64,000 bases of DNA from Novosphingobium sp. (GTDB taxonomy: Bacteria; Pseudomonadota; Alphaproteobacteria; Sphingomonadales; Sphingomonadaceae): positions 391,807-455,806 of the forward strand of contig JACKKX010000003.1 in NCBI GenBank assembly GCA_024236215.1. Direction: 5' to 3'. Position 1 is the stretch's first letter; the number at the start of each line of letters is the position of its first letter. Shown in pieces: positions 1-64,000 of the stretch. The notes below the pieces were generated by a model. The model saw nothing but the letters and a program-made list of their open reading frames with translations, ran no database searches and had not been told where the DNA came from. A program made the position numbers and the translations under genes.

Positions 1-51
1 GAGGGTCAGAGCGGCGCCAGCAGCGGCGGCGGCGAGAACGATCTTGCGCAT
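1..51 (-). CDS. Exported protein, N-terminal fragment (cut by window edge)
   Basis: Only the first 17 codons are present, read leftward from an ATG at 49-51. They encode Met-Arg-Lys-Ile-Val-Leu followed by a run of Ala and Gly and then Leu-Thr-Leu, which is the start of a Sec signal peptide or lipoprotein signal. No lipobox or mature sequence is visible, so neither function nor final localisation can be given. Identification as a real gene start is an inference from the short charged N-region plus hydrophobic H-region. Confidence 0.5.
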   Translation of the reverse strand, partial: MRKIVLAAAAAGAALTL

Positions 52-345
52 GAATCGATAATCCTTGAACAGCGAGTGGACCACGCACGGCATCCTTCAC
101 ACGAGGGCGAAAGGCGCCGGGCGGAAAGCCAACCTTATCGGTAGACTTCGACGCGTCAAATAATAGGCTTCGCCGGGCGATGCAAGCGATTGTCGTCAAG
201 CCGCCTTCAGGTGGCGGAATTCCGCCGTTACAATGGTATGCAAGGCAATTGTGGCAGCGATATGACGGCCGCGCGGACAGGATTGCCGGTCGATTCGCCG
301 TGCCGGCGGCTTCCACCCGGCCCGATCCGGGGCTAGACCCGCGCG
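52..345. other. Intergenic region between an exported-protein gene and polA
   Basis: About 290 bases separate the two divergent genes. Promoters for both must lie here, but no convincing -35/-10 pair, operator palindrome, RNA gene or terminator stands out. The short open frames crossing it on either strand have no recognisable protein features and look like high-GC chance frames. Confidence 0.5.
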
Positions 346-3183
346 ATGGAATCCAAGCAGCATCTCTATCTGGTCGATGGCTCGGCCTATATCTTCCGGG
401 CCTATCACCGTCTGCCCCCGCTGACCAACCCGCAGGGCGTGCCAGTGGGCGCGGTCTATGGCTATACCACGATGCTGTGGAAGCTGGCCGACGATCTGCA
501 CAAGGCCGACGGGCCGACCCACCTGGCGGTGATCCTCGATGCCTCGGGCAAGAGCTTCCGCAACGAGATTTTCCCGGCCTACAAGGCCAACCGCCCGCCG
601 CCGCCCGAGGATCTGCGCCCTCAGTTCCCGCTGATCCGCGATGCCACCAATGCTTTTTCGCTGCCCTGCATCGAGGAACAAGGGCTTGAGGCCGACGACC
701 TGATTGCCTCCTATGCCCGCGCCGCCTGTGAGCGCGGCTGGGACGTGACGATCGTTTCCTCCGACAAGGATCTGATGCAGCTGGTCGGCCCCTGCGGGGC
801 GGGGCGGATCGACATGCTCGATACGATGAAGCAGGCGCGGATCGGCATTCCCGAGGTTGAGGAAAAGTTCGGCGTCGCGCCGGAAAAGGTTGGCGATGTG
901 CTGGCGCTGATGGGCGATGCGGTGGACAATGTGCCCGGCATTCGCGGGATCGGCCCCAAGACCGCGACCAAGCTGATCCAGGAACACGGCAGCCTTGAGG
1001 CCGCGCTGGCAGCAGCGCCGGAAATGAAACCCTCCAAGCTGCGCGAAAGCCTGATCGAACAGGCCGAGATGGCCCGGCTGAGCCGGGTGCTGGTGGCGCT
1101 GAAGGAGGATTGCGCGCTGCCGATGGCGCTCGACGATTTCGTCCTTGGCGAAATCCCGCCCGGTCCGCTCTCTGTTTTCCTTGAGGAGCATGGGTTCAAT
1201 TCGCTGCTCAAGCGGCTGGGCGAGGGGCGCGGCAGCCCCGAGCGCAAGACCCAGCTCCATCCGGCGAAGGCGGTCACGCCCGGCGCAGCTCCGGTAACCG
1301 ACGGCAACCGGCAGGCGCTGCCCGCGCTGCCGCCGATCGACCGGACAAAATACCAGACGGTGCAGACCCGCGAAGCGCTTGAGCAGTGGGTTGTGCGCGC
1401 CTTTGCCGCGCGGACCGTGGCTTTCGATACCGAAACCAGCGCGCTTGATGCGATCGGCGCGGATCTGGTCGGGATCAGCCTGGCGCTCGGGCCGGGCGAT
1501 GCTTGCTACGTGCCGCTGGGCCACGGCGGCAGCGACATGTTTGCCGAAAAGCCGCGGCAGGTGCCTCTGGCCGATGCGCTGGCCCTGCTGAAGCCTCTGC
1601 TGGAAAGCGATGCGGTGCTGAAGGTGGGGCAGAATGCCAAATACGATCTCAACGTGCTCGCCCGCCACGGCATTGCGGTAAGCCCGATCGACGACACCAT
1701 GGTGATGAGCTTCGATCTCGATGCCGGGCGCGGCGCGGACGGGATCGGCGGCGGGCACGGGATGGACGAGCTTAGCCAGCGGCACCTCGATCACACCACG
1801 CTGGCTTTCAAGGATGTCTGCGGCAGCGGCAAAAGTGCAATCTCCTTTGCCGAGGTGCCGGTGGAGCGCGCATGCGAATATGCCGCCGAGGATGCAGAGG
1901 TGACCTGGCGGTTGCACCGCCTGTTCAAACCGCGCCTGTCCGACGAGGCCGCGACGCGGATCTATGAGCGGGTCGATCGCCCGCTGATCCCGGTAGTGGC
2001 GCGGATGGAGCGCGAGGGGATCAAGGTTGACCGCGAGCGTCTGGCCGCGCTTTCCGCCACTTTCGCCGAGGAGATCGGCATGCTCGAAGGGGCAATCCAC
2101 GGCCTGGCGGGCCAGGAATTCACCATCGGCAGCCCCAAGCAGCTGGGCGAAATCCTGTTCGACAAGCTGGGCTTCAAGGGCGGCCGCAAGAGCGCCAAGA
2201 GCGGGCAGTATTCCACCGATGTCTCGGTGCTCGAGGCGCTGGCGGGAGAGGGCGCGGAAATCGCCGCCAGAGTGCTCGAATGGCGCCAGCTCTCCAAGCT
2301 GCGCAGCACCTATACCGAGGCCTTGCAGACGGCGATCAACCCGGCGACGGGGCGGGTCCACACCAGCTACAGTCTGGTTGGCGCGCAGACCGGGCGTCTC
2401 TCATCGACCGATCCCAACCTGCAGAACATCCCGATCCGCACTGAGATCGGTCGCCAGATCCGCGATGCCTTCGTGGCCGAACCGGGCAACGTGATCCTTG
2501 CCGCGGACTATAGCCAGATCGAGCTGCGGCTGGCCGCGCACATGGCCGATGTGCCCGAACTCAAGGCCGCGTTCGAGGCCGGGGAAGATATCCACGCCCG
2601 CACCGCGCAGGAAATGTTCGGGGAGGTCAACCGCGATACCCGCGGGCGGGCCAAGACGGTCAACTTCGCGATCCTTTACGGGATCAGCCGCTGGGGGCTG
2701 GCAGGGCGGCTGGGGGTGACGCCCGAAGAGGCGCAGGCCACGATCGATCTCTATTTCCAGCGCTTTCCCGGCATCCAGCGCTATATCCACGATACCCTGG
2801 CCTCGGTGCGTGAGCGTGGCCATTCCGAAACGCTGTTCGGCCGCAAGACCTGGTTTCCGCGTATTTCCTCACCCAACCAGGCCGAGCGCCAGGGCAGCGA
2901 GCGCGCCGCGATCAACGCCCCGATCCAGGGCACCAGCGCCGATATCATCAAGCGCGCGATGGCGCGGATGCTGCCCGCGCTGGAGGCGGCTGGACTCGGC
3001 CATGTGCGGATGCTGCTCCAGGTCCACGACGAACTGGTGTTCGAGCTTCCGCAAGCCGATGTCGTGGCGGCCAGCGAGGTGATCCGCGCGGTGATGGCGG
3101 GTGCGGCCGAACCGGCGGTGAAGCTGTCGGTGCCGCTGGGGGTTGAGATCGGAACCGGGCCAAGCTGGGGCGCGGCGCACTAG
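346..3183 (+). CDS. polA: DNA polymerase I
   Basis: Repair and Okazaki-fragment-processing polymerase, 945 residues, close to the usual length of about 930. Three domains can be read in order. The N-terminal 5'-3' exonuclease (about 1-290) starts with LYLVDGSAYIFRAYH. The 3'-5' exonuclease (about 330-530) keeps the DTE motif (AFDTETSALD) and a YAAEDAEVTW motif, so proofreading looks intact. The family A polymerase (about 560-945) has motif A DYSQIELR near residue 721, motif B RAKTVNFAILYG and motif C QVHDELVFE. The ATG at 346 directly precedes conserved sequence. The gene ends 13 bases before the convergent CDC48-type gene. Confidence 0.97.
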   Translation: MESKQHLYLVDGSAYIFRAYHRLPPLTNPQGVPVGAVYGYTTMLWKLADDLHKADGPTHLAVILDASGKSFRNEIFPAYKANRPPPPEDLRPQFPLIRDATNAFSLPCIEEQGLEADDLIASYARAACERGWDVTIVSSDKDLMQLVGPCGAGRIDMLDTMKQARIGIPEVEEKFGVAPEKVGDVLALMGDAVDNVPGIRGIGPKTATKLIQEHGSLEAALAAAPEMKPSKLRESLIEQAEMARLSRVLVALKEDCALPMALDDFVLGEIPPGPLSVFLEEHGFNSLLKRLGEGRGSPERKTQLHPAKAVTPGAAPVTDGNRQALPALPPIDRTKYQTVQTREALEQWVVRAFAARTVAFDTETSALDAIGADLVGISLALGPGDACYVPLGHGGSDMFAEKPRQVPLADALALLKPLLESDAVLKVGQNAKYDLNVLARHGIAVSPIDDTMVMSFDLDAGRGADGIGGGHGMDELSQRHLDHTTLAFKDVCGSGKSAISFAEVPVERACEYAAEDAEVTWRLHRLFKPRLSDEAATRIYERVDRPLIPVVARMEREGIKVDRERLAALSATFAEEIGMLEGAIHGLAGQEFTIGSPKQLGEILFDKLGFKGGRKSAKSGQYSTDVSVLEALAGEGAEIAARVLEWRQLSKLRSTYTEALQTAINPATGRVHTSYSLVGAQTGRLSSTDPNLQNIPIRTEIGRQIRDAFVAEPGNVILAADYSQIELRLAAHMADVPELKAAFEAGEDIHARTAQEMFGEVNRDTRGRAKTVNFAILYGISRWGLAGRLGVTPEEAQATIDLYFQRFPGIQRYIHDTLASVRERGHSETLFGRKTWFPRISSPNQAERQGSERAAINAPIQGTSADIIKRAMARMLPALEAAGLGHVRMLLQVHDELVFELPQADVVAASEVIRAVMAGAAEPAVKLSVPLGVEIGTGPSWGAAH

Positions 3184-3196
3184 GCGCCGCGCTTGC

Positions 3197-5509
3197 CTAA
3201 CCATGCTTCTTCGCCCGGGTCGATTCGACCATGCCCGGGGCGAGGAAGCCGATCGATGGCGTCACCTCGGCGGCGCGCTTCTTGAGTTCGCCCTTGAGCT
3301 TGAGGTATTCGGCCTCCATCGCCTCGCTCACCGTGGCGCGGCTGTCGGCCAGGGCCTCGGCGAAATCGGCGGCGTTGACCTTGCTCGCCTTGCTGCCTTG
3401 TCGGCGGATCGCGGCCAGCCCGGCGCGGCGGACCAGATCTTCCAGATCGGCGCCGGTGAAGCGTTCGGCCTGGCGCGCGATTGCGGCCAGATCGACATCC
3501 CTGGCCAGCGGCATCCTTGCGGTGTGGATCCCCAGAATATGTTCGCGCCCCTTGGCATCGGGCGTGCCGACATAGACCAGCTCGTCGAGCCGACCCGGAC
3601 GCAGCAGCGCCGGGTCGATCAGACCGGGACGGTTGGTGGCACCGATCAGCACCACGCTGGAAAGCTCCTCCATCCCGTCCATCTCGGCGAGGATGGTGTT
3701 GACCACCCGGCCCGTGACCTGCGGTTCGTTGCCGCCAGAGCCGCGCGCGGGGACCAGGCTGTCGATCTCGTCGATGAACACCACGCAGGGGGCGACCTGG
3801 CGGGCGCGGGCGAACAGGCGGCTGATCTGCTGCTCGCTTTCGCCGTACCACTTGGAGAGGAGATCGCTTGACTTGATCGAGATGAAATTGGCCTCGCTCT
3901 CTTTGGCGACCGCCTTGGCCAGCAGGGTCTTGCCGGTGCCGGGCGGGCCATAGAGCAGAAAGCCCTTGGCCGGACGGATGCCGAGGCGGCGGAAGGCTTC
4001 GGGGTTCTTGAGCGGCAGCTCGATCCCTTCCTTGAGCCTTTCCTGCGCCTCGTCGGCGCCGCCGATGTCTGCCCAGCCGACATTGGGCATCTGCACCATC
4101 ACCTCGCGCATCGCCGAAGGCTGGACGCGTTTCAGCGCAGCGAGAAAATCGTCGCGGGTGACGTTGAGCTCTTCGAGCACCTCGGGGGGAATGGTCTGCG
4201 CCTCAAGATCGAGCTGGGGCATGATCCGCCGCACGGCCTCGATCGCCGCCTCGCGGGCCAGTGCGGCCAGATCGGCGCCGACGAAGCCGTGGGTGGTGCG
4301 GGCCAGCTCGACCAGATCGACCCCTTCGGCCAGCGGCATGCCGCGGGTGTGAATTCCCAGGATCTCGCGGCGGCCCTTTTCGTCAGGCACACCGACCACG
4401 ATCTCGCGGTCGAAGCGGCCGGGACGGCGCAGCGCCTCGTCGATCGCGTCGGGGCGGTTGGTGGCGGCGATCACCACGATGTGGTTATGGGCGTTGAGCC
4501 CGTCCATCAGCGTGAGCAGCTGGGCAACCAGTCGCTTTTCCGCCTCGCCGGGCGTGCCCGAACGCTTGGGGGCGATCGAATCGATCTCGTCGATGAACAC
4601 GATCGAGGGCGAATTCTTGCCCGCTTCCTCGAACACCTCACGCAGCCGCCGTTCGCTTTCGCCATAGGCACTGCCCATGATCTCGGGGCCGTTGATGGTG
4701 AAAAAGCTTGCCTCGCTCTCGTTGGCGACCGCGCGGGCCAGCCGGGTCTTGCCGGTGCCCGGCGGGCCATGCAGCAACACCCCCTTGGGCGGATCGACCC
4801 CCAGGCGGGTGAACAGTTCGGGATAGCGCAGCGGCAATTCGACCATCTCGCGCAGCTGGCGGATGGTATCGCCCATTCCGCCGACATCGTCGTAGTTGAC
4901 CTCGCCGCGCCCGGCGCGCGCTTCCTCGAATTCCTCGCGCAGCTCGACTTCGGTTTCCTCGTCGATGTGGACCACGCCCTTGGGCACGGTGGCAACCACG
5001 CTGAGGCGAATCTGGGTGAGCGCAAAGGCCGGGGCGTTGAGCATCCGCGCGACCTCGGGCGGCATGTCGCGCACCGGGGTCTGGCCGGTGGTGGCAACCA
5101 GATCGCCCGCCACCAGCACCCGGCCGAAGAAATTGCGCTTGAGCGCCTGGCCCGGACCCTGAAGGCGCATCTCGCGCTGGGCAGGGGCGAAGATCACGCG
5201 GGATGCCGCCTTGCTCTCCGCCTTGCGCACCTGGACATGATCGCCCGAGCCGACCTCGGCATTGGCGCGCTGCAGCCCGTCGAGGCGGATCACCTCAAGC
5301 CCCTCGTCCTCGGGATAGGGGGCCAGCACCCTCGCAGCGGTGGCGCGCTTGCCCTCGATCGCGACCACATCGCCTTCGGTCACGCCCAGCGCGGACATGG
5401 CAGTGCGCGGCAGCCGGGCAATGCCCTGGCCGCTTTCTTCCTGCCGCGCTGCGGCAACTTGGAGCTTGATCGTCTTTTCCGCGTTGCCCTCTGCCTCGGC
5501 CATGGTCAC
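3197..5509 (-). CDS. CDC48/VAT-family AAA ATPase
   Basis: A 770-residue protein with the layout of archaeal VAT and eukaryotic p97: an N-terminal substrate/adaptor region (about 1-190) followed by two AAA modules. D1 has Walker A GPPGTGKTRLA and Walker B VFIDEIDSIAPKR. D2 has GPPGTGKTLLAKAVAKESE and VVFIDEIDSLVPARG. Both modules keep the Walker B acidic pair and arginine-finger-like RRPGRFD/LRPGRLD segments, so both should hydrolyse ATP. The family forms hexameric unfoldases that extract or unfold proteins. The bacterial role is poorly defined and no adaptor or protease gene lies next to it. It is monocistronic on the minus strand behind a terminator at 5614-5641. Confidence 0.93.
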   Translation of the reverse strand: MTMAEAEGNAEKTIKLQVAAARQEESGQGIARLPRTAMSALGVTEGDVVAIEGKRATAARVLAPYPEDEGLEVIRLDGLQRANAEVGSGDHVQVRKAESKAASRVIFAPAQREMRLQGPGQALKRNFFGRVLVAGDLVATTGQTPVRDMPPEVARMLNAPAFALTQIRLSVVATVPKGVVHIDEETEVELREEFEEARAGRGEVNYDDVGGMGDTIRQLREMVELPLRYPELFTRLGVDPPKGVLLHGPPGTGKTRLARAVANESEASFFTINGPEIMGSAYGESERRLREVFEEAGKNSPSIVFIDEIDSIAPKRSGTPGEAEKRLVAQLLTLMDGLNAHNHIVVIAATNRPDAIDEALRRPGRFDREIVVGVPDEKGRREILGIHTRGMPLAEGVDLVELARTTHGFVGADLAALAREAAIEAVRRIMPQLDLEAQTIPPEVLEELNVTRDDFLAALKRVQPSAMREVMVQMPNVGWADIGGADEAQERLKEGIELPLKNPEAFRRLGIRPAKGFLLYGPPGTGKTLLAKAVAKESEANFISIKSSDLLSKWYGESEQQISRLFARARQVAPCVVFIDEIDSLVPARGSGGNEPQVTGRVVNTILAEMDGMEELSSVVLIGATNRPGLIDPALLRPGRLDELVYVGTPDAKGREHILGIHTARMPLARDVDLAAIARQAERFTGADLEDLVRRAGLAAIRRQGSKASKVNAADFAEALADSRATVSEAMEAEYLKLKGELKKRAAEVTPSIGFLAPGMVESTRAKKHG

Positions 5510-5613
5510 TTTCCCGCTGGGGCCGCCGATCGGCCCGCTGGAGGCAAGCTAGGAACTGCTTGATGGCAATGCAAATCCTCGCGGGCGCCGGACGCCTTCG
5601 CAATTGCGAAAAA

Positions 5614-5641
5614 AAGGCCCGGACGTTGCCGTCCGGGCCTT
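5614..5641 (-). terminator. Rho-independent terminator
   Basis: A perfect 10-bp G/C-rich inverted repeat (5616-5625 with 5630-5639, loop TTGC) extended by two A-T pairs. On the minus strand it is followed at once by a run of seven T. It lies downstream of the exported methyltransferase gene and upstream of the CDC48-type gene, so it should insulate the two minus-strand transcripts. This is the cleanest intrinsic terminator in the window. Confidence 0.9.
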
Positions 5642-5759
5642 GGAAGTTTTGGGAGAGGATGCCTGAAAGGCAGGCTCTAAGTGGGACACGGACGGTTTTT
5701 GTGCAAGTGCGAAAAGATCATTTTGCGTTGCGTAATTTGCAACAGCCATTCACTTCCGC

Positions 5760-6509
5760 TCAAGGACGCCGGAATTTGAGCACGAAGCGGTCGGTCTTGC
5801 CGCGAATTGCGGGGTTGAACACGCTCTTGGTGTGATCGTCGGCCGGGTTGCCCAGGACCGCGCTTTCCGCTTCCAGCACGAAACCGGCGGCGGCCATATC
5901 GGCCTTGACCTGCGCGGGATCGATCCGGTGCATCTTTTCCACCACCTCACGCGGATCGCCCGCAGGGCCGACATGGTCGACGATCACGACATGGCCGCCG
6001 GGCCGGACCGCTCGGAACCAGCCCGCCAGCACCGCGGGCACATCGACGCGCGGATAGTTGTTCTTGGCCGATTCCCAGTAGAGATCGTGGTAGTTGAGGT
6101 TGGTGAAGATCGTATCGACGCTGGCCGGGGCGAGCTGCATCGCCGCCACTTCGGCCACCAGCACGCGGATGTTGGGATATTTGGGCAGCAGCGCGTCCCA
6201 GGCCTTGGCATCGTGGAAGCTCGGGGGATTGAGCACATAGACCGTGCCCCTGGGCCCGACCGCGCGGGCCATCATGGTCGAGTAGTATCCGCTTCCGGCG
6301 AAAAAATCGACCACCACCTGGCCTTTGCGAACCCCGGCGAAATCGAGAATCTCCGCGGGCTTGCGCCCTTCATCCAGCTTGCGATCGTCGGCACTGCGGG
6401 CCGGATCGGCGATCACCCTGGCATAGTCGGCGGGCTTGGCCGCAAGCGGCGCGGAAAGCGTCAGCGCGCCAAGGGCGGCAAGCGCGGCCGCGCGGAACAG
6501 GTTTGGCAT
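5760..6509 (-). CDS. Exported class I SAM-dependent methyltransferase
   Basis: 249 residues. The N-terminus (about 1-24) is a signal peptide: Met-Pro-Asn-Leu-Phe-Arg, a hydrophobic Ala/Leu stretch, and an Ala-Lys cleavage region. The remainder is a Rossmann methyltransferase with a glycine-rich SAM motif (VVDFFAGSGYYSTMMARAVG), a later FTNLNYHDLYW segment and a WFRAVRPGGHVVIVDH strand typical of the family. An exported SAM-dependent enzyme is odd, because SAM is cytoplasmic. Either SAM reaches the periplasm or the fold serves another role. Substrate unknown. A GGGGGAGAA ribosome site precedes the ATG. It stands alone, ending at the 5614-5641 terminator. Confidence 0.85.
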   Translation of the reverse strand: MPNLFRAAALAALGALTLSAPLAAKPADYARVIADPARSADDRKLDEGRKPAEILDFAGVRKGQVVVDFFAGSGYYSTMMARAVGPRGTVYVLNPPSFHDAKAWDALLPKYPNIRVLVAEVAAMQLAPASVDTIFTNLNYHDLYWESAKNNYPRVDVPAVLAGWFRAVRPGGHVVIVDHVGPAGDPREVVEKMHRIDPAQVKADMAAAGFVLEAESAVLGNPADDHTKSVFNPAIRGKTDRFVLKFRRP

Positions 6510-6606
6510 TTCGGTTCTCCCCCAAGGTTCGTTGGATCGAACCCGGATTTAAGAGAAAACCGGCAGTCTGGAAGCGGCCATTCTGCGAAACGCCGCCCGC
6601 GTCCGA

Positions 6607-7389
6607 TCAATGCGCCAGAAGCAGCGCCGGTCCGCCCTCCTCCTCGAGGAAATAGCGCGTCACCCCGCCGAACAGGAATTCGCGCACCCGGCTGTGGCCA
6701 TAGGCGCCCATCACCAGCAGCTCGGCGCCATGCTGGGCGACGCTGGCGGCCAGGGTTTCCTCGATCGAATCGCCGCGTTGCAGCTCGGTCAGCTCGGCCG
6801 CGATCCCGTGGCGCGAAAGATAGCGCAGCGCGTCGGTCGGCGGGAAACCGGCGGCCTTTTCGGTCATCACGGTCAGAACATGGACCGCACTGCAGCCCTT
6901 GAGCAGCGGCACCGCCGCGCGCAGGGCATGGGCTGCCTCATCGCCGCCGTCCCAGGCAATGCAGGCTGCGGCCAGCGGCAGGCGCAGTTCCTTGCCATCG
7001 AGCACCAGCACCGGCGAACGCGAGATCACCGCCAGATCGCCGGCATAGCCGCAGCCGCGCGAAACCACGCTGAGATCGGCGAGCCGTGCCGCTCCGGCCA
7101 TGGCATCGAGCGGCTGGGTTTCAAACCGGACGACATCGAAGGGCACGTCGTCGTTGGCAAGGCGCCCGGCGAAGGCCTGGGCGAGTTCCTCGTCATCCTT
7201 GAGCGCGGCCTCCAGCGCCTCACGCGCGACATAGGTACCGCCATAAGGATCGGTGGTGACATAGCGGTCGATCGGGGTATCGATCAGCACTGTGATATGG
7301 CCGCCATGGGCGCGGGCGATATCCATCGCGCTATCGAGCCGAACGGGCATTCCCGGATCGCGGCCGGCTTGGACGAGGATGGAGCGCAT
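6607..7389 (-). CDS. Universal stress protein (UspA family, double domain)
   Basis: 260 residues, long enough for two fused Usp domains. The start is set at Met-Arg-Ser-Ile-Leu-Val because an AGGAGAA ribosome site lies just upstream and the frame further upstream has no Usp features. The C-terminal domain carries the ATP-binding-type signature VMGAYGHSRVREFLFGGVTRYFL, followed by LLLAH. Such proteins bind ATP or AMP and help survival during growth arrest or low oxygen, but no specific partner is indicated. A Crp/Fnr-type box at 7441-7454 sits at class II activator distance from a weak -10, which suggests oxygen-linked control. Confidence 0.9.
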   Translation of the reverse strand: MRSILVQAGRDPGMPVRLDSAMDIARAHGGHITVLIDTPIDRYVTTDPYGGTYVAREALEAALKDDEELAQAFAGRLANDDVPFDVVRFETQPLDAMAGAARLADLSVVSRGCGYAGDLAVISRSPVLVLDGKELRLPLAAACIAWDGGDEAAHALRAAVPLLKGCSAVHVLTVMTEKAAGFPPTDALRYLSRHGIAAELTELQRGDSIEETLAASVAQHGAELLVMGAYGHSRVREFLFGGVTRYFLEEEGGPALLLAH

Positions 7390-7440
7390 GATCAATTCTC
7401 CTTTCGCAGACGGTATTGCCTCTGGATTGCAGGGCAGACC

Positions 7441-7454
7441 ATGACCTGCGTCAA
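7441..7454 (-). promoter_or_regulatory. Putative FNR/FixK-type box upstream of the universal stress gene
   Basis: On the minus strand the sequence is TTGACGCAGGTCAT, one base from a full TTGAC-N4-GTCAA dyad of the Crp/Fnr family. It is followed after 22 bases by CAATAC (7418-7413), the spacing expected between an FNR site centred at -41.5 and the -10 element. The Usp start codon is 51 bases downstream. The binding protein is not encoded in this window. Confidence 0.5.
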
Positions 7455-7520
7455 ACCTTGCCAGCGGCGGAGCAATACGCCACTGCGCCGCAACCATAGC
7501 ACAAGCGGGAGAGAGCGGAC

Positions 7521-8177
7521 ATGGCGGGCCGGTTCGAGGCAGTGATCTTCGACTTTGGCGGGGTGATCACCGAATCGCCGTTTGAGGCCTTCAACCGGCT
7601 TGAGGCAGGGCGCGGCCTGCCGCGCGATTTCATCCGCCAGGTCAACGCCGCCAACCCGGACGGCAACGCCTGGGCAAGGTTCGAGCGCGCCGAGATCGAT
7701 GCCGCCGCCTTCGATGCGCAGTTTGCCGCAGAGGCCAGGGCGCTGGGGCACGAGCTTGAGGGCAGCGCGGTGCTGGCAGTGCTGTCGGGATCGATCCGCC
7801 CGGCGATGGTCGCCGCGCTCGATCGTCTGGCCGACGCCGGTCTGCGCCTTGCCTGCATCACCAACAATGTGCCCACCGGTCATGGTGCCGGAATGGCCCG
7901 CAGCGGCGACGCCCGCGATGCCTACGAACAGGTCTTTGCCCGATTCGAGCACGTCATCGAAAGCAGCAAGGCCGGGGTGCGCAAACCCGATCCGCGAATC
8001 TATCGGCTGATGTGCGAGAAGCTGGGGCTTGGGCCCGAGCGCTGCATCTATCTCGACGATCTGGGGATCAACTGCAAACCCGCCGCGATGCTGGGCATGC
8101 ACGCGATCAAGGTGGTGAGCGGCGAACAGGCATTGGCGGATCTGTCGGACGTTCTTGGACTTGCGCTTACTGCATAG
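7521..8177 (+). CDS. HAD-superfamily hydrolase (soluble epoxide hydrolase N-domain type)
   Basis: 218 residues of the HAD-IA fold. Motif I is VIFDFGGVIT, the form seen in the phosphatase domain of soluble epoxide hydrolase and in ACAD10-like proteins. Motif II is ITNNVP, motif III lies in KAGVRKPDPRIY, and motif IV is YLDDLGINCKPA. The first aspartate nucleophile and the acidic motif IV are present, so it should be an active phosphatase or dehalogenase-like enzyme with an alpha-helical cap (about 15-95). Substrate unknown. A GGGAGAGA ribosome site precedes the ATG. It is divergent from the universal stress gene. Confidence 0.88.
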   Translation: MAGRFEAVIFDFGGVITESPFEAFNRLEAGRGLPRDFIRQVNAANPDGNAWARFERAEIDAAAFDAQFAAEARALGHELEGSAVLAVLSGSIRPAMVAALDRLADAGLRLACITNNVPTGHGAGMARSGDARDAYEQVFARFEHVIESSKAGVRKPDPRIYRLMCEKLGLGPERCIYLDDLGINCKPAAMLGMHAIKVVSGEQALADLSDVLGLALTA

Positions 8178-8180
8178 GTT

Positions 8181-8222
8181 GTTGCGTGCCGCGCAACTGG
8201 AACGGCGCAGGTTGCAATTGCA
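8181..8222. promoter_or_regulatory. Two palindromes upstream of the CoA-transferase operon
   Basis: The sequence has GTTGCG-N5-CGCAAC at 8181-8197 and a perfect TGCAATTGCA palindrome at 8213-8222, both built on the core TTGC/GCAA. They lie 56-97 bases before the scoA start codon, a usual place for operator sites. Which regulator binds is not known. A regulator of acetoacetate/PHB or fatty-acid metabolism would fit the downstream genes, but that is inference. Confidence 0.3.
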
Positions 8223-8277
8223 TCACGGTCTGGCTTGACCTAGCCGCTACGGCTTCTTGACCGGATGGGGAGGAACC

Positions 8278-8988
8278 ATGGCCCAGAAGATCTATCCCGA
8301 TGCCGCCAGCGCGCTTGAAGGGCTGCTGAAAGACGGCCTGCTGATCGCCAGCGGCGGCTTTGGCCTGTGCGGTCTACCCGAGCGCCTGCTCGATGCGGTG
8401 CGCGATTCCGGGATCAAGGATCTCACCTTCGTTTCCAACAACGCCGGGATCGACAACGAAGGGATCGGCAAGCTGCTGCGCACGCGCCAGGTCCGCAAGA
8501 TGATCTCGTCCTATGTGGGTGAGAACAAGGAGTTTGAGCGCCAGTATCTTTCGGGCGAGCTGGAAGTCGAGTTTTGCCCTCAGGGCACCCTGGCCGAGCG
8601 GATGCGCGCGGGCGGCGCGGGGATTCCCGGCTTCTACACCAAGACCGGGGTCGGCACGCTGGTGGCCGAAGGCAAGGAATCGAAAGTGTTCAATGGCGAG
8701 GAATATATCCTCGAGCAGGGCATCTTTGCCGATCTGGCGCTGGTCAAGGGCTGGAAGGCCGACACCACCGGCAATGTCGTGTTTCGCAAGACCGCGCGCA
8801 ATTTCAACGTGCCGGCCGCGCAGTGCGGCAAGGTCTGCGTGGTCGAGGTGGAGGAGATCGTCGAGGCCGGGAGCCTCGATCCCGATTGCATCCATCTTCC
8901 CGGGGTCTACGTCCAGCGGCTGTTCTGCGGCGCGCCCTATGACAAGAAAATCGAATTCCGCACCACTCGCACCACGGATATGGGCTGA
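8278..8988 (+). CDS. scoA: 3-oxoacid CoA-transferase subunit A
   Basis: 236 residues. This is the alpha subunit of succinyl-CoA:3-ketoacid CoA-transferase, which moves CoA from succinyl-CoA to acetoacetate (or another 3-oxoacid) so that it can be cleaved to acetyl-CoA. The glycine-rich [10 protein letters not shown] motif near the N-terminus and the [12 protein letters not shown] segment are typical of the subunit A family. The ATG at 8278 follows GGGGAGGAA; an in-frame start 21 bases upstream lacks that spacing. The TGA overlaps the next ATG by one base, so the two subunits are translationally coupled. Confidence 0.95.
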
Positions 8989-9647
8989 TGACCACGCACG
9001 ATCACATCGCCAAGGGCTGGAGCCGCGACCAGATGGCCGCCCGCGCCGCGCAGGAACTCGAAGACGGGTTCTACGTCAACCTGGGCATCGGCATCCCCAC
9101 TCTGGTTGCCAATCACGTGCCTGCGGGGATGACGGTTACCCTGCAGAGCGAGAACGGCATGCTGGGCATCGGCCCCTTCCCGACCGAGGACGAGGTTGAC
9201 GCCGATCTGATCAATGCCGGCAAGCAGACCATCAGCGAGCTGCCGCATTCGGCCTATTTCGACAGCGCGGCGAGCTTCGCGATGATCCGCGGTGGCAAGA
9301 TCGATCTGACCGTGCTGGGCGGCATGGAAGTGTCCGAAGGTGGCGACATCGCCAACTGGATGGTGCCCGGCAAGATGATCAAGGGCATGGGCGGGGCGAT
9401 GGACCTGGTTGCGGGCGTCAAGAAGATCATCGTGGTGATGGAACACTGCGCCAAGGATGGCAGCCCCAAGTTCATCCCCGCCTGCACCCTGCCGCTGACG
9501 GGGCGCAACGTGGTCGATATGGTGATCACCGATCTCGCGGTGTTCCAGCGGCCGGATCATGCCTCGCCCTTCCGACTGATCGAGACAGCGCCGGGGGTCA
9601 CACCTGAGGAAGTGGCGGCGCGGACCACCGCGCACTACATCGCTTAA
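8988..9647 (+). CDS. scoB: 3-oxoacid CoA-transferase subunit B
   Basis: 219 residues, the beta subunit that carries the catalytic glutamate in the [10 protein letters not shown] motif (about residue 50), where the enzyme-CoA thioester forms. Further family segments are [13 protein letters not shown] near the N-terminus and [24 protein letters not shown] in the second half. Its start codon shares a G with the stop of subunit A, as expected for a 1:1 heteromer. It links this operon to acetoacetate and PHB-type carbon recovery, the route also served by phaB at 42.2 kb. Confidence 0.95.
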
Positions 9648-9717
9648 CTGCCCGATTAAACAGACTTGCCGCCGGGCGCGCAGCGGGCAATGATCGCTCC
9701 CTTGCAGGGAGAGAATC

Positions 9718-10854
9718 ATGGACAATGCCGTTTGCCGTCTGACCGGCTGCGAATTTCCTCTGTTCGCCTTCAGCCACTGCCGCGATGTGGTTGTGGCGGT
9801 GAGCAAGGCGGGCGGGTTCGGGGTGCTGGGGGCAACCCGCTTCACCCCCGATCAGCTTGAGGAAGAGCTGGCCTGGATCGATGCGCACATCGATGGCGCG
9901 CCCTATGGCGTCGATGTGCTGGTTCCCGAAACGATCGATCCCCGGGTCGCCGAGTTTTCCAGCAACGAACAGCGCGCAGACGCCATTTCGAGCGAACACC
10001 GTGCTTTCACCTCGGGTCTGCTGAGGCAGTACGGCGTGGCGGTCTCGCCCGATGAGGTGGTGCACTACGAAGGCCGCGCCGGGATCACCCCCGAAAACGG
10101 CTATGCCCAGATGGAAGTCGCCTTTCGCCACCCGATCCGGCTGATCGCCAATGCCCTGGGGATCGCCCCGGCGGCGATGATCGCCGAGGGCAAGAAGCGC
10201 GGGGTGCCGGTCGCGGCGCTGGTCGGGGCCAAGGAGCACGCGCTGCGCCAGGCCGCCGCCGGGGTCGATATCATCGTCGCCCAGGGCGGCGAGGCTGGCG
10301 GGCACTGCGGCGAGGTTTCCACCCTGGTGCTGATCCCCGAGGTGGTGCGCGCGTTGAAAGCCGCAGGGCAGGACATCCCGGTGCTGGCAGCAGGCGGGAT
10401 CATGACCGGGGCGCAGATGGCGGCGATGATGGCGGCGGGAGCCGAGGGGGCCTGGACCGGATCGGTCTGGCTCGCCACCACCGAGGCCGAAACCAGCGAG
10501 GCCTTCCGCGAAAAGATGATCGCCGCGCGCAGCCGCGACACCGTGCGCAGCCGCAGCCGTACCGGCAAGCCCGCACGCCAGCTCAAGACCGCCTGGCACG
10601 AGGCCTGGGACAGTGAAAACAGCCCCGGCACCCTGCCGATGCCGCTGATGGGAATGGTCTCCGAACCCTCTTTCCGCCGGATCGAGAACGCGGTGCTGGG
10701 CGGCAACGAGGCGGCGCGCGATCTGGTCAGCTATTTCGTCGGCCAGGGTGTGGGGCTGGTCGATCAGGTGCGCTCGGCCCGTTCGGTGGTGATGGACTTC
10801 CGCGAGGAATTCGTCGAAGCCGTGGGCGGCCTTGTGGGCCTGCTGGGAGAGTGA
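9718..10854 (+). CDS. Nitronate monooxygenase-like FMN protein
   Basis: 378 residues with the TIM-barrel fold of the 2-nitropropane dioxygenase/nitronate monooxygenase family. FMN-binding features are visible: an N-terminal KAGGFGVLGATRF segment, a central VDIIVAQGGEAGGHCGEVST loop with the conserved histidine, and VLAAGGIMTGAQMAAMMAAGAEG near the C-terminal phosphate-binding loop. The family oxidises alkyl nitronates, but several members are enoyl reductases or have unknown flavin roles, so the substrate is not assigned. An AGGGAGAGAA ribosome site precedes the ATG. It follows scoB by 70 bases and is followed directly by a GST gene. Confidence 0.82.
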   Translation: MDNAVCRLTGCEFPLFAFSHCRDVVVAVSKAGGFGVLGATRFTPDQLEEELAWIDAHIDGAPYGVDVLVPETIDPRVAEFSSNEQRADAISSEHRAFTSGLLRQYGVAVSPDEVVHYEGRAGITPENGYAQMEVAFRHPIRLIANALGIAPAAMIAEGKKRGVPVAALVGAKEHALRQAAAGVDIIVAQGGEAGGHCGEVSTLVLIPEVVRALKAAGQDIPVLAAGGIMTGAQMAAMMAAGAEGAWTGSVWLATTEAETSEAFREKMIAARSRDTVRSRSRTGKPARQLKTAWHEAWDSENSPGTLPMPLMGMVSEPSFRRIENAVLGGNEAARDLVSYFVGQGVGLVDQVRSARSVVMDFREEFVEAVGGLVGLLGE

Positions 10855-10855
10855 A

Positions 10856-11536
10856 TTGGCCTACATCTTGATCACCGCAAACCGGAACTATTCCAGTTGG
10901 AGCCTGCGCCCCTGGCTGCTGATGAAGGCGCTCGCCATTCCTTTTGAGGATCGGCTGGAACCTTTCACCAAGCCTGACAATTACGAGGATTTCCGCGGTT
11001 TCTCACCCACCGGGCAGGTGCCGGTCCTGATCGACGGGGAGCGGACAATCCCGGATTCGCTGGGGATTGCGCTCTACCTCGCCGAGCGGCATGCCGGAAT
11101 CTGGCCGGCTGATGAAGAAGCGCGCATCTTTGCCCAGGGCGCGGTTGCCGAAATGCATGGCGGTTTTGGGCATCTCAGGAACGATTGCACCATGAACGTC
11201 GGGGTGCGGGTCTCCCCCAAGCCGATGAGCGAGGGGCTGAGGCGCAACGTGAATCGCGTGCGCGAGATTTTCGAGGCCGGTCTGGAGCGGTTCGGCGGCC
11301 CGTGGCTGGCGGGGCGCGAGTTCACCGCTGTCGATGCCTTCTTTGCCCCGGTTGCCTTCCGGATCCGCACCTATGGGCTCGATGTCGGCAAGGGGCAGGC
11401 CTGGGTCGACCACGTCCAGGCCCACCCGGCGATGCGGGATTGGGAAGCCCAGGCCCTGGCCGAGACCTGGCGCGAGGAAGCCCACGAGGCTGAGCTGGCG
11501 GCAGCGGGAACCGTTACCGCCGATTATCGCGGCTGA
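10856..11536 (+). CDS. Glutathione S-transferase family protein
   Basis: 226 residues. The N-terminal thioredoxin-like domain has ILITANRNYSSWSLRPWLLMKAL, where the Ser-Ser-Trp-Ser segment holds the catalytic serine of zeta/theta-type bacterial GSTs, and GQVPVLIDGERTIPDSLGIALYL forms the glutathione-binding PVL/DS region. An all-helical C-terminal domain follows. The start is read as TTG at 10856, one base after the preceding stop, with GGGAGAG upstream. The in-frame ATG 24 bases earlier lies inside the preceding gene. It is probably co-transcribed with the flavoprotein and converges on metK. Confidence 0.85.
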   Translation: MAYILITANRNYSSWSLRPWLLMKALAIPFEDRLEPFTKPDNYEDFRGFSPTGQVPVLIDGERTIPDSLGIALYLAERHAGIWPADEEARIFAQGAVAEMHGGFGHLRNDCTMNVGVRVSPKPMSEGLRRNVNRVREIFEAGLERFGGPWLAGREFTAVDAFFAPVAFRIRTYGLDVGKGQAWVDHVQAHPAMRDWEAQALAETWREEAHEAELAAAGTVTADYRG

Positions 11537-11540
11537 ACGC

Positions 11541-12758
11541 TCAGCCTAGCGCGGCCTTCAGATCCTCGACCAGATCGAGCCGTTCCCACGGGAACAGATC
11601 GCCCTCGGCCTTGCGGCCGAAGTGGCCATAGGCCGCGGTCTTGCGGTAGATCGGCTTGTTGAGGCCCAGGTGGGTGCGGATGCTGCGCGGGGTCAGCCCG
11701 CCCAGCTTGGACAGGCCAAGAATGGCCTGCTCGATCGCGGCTTCGGGAACCGAGCCGGTGTCATGGGTATCGACATAGAGCGAGAGCGGCTGCGACACCC
11801 CGATCGCATAAGCGATCTGGATCGTGCAGCGGGTGGCGAGGCCGGCCGCGACCACGTTCTTGGCGAGATAGCGGGTGATATAGGCGGCGCTGCGATCGAC
11901 CTTGGTCGGATCCTTGCCGCTGAACGCCCCGCCGCCATGGGGCGCCGCGCCGCCATAGGTGTCGACGATGATCTTGCGCCCGGTCAGGCCCGCGTCGCCA
12001 TCCGGCCCGCCGATCTCGAAGCTGCCGGTGGGGTTGATGTAATAGACCGTGTCGCGCAGCAGCACCGGCGGGATCACATCGGCCACCACGCGCTTCACAT
12101 AGGCATGGAGCTCGGCCTCCTTGTCGCCCTCGTCATATCCGGGCGCATGCTGGGTGGAGACGACTACCGCCGTCGCCGCCACCGGCAGGCTGCCTTCATA
12201 GCGCAGCGTCACCTGGCTCTTGGCGTCGGGTTCGAGGAAAGGGGCCGCGCCCGAATGGCGGTCGGCAGCCATCCGCTCAAGGATCTTGTGGCTGTAATAG
12301 AGCGTGGCCGGCATCAGATCGGGGGTTTCATCGGTGGCGTAACCGAACATGATCCCCTGATCGCCCGCGCCCTCATCCTTGTTGCTCGTGGCATCGACCC
12401 CCTGCGCGATGTGGGCCGACTGGCCGTGGAGGCGGTTGATGAATTCGAGGCGTTCCCAGTGGAACCCGTCCTGCTCGTATCCGATCTCGCGCACGGTGCG
12501 GCGCACGGTTGCCTCGATCTCTTCCTCGGCGCCGGGCGCCCAGGCGCCGTTTTCATAGACACCCTTGCAGCGGATTTCCCCGGCCAGCACCACCAGCTGG
12601 GTGGTAGTCAGCGTTTCGCAGGCGATGCGCGCTTCGGGATCCTTGGCCAGGAACAGATCGACGATCGCATCGGAAATCTGGTCCGAAACCTTGTCGGGGT
12701 GGCCTTCGGAAACGCTTTCGGAGGTAAACAGGTAATCGGTGCGCATCGCGGTATCCAT
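11541..12758 (-). CDS. metK: S-adenosylmethionine synthetase
   Basis: 405 residues. Makes S-adenosylmethionine from methionine and ATP. Signature motifs are present: [13 protein letters not shown] at the N-terminus, the hexapeptide region [15 protein letters not shown], and the second signature [19 protein letters not shown]. The start at 12758 gives Met-Asp-Thr-Ala-Met; the second Met (12746) matches the more usual family N-terminus, so either may be used. It lies 28 bases downstream of lnt on the same strand, too close for a long leader, and no SAM riboswitch is present. It ends 4 bases from the convergent GST gene. Confidence 0.96.
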
Positions 12759-12786
12759 ATAACGAAAGCTTTATGTGCCGCGCGGT

Positions 12787-14358
12787 TTACCCCCGCGCAC
12801 GGCGGCTGGCAACCACCGAGAGCAGCAGCGCCAGCGCCCCCCAGCCCAGCGAGAGCAGGTTGCCGAAACGGGCAAAAAGCGTAGGTTCAAGCGGCGGCGG
12901 AATACGCCCCGCCAGAACCCCGGCAACGTGCGAGGGCAGAGATTGCAGCACCCGCCCGCGCGCGTCGATCACCGCGCTGATCCCGGTGGTGGTGGCGCGC
13001 AGCACCGGCAGGCCCTCCTCGATCGCGCGCATGCGGGCGTGAGACAGGAACTGCGGCGGTCCCCAGCTTCCATACCAGCCATCGTTGGAGGGGTTGAACA
13101 GATAGTCAGGCCGGTGCCCGGCCTGGGTGACCTCCCCGGGGAAGATCACCTCATAGCAGACCAGCATCCCGGCCTTGCCCCACTTGCCGAGATTGAGCGT
13201 GCGCGGCCCCGGTCCGGGCCAGAACTCGATATCGCCCGGCACGAACCGCGCGATCCCCAGCGGTTCGAGCAGTCCGCGCATCGGCACATATTCGCCATAG
13301 GGCACCAGATGCGCCTTGTCGTACGAGCCGCGGATCGCGCCGCGGCCGTCGATCGCGGTAATCGCGTTGCGCGCGCCCACCGCCTTGCCGCTCTGGATTT
13401 CCAGATCGACCGTGCCGGTCAGCAGCAGCGATTCGCTTCCGATCACCCGCCCGATCCGCTCACGCGCAAGCTTCGGATCGGCGGCATAGGTATCGAAATA
13501 GTAGCCCTCGGGATAACCGTCGGCGAGGTACCACGGCACACCGCTTTCGGGCCACATCACAAGCTGTCCTTGCCCGGGCACGAGCTGGTGTGACAGCTGG
13601 GCCGCGCGCTGGAAGTTGGCCTCGTACATCTCGGGATCGTTGAGCACATCCTGCGCGATATTGGGCTGGACCAGCAGGAACGGCGCCCCCGGCCCCCCTG
13701 CTTTGACCGGGGCTGATGGCGCGGGCCAGTACTGCAGCACGACCGGCACCGCGAGCAGTGCCAGCAATCGCCGGTCCTGGCGGAAGCGGCCCAGCGCGAT
13801 CCACCACAGACCCGACAGGATCACCGTCAGGCCGGAAAGGGCATAGGTGCCCAGCCACGGCGCCAGCCGCGCCGCACCGGGCTGCCCGTATGAAACGAGC
13901 AACGCCTGACCCAACGGGTTCCAGGGAAAGCCGGTGAAAACCCAGCCGCGCAGCCACTCGCCAAAGGTCCAGGCGCCCGCGAAGGCCAGGATCAGCGCTG
14001 CGGGCGCGCGGCGCAGATGCCAGGCCGCCATGGCCGCCAGTGCCGGCCAGACCGCGAGATAGAGCGAGAGGCCCAGTACCGCGATCCACCCGAGCCAGGC
14101 GGGCAGGGCGCTTTGATAGGAAAAGGCGGTGGCGATCCAGTTGAGCCCGAGCGCGAAGTGCCCCAGCCCGAAGCTCCAACCCAGCATCAGGGCCTGCTTG
14201 CGCGAGCCTGCCCGCGCCAGCAGCGCCAGCAGCCCGGCCACGCCCAGCAAGGCCAGCGGCCACTGCGACAGCGGCTCAAAGCCCAGCGCGGCGATCGCGC
14301 CGAGCAGCAGGGCCAGCAGACGCGGGCGCGCCGCAGCCATTTGCAGCGCGCGCTTCAC
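12787..14358 (-). CDS. lnt: Apolipoprotein N-acyltransferase
   Basis: 523 residues. Inner-membrane enzyme that adds the third acyl chain to lipoproteins. The first half holds several hydrophobic helices. The second half is a nitrilase-like periplasmic domain with the Glu-Lys-Cys triad visible: WPESGVPWYL (Glu), DKAHLVPYGEYVPMRG (Lys) and GMLVCYEVIFPG (Cys). A C-terminal hydrophobic helix follows. It starts 8 bases after the DUF4167 gene and runs on to metK, so DUF4167-lnt-metK are probably one transcript. Substrate lipoproteins in this window include LptE and the DUF3576 protein. Confidence 0.95.
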   Translation of the reverse strand: MKRALQMAAARPRLLALLLGAIAALGFEPLSQWPLALLGVAGLLALLARAGSRKQALMLGWSFGLGHFALGLNWIATAFSYQSALPAWLGWIAVLGLSLYLAVWPALAAMAAWHLRRAPAALILAFAGAWTFGEWLRGWVFTGFPWNPLGQALLVSYGQPGAARLAPWLGTYALSGLTVILSGLWWIALGRFRQDRRLLALLAVPVVLQYWPAPSAPVKAGGPGAPFLLVQPNIAQDVLNDPEMYEANFQRAAQLSHQLVPGQGQLVMWPESGVPWYLADGYPEGYYFDTYAADPKLARERIGRVIGSESLLLTGTVDLEIQSGKAVGARNAITAIDGRGAIRGSYDKAHLVPYGEYVPMRGLLEPLGIARFVPGDIEFWPGPGPRTLNLGKWGKAGMLVCYEVIFPGEVTQAGHRPDYLFNPSNDGWYGSWGPPQFLSHARMRAIEEGLPVLRATTTGISAVIDARGRVLQSLPSHVAGVLAGRIPPPLEPTLFARFGNLLSLGWGALALLLSVVASRRARG

Positions 14359-14366
14359 GCCGGGCT

Positions 14367-15101
14367 TCAGCTCACCGATTCGAGCGCTTCGCCGGCATCG
14401 TCGGCCGACGGCTTGCGGCGCGGACGGCCCCGGCGTGGCTTGGCTCCGTCACCCTCGGCATCGTCGCGCGCGGCGGAAATCGAGGGCGGAAGCGAAGAGG
14501 GATCGAGCCCGGCAGGAGCATCGTCCTGGCCGTCGCGATTTTCACGGCGGGGGCGCGCCTCGCGGCGGGGTTTCAGCCCCGAGCGGGAGCGATTTTCGCG
14601 CACGAAGGGGTTTTCCGCCGGTTCGAACGGGTTGGCCGAGGCGCTGTCTTCGCCGGAACCGCCGTCGTCCTGTTCGGCTTCGTTTTCGCGCGCGGTTTCA
14701 TCCTCGCGCTCTTCGCGGCGCGGGCGATCCTCGCGGCTCTGGCGGGTGAAGCTGGGCTGATCGAAGCTGGGGAAATCGCTCTCGACCGAGAATTCGCCGG
14801 CATCCTCGCCTTGATCGTCACCGCTTTCCCAGCGGTCGTCACGGCGCATGCGCTGCTCTTCCTGGCGCTGGCGGCCATCGGCGATGACGCGGAAATAGTG
14901 GTCGGCAAACTGGAGGTAATATTCCGCCTGGACCCGGTCACCGTTGAGGTGCGCGTCGTGCGCCAGCTTGCGATACTTTTCCAGCAGCTGCGGCGCATTG
15001 CCGCGCGCCCGGCTGTCGATCCGGTTGAGCTGCTGTCCGCCGCCGTTGCCCTGGCGATTGCCCCGGCCGCGCCGGCGGTTATTCCCACGATTGTTGTTCA
15101 A
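14367..15101 (-). CDS. DUF4167 domain protein (RNA-binding-like basic N-terminus)
   Basis: 244 residues. The N-terminus is rich in Arg, Gly and Asn (NNNRGNNRRRGRGNRQG), followed by the DUF4167 core (about 30-75) with RGNAPQLLEKYRKLAHDA and GDRVQAEYYLQFADHYFRV. The rest is a long acidic/arginine-rich low-complexity tail. Start chosen as TTG at 15099-15101, because the core family sequence begins there and GGGAA lies upstream; the longer frame upstream is unlike the family. Function unknown; the charged tail suggests nucleic-acid or ribosome association (inference). It sits between prmC and lnt, as is usual in alphaproteobacteria. Confidence 0.85.
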   Translation of the reverse strand: MNNNRGNNRRRGRGNRQGNGGGQQLNRIDSRARGNAPQLLEKYRKLAHDAHLNGDRVQAEYYLQFADHYFRVIADGRQRQEEQRMRRDDRWESGDDQGEDAGEFSVESDFPSFDQPSFTRQSREDRPRREEREDETARENEAEQDDGGSGEDSASANPFEPAENPFVRENRSRSGLKPRREARPRRENRDGQDDAPAGLDPSSLPPSISAARDDAEGDGAKPRRGRPRRKPSADDAGEALESVS

Positions 15102-15299
15102 GGGGTACGTTTCCCTAAATGGCCAGTCCCACCGGCATTCCGGCTGCCTGACCGCATGACCCTGTGCCACGCCCGCACCGGCGGCGCTGTGGCCCCGACA
15201 TCTGCTAGACTGGGTGGCCGAAGCGCCACCGAACCGCAAATGTTGGATTGAACCGGCGGATCGCACCTGATGGCGGACCGGCGCTGGTCTGGGGCCGAT

Positions 15300-16151
15300 C
15301 TACGCGCTGGCACCCGCCTTGCCAAGCAAAAACTTGAGTTCGAGCACACGGTCGCGCCCGGCCAGATCAGGATGGACGCGCACGGAAAAGCCCGCGTGGT
15401 TGGCAATCGCGCTAACGGCATCGGCCTGGCTGGCGCCGATCTCGACCAGCGCGGTGCCTTCTGGCGAAAGCAGCGCGGGAAGCTGGGGGATCAACGCGTG
15501 ATAGGCATCCAGCCCCTCCGGCCCGGCAAACAGCGCGCCCGCCGGCTCATGCGCGCGCACCGAGGGATCGAGCGCCGCGTGATCCTCGACGTAGGGCGGA
15601 TTGGCGAGGATCAGGTCGAACCGGCCCAACTCGGCTGACCAGCCCGGCGCATCCCAGTCCGCCGGCCTGAAATCGGCCCGGGCGGCAAGGCCCAGCTGTT
15701 CGGCATTGGCGCGGGCCATCGTCAGCGCGGCTTCGCTGCGGTCGATCCCGACCCCTGCCGCGCCCGGCAGATGGGCCAGCACCGCCAGCAGCAGCGCACC
15801 CGATCCGGTGCCGCAATCGAGCACCCTGCGGGCATCGGGCCGGGCGGCCAGCGCGTGTTCGACCAACACCTCGCTGTCGCCGCGCGGGATCAGCACCGCC
15901 GGGCTGACCGCGAAGGGCAAGCCATAGAAATCCTGGGTTCCGGTGATGTAGGCAACCGGCTCATGCGCCTCCCGGCGCTCGACCAGGGCGGCATAGCCTG
16001 GCGGGCAGGGATCGGCCATGCGGCGCAGCAGCAGGTCCGAGCGCGAGGCGCCCAGCAGGTGGGCCATCAGCACCTCGGCATCGAGCCGGGCGGTGTCGGA
16101 CATGGCGGCAAGGCGCAGGGCCGCGGCGCGGATCGCCTCGGCAACCCTCAC
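15300..16151 (-). CDS. prmC: Release factor glutamine methyltransferase
   Basis: 283 residues. Methylates the GGQ glutamine of peptide chain release factors, here encoded just upstream. An N-terminal helical domain (about 1-80) is followed by a Rossmann methyltransferase with the SAM motif [16 protein letters not shown] and the substrate-binding [11 protein letters not shown] motif that defines N5-glutamine methyltransferases. Its start overlaps the prfA stop by four bases (ATGA), so enzyme and substrate are translationally coupled. About 200 bases without a recognisable element separate its end from the DUF4167 start. Confidence 0.95.
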
Positions 16152-17224
16152 TCGCCCAGCGCCGCCAGCCGCTTGGCCTGATCCTCGGCGGTCAGCGCAT
16201 CGATCAGCTCGCCCAGCCCCGGTCCTTCGAGGATTTCGGGCAGGCGGTGCAGGGTCAGGTTGATGCGGTGATCGGTGACGCGGCCTTGCGGGAAATTGTA
16301 GGTGCGAATGCGCTCGCTGCGGTCGCCCGAACCCACCATCGCCCGCCGCGCCTCGGCCTCGGCGCCCTGGGCGGCATCGCGCTGGGCCTCGAACAGGCGG
16401 GCGCGCAGCACGGCCATCGCCTTTTCCTTGTTCTTGTGCTGGCTGCGCCCGTCCTGGCAGGTCACCACGGTGCCGGTGGGAAGGTGGGTGATCCGCACTG
16501 CCGAATCGGTAGTGTTGACGTGCTGCCCGCCCGCGCCCGATGCCCGGTAGACGTCGATCTTGAGGTCCCTGTCCTCGATAGCCACGTCAACCTCGTCGGG
16601 TTCGGGCAGCACGGCGACGGTCGCCGCGCTGGTGTGGATTCGTCCGCCGCTTTCGGTCACGGGCACGCGCTGCACCCGGTGGACCCCGCTTTCGAACTTG
16701 AGCCTGGCGAAAACGCCGTTGCCGCTGATTTCGGCCACGGCTTCCTTGAAGCCCCCGATATCGCTGGCATTGGCGCTGACCATCTCGAAGCGCCAGCCCT
16801 GCTCGGCGGAGAAGCGTTCGTACATCCTGAGGAGATCGGCGGCGAACAGCGCGGCCTCGTCACCCCCGGTCCCGGCGCGCACTTCCAGCATGGCCGAGCG
16901 GCTGTCGGCCGCATCGCGCGGCAGCATGGCAATCGCCAGGGCGTGTTCGGCCCTGGGCAGGTCGGCCCTGATCCGCGCCAGTTCCTCCTCGGCCAGCTCG
17001 CGCATTTCGGGATCGGAGCCAGGTTCGTTTAGCGCGGCCAGGCTTGCCAGCTCGCCGCGCATCGACGCCACGGCCCCGGCGGCCTTGGCCACCGGCTCCA
17101 GCTCGGCATAGTCGCGGCTGGCGGCGATGAAGTCCTTGCCCTCCAAAGTTCCCGAAGCCAGCCGCGCCTCGATCTCGGCGAAGCGGGCAGCAATCTGGGC
17201 AAGGCGGGCGTCGCTTATTGACAT
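16148..17224 (-). CDS. prfA: Peptide chain release factor 1
   Basis: 358 residues, the normal length. Reads UAA and UAG and triggers peptide release. The GGQ motif ([16 protein letters not shown], residues 232-234) and the adjacent [15 protein letters not shown] segment are intact. Start at Met-Ser-Ile-Ser (17222-17224), because the 66 residues read upstream in frame are encoded by a palindromic repeat element, not by a protein. It lies between hisS and prmC on the same strand, a conserved alphaproteobacterial order, and is coupled to prmC by ATGA overlap. Confidence 0.96.
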
Positions 17225-17230
17225 GAGAAT

Positions 17231-17345
17231 TGCCCCCCCTTCCCTGCGGGGAGGGGCAGGAGGTGGGGGAGCGCGGCCGCAAGGCCGCGTGTCGGCAACC
17301 GCGTGGAACCCCCACCCCAGCCCCTCCCCTGCGGGGAGGGGCTGG
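17231..17345. repeat. REP-like compound palindromic intergenic element
   Basis: Between hisS and prfA lies a G/C-only-looking element. The unit CCCTGCGGGGAGGGGC occurs twice (17242-17257 and 17327-17342), the outer arms GGTGGGGG and CCCCCACC can pair, and an inner GCGGCC-GCAA-GGCCGC hairpin occupies 17273-17288. Translated in frame with prfA it gives only Pro/Arg/Gly-rich sequence. This is the organisation of dispersed REP-type elements common in GC-rich Proteobacteria. Copy number in the genome cannot be judged here. Confidence 0.7.
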
Positions 17346-17363
17346 TAGCGCCAATGCAGATCG

Positions 17364-18689
17364 TCAGCATTGCGCGTAGAGGTTCCATTCAAGAGTGACA
17401 GCTTCGTTTCCGTGCATCTCAAACGGTATGACTAAGAACACGGACTTGAGAGCCCGGAGCATCTCAGTTCGCAGAGCGATCATTGCTTCGTCTTTCGGAG
17501 CGATCGGCTTGAGTTGAATATTGGCGATTGCATCTGTTGAAGTGAAATCGGAGTGGCGCGTCACAACGACGATTGCTTCCGACTTGCTTCGAGCCCTGTC
17601 GAAATCTTTCCGGTGCGGTGAACGCAAAGACTCCTCGCATCCAAATCCGTTTCGTCGAAGTGCCGAGCAAACAGCCCGAGCAACGGCTTCATCATCTGGA
17701 CCAGCTGCGACAACTGCCACACGCAAATCTCGGGAAACACCCCCCACCAACATCGCCAGCCGCTCGATCCCGGCAGCCCAGCCAACCGCCGGGGTGTGCG
17801 GCCCGCCCAGGCTTTCCATCAGCCCGTCATAGCGCCCGCCGCCCAGCACGGTGCCTTGCGCGCCGAGCCGGTCGGTGACGAATTCGAAGGCGGTGTGGCG
17901 GTAATAGTCGAGCCCGCGCACCAGCGCCGGGGCGCGGGTCCAGGCGACGCCTGCCGCATCGAGGCCCGAGGTGACCTTGCCGAAAAAATCCTGCGCCTCG
18001 CCGCTCAGGAAGTCGTCGATCTTGGGCGCATCGGCCACAAAGGCCCGGTCGCGCGGGTCCTTGCTGTCGAGGATGCGCAAAGGGTTGCGCTCCAGCCGGT
18101 CCTGCGAATCCTCGCTCAGCTCACCCTTCACGCCAAAGAAGTATTCGATCAGCGCCGCGCGCCAGGCATCGCGGCTGGCCGCGTCGCCCAGGGTGTTGAG
18201 CATCAGCGTCACCCCGTCGGCGATGCCCAATTCCTTAAGGAGCTGGTCGGCCAGGCACAGCAGTTCCACATCGGCTTGCGGTTCACCCGCGCCGAGGATC
18301 TCGGCATCGAGTTGATGGAACTGGCGGTAGCGGCCCTTTTGCGGGCGTTCGTAGCGGAACAGCGGACCGTGGGTGGCAACCTTGAGCGGGGCGTGCTGCT
18401 GCCAGCCGTTGGTGAGGAAAGCCCGGCAGATCCCGGCGGTGAATTCGGGGCGCAGGGTGAGCGATTCGCCGCCGCGATCCTCGAACGAATACATCTCCTT
18501 GGAGACGACGTCAGTCGTCTCGCCGATGCTCCGAGAGAACACCTCGGTCTTCTCGAAAACCGGCATTTCCACCCGGCGGAAGCGGTAGAGCTTGCGCACC
18601 CGCTCGAAGGTTTCGACGACATGCGCGAAAGCCTCGGCCTCGGCGCCGAAAATGTCCTGGGTTCCCCTGATCGCCTGCGGTGTGTTCAT
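17364..18689 (-). CDS. hisS: Histidyl-tRNA synthetase with compositionally foreign C-terminal domain
   Basis: 441 residues. The class II catalytic domain (about 1-316) is well conserved: motif 1 region [20 protein letters not shown], motif 2 [21 protein letters not shown], the histidine loops [15 protein letters not shown] and [13 protein letters not shown], and motif 3 [13 protein letters not shown]. After residue about 317 the anticodon-binding domain is divergent, and its DNA drops to about 53 % GC over 17401-17700, against about 70 % on the catalytic side. It still aligns loosely ([16 protein letters not shown] in place of the usual Ala-Asp-Lys strand). The reading frame is intact, so it is called functional; the C-terminal part may be a replacement. 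Confidence 0.93.
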
Positions 18690-18776
18690 GGGAAAGCGCC
18701 CCTAGACCTTTTGTCCTTCGTCGAAAAGCCGTTGCCGAAGGTTGCGATGCAATGGTCCGCGCGGCATGAACCGGTA

Positions 18777-20732
18777 ATGCAGACGAAATCGAACGTTATG
18801 AGCGCTCTGGCCGCCGTTCTGGCGCTTGCCGGCGCTGCCCCCTCGCTCGCCGCCAATTCCGCTCCGCAGGCGGTTCCGATCGTGGCGACCGTCCCCGCCC
18901 CGGTCGATACGCCCTGGCCGGGGGGCGCGATCACGCTCGATATCGATGCCAGCGACACCGCGCGTTCGGTGTTCCGCGTGACCGAGACGATCCCGCTTGC
19001 CCCCGGCACCCGCCGCCTGACCTTGCTCTATCCGCAGTGGCTGCCGGGCAACCACGCGCCGACCGGCCCGGTAACCCAGCTGGTCGACCTCAAATTCGAG
19101 GCCGATGGCAAGCCGGTGAAATGGTCGCGCGATCCGGTCGAGCTGTTCGCGTTCCACCTCGATCTGCCCGAAGGCGCCCGCCAGGTGACCGCGCGCTTCA
19201 TCCACACTGCGCCGCTGCAGGAAAGCGAGGGGCGGGTGACGATGACGGCGGCGATCATCAATCTGCAATGGGAGAAGATGAGCCTTTACCCCGCCGGGCA
19301 CTATGTGCGGCAACTGCGCTATCGCCCGAGCGTGACCCTGCCCGAAGGATGGAGCGCGGCGACTGCGCTCGATGGGGTGAACCAGGCGGGCAGCCGCTGG
19401 TCATGGGGTGAGGTCACCTATGACACGCTGGTCGATTCGCCGATCTTTGCGGGCAAAAACTTCCGCAAGTGGGATCTGGGCCACGGAGTGACGCTCAACG
19501 TGGTGGCCGACAAGGCCGAACAGCTTGGCGCCACGGGCGAGCAGATCGCCGCCCACGGCGCGCTGGTCGAGGAAGCACTGATCGCCTTTGGCAGCCGCCA
19601 TTTCGATCACTACGAGCTGCTGCTGGCGCTGTCGGACAAGCTCAGCGGGATCGGGCTTGAGCACCATCGATCGAGCGAGAACCAGCTCGATCCGCGCGCC
19701 TTCCTCGATTGGGACAAGAACGAATACGAGCGCGATCTGCTGCCGCATGAATTCAGCCATTCGTGGAGCGGCAAGTTCCGCCGCCCGGCGCGGCTGTGGA
19801 CCCCGGACTATCGCCAGCCGATGCAGGACGATCTGCTCTGGGCTTACGAGGGGCAGGACGAGTTCTGGGGGCTGGTGCTCTCGGCCCGCTCGGGGCTGCA
19901 ATCGAAGGATATGGTGCTGGGCCAGCTGGCCAGTTCGGCGGGCAAGTATTCCAACCAGGCCGGGCGGCGCTGGCGCTCGATCGAGGATACCGGGTTCGAT
20001 CCGGCGATGGGCTACCACAAACCCAAACCCTGGGCCTCGCTGGCGCGCGGGACCGACTATTACAGCGAAGGGGCGCTGGTCTGGCTTGAGGCGGATCAGG
20101 TGATCTGCGCCGGAACCGCCGGGCGCAGGTCGATCGACGATTTTGCCCAGCGCTTCCTGGGCGCACGTGACGGCGATTGGGGCGAAATGACCTTCGAGAT
20201 GAAGGACGTGGTCGCCGCGCTGAACAGCGTCTACTCCCACGACTGGGATCTCTTTCTGCGCACCCGCCTGATGACCCCGGGCCAGCCCGCGCCGGTACGC
20301 GGGATCGAGCTGGGCGGTTATCGGCTGGTGTGGAAGGACGCCCCCAACCCCTACGATGCGGCGCGCATGGCGGCTGGGCGCAGCCTGGCGCTAGACTATT
20401 CGCTCGGCTTCACGCTCGACAAGGACGGGCGGGTTTCCGCCACCTTGTGGGACAGCCCGGGCTTCAACGCCGGGATTGTTACGGGTGCGCGGATCGTTGC
20501 GGTCAACGGCGCGGCCTACAGCGCTGACGAGATCAAGGCGGCGATTGCCGCTGCTGCCGGGGGAGCCCCGCTTGAGCTGTTGGTCCAGCGCGGGGATCGT
20601 TTCACCACGGTGGCGATTGATTATCGCGGCGGCCTGCGCTGGCCCTGGCTTGAGCGCGCCGCGCCGGGCACCGCCCCAGCCGGGCTCGATCTGCTGCTCG
20701 CACCCCGCAGGCCGTTGCCAGGGCGCAAGTGA
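18777..20732 (+). CDS. Exported M61-family glycyl aminopeptidase-like metalloprotease with PDZ domain
   Basis: 651 residues. Signal peptide at about 1-26, then an N-terminal beta domain. The gluzincin catalytic domain has the zinc motif HEFSH (residue 324 onward, LLPHEFSHSWSGK) and a downstream acidic ligand region WAYEGQDEFWG. A C-terminal PDZ-like domain reads LGFTLDKDGRVSATLWDSPGFNAGIVTGARIVAVNG. M61 enzymes are aminopeptidases with preference for small residues; substrates here are unknown and the location is probably periplasmic. ATG at 18777 chosen to give a full signal peptide; 18798 is an alternative. Divergent from hisS. Confidence 0.9.
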   Translation: MQTKSNVMSALAAVLALAGAAPSLAANSAPQAVPIVATVPAPVDTPWPGGAITLDIDASDTARSVFRVTETIPLAPGTRRLTLLYPQWLPGNHAPTGPVTQLVDLKFEADGKPVKWSRDPVELFAFHLDLPEGARQVTARFIHTAPLQESEGRVTMTAAIINLQWEKMSLYPAGHYVRQLRYRPSVTLPEGWSAATALDGVNQAGSRWSWGEVTYDTLVDSPIFAGKNFRKWDLGHGVTLNVVADKAEQLGATGEQIAAHGALVEEALIAFGSRHFDHYELLLALSDKLSGIGLEHHRSSENQLDPRAFLDWDKNEYERDLLPHEFSHSWSGKFRRPARLWTPDYRQPMQDDLLWAYEGQDEFWGLVLSARSGLQSKDMVLGQLASSAGKYSNQAGRRWRSIEDTGFDPAMGYHKPKPWASLARGTDYYSEGALVWLEADQVICAGTAGRRSIDDFAQRFLGARDGDWGEMTFEMKDVVAALNSVYSHDWDLFLRTRLMTPGQPAPVRGIELGGYRLVWKDAPNPYDAARMAAGRSLALDYSLGFTLDKDGRVSATLWDSPGFNAGIVTGARIVAVNGAAYSADEIKAAIAAAAGGAPLELLVQRGDRFTTVAIDYRGGLRWPWLERAAPGTAPAGLDLLLAPRRPLPGRK

Positions 20733-20780
20733 TCGCATTCCTGTTGCAGTGCAGCAAGGGCAAGGCTAGAGCCGCGGGCC

Positions 20781-21320
20781 ATGCGTATCGACAAGATCCC
20801 CGTAGGCGACAATCCGCCCGAGAGCCTCAACGTCATCATCGAGGTGCCGGTCGGCGGCGAACCGGTGAAGTACGAATTCGACAAGGAATCGGGCGCGCTG
20901 TTCGTTGACCGGATCCTGCACACCCCGATGCGCTATCCGGCCAATTACGGCTTCATTCCGCACACCTTGTCGGACGATGGCGATCCGCTCGACGCGCTGG
21001 TGATCGCGCGCTCGCCCTTCGTGCCGGGCTGCGTGGTGCGCGCCCGCCCGATCGGCGTGCTCAACCTTGAAGACGAACACGGCGGCGACGAAAAGCTGAT
21101 CTGCGTGCCGGTGGATTCGACCTTTCCCTATTATTCCGACATCGGCGAGCAGAAGGATCTGCCCTCGATCGTGCTGGCGCAGATCGAGCACTTTTTCACC
21201 CACTACAAGGACCTCGAGGCCGAGAAGTGGGTGCGGATCGGCAAGTGGGGCGATGCCGACGACGCCAAGCGCGTGGTGCAGGAATGCATCGCACGATATG
21301 AGGCTTCGAAGGCCGGTTGA
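20781..21320 (+). CDS. ppa: Inorganic pyrophosphatase
   Basis: 179 residues, the usual size for the hexameric family I enzyme. Hydrolyses pyrophosphate released by polymerases, tRNA synthetases and acyl-CoA synthetases. The metal-binding signature DGDPLDALVIA is intact, and the N-terminal VIIEVPVGGEPVKYEFDKES and RYPANYGFIPHTL segments match the active-site wall. It is separated from the M61 gene by about 48 bases and converges on pmbA across a 9-bp hairpin. Confidence 0.96.
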   Translation: MRIDKIPVGDNPPESLNVIIEVPVGGEPVKYEFDKESGALFVDRILHTPMRYPANYGFIPHTLSDDGDPLDALVIARSPFVPGCVVRARPIGVLNLEDEHGGDEKLICVPVDSTFPYYSDIGEQKDLPSIVLAQIEHFFTHYKDLEAEKWVRIGKWGDADDAKRVVQECIARYEASKAG

Positions 21321-21361
21321 GTCCTTTTCCGCCTGACGGGGGAGCAGGCTGGCAAGGTAAA

Positions 21362-21383
21362 GCTGATCGCGGAGGCGATCAGC
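21362..21383. terminator. Hairpin between convergent ppa and pmbA
   Basis: A perfect 9-bp stem GCTGATCGC / GCGATCAGC with a four-base GGAG loop lies between two converging genes. There is no T tract on either side, so it is at most a weak or Rho-assisted terminator working in both directions. Confidence 0.4.
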
Positions 21384-21404
21384 GCATCCGGCAAGCGCCT
21401 CTCC

Positions 21405-22739
21405 TCAATCCCCCGCTACCGTCATCCCGTCGATGCGGATCGTGGGGACGTTGATCGAGCGGTGCCATTCCAGATCGCTGGCGGGGGTGAGCTGCGCGAA
21501 CATGGCGATCAGGTTGCCCGCCACGGTGAATTCGGCCACCGGCCCGGCGATCTTTCCCCCGACGATGCGGAAGCCCGAAGCGCCGCGGCTGTAATCGCCG
21601 GTCACCGCGTTGACCCCGTGGCCGATCAGCTCGGTAACATAGACCCCGTCGGCAATGTCCGCGATCAGCTCGGCCACGCTCATCGACCCGGCGGCGAGAT
21701 ACATGTTGGCGGGCGAGACCCCGTGTCCGCGTGTGGCATGGCCGGTCGGCTGGCGGCCGAGCTGCCGCGCTGCGGCGGCATCCATCAGCCAGCCGGTCAG
21801 CCGCCCGCCATCGACCAGCTTGCGCGCGCTGACCGCCAATCCTTCGCCGTCGAAGGGGTGAGAGGAAAGTCCGCGCCTGCGCAGCGGATCCTCGGCGATG
21901 TCCACGCCTGGGGCAAAGATCTGGGCTTTTTCCTTGTCGAGCAGGAAGCTTGCGCGCCGGGCAATGGCGCTGCCGCTGATTGCCCCGGCCAGATGGCCCA
22001 GCAGACTGCCCCCGACACGGGGATCGAACACTACCGGCATCGGCCCGCTCTTGACCCGGCCCGGATCGAGCCGGGCAACCGCACGGGTGCCGGCTTGAGC
22101 GCCGATCTCCGCCGGACTGGGCAGGTCTTCGCTGTGGTGCGCGCTGCGCCAGGCATAGTCGCGCTGCATTCCCGATCCCTCGCCCGCCACCATCGTCGCG
22201 CTGATCGATCGCCCGGTAGCGGCGTAGGAACCTGCGAAACCATGGCTGGTGGCAAGCGCGAAAACCCGGTTCGAGGCGTTGGCGCTGGCACCCTTGCTGT
22301 TGCTGACACCGGCCACCGCGCGCGCCGCGTCCTCGCACTCCAGCGCCAGTTCGCGCAGGCGCTGCGGGCTTGGCTCCCGGGTATCGCACAGGTCGAGGTC
22401 GGGAAACGGCCCCCTGGCCAGCAGCTCTTCGGGCGCGAGCCCGGCAAAGCGGTCTTCCGGGGCGGCCCGAGCCATCGCCACCGCGCGGGTCGCAAGCTCG
22501 CTCAGCGCGGCATCGGACAAGTCGCTCGAGCCGATTGAGGCCGAACCCTTGCCCACGAAAACCCTGAGGTCGAGGTGCTCGCTCTCCGAGCGTTCGACAT
22601 CCTCGAGCTGGCCCAACCGCACCTGCACGCCCTCGGAAGAACTGCCCGAATAGACCGCGTCGGCGGCATCAGCGCCCGCGCGGCGCGCCAGATCGACCAG
22701 CGCGGCAGCGCGGGCCTGGGCCTGAGTGGAATCGAGCAT
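21405..22739 (-). CDS. pmbA: TldE/PmbA-type metalloprotease subunit
   Basis: 444 residues. In the TldD/TldE protease the D subunit carries the zinc site, and TldE/PmbA (this type) is the partner, acting on peptides such as microcin precursors and on CcdA. The N-terminal ARRAGADAADAVYSGSSSEGVQVRLGQLEDVERSE segment and the C-terminal YVTELIGHGVNAVTGDYSRGASGFRI segment are family hallmarks. No HExxxH motif is present, as expected for the TldE side. TldD is not in the window. It lies 62 bases downstream of a small membrane-protein gene on the same strand. Confidence 0.92.
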   Translation of the reverse strand: MLDSTQAQARAAALVDLARRAGADAADAVYSGSSSEGVQVRLGQLEDVERSESEHLDLRVFVGKGSASIGSSDLSDAALSELATRAVAMARAAPEDRFAGLAPEELLARGPFPDLDLCDTREPSPQRLRELALECEDAARAVAGVSNSKGASANASNRVFALATSHGFAGSYAATGRSISATMVAGEGSGMQRDYAWRSAHHSEDLPSPAEIGAQAGTRAVARLDPGRVKSGPMPVVFDPRVGGSLLGHLAGAISGSAIARRASFLLDKEKAQIFAPGVDIAEDPLRRRGLSSHPFDGEGLAVSARKLVDGGRLTGWLMDAAAARQLGRQPTGHATRGHGVSPANMYLAAGSMSVAELIADIADGVYVTELIGHGVNAVTGDYSRGASGFRIVGGKIAGPVAEFTVAGNLIAMFAQLTPASDLEWHRSINVPTIRIDGMTVAGD

Positions 22740-22801
22740 GGGGCGTGGCTACTCCGAAGCTGGGGAGCAGCCGATCTAGGGATGCGAAGGCAAAAGGGCA
22801 A

Positions 22802-23182
22802 TCAGCCGAAAAACAGCGCCAGCAGCTTGAACAGCGCGGTGATCGCGAAAGGCAAGCCGATCGCCATCAGCCACAGCCAGGTCCGGTCCCGGCGGTAGGC
22901 GGCGGCGAAGGACGGATCGGCGGCCTGATCGTCGTTAAGGCGGTTCCAGCGATGCTCGAACCGGCGGCAGGCCGGAATGATCGCGGCGACCAGCAACGCG
23001 AGCGCGAAATAGGGCAGCAGCGATCCGCCCTTGGAGTGGAGCGCGCCCATGGTGACGAAAATCTGCAGCGCGGTATAGGCCAGCAGCGCATAGGCGATGT
23101 TGTCGCTCATCCGCTTGCGCCAGTCGAGCGGCTTGTCCTGCGCCGGCTTGCCCCAGACCTCGGCTTGCCAGTTCTTGGCCAT
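22802..23182 (-). CDS. Small integral membrane protein, unknown
   Basis: 126 residues. The start is set at Met-Ala-Lys-Asn-Trp; 20 further codons upstream are in frame but look non-coding. The N-terminal 25 residues are soluble, and three hydrophobic helices follow: IAYALLAYTALQIFVTMGAL, LLPYFALALLVAAIIPAC and LWLMAIGLPFAITALFKLLA. The loop between helices 2 and 3 is charged (RRFEHRWNRLNDD). I do not recognise a family. It may be co-transcribed with pmbA and is divergent from lptB. Confidence 0.75.
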   Translation of the reverse strand: MAKNWQAEVWGKPAQDKPLDWRKRMSDNIAYALLAYTALQIFVTMGALHSKGGSLLPYFALALLVAAIIPACRRFEHRWNRLNDDQAADPSFAAAYRRDRTWLWLMAIGLPFAITALFKLLALFFG

Positions 23183-23354
23183 TGTTCTGTCCCCTCCAGC
23201 GGCCCCAGGGATGAGTAAAACACCGAAGGCCCGGATTATCAACCCTCGTTAAGCATTGCTGCTATGGCCGGATTGCGACAGACCATGCAGGAAACCTGCC
23301 AAATTGCCCCGTCGATCTTGCCCAGCCAGCCCGAGCCGCCTAAATCGCCCCGAG

Positions 23355-24134
23355 ATGGATAGTTCGACCCACCTTGCCGACCCGCGCCCCGCCGCCGCCC
23401 CGCCGATCCCGCAGGGCGGGCTTGAAGTGATCTCGATCGCCAAGAGCTACGACAAGCGCGCGGTGCTCACCGATATCTCGCTCTCGGTCGCCAAGGGCGA
23501 GGTGCTGGGTCTGCTGGGGCCGAACGGTGCGGGCAAGACCACCTGTTTCTATTCGATCATGGGGCTGGTGCGGCCGGATTCGGGGCGGATCCTGATGGAC
23601 GGGGTCGATGTCACCAACCTGCCGATGTATCGCCGCGCGATCCTGGGGCTGGGCTATCTGCCGCAGGAAACAAGCATCTTTCGCGGCATGACGGTTGAAC
23701 AGAACATCAACTGCGTGCTCGAGCTGGTCGAACCCGACGCCGAGGTCCGCGCGCAGGAGCTTGAGCGGCTGCTTGAGGAATTCGGGCTGACGCGGCTGCG
23801 CGCCAGCGCGGCGATGGCGCTTTCGGGCGGTGAGCGGCGGCGCTGCGAAATCGCCCGGGCGCTTGCCGCCAACCCTTCGATCATGCTGCTCGACGAACCC
23901 TTCGCCGGGATCGATCCGCTTTCGATCGCCGATATCCGTCACCTGGTGATCGACCTCAAGGAGCGCGGGATCGGGGTGCTGATCACCGATCACAACGTGC
24001 GCGAAACGCTCGATATCGTCGATCGGGCCTGCATCATCTATGGCGGGCAGGTGCTGTTTGCGGGCAGCCCCGAGGCACTGGTTGCCGATGAGAACGTGCG
24101 CCGCCTCTACCTTGGCGAAGGATTCACGCTCTAG
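23355..24134 (+). CDS. lptB: LPS export ABC transporter ATPase
   Basis: 259 residues. Cytoplasmic ATPase of the LptB2FGC complex that powers lipopolysaccharide transport to the outer membrane. Walker A GPNGAGKTT, signature ALSGGERRRCEIARAL, Walker B IMLLDEPFAGIDPLS and the switch histidine in LITDHNVRETL are intact. The ATG at 23355 gives a roughly 25-residue proline/alanine N-terminal extension before the ABC fold. The gene keeps its conserved neighbour rpoN 11 bases downstream, but lptC and lptA, often immediately upstream, are replaced by an unrelated divergent gene. Confidence 0.93.
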   Translation: MDSSTHLADPRPAAAPPIPQGGLEVISIAKSYDKRAVLTDISLSVAKGEVLGLLGPNGAGKTTCFYSIMGLVRPDSGRILMDGVDVTNLPMYRRAILGLGYLPQETSIFRGMTVEQNINCVLELVEPDAEVRAQELERLLEEFGLTRLRASAAMALSGGERRRCEIARALAANPSIMLLDEPFAGIDPLSIADIRHLVIDLKERGIGVLITDHNVRETLDIVDRACIIYGGQVLFAGSPEALVADENVRRLYLGEGFTL

Positions 24135-24145
24135 GCGGCCCGATC

Positions 24146-25630
24146 ATGGCGCTCGGTCCCAGACTTGACCTGAGGCAAAGCCAGTCGCTGGTGATGACGC
24201 CGCAGCTTCAGCAGGCGATCAAGCTGCTGGCGCTGTCGAACCTTGAGATCGAAACCTTCATCGGCGAGGCGCTCGATGCCAATCCGCTGCTGGAAATCGG
24301 CGAGGCGGGTCCCGCCCATGCCGAGGCAGCGGGGCCGGACGAGGGCGAAGCGCGGCGCACCACGCTGGAAAGCTCCCCGGTCGATCAGCTCGTTGCCGAA
24401 GGCCGGGCCGAGGACGATCGCCCGCTCGATATCGATGCCACCGCGCTCGACCGCGATCGCGATACCGGTGACTGGAGCGCCGAGTTCCGCCTGGGCGGGG
24501 GCGAGGAGGGGCCGGGAATCGATGAACGCGGCGAAGGGGAGAAAACCCTGGCCGAACATCTGGGCTCCCAGATCGGTGCGGCCACCCGCGATCAGCGCTG
24601 CGCCTTCATCGCCCGCCACATCGTCGGCCAGCTTGACGAGGCGGGTTACCTGCCGGTGCCGCTGCGCGAAGTCGCCGCCGAGCTGGGGGTCACGCTGGGC
24701 GAGGCCGAGGCCGGGCTGGAACTGGTGCAAAGCCTCGACCCGACCGGGGTTGGGGCGCGAAATCTTGGCGAATGCCTGGCGCTCCAGGCCAGGGAGGCCG
24801 ACCGCTACGATCCCTGCATGGAGCGGCTGCTCGACAATCTCGACCTGATCGCCAGGGGCGATCTGGCCCGGCTCAAGCGGATCTGCGGGGTCGATGACGA
24901 GGACTTCGCCGACATGCTGGGCGAGCTGCGCCGCTACGATCCCAAGCCGGGGTTGCGTTTTACCGCCGGCGGGGGCGAGGCGGTGACGCCCGATATCCTG
25001 ATCGGTGCGCGCAGCGACGGCGGCTGGGACGTGCGGCTCAACGAGGCGACCCTGCCGCGGCTGATCGTCAACCGCAGTTATTACGTGGAAATGCGTGGCG
25101 CCTGTGATGACAAGGCGGCACGCGGCTGGCTTTCGGATAAGCTGGCCGATGCCAACTGGCTGGTGAAGGCGCTCGATCAGCGCGCCAGGACCATCCTCAA
25201 GGTCGCCAGCGAGCTGGTCAAACAGCAGGACGGCTTCTTCCGTCACGGCGTTGCGCAATTGAAGCCGCTGACACTGCGCACCGTGGCCGAGGCGATCGGG
25301 ATGCACGAATCGACCGTCAGCCGCGTCACCTCGAACAAATATCTGCTGTGCGCGCGCGGCACATTCGAGCTCAAATACTTCTTCACCTCGGGCGTGGGCT
25401 CGACCCAAGGCGAGGGCGGGGCTTCGGCCGAGGCGGTCAAGGCCGCGATCCGCCAGTTGATCGATGCGGAGGATCCCAAGGCGATCCTCTCAGACGATAC
25501 CCTGGTCGATCTGCTCAAGGCGCGTGGCTATGACCTCGCCCGCCGCACCGTGGCCAAATACCGCGAGGCGATCGGGCTTGGTTCGTCGGTGCAGCGGCGG
25601 CGGCAAAAGGCGCTGGCGCGAATGGGCTGA
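24146..25630 (+). CDS. rpoN: RNA polymerase sigma-54 factor
   Basis: 494 residues. Alternative sigma factor needing enhancer-binding ATPases. Region I is seen at the N-terminus as the Gln/Leu-rich LRQSQSLVMTPQLQQAIKLLALSN, then an acidic linker (about 50-130), the core-binding domain, a helix-turn-helix (TLRTVAEAIGMHESTVSRV), and the RpoN box ARRTVAKYRE at residues 465-474. It sits directly behind lptB, the ancestral order. The hpf and ptsN genes that usually follow are absent. Together with glnE at 55-57 kb it points to conventional nitrogen control. No convincing -24/-12 promoter was found within the window. Confidence 0.96.
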   Translation: MALGPRLDLRQSQSLVMTPQLQQAIKLLALSNLEIETFIGEALDANPLLEIGEAGPAHAEAAGPDEGEARRTTLESSPVDQLVAEGRAEDDRPLDIDATALDRDRDTGDWSAEFRLGGGEEGPGIDERGEGEKTLAEHLGSQIGAATRDQRCAFIARHIVGQLDEAGYLPVPLREVAAELGVTLGEAEAGLELVQSLDPTGVGARNLGECLALQAREADRYDPCMERLLDNLDLIARGDLARLKRICGVDDEDFADMLGELRRYDPKPGLRFTAGGGEAVTPDILIGARSDGGWDVRLNEATLPRLIVNRSYYVEMRGACDDKAARGWLSDKLADANWLVKALDQRARTILKVASELVKQQDGFFRHGVAQLKPLTLRTVAEAIGMHESTVSRVTSNKYLLCARGTFELKYFFTSGVGSTQGEGGASAEAVKAAIRQLIDAEDPKAILSDDTLVDLLKARGYDLARRTVAKYREAIGLGSSVQRRRQKALARMG

Positions 25631-25677
25631 GCGGTTATCGTGGGGTTCTCGGCAACCGAGCCCCGCGGAGACAAACC

Positions 25678-26148
25678 ATGATCGCCCCCAAGATAGCCCT
25701 GCTGCCGCTGGTGGCCCTGTCCGCCCTGACCGCGATGCCTTCTGCTGCCGGAGCGCCCCCGGCGGAATACTACGCGGGCGATCCCGGGATGCCTTTTTCA
25801 GAAGCGGTGCGGGTGGGCGATCTGCTGATCCTTTCGGGTCAGATCGGGGTGGCGCCGGGCACCAATGCGCTGGTCCCGGGCGGGATTTCCGCTCAGGCGC
25901 GCCAGACGATGGACAATATCGGCGCGATCCTGGCGCGGCGCGGGCTGGGCTTTGACAACGTGGTCAAATGCACCGTGATGCTCGGCGACATCAGGGATTG
26001 GCCGGCCTTCAATGCGGTCTACACCGGCTATTTCAAGCCTGGCCGTCTGCCCGCGCGCAGCGCCTTTGCCGCGTCGGGGCTGGCCTATGGCGGCGCGGTC
26101 GAGGTGGAATGCTGGGCGCAGTTTCCTGCGCGCAAGGGCAAGTACTGA
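25678..26148 (+). CDS. Exported RidA/YjgF-family protein
   Basis: 156 residues. A clear signal peptide (about 1-25, IALLPLVALSALTAMPSAAGA) precedes a complete RidA fold: LLILSGQIGVAPG, GGISAQARQTMDNIGAILARRGLGFDNVVKCTVML and the substrate-binding arginine in LPARSAFAASGL. Classical RidA is a cytoplasmic 2-aminoacrylate/imine deaminase; exported relatives are less characterised and the substrate here is unknown. It is followed after 13 bases by an exported dipeptidase, suggesting periplasmic peptide or amino-acid turnover (inference). Confidence 0.87.
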   Translation: MIAPKIALLPLVALSALTAMPSAAGAPPAEYYAGDPGMPFSEAVRVGDLLILSGQIGVAPGTNALVPGGISAQARQTMDNIGAILARRGLGFDNVVKCTVMLGDIRDWPAFNAVYTGYFKPGRLPARSAFAASGLAYGGAVEVECWAQFPARKGKY

Positions 26149-26161
26149 ATCAAGGGAGGGG

Positions 26162-27316
26162 ATGATGGCCCGCTTTACCAAACGGCAGGTCCTGGCGCTG
26201 GGCGGCGGTGCGCTGGCCGTAGCGGCCGGCGGCGGCTATCTGGCGCTGCGCCCCGAACCGGCGCCGATTGGATTTGCGGTGTCCGAAGCCGAGCTGGCCT
26301 GGGCCAGGGCTTTCCTGTCCGAGCACATGGCGATCGATGCCCATGCCCATCCCGGGCGCACCTTCGTGCGCGGGGCGGAACATCTTTCGGGCAAGGTCTA
26401 TCTTGCCAAGCTGCTGGGCACCTTCGAGGCGACCACCGTGGCGCAAATGCGCAAGGGCGGGCTGACCGCCGCCGCTTTTGCCGCGGTCTCCGATTTCCAG
26501 GCGCTGGGGTTCAAGGGTGAGGGGCTTGAGGCAGTGCGTGCCTTCGAGCCGGGCGAGGCCTGGGAGAGCTATCGGCGGCAGATCGCCAATCTCAAGGCGC
26601 TGGGCACCAGCGGTCTGGTTTACCCCGTGCTGGCACTGGAGGATTTTGCCGCCGCGCACCGCTCGGGCAAACCCGGGGCTTTCCTCACGGTCGAGGGCGG
26701 CGATTTCCTTGAGGGCAAGGCCGATCGCGTCGCCCAGGCCCATGCCGACGGGGTCCGCTCGATCACCCTGATGCACTACCGCACCAACGAACTGGGTGAC
26801 ATCATCACCGGCAAGCCGGTGCACGGCGGACTGACCCCCGCGGGCGAGGAGGTGGTGCGGGCGATGAACCAGGCCGGGGTTCTGATCGACGTTGCCCACG
26901 CCTCGGAGGCAACCGCCTTTGCCGCTGTCGCGGCCTCGGCCCGCCCGGTCATGGCCAGCCACGTTCACATCCACGGCGGTACGGCCGATCATCCCCGCTT
27001 CATCTCGCGCGAGCTGGCCCAGGCCGTGGCGGCGCGCGGGGGCGGGGTGCTGGGCGCCTGGCCGGCGGGGATCGGGATCACCGATCTGGCCGGTTTCGTG
27101 CGCCGCACGCTCGAACTGGTCGAGGCGGTGGGGATCGACCATGTCTGCCTCGGCACCGACATGGACGCCAACTACAAGCCGGTGTTCGACAATTATGCCC
27201 ATCTGCCGCAGTTCCTTGTCGGGCTGCGCCAGCAGGGGCTGGCCGAGGATGGGCTGGCCAAGCTGATCGGCAGCAATTTCCTGCGCCTGTTCGGCGAAGC
27301 CTGCACCCCTGCCTGA
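26162..27316 (+). CDS. Exported membrane dipeptidase (M19 family)
   Basis: 384 residues. The N-terminus KRQVLALGGGALAVAAGGGYLAL is a signal peptide or anchor. The amidohydrolase barrel has zinc ligands at AIDAHAHPG, TVEGGDFLEG (bridging Glu) and SHVHIHGG, with a late GTDMDANYKP loop. The family cleaves dipeptides, including D-amino-acid and dehydro-dipeptides. Two ATGs (26162 and 26165) follow GGGAGG, and either may be used. It lies behind the exported RidA-like gene and converges on the diiron gene across a hairpin-rich spacer. Confidence 0.87.
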   Translation: MMARFTKRQVLALGGGALAVAAGGGYLALRPEPAPIGFAVSEAELAWARAFLSEHMAIDAHAHPGRTFVRGAEHLSGKVYLAKLLGTFEATTVAQMRKGGLTAAAFAAVSDFQALGFKGEGLEAVRAFEPGEAWESYRRQIANLKALGTSGLVYPVLALEDFAAAHRSGKPGAFLTVEGGDFLEGKADRVAQAHADGVRSITLMHYRTNELGDIITGKPVHGGLTPAGEEVVRAMNQAGVLIDVAHASEATAFAAVAASARPVMASHVHIHGGTADHPRFISRELAQAVAARGGGVLGAWPAGIGITDLAGFVRRTLELVEAVGIDHVCLGTDMDANYKPVFDNYAHLPQFLVGLRQQGLAEDGLAKLIGSNFLRLFGEACTPA

Positions 27317-27331
27317 GACTTGTGCAGACGA

Positions 27332-27384
27332 GAGGCCGGGACCCCCCGCGGGATCCCGGCCTCCTGGCTTCCCTCCCGGAAGCC
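27332..27384. terminator. Double hairpin between convergent genes
   Basis: Two inverted repeats lie in tandem: GAGGCCGGGA/TCCCGGCCTC (27332-27341 with 27354-27363) and GGCTTCC/GGAAGCC (27366-27372 with 27378-27384). Neither is followed by a T run on either strand. They occupy most of the 74-base gap between the dipeptidase and the diiron gene, so they probably act as a bidirectional barrier. Confidence 0.45.
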
Positions 27385-27390
27385 CCGCGA

Positions 27391-28482
27391 TCAGGCGGCG
27401 ATCGGGTTGCCGCCTTCCATTGCGTGGAGCACGCGCGGATCGTCGAAGATCGGGATCCCGGCTTCCTCATACTTCTTGCGCGCGGTGGGGGTGAGCAGCC
27501 CGACCCGGGCCAGCGCGGGCAGCATCAGGTCCTTCATCGCGTGGATCTGTCCCGGGGGCAGTTCCTGCATGATCCCGGCATCCTTGGCCTCGGCCATGTC
27601 CTTGAAGAAATCTTCGGGATCGATGTTGGCGTTGTAGAGCACTTCCATGAAGCCCGGATCGACCTTGCTGGCGAGCGTTCCGGTCTGGGTGCCGTTGGCG
27701 AGGATGTTGATTGCCTGGAAGGCGAAGTCGGCCAGATCCTCGCGCTCGTCCTCGGGCAGCCGGCCGATCTCCGGGCCCAGGAACGCGTGGCCGAACGAGA
27801 CGTGGCGGCTTTCGTCGCGCATCACGTTGAAGGTGATCGCTTTCAGCAGCTCGCACTGGGTGGTGCGGTACATGTTGTTGAAGGCGCCCAGTGCCAGCCC
27901 CTCGACGATCATGTTCATCCCGATCATCACCTTCTCGTAGCGGTCGCTTTGCAGCGTCGCGTCGATCAGCGCCTTGAGCCAGGGCGACATCGGATAGACG
28001 ATCGCGATCTTGTCGCAGTACTTGGCATAGACCTCGACGTGGCGGGCCTCGTCCATGGTCTGGGTCGCGGCATAGAGCTTGGCGGTCGAATCCGGCACCG
28101 AATGGGTCACGCAGGCCGCGGTCATCAGTGCGCCCTGTTCGCCGTGGAGAAACTGCGAGAGCAGTTGCGCGGTCGAATGGGCGGTGAAGGTTTCCTGCTG
28201 CGACTTCGACAGCTTGGCGAAGAACGGCATCCGGTGATAGACGTCTGAGCGATCGTTGATCATCGGCTTGGAGGGATCGACCGGAGTATCCCAGTTGAGC
28301 AACTGGTCCGAATCCCACTGATCCTGCTTGGCGCGTTTGTAGAGATCTTCCACCTTGTCGCCCGAGAGCAGGTAATCGAAGATCCAGGCGATCGCCATCG
28401 GGTTCTTGTAGATATCGTCGGGGTTCATGCTGACCTTCCAGTCCGCCTTGGGCCTGGCCTGGGTATCCACGGTAAGCGTCAT
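27391..28482 (-). CDS. Ferritin-like diiron protein resembling monooxygenase hydroxylase subunits
   Basis: 363 residues. Two copies of the Glu-x29-Glu-x-x-His pattern give a complete carboxylate-bridged diiron site: Glu115, DEARH (Glu145, His148), Glu194 and DESRH (Glu224, His227). The Asp-Glu-x-Arg-His form is the hallmark of bacterial multicomponent monooxygenase hydroxylases; R2-type and AurF-type proteins are alternatives. No second hydroxylase subunit, effector or reductase gene is nearby. Start chosen at Met-Thr-Leu-Thr, after AGGAGAAG. It lies 31 bases behind a [2Fe-2S] ferredoxin gene, its likely electron donor. Reaction and substrate unknown. Confidence 0.8.
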   Translation of the reverse strand: MTLTVDTQARPKADWKVSMNPDDIYKNPMAIAWIFDYLLSGDKVEDLYKRAKQDQWDSDQLLNWDTPVDPSKPMINDRSDVYHRMPFFAKLSKSQQETFTAHSTAQLLSQFLHGEQGALMTAACVTHSVPDSTAKLYAATQTMDEARHVEVYAKYCDKIAIVYPMSPWLKALIDATLQSDRYEKVMIGMNMIVEGLALGAFNNMYRTTQCELLKAITFNVMRDESRHVSFGHAFLGPEIGRLPEDEREDLADFAFQAINILANGTQTGTLASKVDPGFMEVLYNANIDPEDFFKDMAEAKDAGIMQELPPGQIHAMKDLMLPALARVGLLTPTARKKYEEAGIPIFDDPRVLHAMEGGNPIAA

Positions 28483-28513
28483 CGCACTTCTCCTTCGATT
28501 GTCGGGGTTCGCT

Positions 28514-28837
28514 TTACAGGTATTGGCGCTGCGGAACGTGAACGACGAGCCCTTCAAGGGCGTCATCGACGCGCAGCTGGCAGCTCAGCCGACTGGTCTC
28601 GCGCCGGTCCACCGCGTGATCGAGCATCAGCTCTTCCAGCTCCTCGACCGGGGGCAGACGGCGGTACCACTCGGGATCGAACCAGACGTGGCAGGTGGCG
28701 CAGGCGCAGCACCCGCCGCAATCGGCCTCGATCCCCTTGACGCCGTTGAACAACGCGCCGTCGGCGATCGACAGGCCCGGCCTGACATCGACTTCGCGCG
28801 CGTCTCCCGCAGCATCGACATAGGAAATTCTGGTCAT
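28514..28837 (-). CDS. [2Fe-2S] ferredoxin, adrenodoxin/putidaredoxin type
   Basis: 107 residues. The cluster cysteines follow the adrenodoxin pattern Cys40-x5-Cys46-x2-Cys49-x36-Cys86 (ADCGGCCACATCHVW and SRLSCQL); Cys43 and Cys44 are extra. Such ferredoxins pass single electrons from an NADH-dependent reductase to P450s, Rieske oxygenases or diiron enzymes. The next gene on the strand is a diiron protein, which makes that the likely partner. It is the first gene of the unit and is preceded by a Crp/Fnr-type box at 28897-28910. Confidence 0.92.
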   Translation of the reverse strand: MTRISYVDAAGDAREVDVRPGLSIADGALFNGVKGIEADCGGCCACATCHVWFDPEWYRRLPPVEELEELMLDHAVDRRETSRLSCQLRVDDALEGLVVHVPQRQYL

Positions 28838-28896
28838 TCGGGCGTCCTCTCCGCCGCATTATTAACACCGATGTAAGTTGATGTGGGGCGCGGTCA

Positions 28897-28910
28897 TTGA
28901 CCTGAATCAA
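28897..28910 (-). promoter_or_regulatory. Putative FNR/FixK-type box for the ferredoxin-diiron operon
   Basis: The minus strand reads TTGATTCAGGTCAA, a 14-base dyad one base off the TTGAT-N4-ATCAA consensus. A TTACAT hexamer (28876-28871) follows 20 bases downstream, close to class II activator geometry. The ferredoxin start is 59 bases from the box. The box is nearly the same as the one before the universal stress gene at 7441-7454. The acyltransferase gene starts 48 bases away on the other strand and could also be affected. Confidence 0.6.
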
Positions 28911-28958
28911 GCCGGGCCATAGCTTGGCTCGCACGGCATCCAGCCGGGCGGAGGTGGG

Positions 28959-30059
28959 GTGACGGCAAAAGGCAGCAATCGGCTCGACGCCTTCGATACC
29001 CTGCGCGGGCTGGCCGCGCTGGCGGTGCTGGGGCATCACCTGCGGCTGGGGTTCGATCCGGCGGGAACGATGATCTGGTTCGGCCAGGGCTTCCTTGCGG
29101 TTGACCTGTTCTTCCTGCTTAGCGGCTATGTCATGGCCCGCACCTATGAACCGGCCTTTGCCGGCGGAGCCGGGGCACTTGCGTTCCTGCGCGCGCGGTT
29201 CGAACGGCTCTATCCCATGCTGCTGCTGGGCGGGCTGCTTGGGGTGCTGCTGTTTGGCCTCTATACGGCCGATGGTCTGATCGTTCCGGCCAGTCTCGAC
29301 TGGCCACGGGCACTTGCCGGCCAGTTCCTGCTGATCCCGTTTCTCGCCAGCGGGGGGGTGTTCGTTTTCAACAACGTGCAGTGGTCGATCGTCTATGAGC
29401 TGATCGCCAACGCGGTTCATGCCCTGGGCTGGCGGATGCTGCGGGTGCCCACGCTGTTGCTGATTGCCGCGCTTTCGCTTGCCGCGCTGATGGCGGTGGC
29501 CTCTTTCGGGGGCAGCCTCAGCCTGGGCTGGTCGCGCGCAACCTTCGCGCTGGGCTTTGCCCGGGTCGGCTTTTCCTACAGCCTCGGCGTGGTGCTGTTT
29601 CGCACCGCGCCGCGCTGGCAACCGCTCCTGCCCCAGGTTCCGGCGTGGATTCTGGGCGCGGCCAGCGTGGTTCTGCTCGCGCTGCCCGAGCTTCCGCTCG
29701 GCAATCGTCTGCTCGGCTGGATCCAGATCGCCACGGTGCTGGCACTGATGGCAATCGTGATGCTGGCGACAACCGCCCGAGCCAACCACGCCAGCGCGCG
29801 CTGGCTGGGAGAGATGAGCTACCCGCTCTATGCGATCCACACCCCGCTGCTGGCGCTGGTCCACGCGCTGATCGCGCAGACAGGGCTCGAAGGGAGCTGG
29901 GCCGGGCGGCTTGTGCTTCTGGCGGGCTGTGCGGGGATCGCCGTGCTGGCCGAAGGGGTGGGACGCCGGATCGAGCAACCGCTGATGGCCTGGCGTGCCT
30001 CTGGCCCGGCGCAGACCGAGCTGCGCGAAGCGCGCGAACGCTATCGCGCCGCATCCTGA
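28959..30059 (+). CDS. Acyltransferase family 3 membrane protein
   Basis: 366 residues with about ten hydrophobic helices. The N-terminal RLDAFDTLRGLAALAVLGHHLRLGF contains the Arg and His residues conserved in the family, and DLFFLLSGYVMARTY follows. Members O-acylate sugars of LPS, exopolysaccharide or peptidoglycan in the inner membrane; the acceptor here is unknown. GTG start at 28959 preceded by GGCGGAGG. The last 30 residues are soluble. It is divergent from the ferredoxin gene and followed by a small membrane-anchored protein 66 bases on. Confidence 0.88.
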   Translation: MTAKGSNRLDAFDTLRGLAALAVLGHHLRLGFDPAGTMIWFGQGFLAVDLFFLLSGYVMARTYEPAFAGGAGALAFLRARFERLYPMLLLGGLLGVLLFGLYTADGLIVPASLDWPRALAGQFLLIPFLASGGVFVFNNVQWSIVYELIANAVHALGWRMLRVPTLLLIAALSLAALMAVASFGGSLSLGWSRATFALGFARVGFSYSLGVVLFRTAPRWQPLLPQVPAWILGAASVVLLALPELPLGNRLLGWIQIATVLALMAIVMLATTARANHASARWLGEMSYPLYAIHTPLLALVHALIAQTGLEGSWAGRLVLLAGCAGIAVLAEGVGRRIEQPLMAWRASGPAQTELREARERYRAAS

Positions 30060-30125
30060 ACCCGTTGCGCACCACCGGCCACCGGCCTAGTCTGCCTTGA
30101 CGCACATCGACTTGGGGAGACAGGG

Positions 30126-30740
30126 ATGGCCGGCTGGACGATCTGGGGCGGAGCTCTGTTGCTCTACGCCCTGTTTCGCCTGTGGTACGACAATTGGCGC
30201 GGCCCGCTCAGCACCGCCGAGATCGACGCCTTCATGGCCGAAGTGAGAGGCCGGTTTTCGGGCAGCAACGACCCGGCGGTGCTGCGCGCCTTCCTCGAAG
30301 CGGACGATGGCAAGGAATTCGTCATGCTCAACCTCGTCAAGGTTGCGCAGGGCAAGGTGGCCGACCCGGTGACCGGCGAGCTTGTCGACGGGAGCACGAT
30401 GATGCGGCGCTATTCCGACCCCTTCGTGCGGCGCCTGCTGCGGCGCGGCGGGCATCCGGGCATGGTCGGGCGCAAGGTCGGTCCCTATGTCGATGCCTGG
30501 AATGTCGAGGCCGATCCAGGCTGGAGCCTGTTCGGGCTGATGCGCTATCGCAGCCGGCGCGACATGATCGCCATGGTCCGCGATCCCCTGTTTGCCGAGG
30601 TTCATCCCTACAAGCTGCTGGGCATTCCCACCACTTTCAGCTTTCCCACCCAGCGCCAGGTTTCGTTCTACCTGGGGCCACGGGTATGGGTGGCGCTGGT
30701 ACTCGCGCTGGGCGCTGCGCTGCTGCAGCTGGCCGCTTGA
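30126..30740 (+). CDS. Membrane-anchored protein with DUF1330-like core
   Basis: 204 residues. One hydrophobic helix at each end (WTIWGGALLLYALFRLWY and VWVALVLALGAALLQLAA) brackets a soluble core. In the core, KEFVMLNLVKVAQG and EVHPYKLLGIPTTFSFP resemble the dimeric alpha/beta barrel of DUF1330-type proteins, but the match is by eye only. No catalytic motif is evident. A GGGGAGACAGGG ribosome site precedes the ATG. It converges on another membrane-protein gene 8 bases downstream. Confidence 0.65.
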   Translation: MAGWTIWGGALLLYALFRLWYDNWRGPLSTAEIDAFMAEVRGRFSGSNDPAVLRAFLEADDGKEFVMLNLVKVAQGKVADPVTGELVDGSTMMRRYSDPFVRRLLRRGGHPGMVGRKVGPYVDAWNVEADPGWSLFGLMRYRSRRDMIAMVRDPLFAEVHPYKLLGIPTTFSFPTQRQVSFYLGPRVWVALVLALGAALLQLAA

Positions 30741-30748
30741 ATGCCCGG

Positions 30749-31432
30749 CTATGCTCCAGCCTGACGCCCCAGTGCCAGCACCCATGCCGCAAGGATGATC
30801 GCAACGAAGGCGACCGTTCCGCCCAGCATCAGCAGCTCATGGTTGATCGCAAGTCCCGCAAGGCTAAGCAGACCGCCGCCAGCGATTGCCGCGCCGGCCA
30901 GCTTGCGCCAGCCGGGTTGGCGCAGGTGCAGCGCGCCGATCAGCACTTCGGCCAGGCCCAGCAGGCCGAATTTGGTTCGCACCGCCGGGATCAATTGATC
31001 GATCGTTGCCTGATCGCCGGGCAGGGTGGCAAGGATCGCAAGCAGGCGGCTGTTTTCCCACTGATCGGCCAGCGCCGCCACCACAACCGCGGCAATCCCC
31101 GCCAGCGCCAGGCGGCGAACCTGTGCGCTCTCGCGCATCAGCGCGCCAAGCGTGAGGATCAGCAGCGCCGAATAGACCGGCACGAAGCCCAGAATGTCGA
31201 GCCACAGCCCCTTGGTCTGCGCGGCGACCGCCTGATCGCGGCAGCCGGGCATGAACTGCGCGGCAACCTCCGCCGGATGCCGGACCATCTCGAAGGCGAG
31301 GATTGCATCGCCGCTGGAATTGCAGGCCGCTATCCCCTCGATCCGGCCAAAGCTCAGCGCAATTCCCAGAAGCGGCAGCGCCGCCACGGCGGCCAGACGC
31401 CACAGGGCGCGGGGGTCGCTTGCCAGTTTCAT
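30749..31432 (-). CDS. Multi-spanning membrane protein, unknown
   Basis: 227 residues, start chosen at Met-Lys-Leu-Ala (31430-31432). An N-terminal helix (LWRLAAVAALPLLGIALSFG) is followed by a periplasmic-looking loop with two cysteines, then four or five helices (LGFVPVYSALLILTLGALM, LALAGIAAVVVAALA, and others). The architecture resembles small oxidoreductase-linked membrane proteins, but I do not recognise the family. It is the last gene of an HNH-MOSC-membrane protein run, 17 bases after the MOSC gene. Confidence 0.7.
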   Translation of the reverse strand: MKLASDPRALWRLAAVAALPLLGIALSFGRIEGIAACNSSGDAILAFEMVRHPAEVAAQFMPGCRDQAVAAQTKGLWLDILGFVPVYSALLILTLGALMRESAQVRRLALAGIAAVVVAALADQWENSRLLAILATLPGDQATIDQLIPAVRTKFGLLGLAEVLIGALHLRQPGWRKLAGAAIAGGGLLSLAGLAINHELLMLGGTVAFVAIILAAWVLALGRQAGA

Positions 31433-31449
31433 TGCTTCGATCCTTCCGT

Positions 31450-32094
31450 TCAACCCAGGGCTGCCGCGCGGCGACGCCACTCCGCGGATAGCGTATCCAG
31501 ATCGGCCAATACCCTGGTCGACCCAGGATCGCGTTTGTGCCCGCCCGCTACCAGCAGGTCAAATGCGCGCCCCACGCTCCAGTCGGGATGGGGCCGTGCG
31601 ATCAGCTCCAGCGTGTCGCCCGCACAGGCCGATCCTTGCTCGATCACACGATAGTACCAGCCGCAATAGCCGGTTTTGACGACCTCGGCGGTTACCCGCG
31701 GGTCGGAAAAACGGTGGCCCAGTTTCCAGCAGGGCTGACGTGCCTGACTGATCTCGACCAGCGCGGTGCCAAGCCGATAGCGGTCGCCGATGCAGGCTTC
31801 GGCTTCGGTCAGGCCGGAGGTGGAAATGTTTTCCCCGAAGGCACCCTCGTCGGCCAGCAACGGATGATCGCCGACGAAGCCCTGCCAGTAGGCATAGTGA
31901 TCGTGCGGATAATGGTGGATCGCCATGTCCACCCCGCCGTGATGGACCCGGTCGGCCTGTTCGTCGCCCGCCAGGCCCAGCGGGGTAACCGCCACCGGGT
32001 CGGTGCAGGGTCGTTTGCTGATCGCGCTGGCCTCGCCATCGCGGAACGGAAGGGTTTTTCCGATATTGATGCTGCGGATCGTGAAGCGGCTCAT
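31450..32094 (-). CDS. MOSC domain protein (YiiM type)
   Basis: 214 residues. MOSC domains bind molybdenum-cofactor sulfur chemistry through a conserved cysteine, here in QARQPCWKLGHRF. The family segment DRVHHGGVDMAIHHYPHDHYAYW and the GENISTSGLTE motif are those of the YiiM/YuaD subgroup, which in E. coli reduces N-hydroxylated purines with Moco. No reductase domain is fused. Its start overlaps the HNH gene stop by four bases (ATGA), so the two are translated together. Confidence 0.88.
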   Translation of the reverse strand: MSRFTIRSINIGKTLPFRDGEASAISKRPCTDPVAVTPLGLAGDEQADRVHHGGVDMAIHHYPHDHYAYWQGFVGDHPLLADEGAFGENISTSGLTEAEACIGDRYRLGTALVEISQARQPCWKLGHRFSDPRVTAEVVKTGYCGWYYRVIEQGSACAGDTLELIARPHPDWSVGRAFDLLVAGGHKRDPGSTRVLADLDTLSAEWRRRAAALG

Positions 32095-32699
32095 GCCTCC
32101 AGCTCTATGTCCCAATAGAGCCAGTCGCGCCAGGTTTCGTGCAGGTAATTGGGCGGAAAGCCGCGCCCGCGTTCCTGCAATTGCCAGGAGGTCGGGCGGA
32201 TCGGTTCGAGCAACAGCGGCATGCCCGCCTGCCGGGGAGTGCGCCCACCCTTCTTCAGGTTGCACGGCGCGCAGGCGGTGGCGACGTTTTCCCAGCTGGT
32301 CCGCCCGCCCAGGCGGCGCGGGATTACGTGATCGAATGTCAGGGCATGGGGGCTGCCACAATACTGGCAGGCGAAACGGTCGCGCAGAAACAGGTTGAAA
32401 CGGGTGAAGGCGGGATGTTCGCTGGGCTTCACATATTGGCGCAGGGCGATCACCGAGGGGATCTGCATGGTCCAGCTGGGCGAATGCACCTCGCGCCCAT
32501 AGGAGGCGACGATATCGACCCGTTCGAGGAACACCGCCTTGATCGCAGTCTGCCACGGCCACAGGCTGAGCGGATAATAGGACAGCGGGGTATAGTCGGC
32601 GTTGAGCACCAGCGCAGGGCAATCGGCCAGATGGCGGGAGGGATCACCCTCGGCGCTGCGGAACCGGGCCGCGCGCTCGATCAGCTCCGACTTGAGCAT
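32091..32699 (-). CDS. HNH endonuclease family protein
   Basis: 202 residues. The C-terminal half carries the HNH fold with zinc-type cysteine pairs: RFACQYCGSPHALTFDHVIPRRLGG supplies the first CxxC and the His-Asn-type core, and ATACAPCNLKKGG gives the second CxxC. The N-terminal half (about 1-100) is a conserved helper region with VLNADYTPLSYYPLSLW. Standalone proteins of this type are common in alphaproteobacteria; the DNA target is unknown. Start placed at Met-Leu-Lys-Ser (32697-32699); in-frame ATGs further upstream extend it without added similarity. Coupled to the MOSC gene and divergent from gluQRS. Confidence 0.85.
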   Translation of the reverse strand: MLKSELIERAARFRSAEGDPSRHLADCPALVLNADYTPLSYYPLSLWPWQTAIKAVFLERVDIVASYGREVHSPSWTMQIPSVIALRQYVKPSEHPAFTRFNLFLRDRFACQYCGSPHALTFDHVIPRRLGGRTSWENVATACAPCNLKKGGRTPRQAGMPLLLEPIRPTSWQLQERGRGFPPNYLHETWRDWLYWDIELEA

Positions 32700-32821
32700 G
32701 GCCTCCGGTAACTGGCCGGGGTTACGGTTCGGCGACAGTCCATGGACGGTATGGAGCATGGCGCGAGTCGGCGCGTCAAGCCTTGCGCCGGATGGAAATC
32801 CACAGGACAAGCCGGATCACG

Positions 32822-33667
32822 ATGATCCGCACCCGCTTCGCCCCCAGCCCCAACGGCCTGCTGCATTTGGGCCATGCCTATGCGGCGCTGGTGGCGCACG
32901 ATCTGGGGCGCGGGCAGTGCGGGGAATTTCTGCTCAGGATCGAGGATATCGACGCCGCGCGCAGCCGGGCAGACTTGGCCGGGGCGATCCTGGCCGATCT
33001 CGCCTGGCTGGGGCTGGAATGGGATGGGCCGGTGGTGTTCCAGTCCACGCGGCTGGCCAGCTATGCCGCTGCTGCCGAACGGCTCAAGGAACTCGGGCTG
33101 CTCTATCCGTGCCGCTGCACCCGCGCCGATGTGCTGGCCTCGGCGCACGCGGCGGGGCCGGAAGGGCCGCTCTATCCCGGCACCTGCCGGGGGCGGAATG
33201 GCGATCCCCAAGGCGCGGCCTGGCGGCTCGACATGGCCCGCGCCGTTGCGCTCGCCGGGCCGCTCGCATGGCACGACGAACTGGCCGGGGTGCAGCAGGC
33301 GCGGCCCGAGCTGTTCGGCGATGTGGTGCTGGTGCGCAAGGATGCCCCCGCCAGCTATCACCTCGCCGCGACGCTCGATGACGCGGCCGACGGGATCACG
33401 CTGGTCACCCGGGGCATGGACCTGTTCCCGGCCAGCCATGTCCACCGCCTGCTCCAGGCGTTGCTCGACCTGCCGGTGCCGCGCTGGCACCATCACCCGC
33501 TGCTGGTGGAGGGTGACGGGCGCAAGTTGGCCAAGCGGCGCGGCTCGCCCGGCCTCACCGATCTGCGGGCGGCGGGCGAAGACGGCCCCGCGCTCGCCGC
33601 CGCGCTGCGCGCCGGGCGTTTCCCGGCTGGCCTTTCGCTGGGGGGCGGCGTAGAAGGCGGGGCATGA
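32822..33667 (+). CDS. gluQRS: Glutamyl-Q tRNA(Asp) synthetase
   Basis: 281 residues, a truncated paralogue of GluRS lacking the anticodon-binding domain. It charges glutamate onto the queuosine of tRNA-Asp. The HIGH-type motif is FAPSPNGLLHLGHAYAAL, and the zinc site is seen in CRCTRADVL with a later YPGTCR. The KMSKS-like loop is GRKLAKRRG. ATG at 32822 matches the family N-terminus (Ile-Arg-Thr-Arg-Phe-Ala-Pro-Ser). It overlaps the HIG1-protein gene by ATGA. Confidence 0.93.
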   Translation: MIRTRFAPSPNGLLHLGHAYAALVAHDLGRGQCGEFLLRIEDIDAARSRADLAGAILADLAWLGLEWDGPVVFQSTRLASYAAAAERLKELGLLYPCRCTRADVLASAHAAGPEGPLYPGTCRGRNGDPQGAAWRLDMARAVALAGPLAWHDELAGVQQARPELFGDVVLVRKDAPASYHLAATLDDAADGITLVTRGMDLFPASHVHRLLQALLDLPVPRWHHHPLLVEGDGRKLAKRRGSPGLTDLRAAGEDGPALAAALRAGRFPAGLSLGGGVEGGA

Positions 33668-33894
33668 CCGGTTTCCTGATCCTCATCCTCGCCGTGCTGA
33701 TGGGCATGACAGTGCTCACCCTGGTTCGGGGCATTGCGGCCTTCCTGCAGGGCACCCGCGAAGATCTGGAGCGCGATGGCTCCACTGGGCCGAGCGAAAT
33801 CCAGCTGAAGCAGAACAAGCTGATGTTCCAGCGCATCCTCTATCAGGGCGCGGCGATCCTGGTGGTCGCGCTGGTGCTGTTCGCGCGCAAGTAG
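33664..33894 (+). CDS. HIG1-domain twin-helix membrane protein
   Basis: 76 residues with two hydrophobic helices (FLILILAVLMGMTVLTLVRGIAAFL and ILYQGAAILVVALVLFA) joined by a polar hairpin containing LKQNKLMFQRILYQG, the QxxxQ-like HIG1 signature. HIG1 proteins associate with respiratory oxidases; a bacterial role is inferred only. It overlaps gluQRS by four bases (ATGA) and is followed after one base by the cobalamin adenosyltransferase gene, a neighbourhood I also know from other sphingomonads. Confidence 0.85.
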   Translation: MTGFLILILAVLMGMTVLTLVRGIAAFLQGTREDLERDGSTGPSEIQLKQNKLMFQRILYQGAAILVVALVLFARK

Positions 33895-33895
33895 G

Positions 33896-34468
33896 GTGGT
33901 CAAGCTCAACAAGATCTATACCCGCACCGGTGACGATGGCACCACCGGACTGGTCGACGGGACGCGCCGGACCAAGCACGATGCGCGGATGGAAGCAATC
34001 GGCGCGGTGGACGAGGCGAACAGTACACTGGGACTGGCGTCCGCGGCGTTGGGAGACCTTGAACGCCACTTGAGCGCCGTTCGGAGAATCCAGAACGACC
34101 TATTCGATCTCGGCGCCGATCTGGCCACGCCGGGCAGCGATTTCACGCCCTCGCCGATGGTGCTGCGGATCGTTCCGGAGCAGGCTGTCTGGCTCGAACA
34201 GCAGATCGACGCGCTCAATTCCGCGCTTTCCCCCCTCACCAGCTTCATCCTTCCCGGCGGCAGCGAGGCGGCTGCCCGCGTCCATCTCGCCCGGGCAGCG
34301 GTGCGCCGCGCCGAGCGCGCGATCACCGCCCTTGCCGCGGCCGAGCCGGTCAATCCCGCCGCATTGGCCTATGCCAACCGCCTGTCGGACTTTCTCTTCG
34401 TCCTTGCCCGCGCGATCAACGCCGCCGGCCCAGGCGATGTGCTGTGGGTGCCGGGGCAAAACCGCTAG
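33896..34468 (+). CDS. Cob(I)alamin adenosyltransferase, PduO type
   Basis: 190 residues. Attaches the adenosyl group from ATP to cob(I)alamin. The N-terminal IYTRTGDDGTTGLVDG ATP-binding segment, EAIGAVDEANSTLGLA and the C-terminal signature RRAERAITALAAAEPVNPAALAYANRLSDFLFVLAR match the PduO/MMAB family, not the CobA type. The GTG start at 33896 lies one base after the HIG1 stop, so translation is probably coupled. No B12-dependent enzyme gene is visible in the window. Confidence 0.93.
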   Translation: MVKLNKIYTRTGDDGTTGLVDGTRRTKHDARMEAIGAVDEANSTLGLASAALGDLERHLSAVRRIQNDLFDLGADLATPGSDFTPSPMVLRIVPEQAVWLEQQIDALNSALSPLTSFILPGGSEAAARVHLARAAVRRAERAITALAAAEPVNPAALAYANRLSDFLFVLARAINAAGPGDVLWVPGQNR

Positions 34469-34528
34469 CCTTGGCAGAAAATCGCCGCTAACCAGCCGCC
34501 CTTGCTGCAAGTGCGAAGAGGTGAGGCG

Positions 34529-35503
34529 ATGCGGATTGTCGGTGTGATCGGAGCGGGACAGATGGGCACGGGGATCGCCCAGACCATCGCTCAGTTCGGG
34601 ATCAAGGTTCAGCTTTCCGATCTCGATCTGGCCCATGCCGAAGCCGGCAAGGCCAAGATCGACGCCGCATTGGTCAAGCTGGTGGGGCGCGGCAAGATCA
34701 CGCCCGACGATGCCCAGGCCGCGCTTTCGCGGATCACTGCAGTTGCCGACTATGCCCCGATGGCCGAGGCTGATCTGATCATCGAGGCGGCGACCGAGCG
34801 CGAGGAAATCAAACGCAAGATCTTCGAGGCAGCGGGCAAGGTGCTGCGCGCAGACGCGATCATGGCGTCGAACACCAGCTCGATCCCGATCACCCGCATG
34901 GCCACCTCCTCGCCCGATCCGGCGCGGTTCATCGGGCTGCATTTCTTCAATCCGGTCCCGGTGATGGGGCTGATCGAGGTTATTCCCGGCCTTGCCACCA
35001 GCGCCGAAACCGTCGCGCGCACCCGCGCCTTTGCCGAGAGCCTGAACAAGCAGGTGGTCCAGGCCGAGGACGAGCCGGGTTTCGTGGTCAACCGCATTCT
35101 CCTGCCGATGATCAACGAGGCGGTTTTCGTGCTGGGTCAGGGCACCGCCAACATCGCCGATATCGACAAGGGCTGCCGGCTGGGCCTGAACCATCCGATG
35201 GGGCCGCTGGAGCTGGCCGATTTCGTCGGTCTCGACACCTGCCTCGATATCGTCCGCGTCCTCTATAACACCACCGGCGACAGCAAGTACCGCCCCGCGC
35301 CGTTCGACATTTCTCCGGTCAGGACATTGAACAGCTGGGGCAGCTCGTCGATGCTGGTACGGCGGATCAAGCGGCCAACGCGGGTAATCCGTTGGTCCTC
35401 TTGCCGGGTTGAAAGCGCGCCCTCGCCGTCGCTGCACTCCGCGCGCATCGAGCGGAATTTGAGCATATCGAAAAACTGGTTGCCGCGCCCGACCCGGCGC
35501 TGA
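34529..35503 (+). CDS. 3-hydroxybutyryl-CoA dehydrogenase, 3'-truncated with an antisense-encoded tail
   Basis: The first 258 codons (34529-35302) encode a normal NAD-dependent 3-hydroxyacyl-CoA dehydrogenase. They include the dinucleotide motif VGVIGAGQMGTGIAQ, the catalytic His-Glu pair in GLHFFNPVPVMGLIEVI, and the dimer domain up to GLDTCLDIVRVLYNTTGDSKYRPAP. The family should continue for about 30 residues ending in a GRGFYDY-type motif. Here the frame runs on for 66 codons of sequence that is the reverse strand of a sugar transferase gene. The true 3' end is missing, so activity is doubtful. Confidence 0.85.
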   Translation: MRIVGVIGAGQMGTGIAQTIAQFGIKVQLSDLDLAHAEAGKAKIDAALVKLVGRGKITPDDAQAALSRITAVADYAPMAEADLIIEAATEREEIKRKIFEAAGKVLRADAIMASNTSSIPITRMATSSPDPARFIGLHFFNPVPVMGLIEVIPGLATSAETVARTRAFAESLNKQVVQAEDEPGFVVNRILLPMINEAVFVLGQGTANIADIDKGCRLGLNHPMGPLELADFVGLDTCLDIVRVLYNTTGDSKYRPAPFDISPVRTLNSWGSSSMLVRRIKRPTRVIRWSSCRVESAPSPSLHSARIERNLSISKNWLPRPTRR

Positions 35504-36465
35504 ACGAACAGCACCGGGCTGCCATCCTCGAACAGGATCGCCAGCGCGACGAGGAGCATCAGCGGGGCCAGAACCACCAGCGCGCCGAGCGCCACCGCAA
35601 GATCGAACAGCCGCTTGAGCACGCGGTCACGCAGATCGAGCGGGCCGACCGAAACTCGCAGCCAGCCGTGCCCGCCCCAGATTCCCGCACCGTGCGCCTC
35701 AAGTTCGGCGACGGCATCGTCGATCACTTCACCCGAGATGTTGGCGCCTTTGAGGATCATCGCCCAGTCGCGCCGCCGCTCGGGGACGCAGCTGACGATC
35801 ACACGGTCGATCGAGCACAACAGCTGGCCGATCCGGTTAAGCGCCGCCGGATCATCGAGCGCGGGTCTCAGCCCGTATTCGGCGGCGGAAATCCGCATCA
35901 CTCCATCCTGTTCCACCATGGGGCCGCCATCTTCGATCAGCAGCTCGTTGACCACGGTTTCGCCGCAGCGCCAGCGCACCAGGCTGCGCATCTGGGCGCG
36001 TACCCACACCACCCCGATCAGCGCGGCGATCAGACCAAGGGTATAGATCACGCGCGAGGTATCCTGGCTCGATTTCGAATAGAAAGAGATGAACAGCACC
36101 GTGGCCGCCGAAAGCGCCAGCGCGCTGAGCGCCCGGCGAACGCCGTGCTGGGCGGTGCGCAGCGCGCCGATCGAGTAGGCGCCATTGTAGAGCCCCACGG
36201 TCAGGAACAGCGGCAGCACCAGTTGCGCGAGCTCCAGCCCCTGAGAAAGCCCCGCGCGCCCCAGGTAGAGATAACCGGAGGCGCAATATCCGGCGAAAAG
36301 TGCCGCGATATCGCCAAGGATCAGTGCCAGGTAGCATTGCAGCCGCCGCCGCTCGAGCGGGCGCGCCTCGGGCAGGTCCGTGTTTTCGCCCGGCGCCACG
36401 CCGTCCCGGTGCGGGCGGGGCGTCTCCCGCCTTTCGCGCGCTGCGACCTGGTTTGCGACCTGCAT
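35263..36465 (-). CDS. Polyprenyl-phosphate sugar-1-phosphate transferase, 3'-truncated
   Basis: 400 codons, of which about 387 (36465 to 35305) belong to the family. Several N-terminal hydrophobic helices (about 45-170) are followed by a variable cytoplasmic region (about 170-265). The catalytic bacterial sugar-transferase domain begins RDRVLKRLFDLAVALGALVVLAPLML and continues through VLFVQRRVGRGNQFFDMLKFRSM to RTSIDELPQLFNVLTGEMS. The expected IVGPRP motif and roughly the last 60 residues are absent. Family members start exopolysaccharide or O-antigen repeat synthesis; this copy is probably inactive. Downstream of holA on the same strand. Confidence 0.85.
   Translation of the reverse strand: MQVANQVAARERRETPRPHRDGVAPGENTDLPEARPLERRRLQCYLALILGDIAALFAGYCASGYLYLGRAGLSQGLELAQLVLPLFLTVGLYNGAYSIGALRTAQHGVRRALSALALSAATVLFISFYSKSSQDTSRVIYTLGLIAALIGVVWVRAQMRSLVRWRCGETVVNELLIEDGGPMVEQDGVMRISAAEYGLRPALDDPAALNRIGQLLCSIDRVIVSCVPERRRDWAMILKGANISGEVIDDAVAELEAHGAGIWGGHGWLRVSVGPLDLRDRVLKRLFDLAVALGALVVLAPLMLLVALAILFEDGSPVLFVQRRVGRGNQFFDMLKFRSMRAECSDGEGALSTRQEDQRITRVGRLIRRTSIDELPQLFNVLTGEMSNGAGRYLLSPVVL
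35302..35306. other. Junction joining two 3'-truncated convergent genes
   Basis: Similarity to 3-hydroxybutyryl-CoA dehydrogenase stops after the proline codon ending at 35302. Similarity to the polyprenyl sugar transferase on the other strand stops at the serine codon 35305-35307. Both genes therefore break within about five bases of each other. This is either a deletion scar or an assembly join. No repeat, IS end or site duplication flanks it. Confidence 0.75.
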
Positions 36466-36570
36466 GGTTTCGACTCGTAGGCTGGTGTGCCTTGCGGGGC
36501 ACGAATCGTGCTGTGACTCAATCGGGGGCTCGCCGCAAGTGCGCAGCGATGCTTCGGTCTGCGCCGCCGC

Positions 36571-37599
36571 TCAGTCGCGCTTGGCGGCTCTGGTTATCTC
36601 GGCAAGTTCCTGAGACAACAGCAATTCGGCGCCCTGATTGTTGGCCAGTAGCTTGCGATGCAGGTCCAGCAGCCGCTCGGTCAGCCGGGTCAGCTTTCTG
36701 CCGCGCCAGCGCGAAAGCTGCGCGGCGAGATCGCGCTCATCCTTCCAGAACACCCGCCGGGCGGCGATTTCTGCCTTGAGCAGGGCTTGCACGTCGCCGC
36801 GCGGTCCAAGCTTGCCCGCAAGGTCGGTCAGCTGTGCGGCGCGGCGCTCGAAGGCCAGCAGCAGGCCCACGGGGTTCATCCCCAGCTCGCGCATCCGGCG
36901 CAGTTCGCCGGGCAGCTTGGCAGTCTGTCCGCCCAGCACGGCGCTGACCAGCGGGGCAAAGCCGTCGTCCTCGGTGCGCGCGCCGACCGCTTCGAGCGCC
37001 GCGAGATCGGCCTCGCGCGGGGCTGCCGGGCTGGCATCGAGATAGAGCGCAAGCTTGTCGATCTCCGAGCGGGCGATGCGGGTATCGAGTGCGGCGGCGC
37101 GCGCGATCCTTTCGGCCAGATCGCCCGACAGCCTGAGGCCCGCCGGGCCCGCCATCTGCCGCACCGCTTCGGTCACCGAGCGCAGGTCGGGCGGATAGAA
37201 CATCGCAACCAGCGCGTCGCCCCGGTTGGCGAGCAGCTTGGCGGTGCGCGACTTGTCGCTGGCTCCGCTCGCCACCACCAGCACCGGGCAGCCCTCGGTC
37301 GGATCGGCCAGCAGGTTCTCGATCGCGTCGTGCGCCTCGTCGCCGCTGGCGCGGATCCAGATGTGGCGGGTGCCGCCAAACAGCGAGGTCGATCGGGCCT
37401 CGTCGCTCAGGCGCACCGGATCGCGGCGCAGATCCGATCCGGCCAGCTCGATCCGTTCGCCCGGTTCGGGCAGCAGCGCGGCAAGATGCTCGGCCGCGTC
37501 CTGCGCCCCGGCTTCATCGGGCCCGCACAAGAAGAATACCCGCGCTTCGCGCGCCGCCCGGGCGGCCTGCCCCCTGAAATCCTTCTGGGTTGCCTTCAC
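36571..37599 (-). CDS. holA: DNA polymerase III subunit delta
   Basis: 342 residues, matching the usual length. Clamp-loader subunit that opens the beta ring. Low overall conservation is typical; recognisable parts are the N-terminal VFFLCGPDEAGAQDAAEHLAAL segment, LLVVASG-like strand VLVVASGASDK, and the C-terminal helical collar with LRRMRELGMNPVGLLLAFERRAAQLTDLAG. Its start overlaps the lptE stop (37596-37599). The leuS-lptE-holA order is a conserved proteobacterial cluster, which supports the call. About 105 bases separate it from the truncated sugar transferase. Confidence 0.93.
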   Translation of the reverse strand: MKATQKDFRGQAARAAREARVFFLCGPDEAGAQDAAEHLAALLPEPGERIELAGSDLRRDPVRLSDEARSTSLFGGTRHIWIRASGDEAHDAIENLLADPTEGCPVLVVASGASDKSRTAKLLANRGDALVAMFYPPDLRSVTEAVRQMAGPAGLRLSGDLAERIARAAALDTRIARSEIDKLALYLDASPAAPREADLAALEAVGARTEDDGFAPLVSAVLGGQTAKLPGELRRMRELGMNPVGLLLAFERRAAQLTDLAGKLGPRGDVQALLKAEIAARRVFWKDERDLAAQLSRWRGRKLTRLTERLLDLHRKLLANNQGAELLLSQELAEITRAAKRD

Positions 37600-38093
37600 G
37601 GCGCCGATTGGTTGCGCAAATGAAGCGAGATGCGGGTGACGATCCGGTCGGCCACCTGCTTCGAGAGGTTTTCCAGCGCGGTGTTTTCGGCCGCGATGGT
37701 GGCATATTCGGAAGATACGACGTCAATCCCGGCATCGGACCCGGCGGTGGCATCGAGCACGATCTCGCCGCTGGCCAGATCGACCAGCTGATAGCGCGCG
37801 CGCAGCGTGCGCCGCTCGCGTGCGATGGTATCGTCGGACAGCAGACCCAGTCCCTCGAGCCGGTCGTCCAGCCGGATGTCGAGCCGGTAGCGCGCGGTGC
37901 CGCTGGCACCCGCCGCGCCCAGCCGGTCGGTCAGCGCGTTGCGCACCAGCCATCCGGCCTTGCCCTCGATCGGCGCGACCTCGATCCCCGACAGCCCCTG
38001 GGCGACCGCCCCGCTGGCCCCGCCGGCATACATCGGCTGCAATCCGCAGGCGGAGAGCATCACTGCAAACGCAAGAACCAGTAGGCGCATCAT
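37596..38093 (-). CDS. lptE: LPS-assembly lipoprotein
   Basis: 165 residues. A lipoprotein signal ends in the lipobox LSAC (Cys about residue 16), so the mature protein is anchored in the outer membrane, where LptE plugs the LptD barrel. The mature part has GLQPMYAGG directly after the Cys and a later [37 protein letters not shown] segment typical of alphaproteobacterial LptE. Both ends overlap their neighbours by four bases (leuS upstream, holA downstream), implying tight coupling. It needs Lnt for full acylation and works with LptB in the same pathway. Confidence 0.92.
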
Positions 38094-40639
38094 GACGGCT
38101 TCATAACACGACCGGGTATGATGTTAAGCAGTCGATCCGGCACGTAGATGATTCTCTGCGGCTCGACATTACCGACGTGCAAAGTGACTTTCGAGCTCGC
38201 CATTGCAATCGCGAGGTTTGCTTCTTGCGTTTGCCCTTTCGGCACGGTGATCGTGTCACGAACCTTGCCCAGCACCTGGATCGCGATGGTCACTTCGTCC
38301 TCGACTAGCAACGCGGGATCGACGCTCGGCCAGGCTGCGTCGGAGATCAATCCGTCGCCAAGGCCGGACCAGGCCTCTTCGGCCAGATGCGGCATCATCG
38401 GCGCGACCAGCAGCAGCAGGGCCCGGATCGCGGCCGAACGGCTGGCCGAAGGGGCGGCCTTTTCCACCGCGCTGGCCAGTTCATAGATCCGCGCGACCGC
38501 CTTGTTGAAGCCCAGCCCTTCGATATCCTCGGCCACCGCGGCAACGGCCTGGTCGCGCTTGCGATCCAGCGCCTTGTCCTCGCCGCTGGCCGCCGGATCG
38601 TATTGCCCGAACAGTCGCCACAAGCGCTGCACGAAGCGTGCGCAGCCCTCGATCCCCGCCTCCGACCAGGGCAGGTCACGCTCGGGCGGGCTGTCTGAGA
38701 GCATGAACCAGCGCACCGCGTCGGCACCGTACTGGGCAATGATGTCGTCGGGATCGACGACATTCTTCTTGCTCTTCGACATCTTGATGACCCGGCCGAC
38801 TTCGACCGGGTTGCCATCGGATATCAATACCGCCCCGTCGCCGCGCTTCTCGATCTCGGCCGGGCCGAAATAGACCGGCGCCCCGTTGACGGGATCGATC
38901 CGCGAATAGGTCTCGTGCGTCACCATGCCTTGCGTGAACAGGCTGGCGAAGGGCTCCTTCACGTCGATCAGGCCAATGTGGTTGAGCGCGCGGGTCCAGA
39001 AGCGGGCATAGAGCAGGTGGAGGATCGCGTGCTCGATCCCGCCGATGTACTGCTCGACCGGAAGCCACCTGGCGATCACTTCGGGATCGAACGGGCGGTC
39101 GGCCGGCTGGCTGGCAAAGCGCAGGAAATACCAACTCGAATCCGCAAAGGTATCGAGCGTGTCGGTCTCGCGTTCGGCTGGCTTTCCGCAACTGGGGCAG
39201 ACAACGTGCTTCCAGGTGGGATGGCGCAGCAGCGGATTGCCGGGGGTCTTGAAATCGACGTCCTCGGGCAGCACTACCGGCAGCTGATCCCTGGGCACCG
39301 GCACCACCCCGCAGCTATCGCAGTGGATGAACGGGATCGGCGTGCCCCAGTAGCGCTGGCGGCTCACCCCCCAGTCGCGCAGCCGCCAGACGGTGGTCCC
39401 ACGGCCCCACTGGCCCTGCTCGGCGCGGGCGATCACCTCGGCCTTGGCGGCCTCGACATCCATGCCGTCAAGGAAGCGCGAGTTCACCAGGGCGCCGGGA
39501 CCGGTATAGGCCTCATCACCCTCGAACACGGGTGCGCTGGTCTCACCGTCTGCTACCACCCGCGTAACCGGCAAGGCATATTTGCGTGCGAAATCGAGGT
39601 CGCGCTGGTCGTGCGCCGGGCAGCCGAACACCGCGCCGGTGCCATAGTCCATCAGCACGAAATTGGCGATGTAGAGCGGCAGCGCGATGCCATCGTCGAA
39701 CGGGTGCTTCAGCCGGATTCCGGTGTCGTGCCCGAGCTTTTCCTGGGTCTCGATCTCGGCCGCGGTGGTGCCGCCCTTGCGGCATTCCTCGATGAACGCG
39801 GCAACCGCCGGATCGCCCGCCGCCAGCCGCTGCGCGATCGGGTGATCGGCGGCGATAGCGACGAAGCTGGCGCCGAAGATGGTATCGGGCCGGGTGGTGA
39901 AAACCTCGACTTCGGTGCTGCGGTCTGCGCTCCAGAACCGGATCTGAAGCCCCTGCGACTTGCCGATCCAGTTTTCCTGCATCAGCTTGACCTTGTCGGG
40001 CCAGTTCTTCAGCTCGCCCAATCCGCCCAGCAGATCCTCGGCGAAATGGGTGATCTTGAGGAACCACTGGCTGAGCTTGCGTTTTTCGACCAGCGCGCCG
40101 CTGCGCCAGCCGCGCCCGTCGATCACCTGCTCGTTGGCCAGCACGGTCATGTCGACCGGATCCCAGTTGACCGCCGATTCCTTGCGGTAGACCAGCCCCG
40201 CCTCGTACATGGCAAGGAACAGCGCCTGTTCGTGGCCGTAGTATTCCGGCTCGCAAGTGGCCAGCTCTCGGCTCCAGTCGAGCGCGAAGCCGAGGCGTTT
40301 GAGCTGGGCCTTCATGTTGGCGATGTTGTCACGGGTCCAGCCGCCGGGGTGGACCCCCTTTTCCATCGCGGCGTTTTCCGCCGGCATGCCGAAGGCGTCC
40401 CAGCCCATCGGGTGGAGCACCTCGAAGCCCTTCATTCGCTTGTAGCGGGCCAGCACGTCGCCCATGGTATAGTTGCGGACGTGGCCGATGTGGATGCGGC
40501 CCGAGGGATAGGGAAACATCTCAAGCACGTAGGAGCGCGGGCGCGGCGAGGCATCGTCGGCGCGGAAGGTTTGCCGCTCATCCCAGGCGGCTTGCCAGCG
40601 CGGATCGGCGCTGGACGGATCGAAGCGTTCACTCGTCAT
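38090..40639 (-). CDS. leuS: Leucyl-tRNA synthetase
   Basis: 849 residues. Class I synthetase with the HIGH motif in [21 protein letters not shown], the CP1 editing domain (about 220-420), a zinc-like pair of CxxC ([10 protein letters not shown] and [11 protein letters not shown]), and KMSKS in [17 protein letters not shown]. The last 65 codons or so (38090-38285) are unlike the rest: GC falls to about 54 % and the C-terminal domain reads [25 protein letters not shown], recognisable but divergent. The frame is intact. It overlaps lptE by four bases. Confidence 0.95.
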
Positions 40640-40691
40640 GGGCGTCCCTCTAGCCGCTCGGCGTGGCTTGTCGAGGGGGCTGTTATGCCAT

Positions 40692-41162
40692 CTACTTCGC
40701 GGCGCCGGCCTGGCGGCGCAGGTCGCGGGCCTTGGTCAGGATCACGTCCTCAAGCTTCTGGACGCTCGCGGCCTGGACCGGCGCGTCGACCCAGATCCCG
40801 TTCTGGTTGACCTGACGGCTGGCGGCCACGCGCAGCGCATCGGCGCGCAGATCCTGATCGAGGATCGCCACCGTCACCTTCATCCGTTCGCCCGGATTGT
40901 TGGGGTTGGCGTACCAGTCGGTCACGATCACGCCGCCGTTGCTGTCGGTCTGGAGCAGCGGCATGAAGCTCAGCGCGTCAAGGCTGGCGCGCCAGAGATA
41001 GGAATTGACGCCGATCGTGGTCACCCGGCTGGCAGCGAGATCGGCCTTGGGGCGATCCTTCTTGCCGCCGCAGCTGACCAGCGCGAGAGCCGCCATCGCG
41101 ACCAGCCCGGCCCGGGCAAGGTTGCGCTTGGTCGAAGGGCCGGTGGTGGTGGTGCCAATCAT
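40692..41162 (-). CDS. DUF3576 lipoprotein
   Basis: 156 residues. An N-terminal basic segment and hydrophobic stretch end in the lipobox LVSC (Cys about residue 31), then the DUF3576 core: [38 protein letters not shown] and [25 protein letters not shown]. Function unknown; the family is found next to leuS in alphaproteobacteria and is likely an envelope lipoprotein linked to LPS export. First gene of the DUF3576-leuS-lptE-holA run; 52 bases separate it from leuS. Confidence 0.9.
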
Positions 41163-41413
41163 GTCTGCGTCCAGATCCTGTCGTTTCGGGCGGAATGCCC
41201 TGCCGAGGCTTCTATAGCCGAGGCGGCACGGGCGGCAAGCCCGCTTGGCGCGCTAATGCCCGGTGGCGCGGTGAATGGCCGCTGAATGGGTCGGCGCGTT
41301 AAGCGGCAATTCATCGCCGCGTCTGCATCTAGGCGCTTGGATTGCGGGGCGCTGTGCGCGATAAGGCACACGAGGCGAATCCGCCGGGTCAGGGCAAGGA
41401 GTCGGCAAAGACC

Positions 41414-42160
41414 ATGCGTTTTGCAGGGCAGAATGGCGCAAAGCGGATCACCGGCAGTTCGTCGGTGCTGCTTACGGGCGCCGTCGCGCTGCTTGCGCTG
41501 CCCAGCGCGGTGCTGGCCTTTTCGAGCCGATTCGATGCCCTTCAAGCGCAGGACAAGGCTGAAGAGGCGCAGTCCGGATTCGTCCCCGCGATGGTCGATC
41601 CGCGGCTTGCCCGCTCGATCACCGTGCGCGCCCTGTCCAAGGGGCGCCTGTTCCGCTTCACGCCAGCGGCAACAACATCGCGGATGGACCGTTCGCTGAC
41701 CGTCGCGGTGCGGCTCGATGCCAATTCGACCCGGACGATCTCGGCCACCGTGCCGGTGCCGCAGGTCGGCTCGCCGCTGCGCATTGCGCCGACGGCCTAC
41801 AGCCTGGGGACGACCCGCGGCTATCGCAGCTTTGCCCAGAACACGGCGGCCATTCCGGAAATCCGGCGGATCGAAATGCCCGATCTGGCGAGCTATCGGC
41901 CCAAGGCCGGTGCGGCTGCGGATCCGGCCCGCTTTGCCCCCCGGATCGAGCTTGACGAGCGTGAAAAGTCGGGCCGCAGCCCGCGCACCTTCGAGCAGAA
42001 CGACCAGACCGTGGATGTCGGCGGCTCCTATCGCCTGACCGGTAATCTCAACGTCACCGCCGGGGTGCGCTATACCTCGGATCGTGACCGGCTGGTGCCG
42101 CTTACCGACGGGCGGCAGGACAACCAGTCGGTCTACCTCGGCACCCAGCTGCGATTCTGA
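41414..42160 (+). CDS. Exported protein of unknown function, outer-membrane-like C-terminus
   Basis: 248 residues. The N-terminus (about 1-36) is a signal peptide with a long basic n-region and VLLTGAVALLALPSAVLA. The middle (40-190) is rich in Arg, Thr and Pro with no known motif. The last 45 residues read as amphipathic strands (VDVGGSYRLTGNLNVTAGVR, then a final LGTQLRF ending in Phe), like the last strands of a barrel recognised by the BAM complex. The protein is too short for a full receptor, so a small barrel or barrel remnant is possible. ATG at 41414. Confidence 0.65.
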   Translation: MRFAGQNGAKRITGSSSVLLTGAVALLALPSAVLAFSSRFDALQAQDKAEEAQSGFVPAMVDPRLARSITVRALSKGRLFRFTPAATTSRMDRSLTVAVRLDANSTRTISATVPVPQVGSPLRIAPTAYSLGTTRGYRSFAQNTAAIPEIRRIEMPDLASYRPKAGAAADPARFAPRIELDEREKSGRSPRTFEQNDQTVDVGGSYRLTGNLNVTAGVRYTSDRDRLVPLTDGRQDNQSVYLGTQLRF

Positions 42161-42241
42161 TCCAATAGCTATGCGCGCGCCTTGCCGCGGCGCCGAATCA
42201 TGGATTAGAGTAGCTCCCAAAATGCCTGACTTGGGAAAGGG

Positions 42242-42970
42242 ATGCTCATGACGCGAGTGGCGATCGTTACCGGCGGAACCAGAGGAATTGGCGAGGCGAT
42301 CTGTCTGCGCCTGCAAAAGCAGGGCCATCAGGTGGTCGCCAACTATGCGGGCAACGAGGAAAAGGCCAAGGCCTTCACCGCGCGCACCGGTATCCCGGCG
42401 ATCCGCTGGGACGTGGGCGATCATGAGGCCTGCATCCACAACTGCAACGACATCGCCGCCGAATACGGGCCGGTCGATATCGTCATCAACAACGCCGGGA
42501 TCACCCGCGACGGCGTGCTCCACAAGATGAGCTTCGATGACTGGAACGAGGTGATGCGGATCAACCTTGGCGGCTGCTTCAACATGGCCAAGGCAACCTT
42601 CCCCGGCATGCGCGAGCGCGGCTGGGGCCGGATCGTCAACATCGGCTCGATCAACGGCCAGGCCGGGCAATACGGACAGGTCAACTATGCCGCCGCCAAG
42701 TCGGGCATCCACGGCTTCACCAAGGCGCTGGCGCAGGAAGGCGCCAAATATGGCGTCACCGTCAACGCGATCGCGCCGGGCTATATCGATACCGACATGG
42801 TCGCCGCAGTGCCCGCTCCGGTGCTCGAAAAGATCGTCGCCAAGATTCCGGTCGGACGCCTCGGCCAGGCCGAGGAAATCGCCCGCGGGGTCGCCTTCCT
42901 GACCTCGGAGAACGGCGGCTTCGTGACCGGTTCGACGATGTCGATCAACGGCGGACAGCACATGTATTGA
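42242..42970 (+). CDS. phaB: Acetoacetyl-CoA reductase (NADPH)
   Basis: 242 residues. Reduces acetoacetyl-CoA to (R)-3-hydroxybutyryl-CoA for polyhydroxybutyrate synthesis. SDR features: TGGTRGIGEAI cofactor loop, NNAGITRDGVLHKM, the catalytic serine in NIGSINGQAGQYGQVNY followed by YAAAKSG (Tyr-x3-Lys), and the PhaB-typical AIAPGYIDTDMV. Two ATGs (42242 and 42248) follow GGGAAAGGG. A weak TTGCCG-N17-TTAGAG promoter candidate lies at 42182-42210. No phaA or phaC is in the window. Its 3' side holds a double hairpin at 42987-43083. Confidence 0.93.
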   Translation: MLMTRVAIVTGGTRGIGEAICLRLQKQGHQVVANYAGNEEKAKAFTARTGIPAIRWDVGDHEACIHNCNDIAAEYGPVDIVINNAGITRDGVLHKMSFDDWNEVMRINLGGCFNMAKATFPGMRERGWGRIVNIGSINGQAGQYGQVNYAAAKSGIHGFTKALAQEGAKYGVTVNAIAPGYIDTDMVAAVPAPVLEKIVAKIPVGRLGQAEEIARGVAFLTSENGGFVTGSTMSINGGQHMY

Positions 42971-42986
42971 TGCGCCCGCCGGGCAC

Positions 42987-43083
42987 GAAAAGGTGACACC
43001 CCTGTCCGGGGTGAAACCTCTTTTCCATCCGATACTTGCTGCAGAAAAGGTGACAGATTCGGCTTTTTGGGTGTCACCTTTTC
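42987..43083. terminator. Twin hairpins built from repeated GAAAAGGTGACA units
   Basis: GAAAAGGTGACACCC (42987-43001) recurs inverted at 43069-43083 as a perfect 15-base complement, and GAAAAGGTGACA occurs again at 43044-43055. Two adjacent hairpins can form: 42987-43025, with a CACCCC/GGGGTG core, and 43044-43083, with a 12-bp stem. Each ends in TTTTCC on the plus strand, and by symmetry the minus strand also ends in T-rich sequence. They lie between convergent phaB and the HTH-DUF4019 gene, fitting a bidirectional terminator. The repeated unit may be a family-specific intergenic element. Confidence 0.6.
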
Positions 43084-43182
43084 CGGCCGGGCGCGGAACA
43101 ACGATTTCAAAGAGCCGATAGGCAATGCCAGTTTGCGCCGATGTAGGAAAATCGTACGGTTGGTGCTGCTGGTCTCGGTTCC

Positions 43183-43944
43183 TCAGTCGAGCATCAAGCC
43201 AACTACTCGCCAAGCGCCGTCCTCATAGCTCAGCGCCAGAGTCTCGACCGCCTCGCGCCCGCCGGCAAAGTGACTGAGAAACCGCACATTGTAGACCCCG
43301 TTGGGCGGTGCCGGACTGAAATCGGCAGTGATCAGATCGCGTTTCAGCGCGGGTCCCAGCGCTCCATGCGCGCCTTGAGCGGCGGCGGTCCACCGCTCCA
43401 GCGTGTTGGCCTCGCGAAACTTGCTGCCCGTCGCGGCATAGCTCGCCTGCCAATTCTTGGCATCGACCAATTCCAGAAACCGCCGCGCAGCCTGTTCGGC
43501 GCCTTGCTGCGCCGGGTCGGCGGCCACGGGCGCGCCCCAGGCGGTATCTGCAAGACCGGCAGTGCCGCCCATGATTTCCGTGACCGCCAAAATTGCCATT
43601 GCCAGACTCATTGCCAAACCTCCGATGATCCAGCCGATGCGGCGTCTGTTGCCGCGATCTTCCACTGGCTGCTCGCAAGGTTGCCTCGCCCCGGCATCGG
43701 CAGCACCCCCGAAACCTTTGTCCCCCAGCAATTGGGGGGTGCGGCACTCTGCCTCGTGCAGCACCCGTGCCGCCTCGCGGCTGCTCGATGTGGCCAGCTT
43801 GCGCCGCGCATCGCGCAGCCGTTCGTTGATCGTGTGGACCGAAAGGCCAAGCTGCCGGGCCATGCTCTTGGCGTCGTGCCCGCTGACCAGCAGCCGCAGG
43901 GCCTGCTTTTCCTTTTCAGTCAGGGTCTCGATCGCAGTATTCAT
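43183..43944 (-). CDS. Membrane-anchored LuxR-type HTH regulator with DUF4019 domain
   Basis: 253 residues. The N-terminal 65 residues form a LuxR/GerE helix-turn-helix (LTEKEKQALRLLVSGHDAKSMARQLGLSVHTINERL). One hydrophobic helix (about 104-125, IGWIIGGLAMSLAMAILAV) divides this from a C-terminal DUF4019 domain (about 145-253) with AARRFLELVDAKNWQASYAATGSKFR and SHFAGGREAVETLALSYEDGAWRVVG. The layout suggests a one-component regulator, cytoplasmic DNA binding and a periplasmic sensor, but no ligand or target is known. Confidence 0.85.
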   Translation of the reverse strand: MNTAIETLTEKEKQALRLLVSGHDAKSMARQLGLSVHTINERLRDARRKLATSSSREAARVLHEAECRTPQLLGDKGFGGAADAGARQPCEQPVEDRGNRRRIGWIIGGLAMSLAMAILAVTEIMGGTAGLADTAWGAPVAADPAQQGAEQAARRFLELVDAKNWQASYAATGSKFREANTLERWTAAAQGAHGALGPALKRDLITADFSPAPPNGVYNVRFLSHFAGGREAVETLALSYEDGAWRVVGLMLD

Positions 43945-44006
43945 GCCGCCGGGTTTAGGCAGCGCGGATATTGCGGGCCACCCCGAATTTTTCGTATCCC
44001 CGCGCC

Positions 44007-44246
44007 ATGACCACCCCGTTCCATCCTCCCGTCAAACGCTCGGTCGAGATCGCCGGGCACAAGACCTCGATCAGCCTCGAGCCGCTGTTCTGGGAACTGC
44101 TCAAGCAGGCAGCGGAGGCGGAGGGCCTGCCGATCAACGCGCTGGTCGCCCGGATCGATGCCGAACGGATCAGGGCCGAAGTCCCGCCTGGGCTGGCGGG
44201 CGCGGTCAGGCTGTGGCTGGTGGGATGGCTGGCGGGGAGGATCTAG
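44007..44246 (+). CDS. Ribbon-helix-helix domain protein
   Basis: 79 residues, start at ATG 44007. The segment [45 protein letters not shown] is a strand-helix-helix of the Arc/MetJ type seen in short alphaproteobacterial RHH_4-like proteins. No toxin partner is adjacent: the following gene is convergent murA, overlapping by four bases. A DNA-binding dimer is likely; targets unknown. Confidence 0.8.
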
Positions 44247-45526
44247 TCTCCCCCAACCCGCTCAATCGCCGCACCCACCAGGGCCAGCTTTTCCTCGAGC
44301 CGCTCATAGCCGCGATCGAGGTGGTAGAGGCGGTGGACCTGGGTCTGCCCTTCGGCCGCGAGGCCGGCGATCACCAGGCTCATCGAAGCGCGCAGGTCGG
44401 TGGCCATGACTTCGGCGCCGGTCAGCTTGCCGACCCCGTGGACCACCGCAGTGCGGCCCTTGGTCTCGATGTGGGCGCCCATCCGGTTGAGTTCGGGGAC
44501 GTGCATGTAGCGGTTCTCGAAGATCGTCTCGGTCAGCACCGAGCTGCCCTCGGCCAGGCACAACATGGCCATCAATTGCGCCTGCATGTCGGTGGCAAAG
44601 CCGGGGTAGGGGGCGGTGGACAGGGTGACCGCCTTCATCTTTCCGTCCCCGGCAACCTGGATCCCGTCCTTCCTCGGTTCGACATGGACCCCGGCGTCGC
44701 GCAGCGCCTGCAGCGTGGCGTCCATCTCTTCGGCCACGGCGTGCTTGAGGAACACCTCGCCCCCGGTGATCGCGGCGGCGCAGGCGTAGGATCCGGCCTC
44801 GATCCGGTCGCTCATCACCCGGTAGGTCGCGCCGTGGAGGCGCGGCACGCCGTGGATCGTCAGGTCGCTGGTGCCGATCCCCTCGATCTGTGCGCCCATC
44901 GCGGTCAGCAGCTTGCACAGATCGACGATCTCCGGCTCACGCGCGGCGTTGTGGAGCACGGTCTTGCCCTGGCACAGCACCGCCGCCATCAGCGCGTTCT
45001 CGGTCGCGCCGACCGAGACCACCGGGAAGGAATAGCGCCCGCCCGGCAGCCCGCCATCGGGGGCCACGGCCTTGACGTATCCGGCGGCCAGCTCGATCTT
45101 CGCGCCCATCGCTTCCAGCGCTTTGAGGTGCAGGTCGATCGGGCGGTTGCCGATCGCGCAGCCGCCGGGCAGCGAAACGGTCGCCTCGCCCATCCGCGCC
45201 AGCATCGGACCCAAAACCAGGATCGAGGCGCGCATCTTGCGCACCAGTTCATAGGGCGCGACCGAAGAGGTGATCCGCGTCGCCTCAAGCGTCATTACCC
45301 GGCCGAAATCTTCCGGGCGCGATCCGGCGATGGTGGTGGAGATGCCGAACTGGTTCATCAGGTGCTGGAACCCGTCGATGTCGGCCAGGCGCGGAAGGTT
45401 GCGCAGCGTCAGCGGCTCGTCGGTCAGCAGCGCGCAGGGCAGCAGGGTCAGCGCGGCGTTCTTGGCCCCCGAAATCGGGATCGTGCCGGAAAGGCGTTTG
45501 CCGCCTTCGATGATGATCTTGTCCAT
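44243..45526 (-). CDS. murA: UDP-N-acetylglucosamine 1-carboxyvinyltransferase
   Basis: 427 residues. First committed step of peptidoglycan synthesis: transfers enolpyruvate from PEP to UDP-GlcNAc. The catalytic cysteine sits in [13 protein letters not shown], so the protein should be fosfomycin-sensitive in principle. Other family segments are [19 protein letters not shown] at the N-terminus, [15 protein letters not shown] and the C-terminal [18 protein letters not shown]. It overlaps the RHH gene by four bases, tail to tail, and is divergent from galU. Confidence 0.97.
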
Positions 45527-45646
45527 GCCCTGCGTTTAGCCGGTTTCAGGCATGCGGCAAGCGCCAGGCGCCACTGTGCACAGCAGCGGTTGCGCCGCAG
45601 CGGCGAAAGCGCTTTAACCGCACTGCAACATCAGGTGCTTAGGGCA

Positions 45647-46552
45647 ATGCCAATGGCTCAATCCTCACAGCGTAGGCCGGTCCGCAAGGCCGTTTTCCCG
45701 GTGGCCGGCATGGGCACCCGCTTCCTGCCCGCAACCAAGGCGATACCCAAGGAAATGCTGCCGATCATCGACCGGCCGCTGATCCAGTATGCGGTCGACG
45801 AAGCGCGCGAGGCCGGGATCGAGCAGCTGATCTTCGTCACCGGGCGCGGCAAGACCGCGATCGTCGAGCATTTCGACATGGCCTTCGAGCTTGAGACGAC
45901 CATGGCCGAGCGCGAAAAATCTCTCGCCGTGCTTGAGCCGACCCGGATCCAGCCCGGCAACCTGGTCGCGGTGCGCCAGCAGGTGCCGCTGGGGCTGGGC
46001 CACGCTATCTGGTGCGCGCGGGCGATTGTCGGAGACGAACCCTTCGCGATCTTCCTCCCCGATGAACTGATGATCGCCAACCGAGGTTCGACCGGCTGCA
46101 TGAAGCAGATGGTCGAGGCCTATGACGAGGTTGGCGGCAACCTCATCTCGGTACTCGAGGTGCCGCGCGAGGAGGTCTCCTCCTATGGCGTGATCGATCC
46201 CGGCGCCGCGCAAGGCGCGCTGACCGAGGTCAGGGGGCTGGTCGAAAAGCCCAGGCGCGAAGAGGCGCCCAGCAACCTGATCATTTCGGGCCGTTATATC
46301 CTCCAGCCGGAAGTGATGCGGGTACTCGAACGCCAGGAGAAGGGCGCGGGCGGCGAGATCCAGCTGACCGACGCGATGGCGCAGATGATCGGCACCCAGC
46401 CCTTCCACGCGGTGACCTTTGCCGGCAAGCGCTATGACTGCGGCTCAAAGCTCGGCTTCGTCGAGGCCACGCTGGCACTGGCGCTGGCACGCGATGACAT
46501 GGCCGAGGACGTGCGTGCGATGGCCGCGCGTCTGCTCGATCAGGGCTCGTAG
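45647..46552 (+). CDS. galU: UTP-glucose-1-phosphate uridylyltransferase
   Basis: 301 residues. Makes UDP-glucose for polysaccharides and glycolipids. N-terminal nucleotide-binding motif FPVAGMGTRFLPATKAIPKEMLPI, the uridine-binding IFVTGRGKTAI, FAIFLPDELM and GLVEKPRREEAPS are all typical. ATG at 45647 or 45653; upstream in-frame sequence is opposite murA and non-coding. Its last 13 bases overlap the end of the convergent sulfotransferase gene. Confidence 0.95.
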   Translation: MPMAQSSQRRPVRKAVFPVAGMGTRFLPATKAIPKEMLPIIDRPLIQYAVDEAREAGIEQLIFVTGRGKTAIVEHFDMAFELETTMAEREKSLAVLEPTRIQPGNLVAVRQQVPLGLGHAIWCARAIVGDEPFAIFLPDELMIANRGSTGCMKQMVEAYDEVGGNLISVLEVPREEVSSYGVIDPGAAQGALTEVRGLVEKPRREEAPSNLIISGRYILQPEVMRVLERQEKGAGGEIQLTDAMAQMIGTQPFHAVTFAGKRYDCGSKLGFVEATLALALARDDMAEDVRAMAARLLDQGS

Positions 46553-48135
46553 CCCATCCGATCGATCCACGGGCGCAGGATCGGCATCACCGGCTCTATG
46601 TGCGCGGCAAACTTGCGCCAGCGTTCCTTGGCATTGGTGTGCAGCGGCTGGTGGATCTGGGCATAGCTGGCGGTGTTGACCTGCCCGCGTTTCGCCGCCG
46701 AGGCCTGGTGATCGAGTACCGCGTCGGTCCATTCGAGGCCAAGGAAATCGAGCAGCGCGCGCAGCTCGGTCTGGGTCTCGACGATCATGCGCTCATAGCG
46801 GATTTCGTGGACGTTGAGCGGCAGCAGCTCGCGCGCGCGGGCAAAGCTTCCAAACAGGGCGTCGTAAGTAAGGGCTGAGCCTTCAAGCGTGGAATAGCTG
46901 CGCATGGACCGGTTGGACTGAAAGGGGGTGGTAAAGCAACTCAGCGTGACTGCGCAGGGATGGCGTTCCACCAGGACGATCGGCGCGCCGGGGAACAGGC
47001 GATCGAGCAAGGGGATCGTCGCGGTGTGCAGCGGGTGCTTGTCGACTAGAAGCCTCTCGCCGATCGGTCCGCAGGCCAGCTCGGCAATCTCGAAGTAGCG
47101 CCGCCGCGCAGCCTCGACCCGATCATTGTCGGTCGATGATTCTAGGCCTGGAAATTCTTCTTCGATCCGTTCGCGCATAGGTAGCTCTTCGGCAACCACG
47201 ACATCGGGATGTCCGCCCAGCAAGGTATCGAGCAGGGTCGTGCCCGATCGCGGCGATCCCACAACAAAGGCTGGCATCCGGCCTTCGAATGCTGTTGCAG
47301 ATTTCGAACGTGATCGCATCGCGCGGGTCGCCTCAATCACCTTGGTGCGATAGCTGTCGGTATCCCGTTCGATGGATTGCGCGAGGATATTCGCTTTCAT
47401 CGCCGCAAAGTGGGCAAAGGCTTCGGCGATCCGGTCTTCCTGCTCGGCCAGTTCCGCCTTCATCTGCTCGACCTGAGCCTGGGCCCTTGGCACGTTGCAT
47501 TTGGGCAAGATCGCCGCTGCCTCGGGAAGGCGCCCGATGCGCCGCAGGTGCCAGGCCTTGAGCAGGTTCAGCTGCGGAATGTCCCCGGGATCTCCGATTC
47601 GGCTGACCAACGCGTCGAATTCGTCGAGGCGGTTGGTACGCTCATAGTTGAAGCCCAGCTCGAACAGCAGGTCGGGGTTGCCAGGACTTGCCGCCAGGCT
47701 GGCTTCAAGCGTATTTCGCGCCAGATCCAGCCGACCATAGGCGGTGAAGATTCCAGCCTGCTCGATGGCGAGCCGGTAGTGGCCCGGATATCTGTTCAGC
47801 CCTCTGCGCAGCACCTCTTCGCCCAGATCCAGCCGCTTCAGCAGGCGCAGGCTGGAGAAGAAGTTCAGGAACAGTTCCACAGCCGGGGCATCGCCCGATA
47901 ATGGGAGGGCCTTGCAGTGGGATGCGCTCGATTGTTCCAGCGAGCCCATCCGGGCGTGGCAAAAGCCAAGTAGGTCCCACAAGGCCGGTTCGCCAGGCGC
48001 CAGCTTCAGTGCGCGATCGAGCTTGGGAAAGGCGTCGCGCATCCTTCCGGCCAAAATGAGCGCCTTGGCATCGAGGTATAGCTGGCGAGGATTGTCTTCA
48101 GTCGAGGAGGGGAGGGGGGCGCCCGGTCTGCTCAA
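46540..48135 (-). CDS. TPR-containing sulfotransferase, downstream copy
   Basis: 531 residues if started at TTG 48133-48135, which overlaps the upstream copy's TGA (TTGA) and gives an N-terminus matching that copy (Ser-Arg-Pro-Gly). The N-terminal 300 residues are TPR-like helical repeats (ALWDLLGFCHARMGSLEQSS, YRLAIEQAGIFTAYGRLDLA, PDLLFELGFNYERTNRLDEF). The C-terminal sulfotransferase domain has the PAPS 5'-phosphosulfate loop VVGSPRSGTTLLDTLLGGHP. Acceptor unknown; carbohydrate, lipid or protein are all possible. Its 3' 295 bases almost equal those of the upstream gene. Confidence 0.82.
   Translation of the reverse strand: MSRPGAPLPSSTEDNPRQLYLDAKALILAGRMRDAFPKLDRALKLAPGEPALWDLLGFCHARMGSLEQSSASHCKALPLSGDAPAVELFLNFFSSLRLLKRLDLGEEVLRRGLNRYPGHYRLAIEQAGIFTAYGRLDLARNTLEASLAASPGNPDLLFELGFNYERTNRLDEFDALVSRIGDPGDIPQLNLLKAWHLRRIGRLPEAAAILPKCNVPRAQAQVEQMKAELAEQEDRIAEAFAHFAAMKANILAQSIERDTDSYRTKVIEATRAMRSRSKSATAFEGRMPAFVVGSPRSGTTLLDTLLGGHPDVVVAEELPMRERIEEEFPGLESSTDNDRVEAARRRYFEIAELACGPIGERLLVDKHPLHTATIPLLDRLFPGAPIVLVERHPCAVTLSCFTTPFQSNRSMRSYSTLEGSALTYDALFGSFARARELLPLNVHEIRYERMIVETQTELRALLDFLGLEWTDAVLDHQASAAKRGQVNTASYAQIHQPLHTNAKERWRKFAAHIEPVMPILRPWIDRMGYEP
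46544..46838. repeat. Direct repeat copy A (3' part of downstream sulfotransferase gene)
   Basis: This 295-base segment matches 48136-48430 with a single substitution found by eye (T at 46597 in place of C). It covers the last 98 codons of the gene. Upstream of the segment the two genes are only moderately similar, so the identity is local. Confidence 0.85.
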
Positions 48136-49739
48136 GGCTCGTAGCCCATCCGATCGATCCACGGGCGCAGGATCGGCATCACCGGCTCCATGTGCGCGGC
48201 AAACTTGCGCCAGCGTTCCTTGGCATTGGTGTGCAGCGGCTGGTGGATCTGGGCATAGCTGGCGGTGTTGACCTGCCCGCGTTTCGCCGCCGAGGCCTGG
48301 TGATCGAGTACCGCGTCGGTCCATTCGAGGCCAAGGAAATCGAGCAGCGCGCGCAGCTCGGTCTGGGTCTCGACGATCATGCGCTCATAGCGGATTTCGT
48401 GGACGTTGAGCGGCAGCAGCTCGCGCGCGCAGGTCCAGTTGGCGAACAGCGCGTCGTAGGTTCGCGCCGATCCTTCAAGCGTGGCATAGCTGCGCATCGC
48501 CATGTTGGGGGCAAAGGGCGTGGAAAAACAGCTGAACACCGCAGCGCAGGGATGGCGCTCGACCAGGATCACCGGAGCCCTGGGAAACAGCCGGTCGAGC
48601 AGCGGCATGGTTGCCATGTGCAAGGGGTGCTTATCGACCAGCAGCCGCCCGTTGAGCGGGCCGACGATGGTTTCCGCCAGCTCGAAATAGCGCCGCCGCG
48701 CGGCCTCGATCCGCCTGGGATCGCTCGACTGCTCCAGCCCGGGAAACTCTATCTCGATCTGCGATCGCATCAGCCGTTCTTCGGCCACCACGACATCGGG
48801 GTGCCCGCCCAGCAGCGTATCGAGCAAAGTCGTGCCCGAGCGCGGCGAACCCACCACGAAGGCCGGTAGCCGCCCCGCGAACGGAACCGGCGGGCCGGGA
48901 GGCGGCTTCATCGCGGCGGTCGCGGCGGCCACCCTGTTGCGATAGCTTTCGGTGTCATTGCTGGCGATTCCGGCCAGGAGCGCGCGGTTCATCGTCTTGT
49001 AGTGCTCGATCGCCTCATCGAAGTGGCCGGCGCGCGCGGCCAGCTCGGCGCGCAGGACAATCGCGTTCGACCAGGTCATTCCACCGCCGCATTTGGCCAT
49101 CAGCGCTCCGGCCTCGTCGAGCCGGTTGTGGCGGCGCAGATACCACGCCTTGAGCATGTTGAACTGGGGTACTTCGCCGGGATCGCCGATTTCTTCGACC
49201 AGCGCGTCGTATTCCTCCATCATGCTCAGGCGATCGTAGGCCATGCCCAGTTCGAGCAGCAGCGCGGGGTGCCGGGGATGGGCAGCGAGCGCGCCCTTGA
49301 GCACCGGAATTGCATCCTCAAGCCTGCCGCGCTGCCCGGCGGCGGCGGTGAACTTGCGGACGATGACCGGATCATGCGGGTGAAAGGCGATCGCATCGCG
49401 CAAGGCCCGCTCGGCCACATCGTGCCGGTTGAGCAACTGCATCGAGCTGGCAAGGTTGATGTAGAGGCCGGCCTGAGGCGGCCTGGGCGAGAGGTTGATC
49501 GCCTTTTCGTGGGCCGAGAGCGATTTCTTGTACTCACCGCGCCTGGCGTGACAAAATCCCAGCAGGTCCCAGCCGACAGGATCCTGCGGCATCAGCCGGG
49601 TCGCCAGTTCGAGCGTCCCGATCGCCTCATCGAGTTTTCCGGCGCCGATCTGCGCCTTGCCGATCGCGAACAGCTGGCGCGGATCCTTGCCTGGCTGCTG
49701 GGCAATGGCACCTGGCAATATGGGTCCGGGTCGGCTCAT
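48132..49739 (-). CDS. TPR-containing sulfotransferase, upstream copy
   Basis: 535 residues. Same architecture as the downstream copy: TPR-like repeats (about 15-300; PVGWDLLGFCHARRGEYKKS, AGLYINLASSMQLLNRHDVA, PALLLELGMAYDRLSMMEEY) then a sulfotransferase domain with VVGSPRSGTTLLDTLLGGHP and a later FPRAPVILVERHPCAAVFSCF segment that may bind the 3'-phosphate side. Substrate unknown; no PAPS-synthesis genes are adjacent. First gene of the pair, divergent from the AI-2E family permease gene. Confidence 0.85.
   Translation of the reverse strand: MSRPGPILPGAIAQQPGKDPRQLFAIGKAQIGAGKLDEAIGTLELATRLMPQDPVGWDLLGFCHARRGEYKKSLSAHEKAINLSPRPPQAGLYINLASSMQLLNRHDVAERALRDAIAFHPHDPVIVRKFTAAAGQRGRLEDAIPVLKGALAAHPRHPALLLELGMAYDRLSMMEEYDALVEEIGDPGEVPQFNMLKAWYLRRHNRLDEAGALMAKCGGGMTWSNAIVLRAELAARAGHFDEAIEHYKTMNRALLAGIASNDTESYRNRVAAATAAMKPPPGPPVPFAGRLPAFVVGSPRSGTTLLDTLLGGHPDVVVAEERLMRSQIEIEFPGLEQSSDPRRIEAARRRYFELAETIVGPLNGRLLVDKHPLHMATMPLLDRLFPRAPVILVERHPCAAVFSCFSTPFAPNMAMRSYATLEGSARTYDALFANWTCARELLPLNVHEIRYERMIVETQTELRALLDFLGLEWTDAVLDHQASAAKRGQVNTASYAQIHQPLHTNAKERWRKFAAHMEPVMPILRPWIDRMGYEP
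48136..48430. repeat. Direct repeat copy B (3' part of upstream sulfotransferase gene)
   Basis: Partner of 46544-46838, same orientation, offset 1592 bases. Recombination between the copies would delete or duplicate exactly one gene while leaving an intact chimeric gene. Confidence 0.85.
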
Positions 49740-49859
49740 CAGCGCCGCCTAGCAGAAGCCTTGGCGGCGGGCCAGCCTGCCGCTTGGCCAAACAAGCCGT
49801 TGCATGCCCCGGGGATTGCCCCCAAGATTGCCGCCTCGCCCGCTCCAGCAGGATCCGCC

Positions 49860-50909
49860 ATGGACCGTCCGCCGCAACAAAGCGCCGAATACCGCACCCG
49901 CGGGCTGCTTGCAGCGCTGCTGCTGGTCGGCCTGATCGCCTGCGCGCTGATCGTCAGGCCGTTCGTTCCGGCGCTGGTCTGGGCGCTGGTGCTGGCGCTG
50001 ATCGCCGCGCCGCTGGAGCAGTGGCTGCGGGCGCGGCTGCGCCGGGCCTGGGCCAGCGCGACCGTTACGCTCGCGCTGGTCACCCTGGCGCTGATCGGCC
50101 CTGCGCTGTTTATCGCCAATGCCCTGGTTGCAGAGCTGGCCGGCGGGGCACAGGTGGCGGGGCAGATGCTCTCGACCAGCCGCTGGGACGAAATCGCCAG
50201 GCAGCACACCTGGCTTGCTCCGGCCATCGATTGGGCCAATGCCAATCTCGAGCCGGGATTGTTGTTCCAGACCGTCAGCGGAAGGCTGGCCGGATGGGGA
50301 GAGAGCCTGATCCAGGGCTCGCTGACCTCGATCGCCACGCTGTTGCTGACGCTCTATTTCCTGTTTTACCTGCTGCGCGACGGCGAATGGTTCCGCGCCG
50401 CGATCGCCGATGCCATGCCGCTCTCGCCCGGGGAATTCGCCCGGCTGGCCGAATCCGTGCGCGATACGATCCTTGCCTCGTTCTATGGCACCATCGCGGT
50501 TGCCGCATTGCAGGGGCTGCTCGCCGGGCTTATGTTCTGGTGGCTCGATCTGCCTTCGCCCGCGTTCTGGGGGATCGTGATGGGAGCCTTGGCGATCGTG
50601 CCGTTCCTGGGGGCCTTCGTAATCTGGGGGCCAGCCGCAATTGCCCTGGCGGTCAGTGGTGAGGTCGGCTCGGCGCTGATCCTCACGGCCTGGGGGTTGC
50701 TGGTGGTGGGGCTGATCGACAATGTGATCTACCCGATTCTGGTGGGCAAACGGCTGTCGCTGCACTCGCTGGTCTCGTTCATCGCCATTCTCGGCGGGCT
50801 TGCGCTGTTTGGCGCGCACGGGATCGTGCTTGGGCCGATCTGTCTGGCCTCAACCGCGATGCTGCACAGGATCTGGCGCGAACGCCGGGCTCAGCTCGCC
50901 GCCTCGTAG
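49860..50909 (+). CDS. AI-2E family transporter (PerM-type permease)
   Basis: 349 residues with about seven to eight hydrophobic helices. Family signature regions: LIACALIVRPFVPALVWALVLALIAAPLEQWL at the N-terminus, LLLTLYFLFYLLRDGEW, and the conserved VGLIDNVIYPILVGKRLSLHSLVSFIAILGGL near the end. Proteins of this family export small molecules or ions; quorum-signal transport has been shown only for some. Start set at Met-Asp-Arg-Pro (49860) after AGGATCCGCC; earlier in-frame sequence is opposite the sulfotransferase gene. Its last 19 bases overlap the end of the convergent acyl-CoA synthetase gene. Confidence 0.85.
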   Translation: MDRPPQQSAEYRTRGLLAALLLVGLIACALIVRPFVPALVWALVLALIAAPLEQWLRARLRRAWASATVTLALVTLALIGPALFIANALVAELAGGAQVAGQMLSTSRWDEIARQHTWLAPAIDWANANLEPGLLFQTVSGRLAGWGESLIQGSLTSIATLLLTLYFLFYLLRDGEWFRAAIADAMPLSPGEFARLAESVRDTILASFYGTIAVAALQGLLAGLMFWWLDLPSPAFWGIVMGALAIVPFLGAFVIWGPAAIALAVSGEVGSALILTAWGLLVVGLIDNVIYPILVGKRLSLHSLVSFIAILGGLALFGAHGIVLGPICLASTAMLHRIWRERRAQLAAS

Positions 50910-52432
50910 GCGGCCTTGTATTCGTCGCGCAGCAACCGCTTGTAGAGCTTGCCGGTCGCCTCGCGGGGGAGCTGTTCGCGAAAGTCGATCTGGCGCGGCA
51001 GCTTGATCCGGCTGAGCTGCGGTGCGAGCCATGCCATCAGCTCGTCGGCCAACGCCGGACCGGCCTCGGCCATGGCGACCGGCTGGATCACCGCCACCAC
51101 TTTTTCCCCCAGATCGGGATCGGGCGCGCCGATCACCGCAGCATCGGTGACCTTGGGGTGCGTGACCAGCAGGTTCTCGATTTCCTGCGGATAGATGTTG
51201 ACCCCGCCCGCGATGATCATGAAGCTCTTGCGGTCGGTCAGGAAGACATAGCCTTCCTCGTCCTCGATCCCCACATCGCCCAGGCTGGTCCAGCCGTGCT
51301 TGTTGCGGCTTTCGGCGGTCTTGGCCGGATCGTTGTGATACTCGAAGGGCACGTTGCCTTCGGTCGGCTCGAAAAAGATCTGCCCCTCGGTGCCGCGTGG
51401 CACCTCGTCGCCATTCTCGTCGCAGACCCGCACGATCCCGGTCAGTGCCCGGCCGACTGATCCCGGACGCTCCAGCCACTCGGCGCTGGAGATGAAGGTG
51501 AAACCGTTGCCCTCGGTCCCGGCATAGTATTCGAACAATACCGGCCCCCACCATTCGATCATCGCCCGCTTGACCGGAACCGGGCAGGGGGCGGCGGCGT
51601 GGATCGCGCATTTCAATGTCGAGGTATCGTAGCGGGCGCGCACTTCATCGGGGAGCTTGAGCATGCGCACGAAATGGGTCGGCACCCACTGGCTGTCGGT
51701 GATGCGGTATTGCTCGATCGCCTTCAGCGCTTCCTCGGCATCGAAGCGCTCCATCACCACCACGGTCCCGCCCAGTTTGTGCACGGTCATCGACCAGCGC
51801 AGCGGCGCGGCGTGATAGAGCGGGGCAGGGGAAAGATAGACCGCCTCCGGGGTGATCCCGAAGGCCATCGAGGCCAGGCCGACAAGTGCCGTGGCCTGGG
51901 CAATGTCGGGATCTTCGGGCAGCGGGATCTTCACGCCCTTGGGCCGCCCGGTGGTGCCCGAGGAATAGAGCATGTCGACCCCGGCGCGCTCGTCGGCAAT
52001 GGGCTGGCATGGCATGGCGCAAAGCGCAGCCTCGGCATCGAGCTCGCCCACACCGCCAAAGCGCAGCTGCGGGACATCCGGGGTAAGTTTCGCCACTTCG
52101 TCGAGCACCGACGCAAGATAGCTGCTGCCGATCAGCAAACGCGCTCCGCTGTCCGCGACGATATAGGCCACCTCGGGCGCGGTCAGGCGGCTCGAGATAC
52201 AGACATAATGCAGCCCGGCGCGCTGCGCGCCCCAGGTCAGGGCAAAGAACCAGGGGTGGTTCTCAAGGCAGATGGCCACCGTGTCGCCGATGCCGATACC
52301 GCGCGCGCGCAGCAATTGGGCCACCTGGTTGGAACGTCGATCGAGTTCGGCGTAGCTGATCGTTTCGCCGCTTGCGGCCATAATCACGGCGGGTTTGCCG
52401 GGGTTGCTGCGAGCATGAATCGAAGGGTGCAT
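50891..52432 (-). CDS. Fatty acyl-CoA synthetase family protein
   Basis: 513 residues of the ANL adenylate-forming family. P-loop DMLYSSGTTGRPKGVK, the ATP/adenylate motif EYYAGTEGNGFTFI, the hinge motif GWTSLGDVGIEDEEGYVFLTDR and the C-terminal catalytic lysine in LPREATGKLYKRLL are present. It activates a carboxylic acid to acyl-AMP and then acyl-CoA; chain length cannot be read. It begins Met-His-Pro-Ser-Ile-His-Ala. Between it and the next gene upstream lies a double terminator. It converges on the permease gene with a 19-base overlap. Confidence 0.9.
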   Translation of the reverse strand: MHPSIHARSNPGKPAVIMAASGETISYAELDRRSNQVAQLLRARGIGIGDTVAICLENHPWFFALTWGAQRAGLHYVCISSRLTAPEVAYIVADSGARLLIGSSYLASVLDEVAKLTPDVPQLRFGGVGELDAEAALCAMPCQPIADERAGVDMLYSSGTTGRPKGVKIPLPEDPDIAQATALVGLASMAFGITPEAVYLSPAPLYHAAPLRWSMTVHKLGGTVVVMERFDAEEALKAIEQYRITDSQWVPTHFVRMLKLPDEVRARYDTSTLKCAIHAAAPCPVPVKRAMIEWWGPVLFEYYAGTEGNGFTFISSAEWLERPGSVGRALTGIVRVCDENGDEVPRGTEGQIFFEPTEGNVPFEYHNDPAKTAESRNKHGWTSLGDVGIEDEEGYVFLTDRKSFMIIAGGVNIYPQEIENLLVTHPKVTDAAVIGAPDPDLGEKVVAVIQPVAMAEAGPALADELMAWLAPQLSRIKLPRQIDFREQLPREATGKLYKRLLRDEYKAAYEAAS

Positions 52433-52517
52433 GGCCGTCCAGTCTCTCCATCGCGGCCCAGTTGGCCGTCTCGGGAAGCTGTTTAACCGATCGATTAAAG
52501 GCGGGCAAAAGAAAAAC

Positions 52518-52573
52518 GGCCCGGGCGCCCGGGGCCAAAAAGCAAGCGGGGCGACGGTTTCCCGTCGCCCCGC
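52518..52573 (-). terminator. Tandem terminators downstream of the M23 peptidase gene
   Basis: On the minus strand, a perfect 12-bp stem (52546-52557 with 52562-52573, GAAA loop) is followed by TTGCTTTTTGG, then a second GC-rich palindrome (52518-52536) followed by GTTTTTCTTTT. Both point away from the M23 gene and lie about 60-120 bases past its stop codon, before the acyl-CoA synthetase start. Confidence 0.85.
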
Positions 52574-52635
52574 TGCTCAGCATCCTCCCGAAGCTGACGT
52601 CCGGCCCGGGTCTGCGCCCGGTGCCGCAAAAATCC

Positions 52636-53364
52636 CTATTCCTCGTCGCCGCCACCCATGGCGGTATCGTCACCATTGCCCTGGGCCGTGGCCGAACCTT
52701 CGCCCTGCAGGTAGGGGATCGGATTGACCGCGACCCCGGCGATGCGCACTTCGTAGTGCAGATGGGGGCCGGTCGAGCGACCGGTCGAACCGACGTAGCC
52801 GATCAGGTCGCCCTTGTGGACCTGCTGGCCGGCCTCGACGTTGAGGCGCGAAAGATGGCCATAGCGGGTCTGGATATCGGCGCCATGCTCAACACTGATG
52901 AACAGCCCATAGCTGGAAAACCATTCGGCCTTGCTGATCACGCCATCGGCGGTGGCATAGACCGGGGTGCCGGTCGGCTCGGCCAGATCCACGCCCTTGT
53001 GCTGGCGGCGACCGCCAAGAACGGGGTGCCAGCGCATGCCATAGCCGCTGGTCAGCGCCGCGCCTTCAACCGGCATGCGCGAGGGGATCGAAACCGAAGT
53101 TGGGCGCAGCACCGAAGCCGGAGCCGAAGTAGTGGCAATCGCCAGGCTGGCGCTCTGCGGGTTGGTCCAGCCCGCGAACAGGCGCTGAAATTCATCGTCA
53201 CCCTGGCTCGGGCGGGCCGCCTGGGCGGCGCGCAGCGGGGCGGTGATATCGGCGTTGGCAGCGGCGCTGTTGGCAAGGGCGGGCGAAGCGAAAGCCAGGG
53301 CGGCGAGCGCGGCAAAAGCGCCGGCGGCTGTCTTTACCTTGGCAAAAATCTGCAATGCGACCAC
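52636..53364 (-). CDS. M23-family peptidoglycan endopeptidase (LytM domain)
   Basis: 242 residues. N-terminal signal sequence (about 1-32, AFAALAALAFASPALA). The C-terminal LytM/lasta-metallopeptidase domain keeps the zinc ligands in RQHKGVDLAEPTG (His-x3-Asp) and PHLHYEVRIAG (His-x-His), with YGHLSRLNVEAGQQVHKGD between. It should cut peptide cross-links in peptidoglycan. The 60 residues between signal and domain are low-complexity, and there is a short acidic Gly/Asp/Glu tail. Monocistronic, with tandem terminators after it and about 120 bases of unassigned sequence upstream. Confidence 0.93.
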   Translation of the reverse strand: MVALQIFAKVKTAAGAFAALAALAFASPALANSAAANADITAPLRAAQAARPSQGDDEFQRLFAGWTNPQSASLAIATTSAPASVLRPTSVSIPSRMPVEGAALTSGYGMRWHPVLGGRRQHKGVDLAEPTGTPVYATADGVISKAEWFSSYGLFISVEHGADIQTRYGHLSRLNVEAGQQVHKGDLIGYVGSTGRSTGPHLHYEVRIAGVAVNPIPYLQGEGSATAQGNGDDTAMGGGDEE

Positions 53365-53484
53365 GTAGAAACCTGCCTTGTCTTGCGACCCGTCCGGCGG
53401 GCCGAAGCCTGCCGCAAGGTGATTTTCCTGAGATGGTCGGTAGCCCCCCGCCGTCTCTTGATGGGGTGCTAGCGGGGGCGGGTT

Positions 53485-54276
53485 TCAGCTGGCAAGGGCT
53501 GCGTAGAAGGAGCGCGACAAACCGGCCCTATCGCGCGCCGAGTCGTTGAACGGCGGCTTAACGGAGCCGCGAAAGTGGCGCCTGACCAGCATTTTCCACT
53601 GCGATTCCGGGGATTCACCGCGCGCGCGGCAAACTGCGTCGAAATGGGTTGAACCGAATCGGACATGGACGATTTCGTCGTCAAGGATTCGTTCGAGGAT
53701 GCGCGCGCCGCGCTCGTCCCCGGTGGCGCGGACCCGCTCGAGCGTGGCGGGTGTTACATCGAGACCGCGCGCTTCCAGAACCATCGGCACCACTGCCAGC
53801 CGGGCGGCAACATCGTGGCTGGTCTCGCGCGCCGCGTCCCACAGCCCGCCATGCGCGGGCAAGGCGCCATAGCGGCTGCCCAGGCTGTGCAGGTGGCGTT
53901 CGATCAACGCAAAATGCATCGCCTCGTCGGCGGCGACCGAGAGGAAATCCGAAACGAAGCTTTCGCCCATTTCCGCGCCGAATCGCCCGGCCATATCCAG
54001 CGCCAGGTCGATCGCGACGAATTCGATATGGGCCAGTGCGTGCCACAGCGCGATCCGCGCGCGTTCGGATCCGCCCTTGCCGCGCTTGGGCATGCGGCCC
54101 GGTGGCAGAAGTTCGGGCGCGGCGGGGCGGCTTGGTTCCTCGGGCATCGCGCAATCGAAGATGAAACCGAGCCGTCCGCCGCGCCAATCGCGCACCAGCG
54201 CGCGGCACCCCATGACCTTGGCGCGCGGATCGCCGGTTTCGAGGACCGCGCGGATCGCGCGCGCGAGCGTGGTCAC
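53485..54276 (-). CDS. DUF455 ferritin-like protein
   Basis: 263 residues. Start read as GTG at 54274-54276, overlapping the peroxiredoxin stop (GTGA). The helical core has metal-ligand-like residues in ALAHIEFVAIDLALDMA, SVAADEAMHFALIERHL and ILDDEIVHVRFGSTHF, i.e. repeated Glu-x-x-His patterns of a ferritin-like diiron fold. The DUF455 family is uncharacterised, and a role in tRNA or oxidative chemistry is only guessed. Translational coupling with a peroxiredoxin hints at peroxide or oxygen handling. Confidence 0.85.
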   Translation of the reverse strand: MTTLARAIRAVLETGDPRAKVMGCRALVRDWRGGRLGFIFDCAMPEEPSRPAAPELLPPGRMPKRGKGGSERARIALWHALAHIEFVAIDLALDMAGRFGAEMGESFVSDFLSVAADEAMHFALIERHLHSLGSRYGALPAHGGLWDAARETSHDVAARLAVVPMVLEARGLDVTPATLERVRATGDERGARILERILDDEIVHVRFGSTHFDAVCRARGESPESQWKMLVRRHFRGSVKPPFNDSARDRAGLSRSFYAALAS

Positions 54277-54749
54277 AGCGCCTTCGCTGCCTCCAGCACC
54301 GCGGCGGCGTGGCCCTTGACCTTGACCGGGCTCCACACCCGCGCCACCCGGCTATCGGCCCCGATCAGCAGGGTGGTGCGCACCATGCCCATGTAGGTGC
54401 GGCCATAGTTCTGCTTTTCGGTCCAGATGCCCAGCGCGTCGGACAGTCCGCCCTGTTCGGCATCGCTGGCCAGCGGTGCGACAAGGCCATGCTTCTCGAT
54501 GAATTTGAGGTGCTTTTTGGGCGGATCCTTGGAGATGCCGAGCAGGGCGATCCCGGCCTTGGCGAACTCTCCGGCCAGTTCGGAAAAGTCCTTGTTCTCG
54601 ATCGTGCAGCCGGGGGTATCGTCCTTGGGATAGAAGAACAGCACCAGCTTGCGCCCGGCAAAGGCCGACAGGGCGATCGTGCTGCCATCGGGCGCGGTCA
54701 GGGCCAGATCGGGAAGGGTGTCGCCCACGGCGGGAAGCTTGGCCATCAT
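54273..54749 (-). CDS. bcp: PrxQ/Bcp-type thioredoxin-dependent peroxiredoxin
   Basis: 158 residues. Reduces hydroperoxides. The peroxidatic cysteine is in KDDTPGCTIENKDFSE; the position five residues on, where E. coli Bcp has its resolving cysteine, is Lys-Asp here. This is the only Cys in the protein, so it works as a 1-Cys form and must use an outside thiol. ATGA overlap with glnE upstream and GTGA overlap with DUF455 downstream show a tightly coupled trio. Start 54749 or 54746. Confidence 0.93.
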   Translation of the reverse strand: MMAKLPAVGDTLPDLALTAPDGSTIALSAFAGRKLVLFFYPKDDTPGCTIENKDFSELAGEFAKAGIALLGISKDPPKKHLKFIEKHGLVAPLASDAEQGGLSDALGIWTEKQNYGRTYMGMVRTTLLIGADSRVARVWSPVKVKGHAAAVLEAAKAL

Positions 54750-57454
54750 TCGGTCTCCAGGGTTTCGCCAAATGTCGCCGTCCAGACGGCGGCAACGGTG
54801 CGGCGCGATTCGCCCAGCGCCTTTAGCAATCCCGGCCAGTCGCCGCATCCGCAAGCCTGGGCCAGCACCGCCCGCGCCGCGAGCGGCGGCGCCTGCGTAT
54901 CGGGGGCGAGCAGGCGCGAAGCGATCAGGAAGCGGCCAAGGACCGCCTGGGCTTCGGGCAGGTCCGGCAGCACCAGCTCGGCTCCGGCCAGCTCGCCCAG
55001 GGCGGCGGGCAGCGAGGGAACCAGCCCGATCCCGTCGCGCAGTTGCAGGAAATGGGCGGTGAATTCGATATCGACCAGCCCGCCGCGCGCCAGCTTGACG
55101 TCAAGCGTGCCTTTGCTGGGCTTGTGCCCGGCCATGCGCGCGCGCATTTCGAGCACCTCCTGGCGAAGCTTGGCCGGATCGCGCCGCAGGGTCAGCACCG
55201 AGCGGACGATCCGCGCCAGCTCGGTCCTTGCCCCGTCGGAGCCGTAGAGCGGTCGGGCGCGGCACAGCGCCATATGTTCCCAGGTCCAGGCGGATTCGCG
55301 CTGATAGCGCGCAAAGCTCTCAAAACTGACCGCCAGCGGCCCCTGATCGCCCGAGGGGCGCAGCCGGGTATCGACATCGTAGAGCGCGCCCTCCGCCGTC
55401 GGCACCGAAAGCGCCACCGAAACCCGCTGTGCCAGCCGATTGAAATAAAGCGTCGCGCCAAGCGGGCGCGGCCCGTCGCTTTCGGCGGTGTGATCGCCGG
55501 TGAACAGGAACACCAGATCGAGATCGCTGGCATGGGTCAGCGCCCCGCCGCCCAGCCGCCCCAGACCCAGCACCACCAGCTCGCCGCCCGGCACCCGGCC
55601 ATGCGCACGCTCAAACTCGGCCACCGTGGCATCGGCCAGCACCGTCAGGGCGGCCTCGGCCACGCGCGACAGGCCGCGCCCGATCTCGGCGGGATCGCGC
55701 GCGCCCTCGATCAGCTGCACGCCAAGGGCAAATCGCCGTTCACCGACCCGGCGTCGGACCCGGTCGAGAACCTGCTGGTAGTCGTCATCCTCTTCGCCGC
55801 GCGCGAAGTCATCGACCAGTTCGGTAACCCCGGGGGGCAGGTCGAAAGCCGTGGCATCGATCAGCGGATCGAGCAGATCGGCCCGGCGCGCCAGTTCGTC
55901 GGCCAGCGGCGGGGCGAGGCTGAGGATCCTTGCGAGCAGTTGCAGCAGCGCCGGACGCGCTTCGAGCAGGCGGAACAGGTTGACCGCGCTCGGCAGGTTG
56001 GTGAGCAGTTGCTCCCAGCGCAGCAGCGCGCGCTCTGGCTCGGGCGCGGCGGCGAAGGCGGCCAGCAGCGGCCTCAGGACCGCGTCGAAGGCGGCGCGCG
56101 CCGCCTCGCTGCGCAGCGCGCGCAGCCGGCCCGAGCGCCAGCCCTCGATCCGCTCGGCCAGCCCCTGCGGATCGGCAAAGCCCAGCTGCGCAAGCTCATG
56201 CTTCAGTGCTGCGCCGCCGATTCCGGCCACCGGCCCGCTGGCGCCATCGCGGGCGCCCTGTGCGATCAGCCGGTCATAGCGGCTGCCCACTGCCTCTGTG
56301 ATCGCCTCCAGCTCCGCCACCAGCGCGGCGCCGTCGGCCAGTCCGTCGAGCCGGGCGACATTGTCGAGCGCGGCCGGGTCCAGCGGCAGCGAATGGGTCT
56401 GCTGGTCGGCGACCATCTGCAGGCGGTGCTCGATCGTGCGCAGCCGGTCATAGCTTTGGCCCAGCACTCGCGCGTCTTCCGCGTCGATCAGCCCGGCGGC
56501 AGCGAGGGCATCGAGGCTGGCGCGGGTGCCGCGCAGTCGCAGTTCGGGATGACGGCCACCGTGAATCAGCTGATGGGTCTGGGCGAAGAATTCGACCTCG
56601 CGGATGCCGCCGCGCCCCTGCTTGATGTTGAAGCCGGGGCCGGGCTGGGCCGGGCCGGAATGATTGGCACGGATCCGCTGGGTCAGCCGCTCGATCTCGA
56701 CGATCGCCCCGAAATCGAGGCTCTTGCGCCAGACGAACGGGCGGATCGCGGCGAGGAACGCCTCGCCCGCCGCCAGGTCTCCGGCGCAGACGCGCGCGCG
56801 AATGAAGGCGGCGCGCTCCCAGGCCAGCGCCGAGCTTTCGTAATGGGTCAGGGCAGCGTCGATGGTTATCGCCAGCGGGCTGACCTCCGATGCCGGGCGC
56901 AGCCTGAGATCGACCCGGAAGACATAGCCTTCGTGATCGACCTGGCTCATCGTCTGCATCAGTGTGCGCGCCACGCGCTGCGCGGCCTCGCCCGGTTCGT
57001 CGCGTTCGCGCCGGGGCAGCAGCGCGGGATCGTAAAGCAGGATCGGGTCGATGTCGGACGAATAGTTGAGCTCGCCCGCGCCGTGCTTGCCCAGCGCCAG
57101 GGCGGTGAATCCGGCGGGCTGGGCGTCGCTCACCCGTGCCCGGATCGCATCGGCGATCGCGGCATCGAGCGCGCGATCGGCAAAGGCGCTGAGCTCGCCG
57201 ACTACCCGCGTCAGATCGAAGGCCCCGGCCAGGTCGCCCAAAGCCAGTGCAACCGCCAGGGCCTGCTTTTCGCGCCTGAGGGCGCTCGCAACGCTTGACG
57301 CTCCTTCGCCCGCTGCCTTGGCCCAGGCCAGCGCGGCTTCGCCATCGCCCGCTGCCAGCAGGGCTTCGAGCGCGGGCAGGCGCTCAAGTCCCCGCGTCAG
57401 AAAGGGCGAATGCGCCCGCGCCCGTTCAAGTGCTCCGGTCCAGTCGGCAGTCAT
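54746..57454 (-). CDS. glnE: Glutamine synthetase adenylyltransferase/deadenylylase
   Basis: 902 residues, slightly shorter than the E. coli enzyme. Adds or removes AMP on glutamine synthetase according to nitrogen state. It carries two nucleotidyltransferase domains: the N-terminal one with GELNYSSDIDPILLYD (deadenylylation), and the C-terminal one with GALTHASDLDLVFLF (adenylylation), plus helical linkers. Start set at Met-Thr-Ala-Asp (57452-57454); a Met 36 bases upstream lacks support. It heads the glnE-bcp-DUF455 run. glnA and glnB are not in the window. Confidence 0.95.
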   Translation of the reverse strand: MTADWTGALERARAHSPFLTRGLERLPALEALLAAGDGEAALAWAKAAGEGASSVASALRREKQALAVALALGDLAGAFDLTRVVGELSAFADRALDAAIADAIRARVSDAQPAGFTALALGKHGAGELNYSSDIDPILLYDPALLPRRERDEPGEAAQRVARTLMQTMSQVDHEGYVFRVDLRLRPASEVSPLAITIDAALTHYESSALAWERAAFIRARVCAGDLAAGEAFLAAIRPFVWRKSLDFGAIVEIERLTQRIRANHSGPAQPGPGFNIKQGRGGIREVEFFAQTHQLIHGGRHPELRLRGTRASLDALAAAGLIDAEDARVLGQSYDRLRTIEHRLQMVADQQTHSLPLDPAALDNVARLDGLADGAALVAELEAITEAVGSRYDRLIAQGARDGASGPVAGIGGAALKHELAQLGFADPQGLAERIEGWRSGRLRALRSEAARAAFDAVLRPLLAAFAAAPEPERALLRWEQLLTNLPSAVNLFRLLEARPALLQLLARILSLAPPLADELARRADLLDPLIDATAFDLPPGVTELVDDFARGEEDDDYQQVLDRVRRRVGERRFALGVQLIEGARDPAEIGRGLSRVAEAALTVLADATVAEFERAHGRVPGGELVVLGLGRLGGGALTHASDLDLVFLFTGDHTAESDGPRPLGATLYFNRLAQRVSVALSVPTAEGALYDVDTRLRPSGDQGPLAVSFESFARYQRESAWTWEHMALCRARPLYGSDGARTELARIVRSVLTLRRDPAKLRQEVLEMRARMAGHKPSKGTLDVKLARGGLVDIEFTAHFLQLRDGIGLVPSLPAALGELAGAELVLPDLPEAQAVLGRFLIASRLLAPDTQAPPLAARAVLAQACGCGDWPGLLKALGESRRTVAAVWTATFGETLETE

Positions 57455-57585
57455 GCTGTCTGCAATGCGGCGGCGTGGCGGCGCGATCAAGCTCTTCGAT
57501 CAAAGCCGCCGGTCGATGCGCGGCTTGCGCACGGGCCGCGGCTTTGCCACCCTGCCAGATCAACCGGCCAAGGAATCCCCGCGCA

Positions 57586-59280
57586 ATGAGCCTTTCCGTT
57601 TCCCGATCGCTGTCGCTTGCCGTTTCAATCGTGGCACTGGCATTCGCGGGGAGTGCCCCCGCCAGACCCGCCAAGGCTCCGCCGATCCCGGTGGTCAAGG
57701 TGCCGGTGATCCAGGAGGATACGCTCAAGACGGTCACCCGCGTGCTTTCGTCCGATGCCTTCGAGGGGCGCGGCCCCGGCACGCCGGGAGAGGACAAGTC
57801 GATTGCCTATATCATCCAGCGCTTCAAGGATGCCGGATTGCAGCCGGGCAACAACGGATCGTGGCTTCAGGATGTGCCGATCGTCGAGATCACCGCGCGG
57901 AACTCCAGCGGTCTTGCGGTCAATGCCGGGGGGCAGGTGCTGCGCTTCAACGATGGCGCGGACTTCGTTGCCGCAAGCTACCGGGTGGTGGACCATACCG
58001 GGCTCAAGGACGCGCCGCTGGTCTTCGTCGGCTATGGTATCAACGCGCCCGAACTCGGCTGGAATGACTACGCCGGGCTCGACATGAAGGGCAAGATCGC
58101 GGTGATCCTGGTCAACGATCCCGACTATGCCAATGAGACCGAGGAAGGGCTCTTCAAGGGCCGGCGGATGACCTATTACGGGCGCTGGACCTACAAGTTT
58201 GAAGAGGCCGCGCGCCAGGGCGCAGCGGGCGCGCTGGTGATCCACGATACCTTCCCGGCGGCCTATGGCTGGCAGGTGGTGAATTCGAGCTGGACCGGGG
58301 CGCAGACCTATGTCGCGCGCGCGGGGGGTGCGATGGATCAGACGGCGGCCAACGGCTGGGTTCAGAAGGGCGTGGCCGAGGCGATCTTCAAGGCTTCGGG
58401 GCACGATCTCTCCGCGCTCACCGCTGCCGCCGGGCAAAAGGGCTTCAAAGCCGTGCCGCTTGGGGCCACCGCCAGCCTTTCCTTCGACAATGCGATCCGC
58501 CGCTCTACCTCCCATAACGTCATCGGCATCCAGCCGGGCCGCAAGCGGCCGGGGGAATATGTGCTTTATACCGCGCACTGGGATCACCTCGGGCGCTGCA
58601 CGCCGGACAACAGCGGGGACGACATCTGCAACGGCGCGATCGATAATGCCACCGGGGTGGGCGCGCTGGTTGCCCTGGCGGAGGCCAATGTGAAGACGGG
58701 TGCGGCCGATCGCAGCCAGGTGTTTTTGGCGGTAACGCTGGAGGAATCGGGGCTGCTGGGCAGCGAATGGTACGCCCGCAACCCGGTCTATCCGCTGGCG
58801 CGGACCGTGGGCGGGGTCAACATGGACGGGGTCGGCCCGGGCAGCCCCAGCCGCGACGTTCAGGTGACCGGCGGCGACAAGTCCGAGCTGACCCGCTATC
58901 TCGCTGCGGCGATGAGGGCGATGAAGCTTTACCAGACGCCCGAGGACCACGCCGAACGCGGGCACTATTACCGCTCGGACCATTTCAGCATGGCCAAGCA
59001 GGGCGTGCCGATGTTCGCGGTGGGGCGCGGTTCGGATTGGGTCAGGGGCGGCAAGGCCGCGGGCGAAGCGGCTGCGGATGACTATGTCCAGCACCGCTAC
59101 CACCAGCCTTCCGACCAGTACGATCCCACCTGGGACTGGTCGGGCGCGGTCCAGGAGGTGCAGCTCTATTACCGTCTCGGGCGGATGCTGGCGATGACCA
59201 CCGACTGGCCCAACTGGCACAAGACCGACGAATTCCGCGCGGTCCGCGATGCGAGCCTGGCCGAAGCGGGAAAGAAATAG
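57586..59280 (+). CDS. Exported M28-family metallopeptidase
   Basis: 564 residues. Signal peptide about 1-25. The co-catalytic dizinc site of M28 aminopeptidases is visible in order: AHWDHLGRC, CNGAIDNATGVGA (bridging Asp), TLEESGLLGSEW (catalytic Glu and ligand), MDGVG and YYRSDHFSMAKQG. An apical protease-associated-like insertion (about 130-260) sits within the catalytic domain. Broad aminopeptidase activity is expected; exact specificity unknown. It is divergent from glnE and is followed 4 bases later by the agmatine deiminase gene. Confidence 0.92.
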   Translation: MSLSVSRSLSLAVSIVALAFAGSAPARPAKAPPIPVVKVPVIQEDTLKTVTRVLSSDAFEGRGPGTPGEDKSIAYIIQRFKDAGLQPGNNGSWLQDVPIVEITARNSSGLAVNAGGQVLRFNDGADFVAASYRVVDHTGLKDAPLVFVGYGINAPELGWNDYAGLDMKGKIAVILVNDPDYANETEEGLFKGRRMTYYGRWTYKFEEAARQGAAGALVIHDTFPAAYGWQVVNSSWTGAQTYVARAGGAMDQTAANGWVQKGVAEAIFKASGHDLSALTAAAGQKGFKAVPLGATASLSFDNAIRRSTSHNVIGIQPGRKRPGEYVLYTAHWDHLGRCTPDNSGDDICNGAIDNATGVGALVALAEANVKTGAADRSQVFLAVTLEESGLLGSEWYARNPVYPLARTVGGVNMDGVGPGSPSRDVQVTGGDKSELTRYLAAAMRAMKLYQTPEDHAERGHYYRSDHFSMAKQGVPMFAVGRGSDWVRGGKAAGEAAADDYVQHRYHQPSDQYDPTWDWSGAVQEVQLYYRLGRMLAMTTDWPNWHKTDEFRAVRDASLAEAGKK

Positions 59281-59284
59281 CGCA

Positions 59285-60277
59285 ATGAGCCCGCTTTCTG
59301 CGCGGATGCCCGCCGAATGGCATCCGCAGTCGCTGCTGTGGATCGGTTTTCCGCACGATCCGGTCGAGTGGCCGGGCTTCCTGGGCCGGGCGCAGGAACA
59401 GATCGCCGCCTTTGCCAGTGCCGTGGCCGAAACCGGGCAGGAGGTGCGGCTGATCGTGCGCGATGCAGCCAACCGGGCGCGGGCAGAGGCGCTGTGTTCA
59501 TCGCGGGTGGTGCTGGAAGAGCGCCGCTATGGCGATATCTGGCTGCGCGATACCGGTCCGCTGGTGGTGCAGGACGGCTCCGGGCGGCAAATGGCGCGGC
59601 GCTTTGGCTTCAACGGCTGGGGCGGCAAGTACCTGATGGAGGGCGATCAGGAGATCGGCGCGGAGCTGGCCGCGAGCGTGGGGCTGCCGATCGAAACCTG
59701 CGACTGGATTCTGGAGGGCGGGGCGCTCGATGGCGATGGCACCGGGCTGGTCGTCACCACCGAACAGTGTCTGCTCAACCCCAACCGCAACCCGCAGCTT
59801 TCGCGCCGCGATCTGGAATTGCGGCTGGCGCGCGACCTTGGCTTCAAGCGGGTTCTGTGGCTGGGCGAGGGGCTGATCAACGATCACACCGATGGCCATG
59901 TCGATAACCTCGCGCGGTTTGTCGCGCCGGGGGTGCTGGCCTTGCCGCGGGCGACCGGGCAGGGCGATCCCAACGCCGCGATCTATGCCGATGCCAGGGC
60001 GCGGGCCGAAGCCTTCGGCGTGACGGTGCGCGAAGTGCCCTCGCCGGGGCGGGTGGAGAGCGCGGAAGGGCGGATCGAACCGGCCAGTTACATGAATTTC
60101 GCGATCACCTCGAAGCTGGTCGTGGTCCCCACCTATGGCACCGCGCACGACGGCGATGGCGTGGCGGCGATTGCGGACCTGTTCCCCGATCGCGAGACGG
60201 TGGGCATCCTTGCCGATGCGGTGCTGGCCGGGGGCGGCAGCTTCCACTGTTCGAGCCAGCAGCTGCCGACGATCTAG
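59285..60277 (+). CDS. aguA: Agmatine deiminase
   Basis: 330 residues. Hydrolyses agmatine to N-carbamoylputrescine and ammonia in the arginine-decarboxylase route to putrescine. The PPAD-family pentein fold has the acidic/His pair in RDTGPLVV and [14 protein letters not shown] and the nucleophilic cysteine in [14 protein letters not shown] at the C-terminus. The start, Met-Ser-Pro-Leu, follows the M28 stop by 4 bases. No N-carbamoylputrescine amidase is adjacent. Its stop codon overlaps the first palindrome of the hppD control region. Confidence 0.92.
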
Positions 60278-60330
60278 TTTCGGTTGAAACCTTGACTCGG
60301 CGTGGCCGCCGATATAGTTTCATATGCAAC
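60277..60330 (+). promoter_or_regulatory. Promoter and twin operator-like palindromes of hppD
   Basis: Two similar 14-base dyads, GTTTCGGTTGAAAC (60277-60290) and GTTTCATATGCAAC (60317-60330), lie exactly 40 bases apart in the same orientation; with flanks both read TAGTTTC-N3-TG-N-AACC. A TTGACT (60292-60297) and TATAGT (60313-60318) pair, spacing 15, lies between and overlaps the second dyad. This layout fits repression, for example by a MarR-family dimer, responsive to an aromatic intermediate. The regulator gene is not in the window. Confidence 0.65.
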
Positions 60331-60354
60331 CAATATCGCGCTGGGAGCCCCGTT

Positions 60355-61449
60355 TTGTCCGATCTGTTTGAAAACCCGCTTGGCCTTGATGGCTTTGAAT
60401 TCATCGAGTTCTCGGCTCCTGAAAAGGGCGTGCTTGAGCCGGTCTTCGCGGCGATGGGCTTCACCCGGATTGCCCAGCACCGCTCCAAGGACGTGCAGCT
60501 CTGGCGCCAGGGCGGGATCAACCTGATCGCCAACTACGAGCCTAAGAGCGCGGCTGCCTACTTCGCGGCCGAGCACGGCGCCTCGTGCTGTGGCATGGGC
60601 TGGCGGGTGAAGGACGCGAAGAAGGCCTATGAGCTGGCGCTGGAGCGCGGCGCCGAGCCGGTTGAAAGCCGTACCGGGGTGATGGAGCTGCGTCTGCCCG
60701 CGATCCGCGGGATCGGCGGCTCGATCATCTACCTGATTGATCGCTATGAGGGGCAGGAACACGGCGATCTTTCGATCTACGACATCGATTTCGTCTACGA
60801 ACCGGGCGCCGAGCGGCATCCGGCGGGGGCGGGGTTCCACACCATCGATCACCTCACCCACAACGTCTATGGCGGCCGCATGGCTCACTGGGGCGGATTC
60901 TACGAGCGCGTGTTCGGCTTTCGCGAGATCCGCTATTTCGACATCAAGGGCGAATATACCGGCCTGACCAGCCGGGCGATGACCGCACCCGATGGCAAGA
61001 TCCGCATTCCCTTGAATGAAGAAGGCAAGGCCGGCGGCGGACAGATCGAGGAGTTCCTGCGCCAGTACAATGGCGAGGGAATCCAGCACATCGCCTTTGC
61101 CTGCGACGATCTGCTGGGTTGCTGGGACAAACTCAAGGCGCTCGGCACCCCGTTCATGACCGCGCCGCCCGCTACCTATTACGAGATGCTGACCGAGCGT
61201 CTGCCCGGCCACGGCGAGCCGGTGGAGGAGTTGCAAAGCCGTGGGATCCTGCTCGACGGATCGACCCAGAAGGGCGATCCGCGCCTGCTGCTGCAGATCT
61301 TCTCCGAAACGATGATCGGACCGGTGTTCTTCGAATTTATCCAGCGCAAGAAGGACGAAGGTTTCGGTGAAGGCAATTTCACCGCGCTGTTCGAGAGCAT
61401 GGAGCGCGACCAGCTGCGCCGCGGCGCGCTGCAGGTGGAAGGAGCCTGA
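60355..61449 (+). CDS. hppD: 4-hydroxyphenylpyruvate dioxygenase
   Basis: 364 residues. Converts 4-hydroxyphenylpyruvate to homogentisate in tyrosine breakdown. Fe(II) ligands of the two VOC-type halves are visible: His in [12 protein letters not shown], His in [11 protein letters not shown], and Glu in [20 protein letters not shown] at the C-terminus. The start is read as TTG at 60355, preceded by GGGAG; the upstream in-frame residues overlap the promoter elements and are not family-like. It forms a two-gene unit with the next VOC protein, starting 2 bases after its stop. Confidence 0.95.
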
Positions 61450-61451
61450 CC

Positions 61452-62009
61452 ATGACCACTGCCCCCGCCCTCAAGCGCATCCACCACGTCGCCTATCGCT
61501 GCAAGGACGCGAAGGAGACGGTCGAATGGTATGGCCGCGTACTCGGCATGGACTATACCACCGCCTTCGCCGAAAATACCGTGCCCTCGACCGGCGAGGA
61601 CGATCCCTACATGCACATCTTCCTCGATTGCGGCGGGGGCAACGTGCTGGCCTTTTTCGAGCTGCCGGGCCAGCCGGCGATGGGCAAGGATCCCAACACC
61701 CCGGCCTGGGTTCAGCACCTCGCCTTCGAGGTTGAGGACGAGGCCGCGCTGCTGGCCGCCAAGGCACACATCGAGGCCCAGGGGATCGAAGTGCTGGGGC
61801 CGACCTATCACGGAATTTTCCGCTCGATCTATTTCTTCGACCCCAACGGCCACCGGCTGGAACTGGCCTGCAATATCGGCACGAGCGAACAGCATGCCGA
61901 GCTGCGCGCGCTTGCTCCGGTCATGCTCAACGAGTGGGCGGCAACCAAACGTGCCCCGCGCCATGCCGCCTGGCTGCACGAGGATCCGGCCGAGCGCGGC
62001 GACGCATAA
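61452..62009 (+). CDS. VOC-family (glyoxalase/dioxygenase fold) protein
   Basis: 185 residues: two beta-alpha-beta-beta-beta halves of the vicinal oxygen chelate fold. Candidate metal ligands are His in RIHHVAYRC, His in PAWVQHLAFEVEDE and Glu in DPNGHRLELAC. Transcribed with hppD, so a role near the tyrosine pathway is likely (for example, acting on a homogentisate-related or maleyl compound), but the reaction is not known. The C-terminal 30 residues extend past the fold. Confidence 0.88.
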   Translation: MTTAPALKRIHHVAYRCKDAKETVEWYGRVLGMDYTTAFAENTVPSTGEDDPYMHIFLDCGGGNVLAFFELPGQPAMGKDPNTPAWVQHLAFEVEDEAALLAAKAHIEAQGIEVLGPTYHGIFRSIYFFDPNGHRLELACNIGTSEQHAELRALAPVMLNEWAATKRAPRHAAWLHEDPAERGDA

Positions 62010-62048
62010 ATCGCTTTGCTTGGCGCGCCCGTTCGCTATGGGCGAAAA

Positions 62049-63992
62049 ATGCGTTCGTCGATGCAACTGGCCGGGTTGGGGATCCCGGCGCTACTGGCTT
62101 CCTGCGTGCCTGCTTTGGCGCAGCGCGCGGGAGAGAATGTTGCGACCCAGTCAAGCGATGCCTTCGGCCGTTCGGTGGGGCAGGACAAGACCGGGCTCTA
62201 TTCGAGCGACGAGGTGCGCGGGTTCAACCCGGTCGATGCCGGCAATGTCCGGCTGGAGGGGCTCTATTTCGATCAGGTTGACCGGCTTTCGCCGCGGATC
62301 ACCGATGGCAACACGATCCGGGTCGGCCCAGCCTCGCAGCGCTATCCCTTTCCCGCCCCGACCGGGCTGGTCGACTATTCGCTGACCCAGCCGCATGGCG
62401 CGGCGAGCTACAGTTTCAATCTTGAGGATGGCGGCTCCAATTCGATGGGGATCGGCGGTTCGTTCGAATTCAAGCAGCCCCTCGATGGCGAGCGGCTGGG
62501 CGTGTCGGGTGGGGCCGGTTGGCGCAACGGGCACCGCTTTGAGGGAGGAGAAACCAAGTATCGCACCGTCGGCGCGACGCTCGCCTGGCGTCCGGCCAGC
62601 GATGTTCAGGTGCTTCTGTTCGGCGGCGCGTTCTATTTCCGCAGCGACGAGGCGCGGCCGACTTACTATCCTGCCGGCACCGAGCCCCCGCCCAGGCTTG
62701 CGCGCGGGCAGGATCTGAGCCAGCCGTGGACCGGGCGCAACGCCACCAACTGGGCCTACGGCGCGGTGGTCAAGGCGCCGCTTGGCGGGCTGAAGCTGGA
62801 AGCGGGGCTGTTCTACAACGGGCGCACCCAGGACACGATCTTTTCGGACCTGCTGTTCGGCGTGGGCCAGGACGGCTCGGTTGCCTCACGGCGGATCATT
62901 GCCGACGGCAACAACCGCGATGCCTCGCTGTCGGGCGAGGTGCGGCTGGTGCGCCAGTGGCATGCGGGAGGGCTCGACCAGCGCCTGATTGCCAGCCTGC
63001 GCGGCCGCTCGCGCGATCGGCGCTTTGGCGGCAGCCGCTCGCTGGCATTGGGGCCGAGCACGATACTTGGCCCCGATGTGCGCCCCGAACCGGCCTATGT
63101 CCTCGGCCCCAAGAACTTCGACGACGTTCGCCAGCTGACCTACGGTCTGTCCTATTCGCTGGTCGCCGAGCACCGCTTCGCGATTGACGCCAGCCTTTCG
63201 CAGACCCGCTACCGCAAGGCCCTCGATTATGCCGATCCGGCGCTGGCCGATCCCGTTACCCGCGAGACTGCAGAGTTGTGGAATGTCACCGGCTCGGTCC
63301 ACCTCGCGCGCGGCCTGGCATTTTTTGCCGGGGCTTCGCATGGAATGGAAGAAGCGCTGGTTGCCCCCGATGTCGCGGTCAACCGCGCCGAAGCACCGCC
63401 GGCCGTGCACACCCGCCAGATCGAGGCCGGGCTGAAATACTCGATCAACGCCCACCTCACGCTGATCGCGGGCGGATTTTCGATCACCAAGCCCTATTAC
63501 AATCTCGATCCCGCGCAGCGCTATCGCCAGCTTGGCACGCTGCGCAACAAGGGGCTGGAACTGTCGCTTACGGGGCGGATCGCCCCGGGGCTGACCGTGG
63601 TTGGCGGGACCATGCTGCTCGATCCGCGCATTTCGGGCGAGGCGGTCGATCAGGCGCTGATCGGGCCGCGTCCGGTAGGCCAGATCCGCCGGCGCAGCGT
63701 GCTGAGCCTTGATTGGCGCCCTCAGGCCGGGAGCAGTCCGTTCTCGTTCGATCTCGCGATTGAAAGCCTTTCGAGCCGCACCGGCAATGCCGCCAATACC
63801 CTTGCCGCACCGGCGCGCACGGTGGTCAATCTTGGCGCGCGCTATCGCTTCAAGGCCGCCGGGGCCGACTGGCTGCTGCGACCTGTGCTGTACAATGCCT
63901 TCGATACCTACGGCTGGAACGTCTCGAGCTCGGGGGGCTTCACCTATATTCCTCCACGCGCGCTGACGCTGCAACTGGTGGCGGATTTCTAG
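62049..63992 (+). CDS. TonB-dependent receptor family protein, short-plug type
   Basis: 647 residues, start at Met-Arg-Ser-Ser (62049), with a signal peptide ending near ALAQ. The reduced plug has GLYSSDEVRGFNPVDAGNVRLEGLYFDQVD, characteristic of a sphingomonad/xanthomonad receptor group. The rest is a beta-barrel of alternating strands ending in aromatic Phe (LQLVADF). No clear TonB box was found. Such proteins import ferric or other large ligands; the ligand is unknown. Placed 39 bases after the VOC gene, so it may belong to the hppD transcript. Confidence 0.85.
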   Translation: MRSSMQLAGLGIPALLASCVPALAQRAGENVATQSSDAFGRSVGQDKTGLYSSDEVRGFNPVDAGNVRLEGLYFDQVDRLSPRITDGNTIRVGPASQRYPFPAPTGLVDYSLTQPHGAASYSFNLEDGGSNSMGIGGSFEFKQPLDGERLGVSGGAGWRNGHRFEGGETKYRTVGATLAWRPASDVQVLLFGGAFYFRSDEARPTYYPAGTEPPPRLARGQDLSQPWTGRNATNWAYGAVVKAPLGGLKLEAGLFYNGRTQDTIFSDLLFGVGQDGSVASRRIIADGNNRDASLSGEVRLVRQWHAGGLDQRLIASLRGRSRDRRFGGSRSLALGPSTILGPDVRPEPAYVLGPKNFDDVRQLTYGLSYSLVAEHRFAIDASLSQTRYRKALDYADPALADPVTRETAELWNVTGSVHLARGLAFFAGASHGMEEALVAPDVAVNRAEAPPAVHTRQIEAGLKYSINAHLTLIAGGFSITKPYYNLDPAQRYRQLGTLRNKGLELSLTGRIAPGLTVVGGTMLLDPRISGEAVDQALIGPRPVGQIRRRSVLSLDWRPQAGSSPFSFDLAIESLSSRTGNAANTLAAPARTVVNLGARYRFKAAGADWLLRPVLYNAFDTYGWNVSSSGGFTYIPPRALTLQLVADF

Positions 63993-64000
63993 AGCCTGTT

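Follow-up and report, generated by a model that had tools for sequence, protein, structure and literature searches.

Convergent dehydrogenase and sugar transferase genes truncated at a shared junction in Novosphingobium: probable loss of an exopolysaccharide cluster at a recurrent breakpoint

The 3-hydroxybutyryl-CoA dehydrogenase gene (DH) and a sugar transferase gene (ST) are convergent in the Novosphingobium sp. genome studied here (G000), and both have lost their 3' ends at a single junction. The junction lies in the window, the whole 64,000-nucleotide stretch of contig C3 that was analysed. The preferred reading, with a probability of roughly 0.6, is that it records an old, fixed deletion of an exopolysaccharide cluster and of both 3' ends, and that the ST end is a recurrent breakpoint in the genus. 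On this reading, a second DH copy would supply the enzyme, the ST stump would be a working, probably non-catalytic protein, and the DH stump would be kept partly by gene conversion. A gene that breaks off partway through its catalytic domain is usually classed as a pseudogene. The ST stump, which is cut in this way, is seemingly selected and has arisen repeatedly, ending at the same codon in 14 genomes. Two questions thereby become testable: what role a phosphoglycosyl transferase has once its last ~90 residues are missing, and why separate deletions begin at one point. The DH pair adds the case of a truncated gene that apparently donates sequence to its full-length duplicate.

Similarity to DH stops at 35302, which is also where the match to a second, full-length copy in the genome (96% identical, window positions 34464-35302) comes to an end. 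Homology to ST ends at 35304-35305, a position ambiguous by 1-2 nt. The DH reading frame (34529-35503) consists of 258 native codons, to 35302, and 66 codons antisense to ST, while the ST frame (36465-35263) consists of 387 native codons ending ...DELPQLFNVLTGEMS and 13 codons antisense to DH (Table 1). The first-pass annotation had described this geometry, with both similarities ending at one point near 35303 and each frame reading into the antisense of the other, and is confirmed on both counts. Its estimate of the lost 3' ends holds for DH (~31 residues relative to 289-aa intact copies, against a claimed ~30) and is too low for ST, which lacks ~90 residues, not ~60, relative to a full-length 477-aa relative (L042). 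The NAD-binding domain PF02737 is matched at positions 2-179 of 180 in the DH stump.

Table 1. Features of the window at and around the DH|ST junction.
Feature	Position	Strand	Evidence or remark
Cob(I)yrinic acid a,c-diamide adenosyltransferase (PduO type), native upstream neighbour of DH	33896..34468	+	PF01923; TIGR00636 above cut-off
Duplicated segment, left edge at adenosyltransferase stop codon	34464..35302	+	second copy G000:C3:233169-234007, opposite strand, 96.1% over 839 bp
3-Hydroxybutyryl-CoA dehydrogenase (DH) stump	34529..35503	+	PF02737 complete, PF00725 cut at 76 of 97
Junction DH|ST	35302..35305		exact breakpoint ambiguous by 1-2 nt each side
Sugar transferase (ST; large monotopic phosphoglycosyl transferase) stump	35263..36465	-	PF02397 cut at 103 of 179
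holA, native upstream neighbour of ST	36571..37599	-	TIGR01128 above cut-off
leuS, conserved flank used in species tree	38090..40639	-	TIGR00396 above cut-off

A junction-spanning query gives crossing matches in at least five of 195 genomes of the genus (G000, G171, G160, G103, and G004) and, in a family-wide set of 397 genomes (96 genera), in G000 and G160 only among the matches listed. Related strains therefore have homologues with the same short ends, the result that the first-pass annotation had named beforehand as one that would count against it. The ST C-terminus common to the five genomes reads ...G[ED]MS-xGAGRYLLSPVVL-stop, and because the same two breakpoints and the same tail occur in all five, chance is no explanation for the junction. 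A separate metagenome assembly (L030, JAKOWQ010000399.1) has the same junction and is ~93% identical to the window over ~10 kb, and contig C75 of G171 has the same junction as L030. In G103 the junction is internal to a contig and is flanked by adenosyltransferase and holA, its native neighbours.

The convergent arrangement of the window recurs, with 15.4-40.9 kb separating DH and ST, in 24 genomes in which both genes are among the matches listed and share one contig (G005, G047, G051, G053, G054, G058, G065, G069, G076, G077, G082, G083, G084, G085, G091, G096, G097, G113, G115, G119, G126, G128, G170, and G175); distances and orientation were read off match coordinates. Elsewhere the two genes are farther apart (~183 kb in G021), on separate contigs, or otherwise oriented. 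Polysaccharide genes follow ST in all four genomes annotated: G008 has Wzy-, Wza-, and Wzc-type genes there, G126 has one of Wza type, and G127 and G150 have Wzc-type genes. The labels of these genes, of gmd (GDP-mannose dehydratase), and of rfbA (nucleotidyl transferase) are Pfam-based, and the short gene names are the customary ones. Because DH and ST are convergent 15-41 kb apart in relatives and polysaccharide genes follow ST, the evidence supports deletion of an exopolysaccharide locus, which was one of the first-pass proposals, as the simplest account of the junction. This deletion would have removed the cluster between DH and ST together with the 3' ends of both. Plain deletion does not explain the DH breakpoint shared by two lineages.

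These two lineages are A (G000, G171) and B (G103, G160, G004). A clade uniting them is rejected on rpoC, rpoB, leuS, and holA from 24 genomes (AU p 7.2e-35) and also on the ST tree (AU p 2.3e-40), where the cut ST genes of G126 and G195 join that of A (support 85, not starred) and the full-length ST of G024 joins that of B (support 100). The truncated state requires at least six changes on a 35-row ST tree, from which 11 distant full-length rows, G149, and G208 were left out. Two ST clades, {G009, G209, G173, G182} and {G126, G195, G000, G171}, hold only cut genes, so truncation in each may be a single event whose partner changed later.

A single origin of the DH|ST junction, followed by spread between lineages through homologous recombination of a small deletion-carrying fragment, is a possible alternative that is favoured well below the deletion reading. 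It would fit breakpoints that agree within 1-2 nt and spacing that is identical in A and B despite their separation on the trees. The gmd|ST junction is likewise common, with the same spacing, to G021 and G009, although these are not sisters: G021 groups with the full-length G005, and G009 with G182, G209, and G173. However, the ST type stays specific to each lineage through the last codon (TCG in A, AGC in B), and spread would then need a crossover within a few nucleotides of the junction, and the DH side near the junction has no patch of A-B similarity.

In 14 of 195 genomes, ST breaks off directly behind its conserved G[DEQ]M[SA] codons, and across these genomes it is joined there to eight different sequences. 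A match to ST at E <= 1e-40 was obtained in 169 of the 195; the best match was inspected in each, as were second matches in 37 genomes, and the cut ST of G009 and G182 is a second or tied match. Matches in the 14 cut genomes stop at reference residues 387-404, and on inspection all break after G[DEQ]M[SA]. T, the middle base of the next codon in 48 full-length ST genes, is gone in 12 of the 14 cut genes, and fixed positions further on agree in 2 to 6 of the 14. The partner is DH antisense in the five genomes of lineages A and B, gmd antisense in G021 and G009, and nucleotidyl transferase antisense in G209, with the same joint in G182. ST is joined to the start of Wza in G126, to two points in or before Wzc in G150 and G127, and to other sequences in G195 and G173, that of G195 without a Pfam match. 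Eight further breaks in one 3-nt window have a probability of ~4e-22 if breaks are uniform and independent, an independence that is not assured.

Breaks elsewhere in ST are few: near residue 350 in G136, close to a contig end, and at residue 379 in G109. ST of G191:C65 (L129) has lost about residues 276-388 internally and in frame, and the deletion lies between two Val-Gly-Pro motifs. At the end of G136:C128 (L229 3240-3318), ST runs into a short non-ST sequence before the contig ends, possibly an insertion element. Draft contigs also end within ~25 nt of the recurrent breakpoint in G131 (L231 1-3, L232 1319-1324) and G109 (L230 1-20). Such ends might point to a mixture of alleles in the population sampled, or to chance. 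In G109 the contig end comes after the break at residue 379, and in G125 a frameshift lies near the cut site; all of these may be chance. No inserted element was seen at the cut site inside a contig among the matches listed, and no motif shared on the partner side of the joints was found by eye.

Exchange of C-termini among full-length ST genes was rejected, as the identities of N- and C-terminal parts correlate at 0.91 (1128 pairs, 48 proteins). A prophage or plasmid origin of the cut ST was likewise rejected, with no relative among viral contigs. Phage records matching ST number 38, all below 60% identity (10 of the 38 among the matches listed). Of 15 plasmid records, 14 run to residue 473-477 and one to 448, and none ends at the cut point.

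On the deletion reading, recurrent deletions would start at one preferred point in ST. A more far-reaching and doubtful proposal is that the genus has a site-directed DNA-breaking or recombining activity, acting at the GxM[SA] codons of ST and at particular points in DH and gmd, which would make nucleotide-exact joints independently in different lineages; the half-catalytic transferase would then be a new selected protein form that evolved repeatedly. It is unlikely that selection, not mechanism, fixes the breakpoint, in the sense that only stumps ending just after GxM[SA] are stable and useful and hence survive. The low dN/dS of the stumps is consistent with such selection, as is a codon-level position that stays constant though the codons differ (TCG, AGC, TCC, GCA, GCT). 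However, the tails after the break range from ~6 to >100 residues, so the exact protein end is not fixed, and selection acting on where a protein ends should leave a window wider than 1-3 nt.

The ST stump groups by sequence with the large monotopic phosphoglycosyl transferases (WbaP, WcaJ, EpsZ; PF02397, TIGR03025), of which it keeps the helix bundle, the DUF/CoA_binding_3-type domain, the start of the catalytic domain, and the Asp-Glu dyad (PMC10942596, PMC12802240, PMC10519829), but it does not span the full domain. PF02397 is matched at 1-103 of 179 in the stump and at 1-178 in the G000 paralogue. D373 and E374 of the dyad are invariant in a 28-sequence alignment, and the full-length relative aligns to DELPQ of WbaP. 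Unlike these transferases, the stump lacks the last ~90 residues, and nothing homologous follows residue 387. Simulation ties Arg145 and Lys179 of PglC to undecaprenyl-phosphate binding (PMC10519829), and the end points of the PglC match place their equivalents, as expected positions, in the lost stretch. The stump is therefore probably not a full transferase.

The predicted structure of ST consists of helices and an alpha/beta domain at about residues 31-250 (block pLDDT 63-92), and the catalytic part is mostly at pLDDT <50 in the stump and in a full-length control alike. The N-terminal PF13727 match of the stump reaches 20 bits, below the cut-off of 25, and a Foldseek search with the predicted structure gave no match at E <= 0.001. 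The stump falls below the curated cut-off of all ten NCBIfam models matched; these cut-offs do not separate it from the full-length relative used as a control, which is also below them (for TIGR03025, 186.7 bits in the stump and 293.6 in the control against 295.55).

A search for an intact ST elsewhere in G000, suggested in the first-pass annotation, failed: the genome holds only a 39% paralogue of the lost part and no close second copy of the stump. A 90-aa query of the lost C-terminus was run on 19 genomes, ten of them cut (all but G009, G209, G173, and G182); its matches in these ten were all paralogues at 34-39% identity, and supply of the C-terminus in trans was rejected on this result. 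G009 and G182 also have ST matches that reach residue 477.

The ST stump may be a working membrane protein with a helix bundle, a DUF-type domain, and half a catalytic domain carrying the Asp-Glu dyad. Large transferases form dimers, and the DUF of WbaP is responsive to nucleotides (PMC10942596, PMC12802240); by analogy, the stump would most likely be a regulator or partner of the remaining full-length transferase at C2:668.6 kb. Undecaprenyl phosphate, meanwhile, would not be sequestered by a pathway that has lost its later genes.

Selection on the native part of ST was estimated by pairwise Nei-Gojobori dN/dS with an in-house script. Pairs of stumps that share the DH|ST junction give 0.049 (G000-G171; 58 synonymous and 9 nonsynonymous changes), 0.082 (G160-G004), and 0.26 (G103-G160), and full-length pairs give 0.039, 0.129, 0.158, and 0.24. 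Cut pairs with different partners give 0.082 (G126-G195), 0.065 (G209-G173), and 0.094 (G182-G173), and because the partners differ, part of this divergence may predate truncation. Values for distant pairs are higher: 0.266 (G000-G126), 0.333 (G000-G132), and 0.489 (G000-G160). From these comparisons, selection seems to maintain the stump roughly as strongly as it does the complete enzyme. The first-pass verdict that the product is probably non-functional is not supported for ST, with dN/dS of 0.05-0.26 among pairs sharing a junction.

That both stumps are pseudogenes not yet decayed, with low dN/dS produced by antisense overlap, gene conversion, and slow decay, is quite improbable. Conserved C-terminal parts of both domains are gone, DH has been duplicated and converted, and the junction has short antisense overlaps, all of which would suit such remnants. 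However, the ST frame is open in 14 of 14 cut genomes, and G000 has no close second copy of the ST stump. G209 and G182, which share another junction, differ at dS 1.3 with a dN/dS of 0.13, and the last 104 ST codons of G000 and G171 differ by 17 synonymous changes and 1 nonsynonymous change. The weakest alternative, a wrong join of two contigs near 35303, was raised in the first-pass annotation and would suit the run of both frames into antisense, but it is rejected with near certainty as an assembly error, since independent assemblies (JAKOWQ010000399.1 and three further genomes, among them G103 with its junction within a contig and between native neighbours) carry the identical junction.

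A search for an intact DH copy was successful. A full-length second DH lies in G000 at C3:233076-233945, on the opposite strand and ~192 kb from the stump, and its PF00725 domain is complete (1-97) compared with 1-76 of 97 in the stump. This copy presumably supplies the enzyme, and loss of the native 3' end would thereby be tolerated. It sits between IS3-family genes, one at 240.9 bits (above the cut-off of 160) and the other partial, at 140 of 160 bits. The full-length second DH of G103 is downstream of IS1595-type genes (112.8 and 36.3 bits, cut-off 75), and in G004 the 5' part of a second copy follows an IS1595-like fragment (46.7 bits, below the cut-off of 75). Transposase genes next to the copy are a feature that an IS-associated mobile DH, as a composite transposon or an IS1595 passenger, would show. 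By eye, the G103 copy (L071 7132-12865, G103:C23) lies between the IS1595-type genes and a run of TraE/TraK/TraB-like genes, and may sit on a plasmid or integrative element. A second full-length DH was not found in G171 (a draft, 89% complete) or in G160 (where the contig starts inside DH), and the best identity among 109 plasmid records of DH is 69.7%. In G000 and G103 the copied segment begins ~65 nt upstream of the DH start, at or near the stop codon of the adenosyltransferase gene. In G004 similarity can be detected from 42 nt before the start, and a similar GCTAGCC sequence lies further up in the second copy.

DH copies within one genome are 95.9% (G000), 88.1% (G103), and 98.6% (G004, 286 bp) identical, while the stumps of G000 and G103 are 80.0% identical. 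The last 110 nt before the junction hold 22 of the 32 differences between the G000 copies (P 3e-12). From -774 to -110, both copies agree against G171 at 21 sites; in the last 110 nt, the stump and G171 agree against the full copy at 21 sites. The G000 pair therefore carries a gene-conversion tract whose edge, ~110 nt upstream of the junction, does not reach the non-homologous flank. The stumps of G000 and G171 differ at 27 of 774 nt, with one difference in the unconverted 110 nt. Because the G000 stump is near that of G171 and the full-length copy is divergent beside the junction, the stump is the likely donor, and conversion likely ran from stump to full-length copy. No conversion-tract edge was found in the G103 pair.

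Concerted evolution of duplicate genes by gene conversion is a general process. The G000 pair resembles it in being near-identical upstream with a sharp loss of identity beside the non-homologous flank, and differs in that one partner is 3'-truncated and apparently the donor. The DH stump is conserved, yet it exchanges sequence with the full-length copy; its dN/dS of 0.054 for G000-G171 (23 synonymous, 4 nonsynonymous) is hard to read because gene conversion confounds such values. The stump may be kept partly because conversion copies its sequence into the full-length gene. The two G000 copies (window 34464-35302 and C3:233169-234007) are inverted repeats ~192 kb apart on one contig, and recombination between them would invert the segment and swap the 3' ends.

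Among the papers listed in literature searches, no title or abstract reports the DH|ST junction or the ST truncation, which does not prove absence. The nearest precedents seen are galE1/galE2 and Rhs, and neither, in the accounts cited here, involves a recurrent cut inside a catalytic domain together with a conserved stump. Truncation in galE1/galE2 of Neisseria meningitidis is attributed to illegitimate recombination at capture of the capsule island (PMC5349592). There, as here, a flanking metabolic gene has a full-length and a truncated copy and the duplicates permit inversion of the interval (PMC5349592). Truncation here, in contrast, accompanies loss, and the partner ST is also cut. C-terminal displacement in Rhs similarly joins a constant gene core at one point to 3' sequences that differ by lineage; unlike ST ends, Rhs tips are exchangeable cassettes, and displaced tips can stay downstream (PMC2935791). 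The new 3' sequences of ST, where identified, are pieces of unrelated genes, and none of the ten cut genomes tested retains the old C-terminus.

Three minor observations concern the window itself. Its right end (64000) is the end of contig C3 (455806). A small gene at 37596-38093, between leuS and holA, has no NCBIfam match and sits where lptE usually lies. A 54-bp stretch at 21337-21390 recurs inverted at ~252.7 kb of G000:C3 (L006 17650-17703) with 94% identity.
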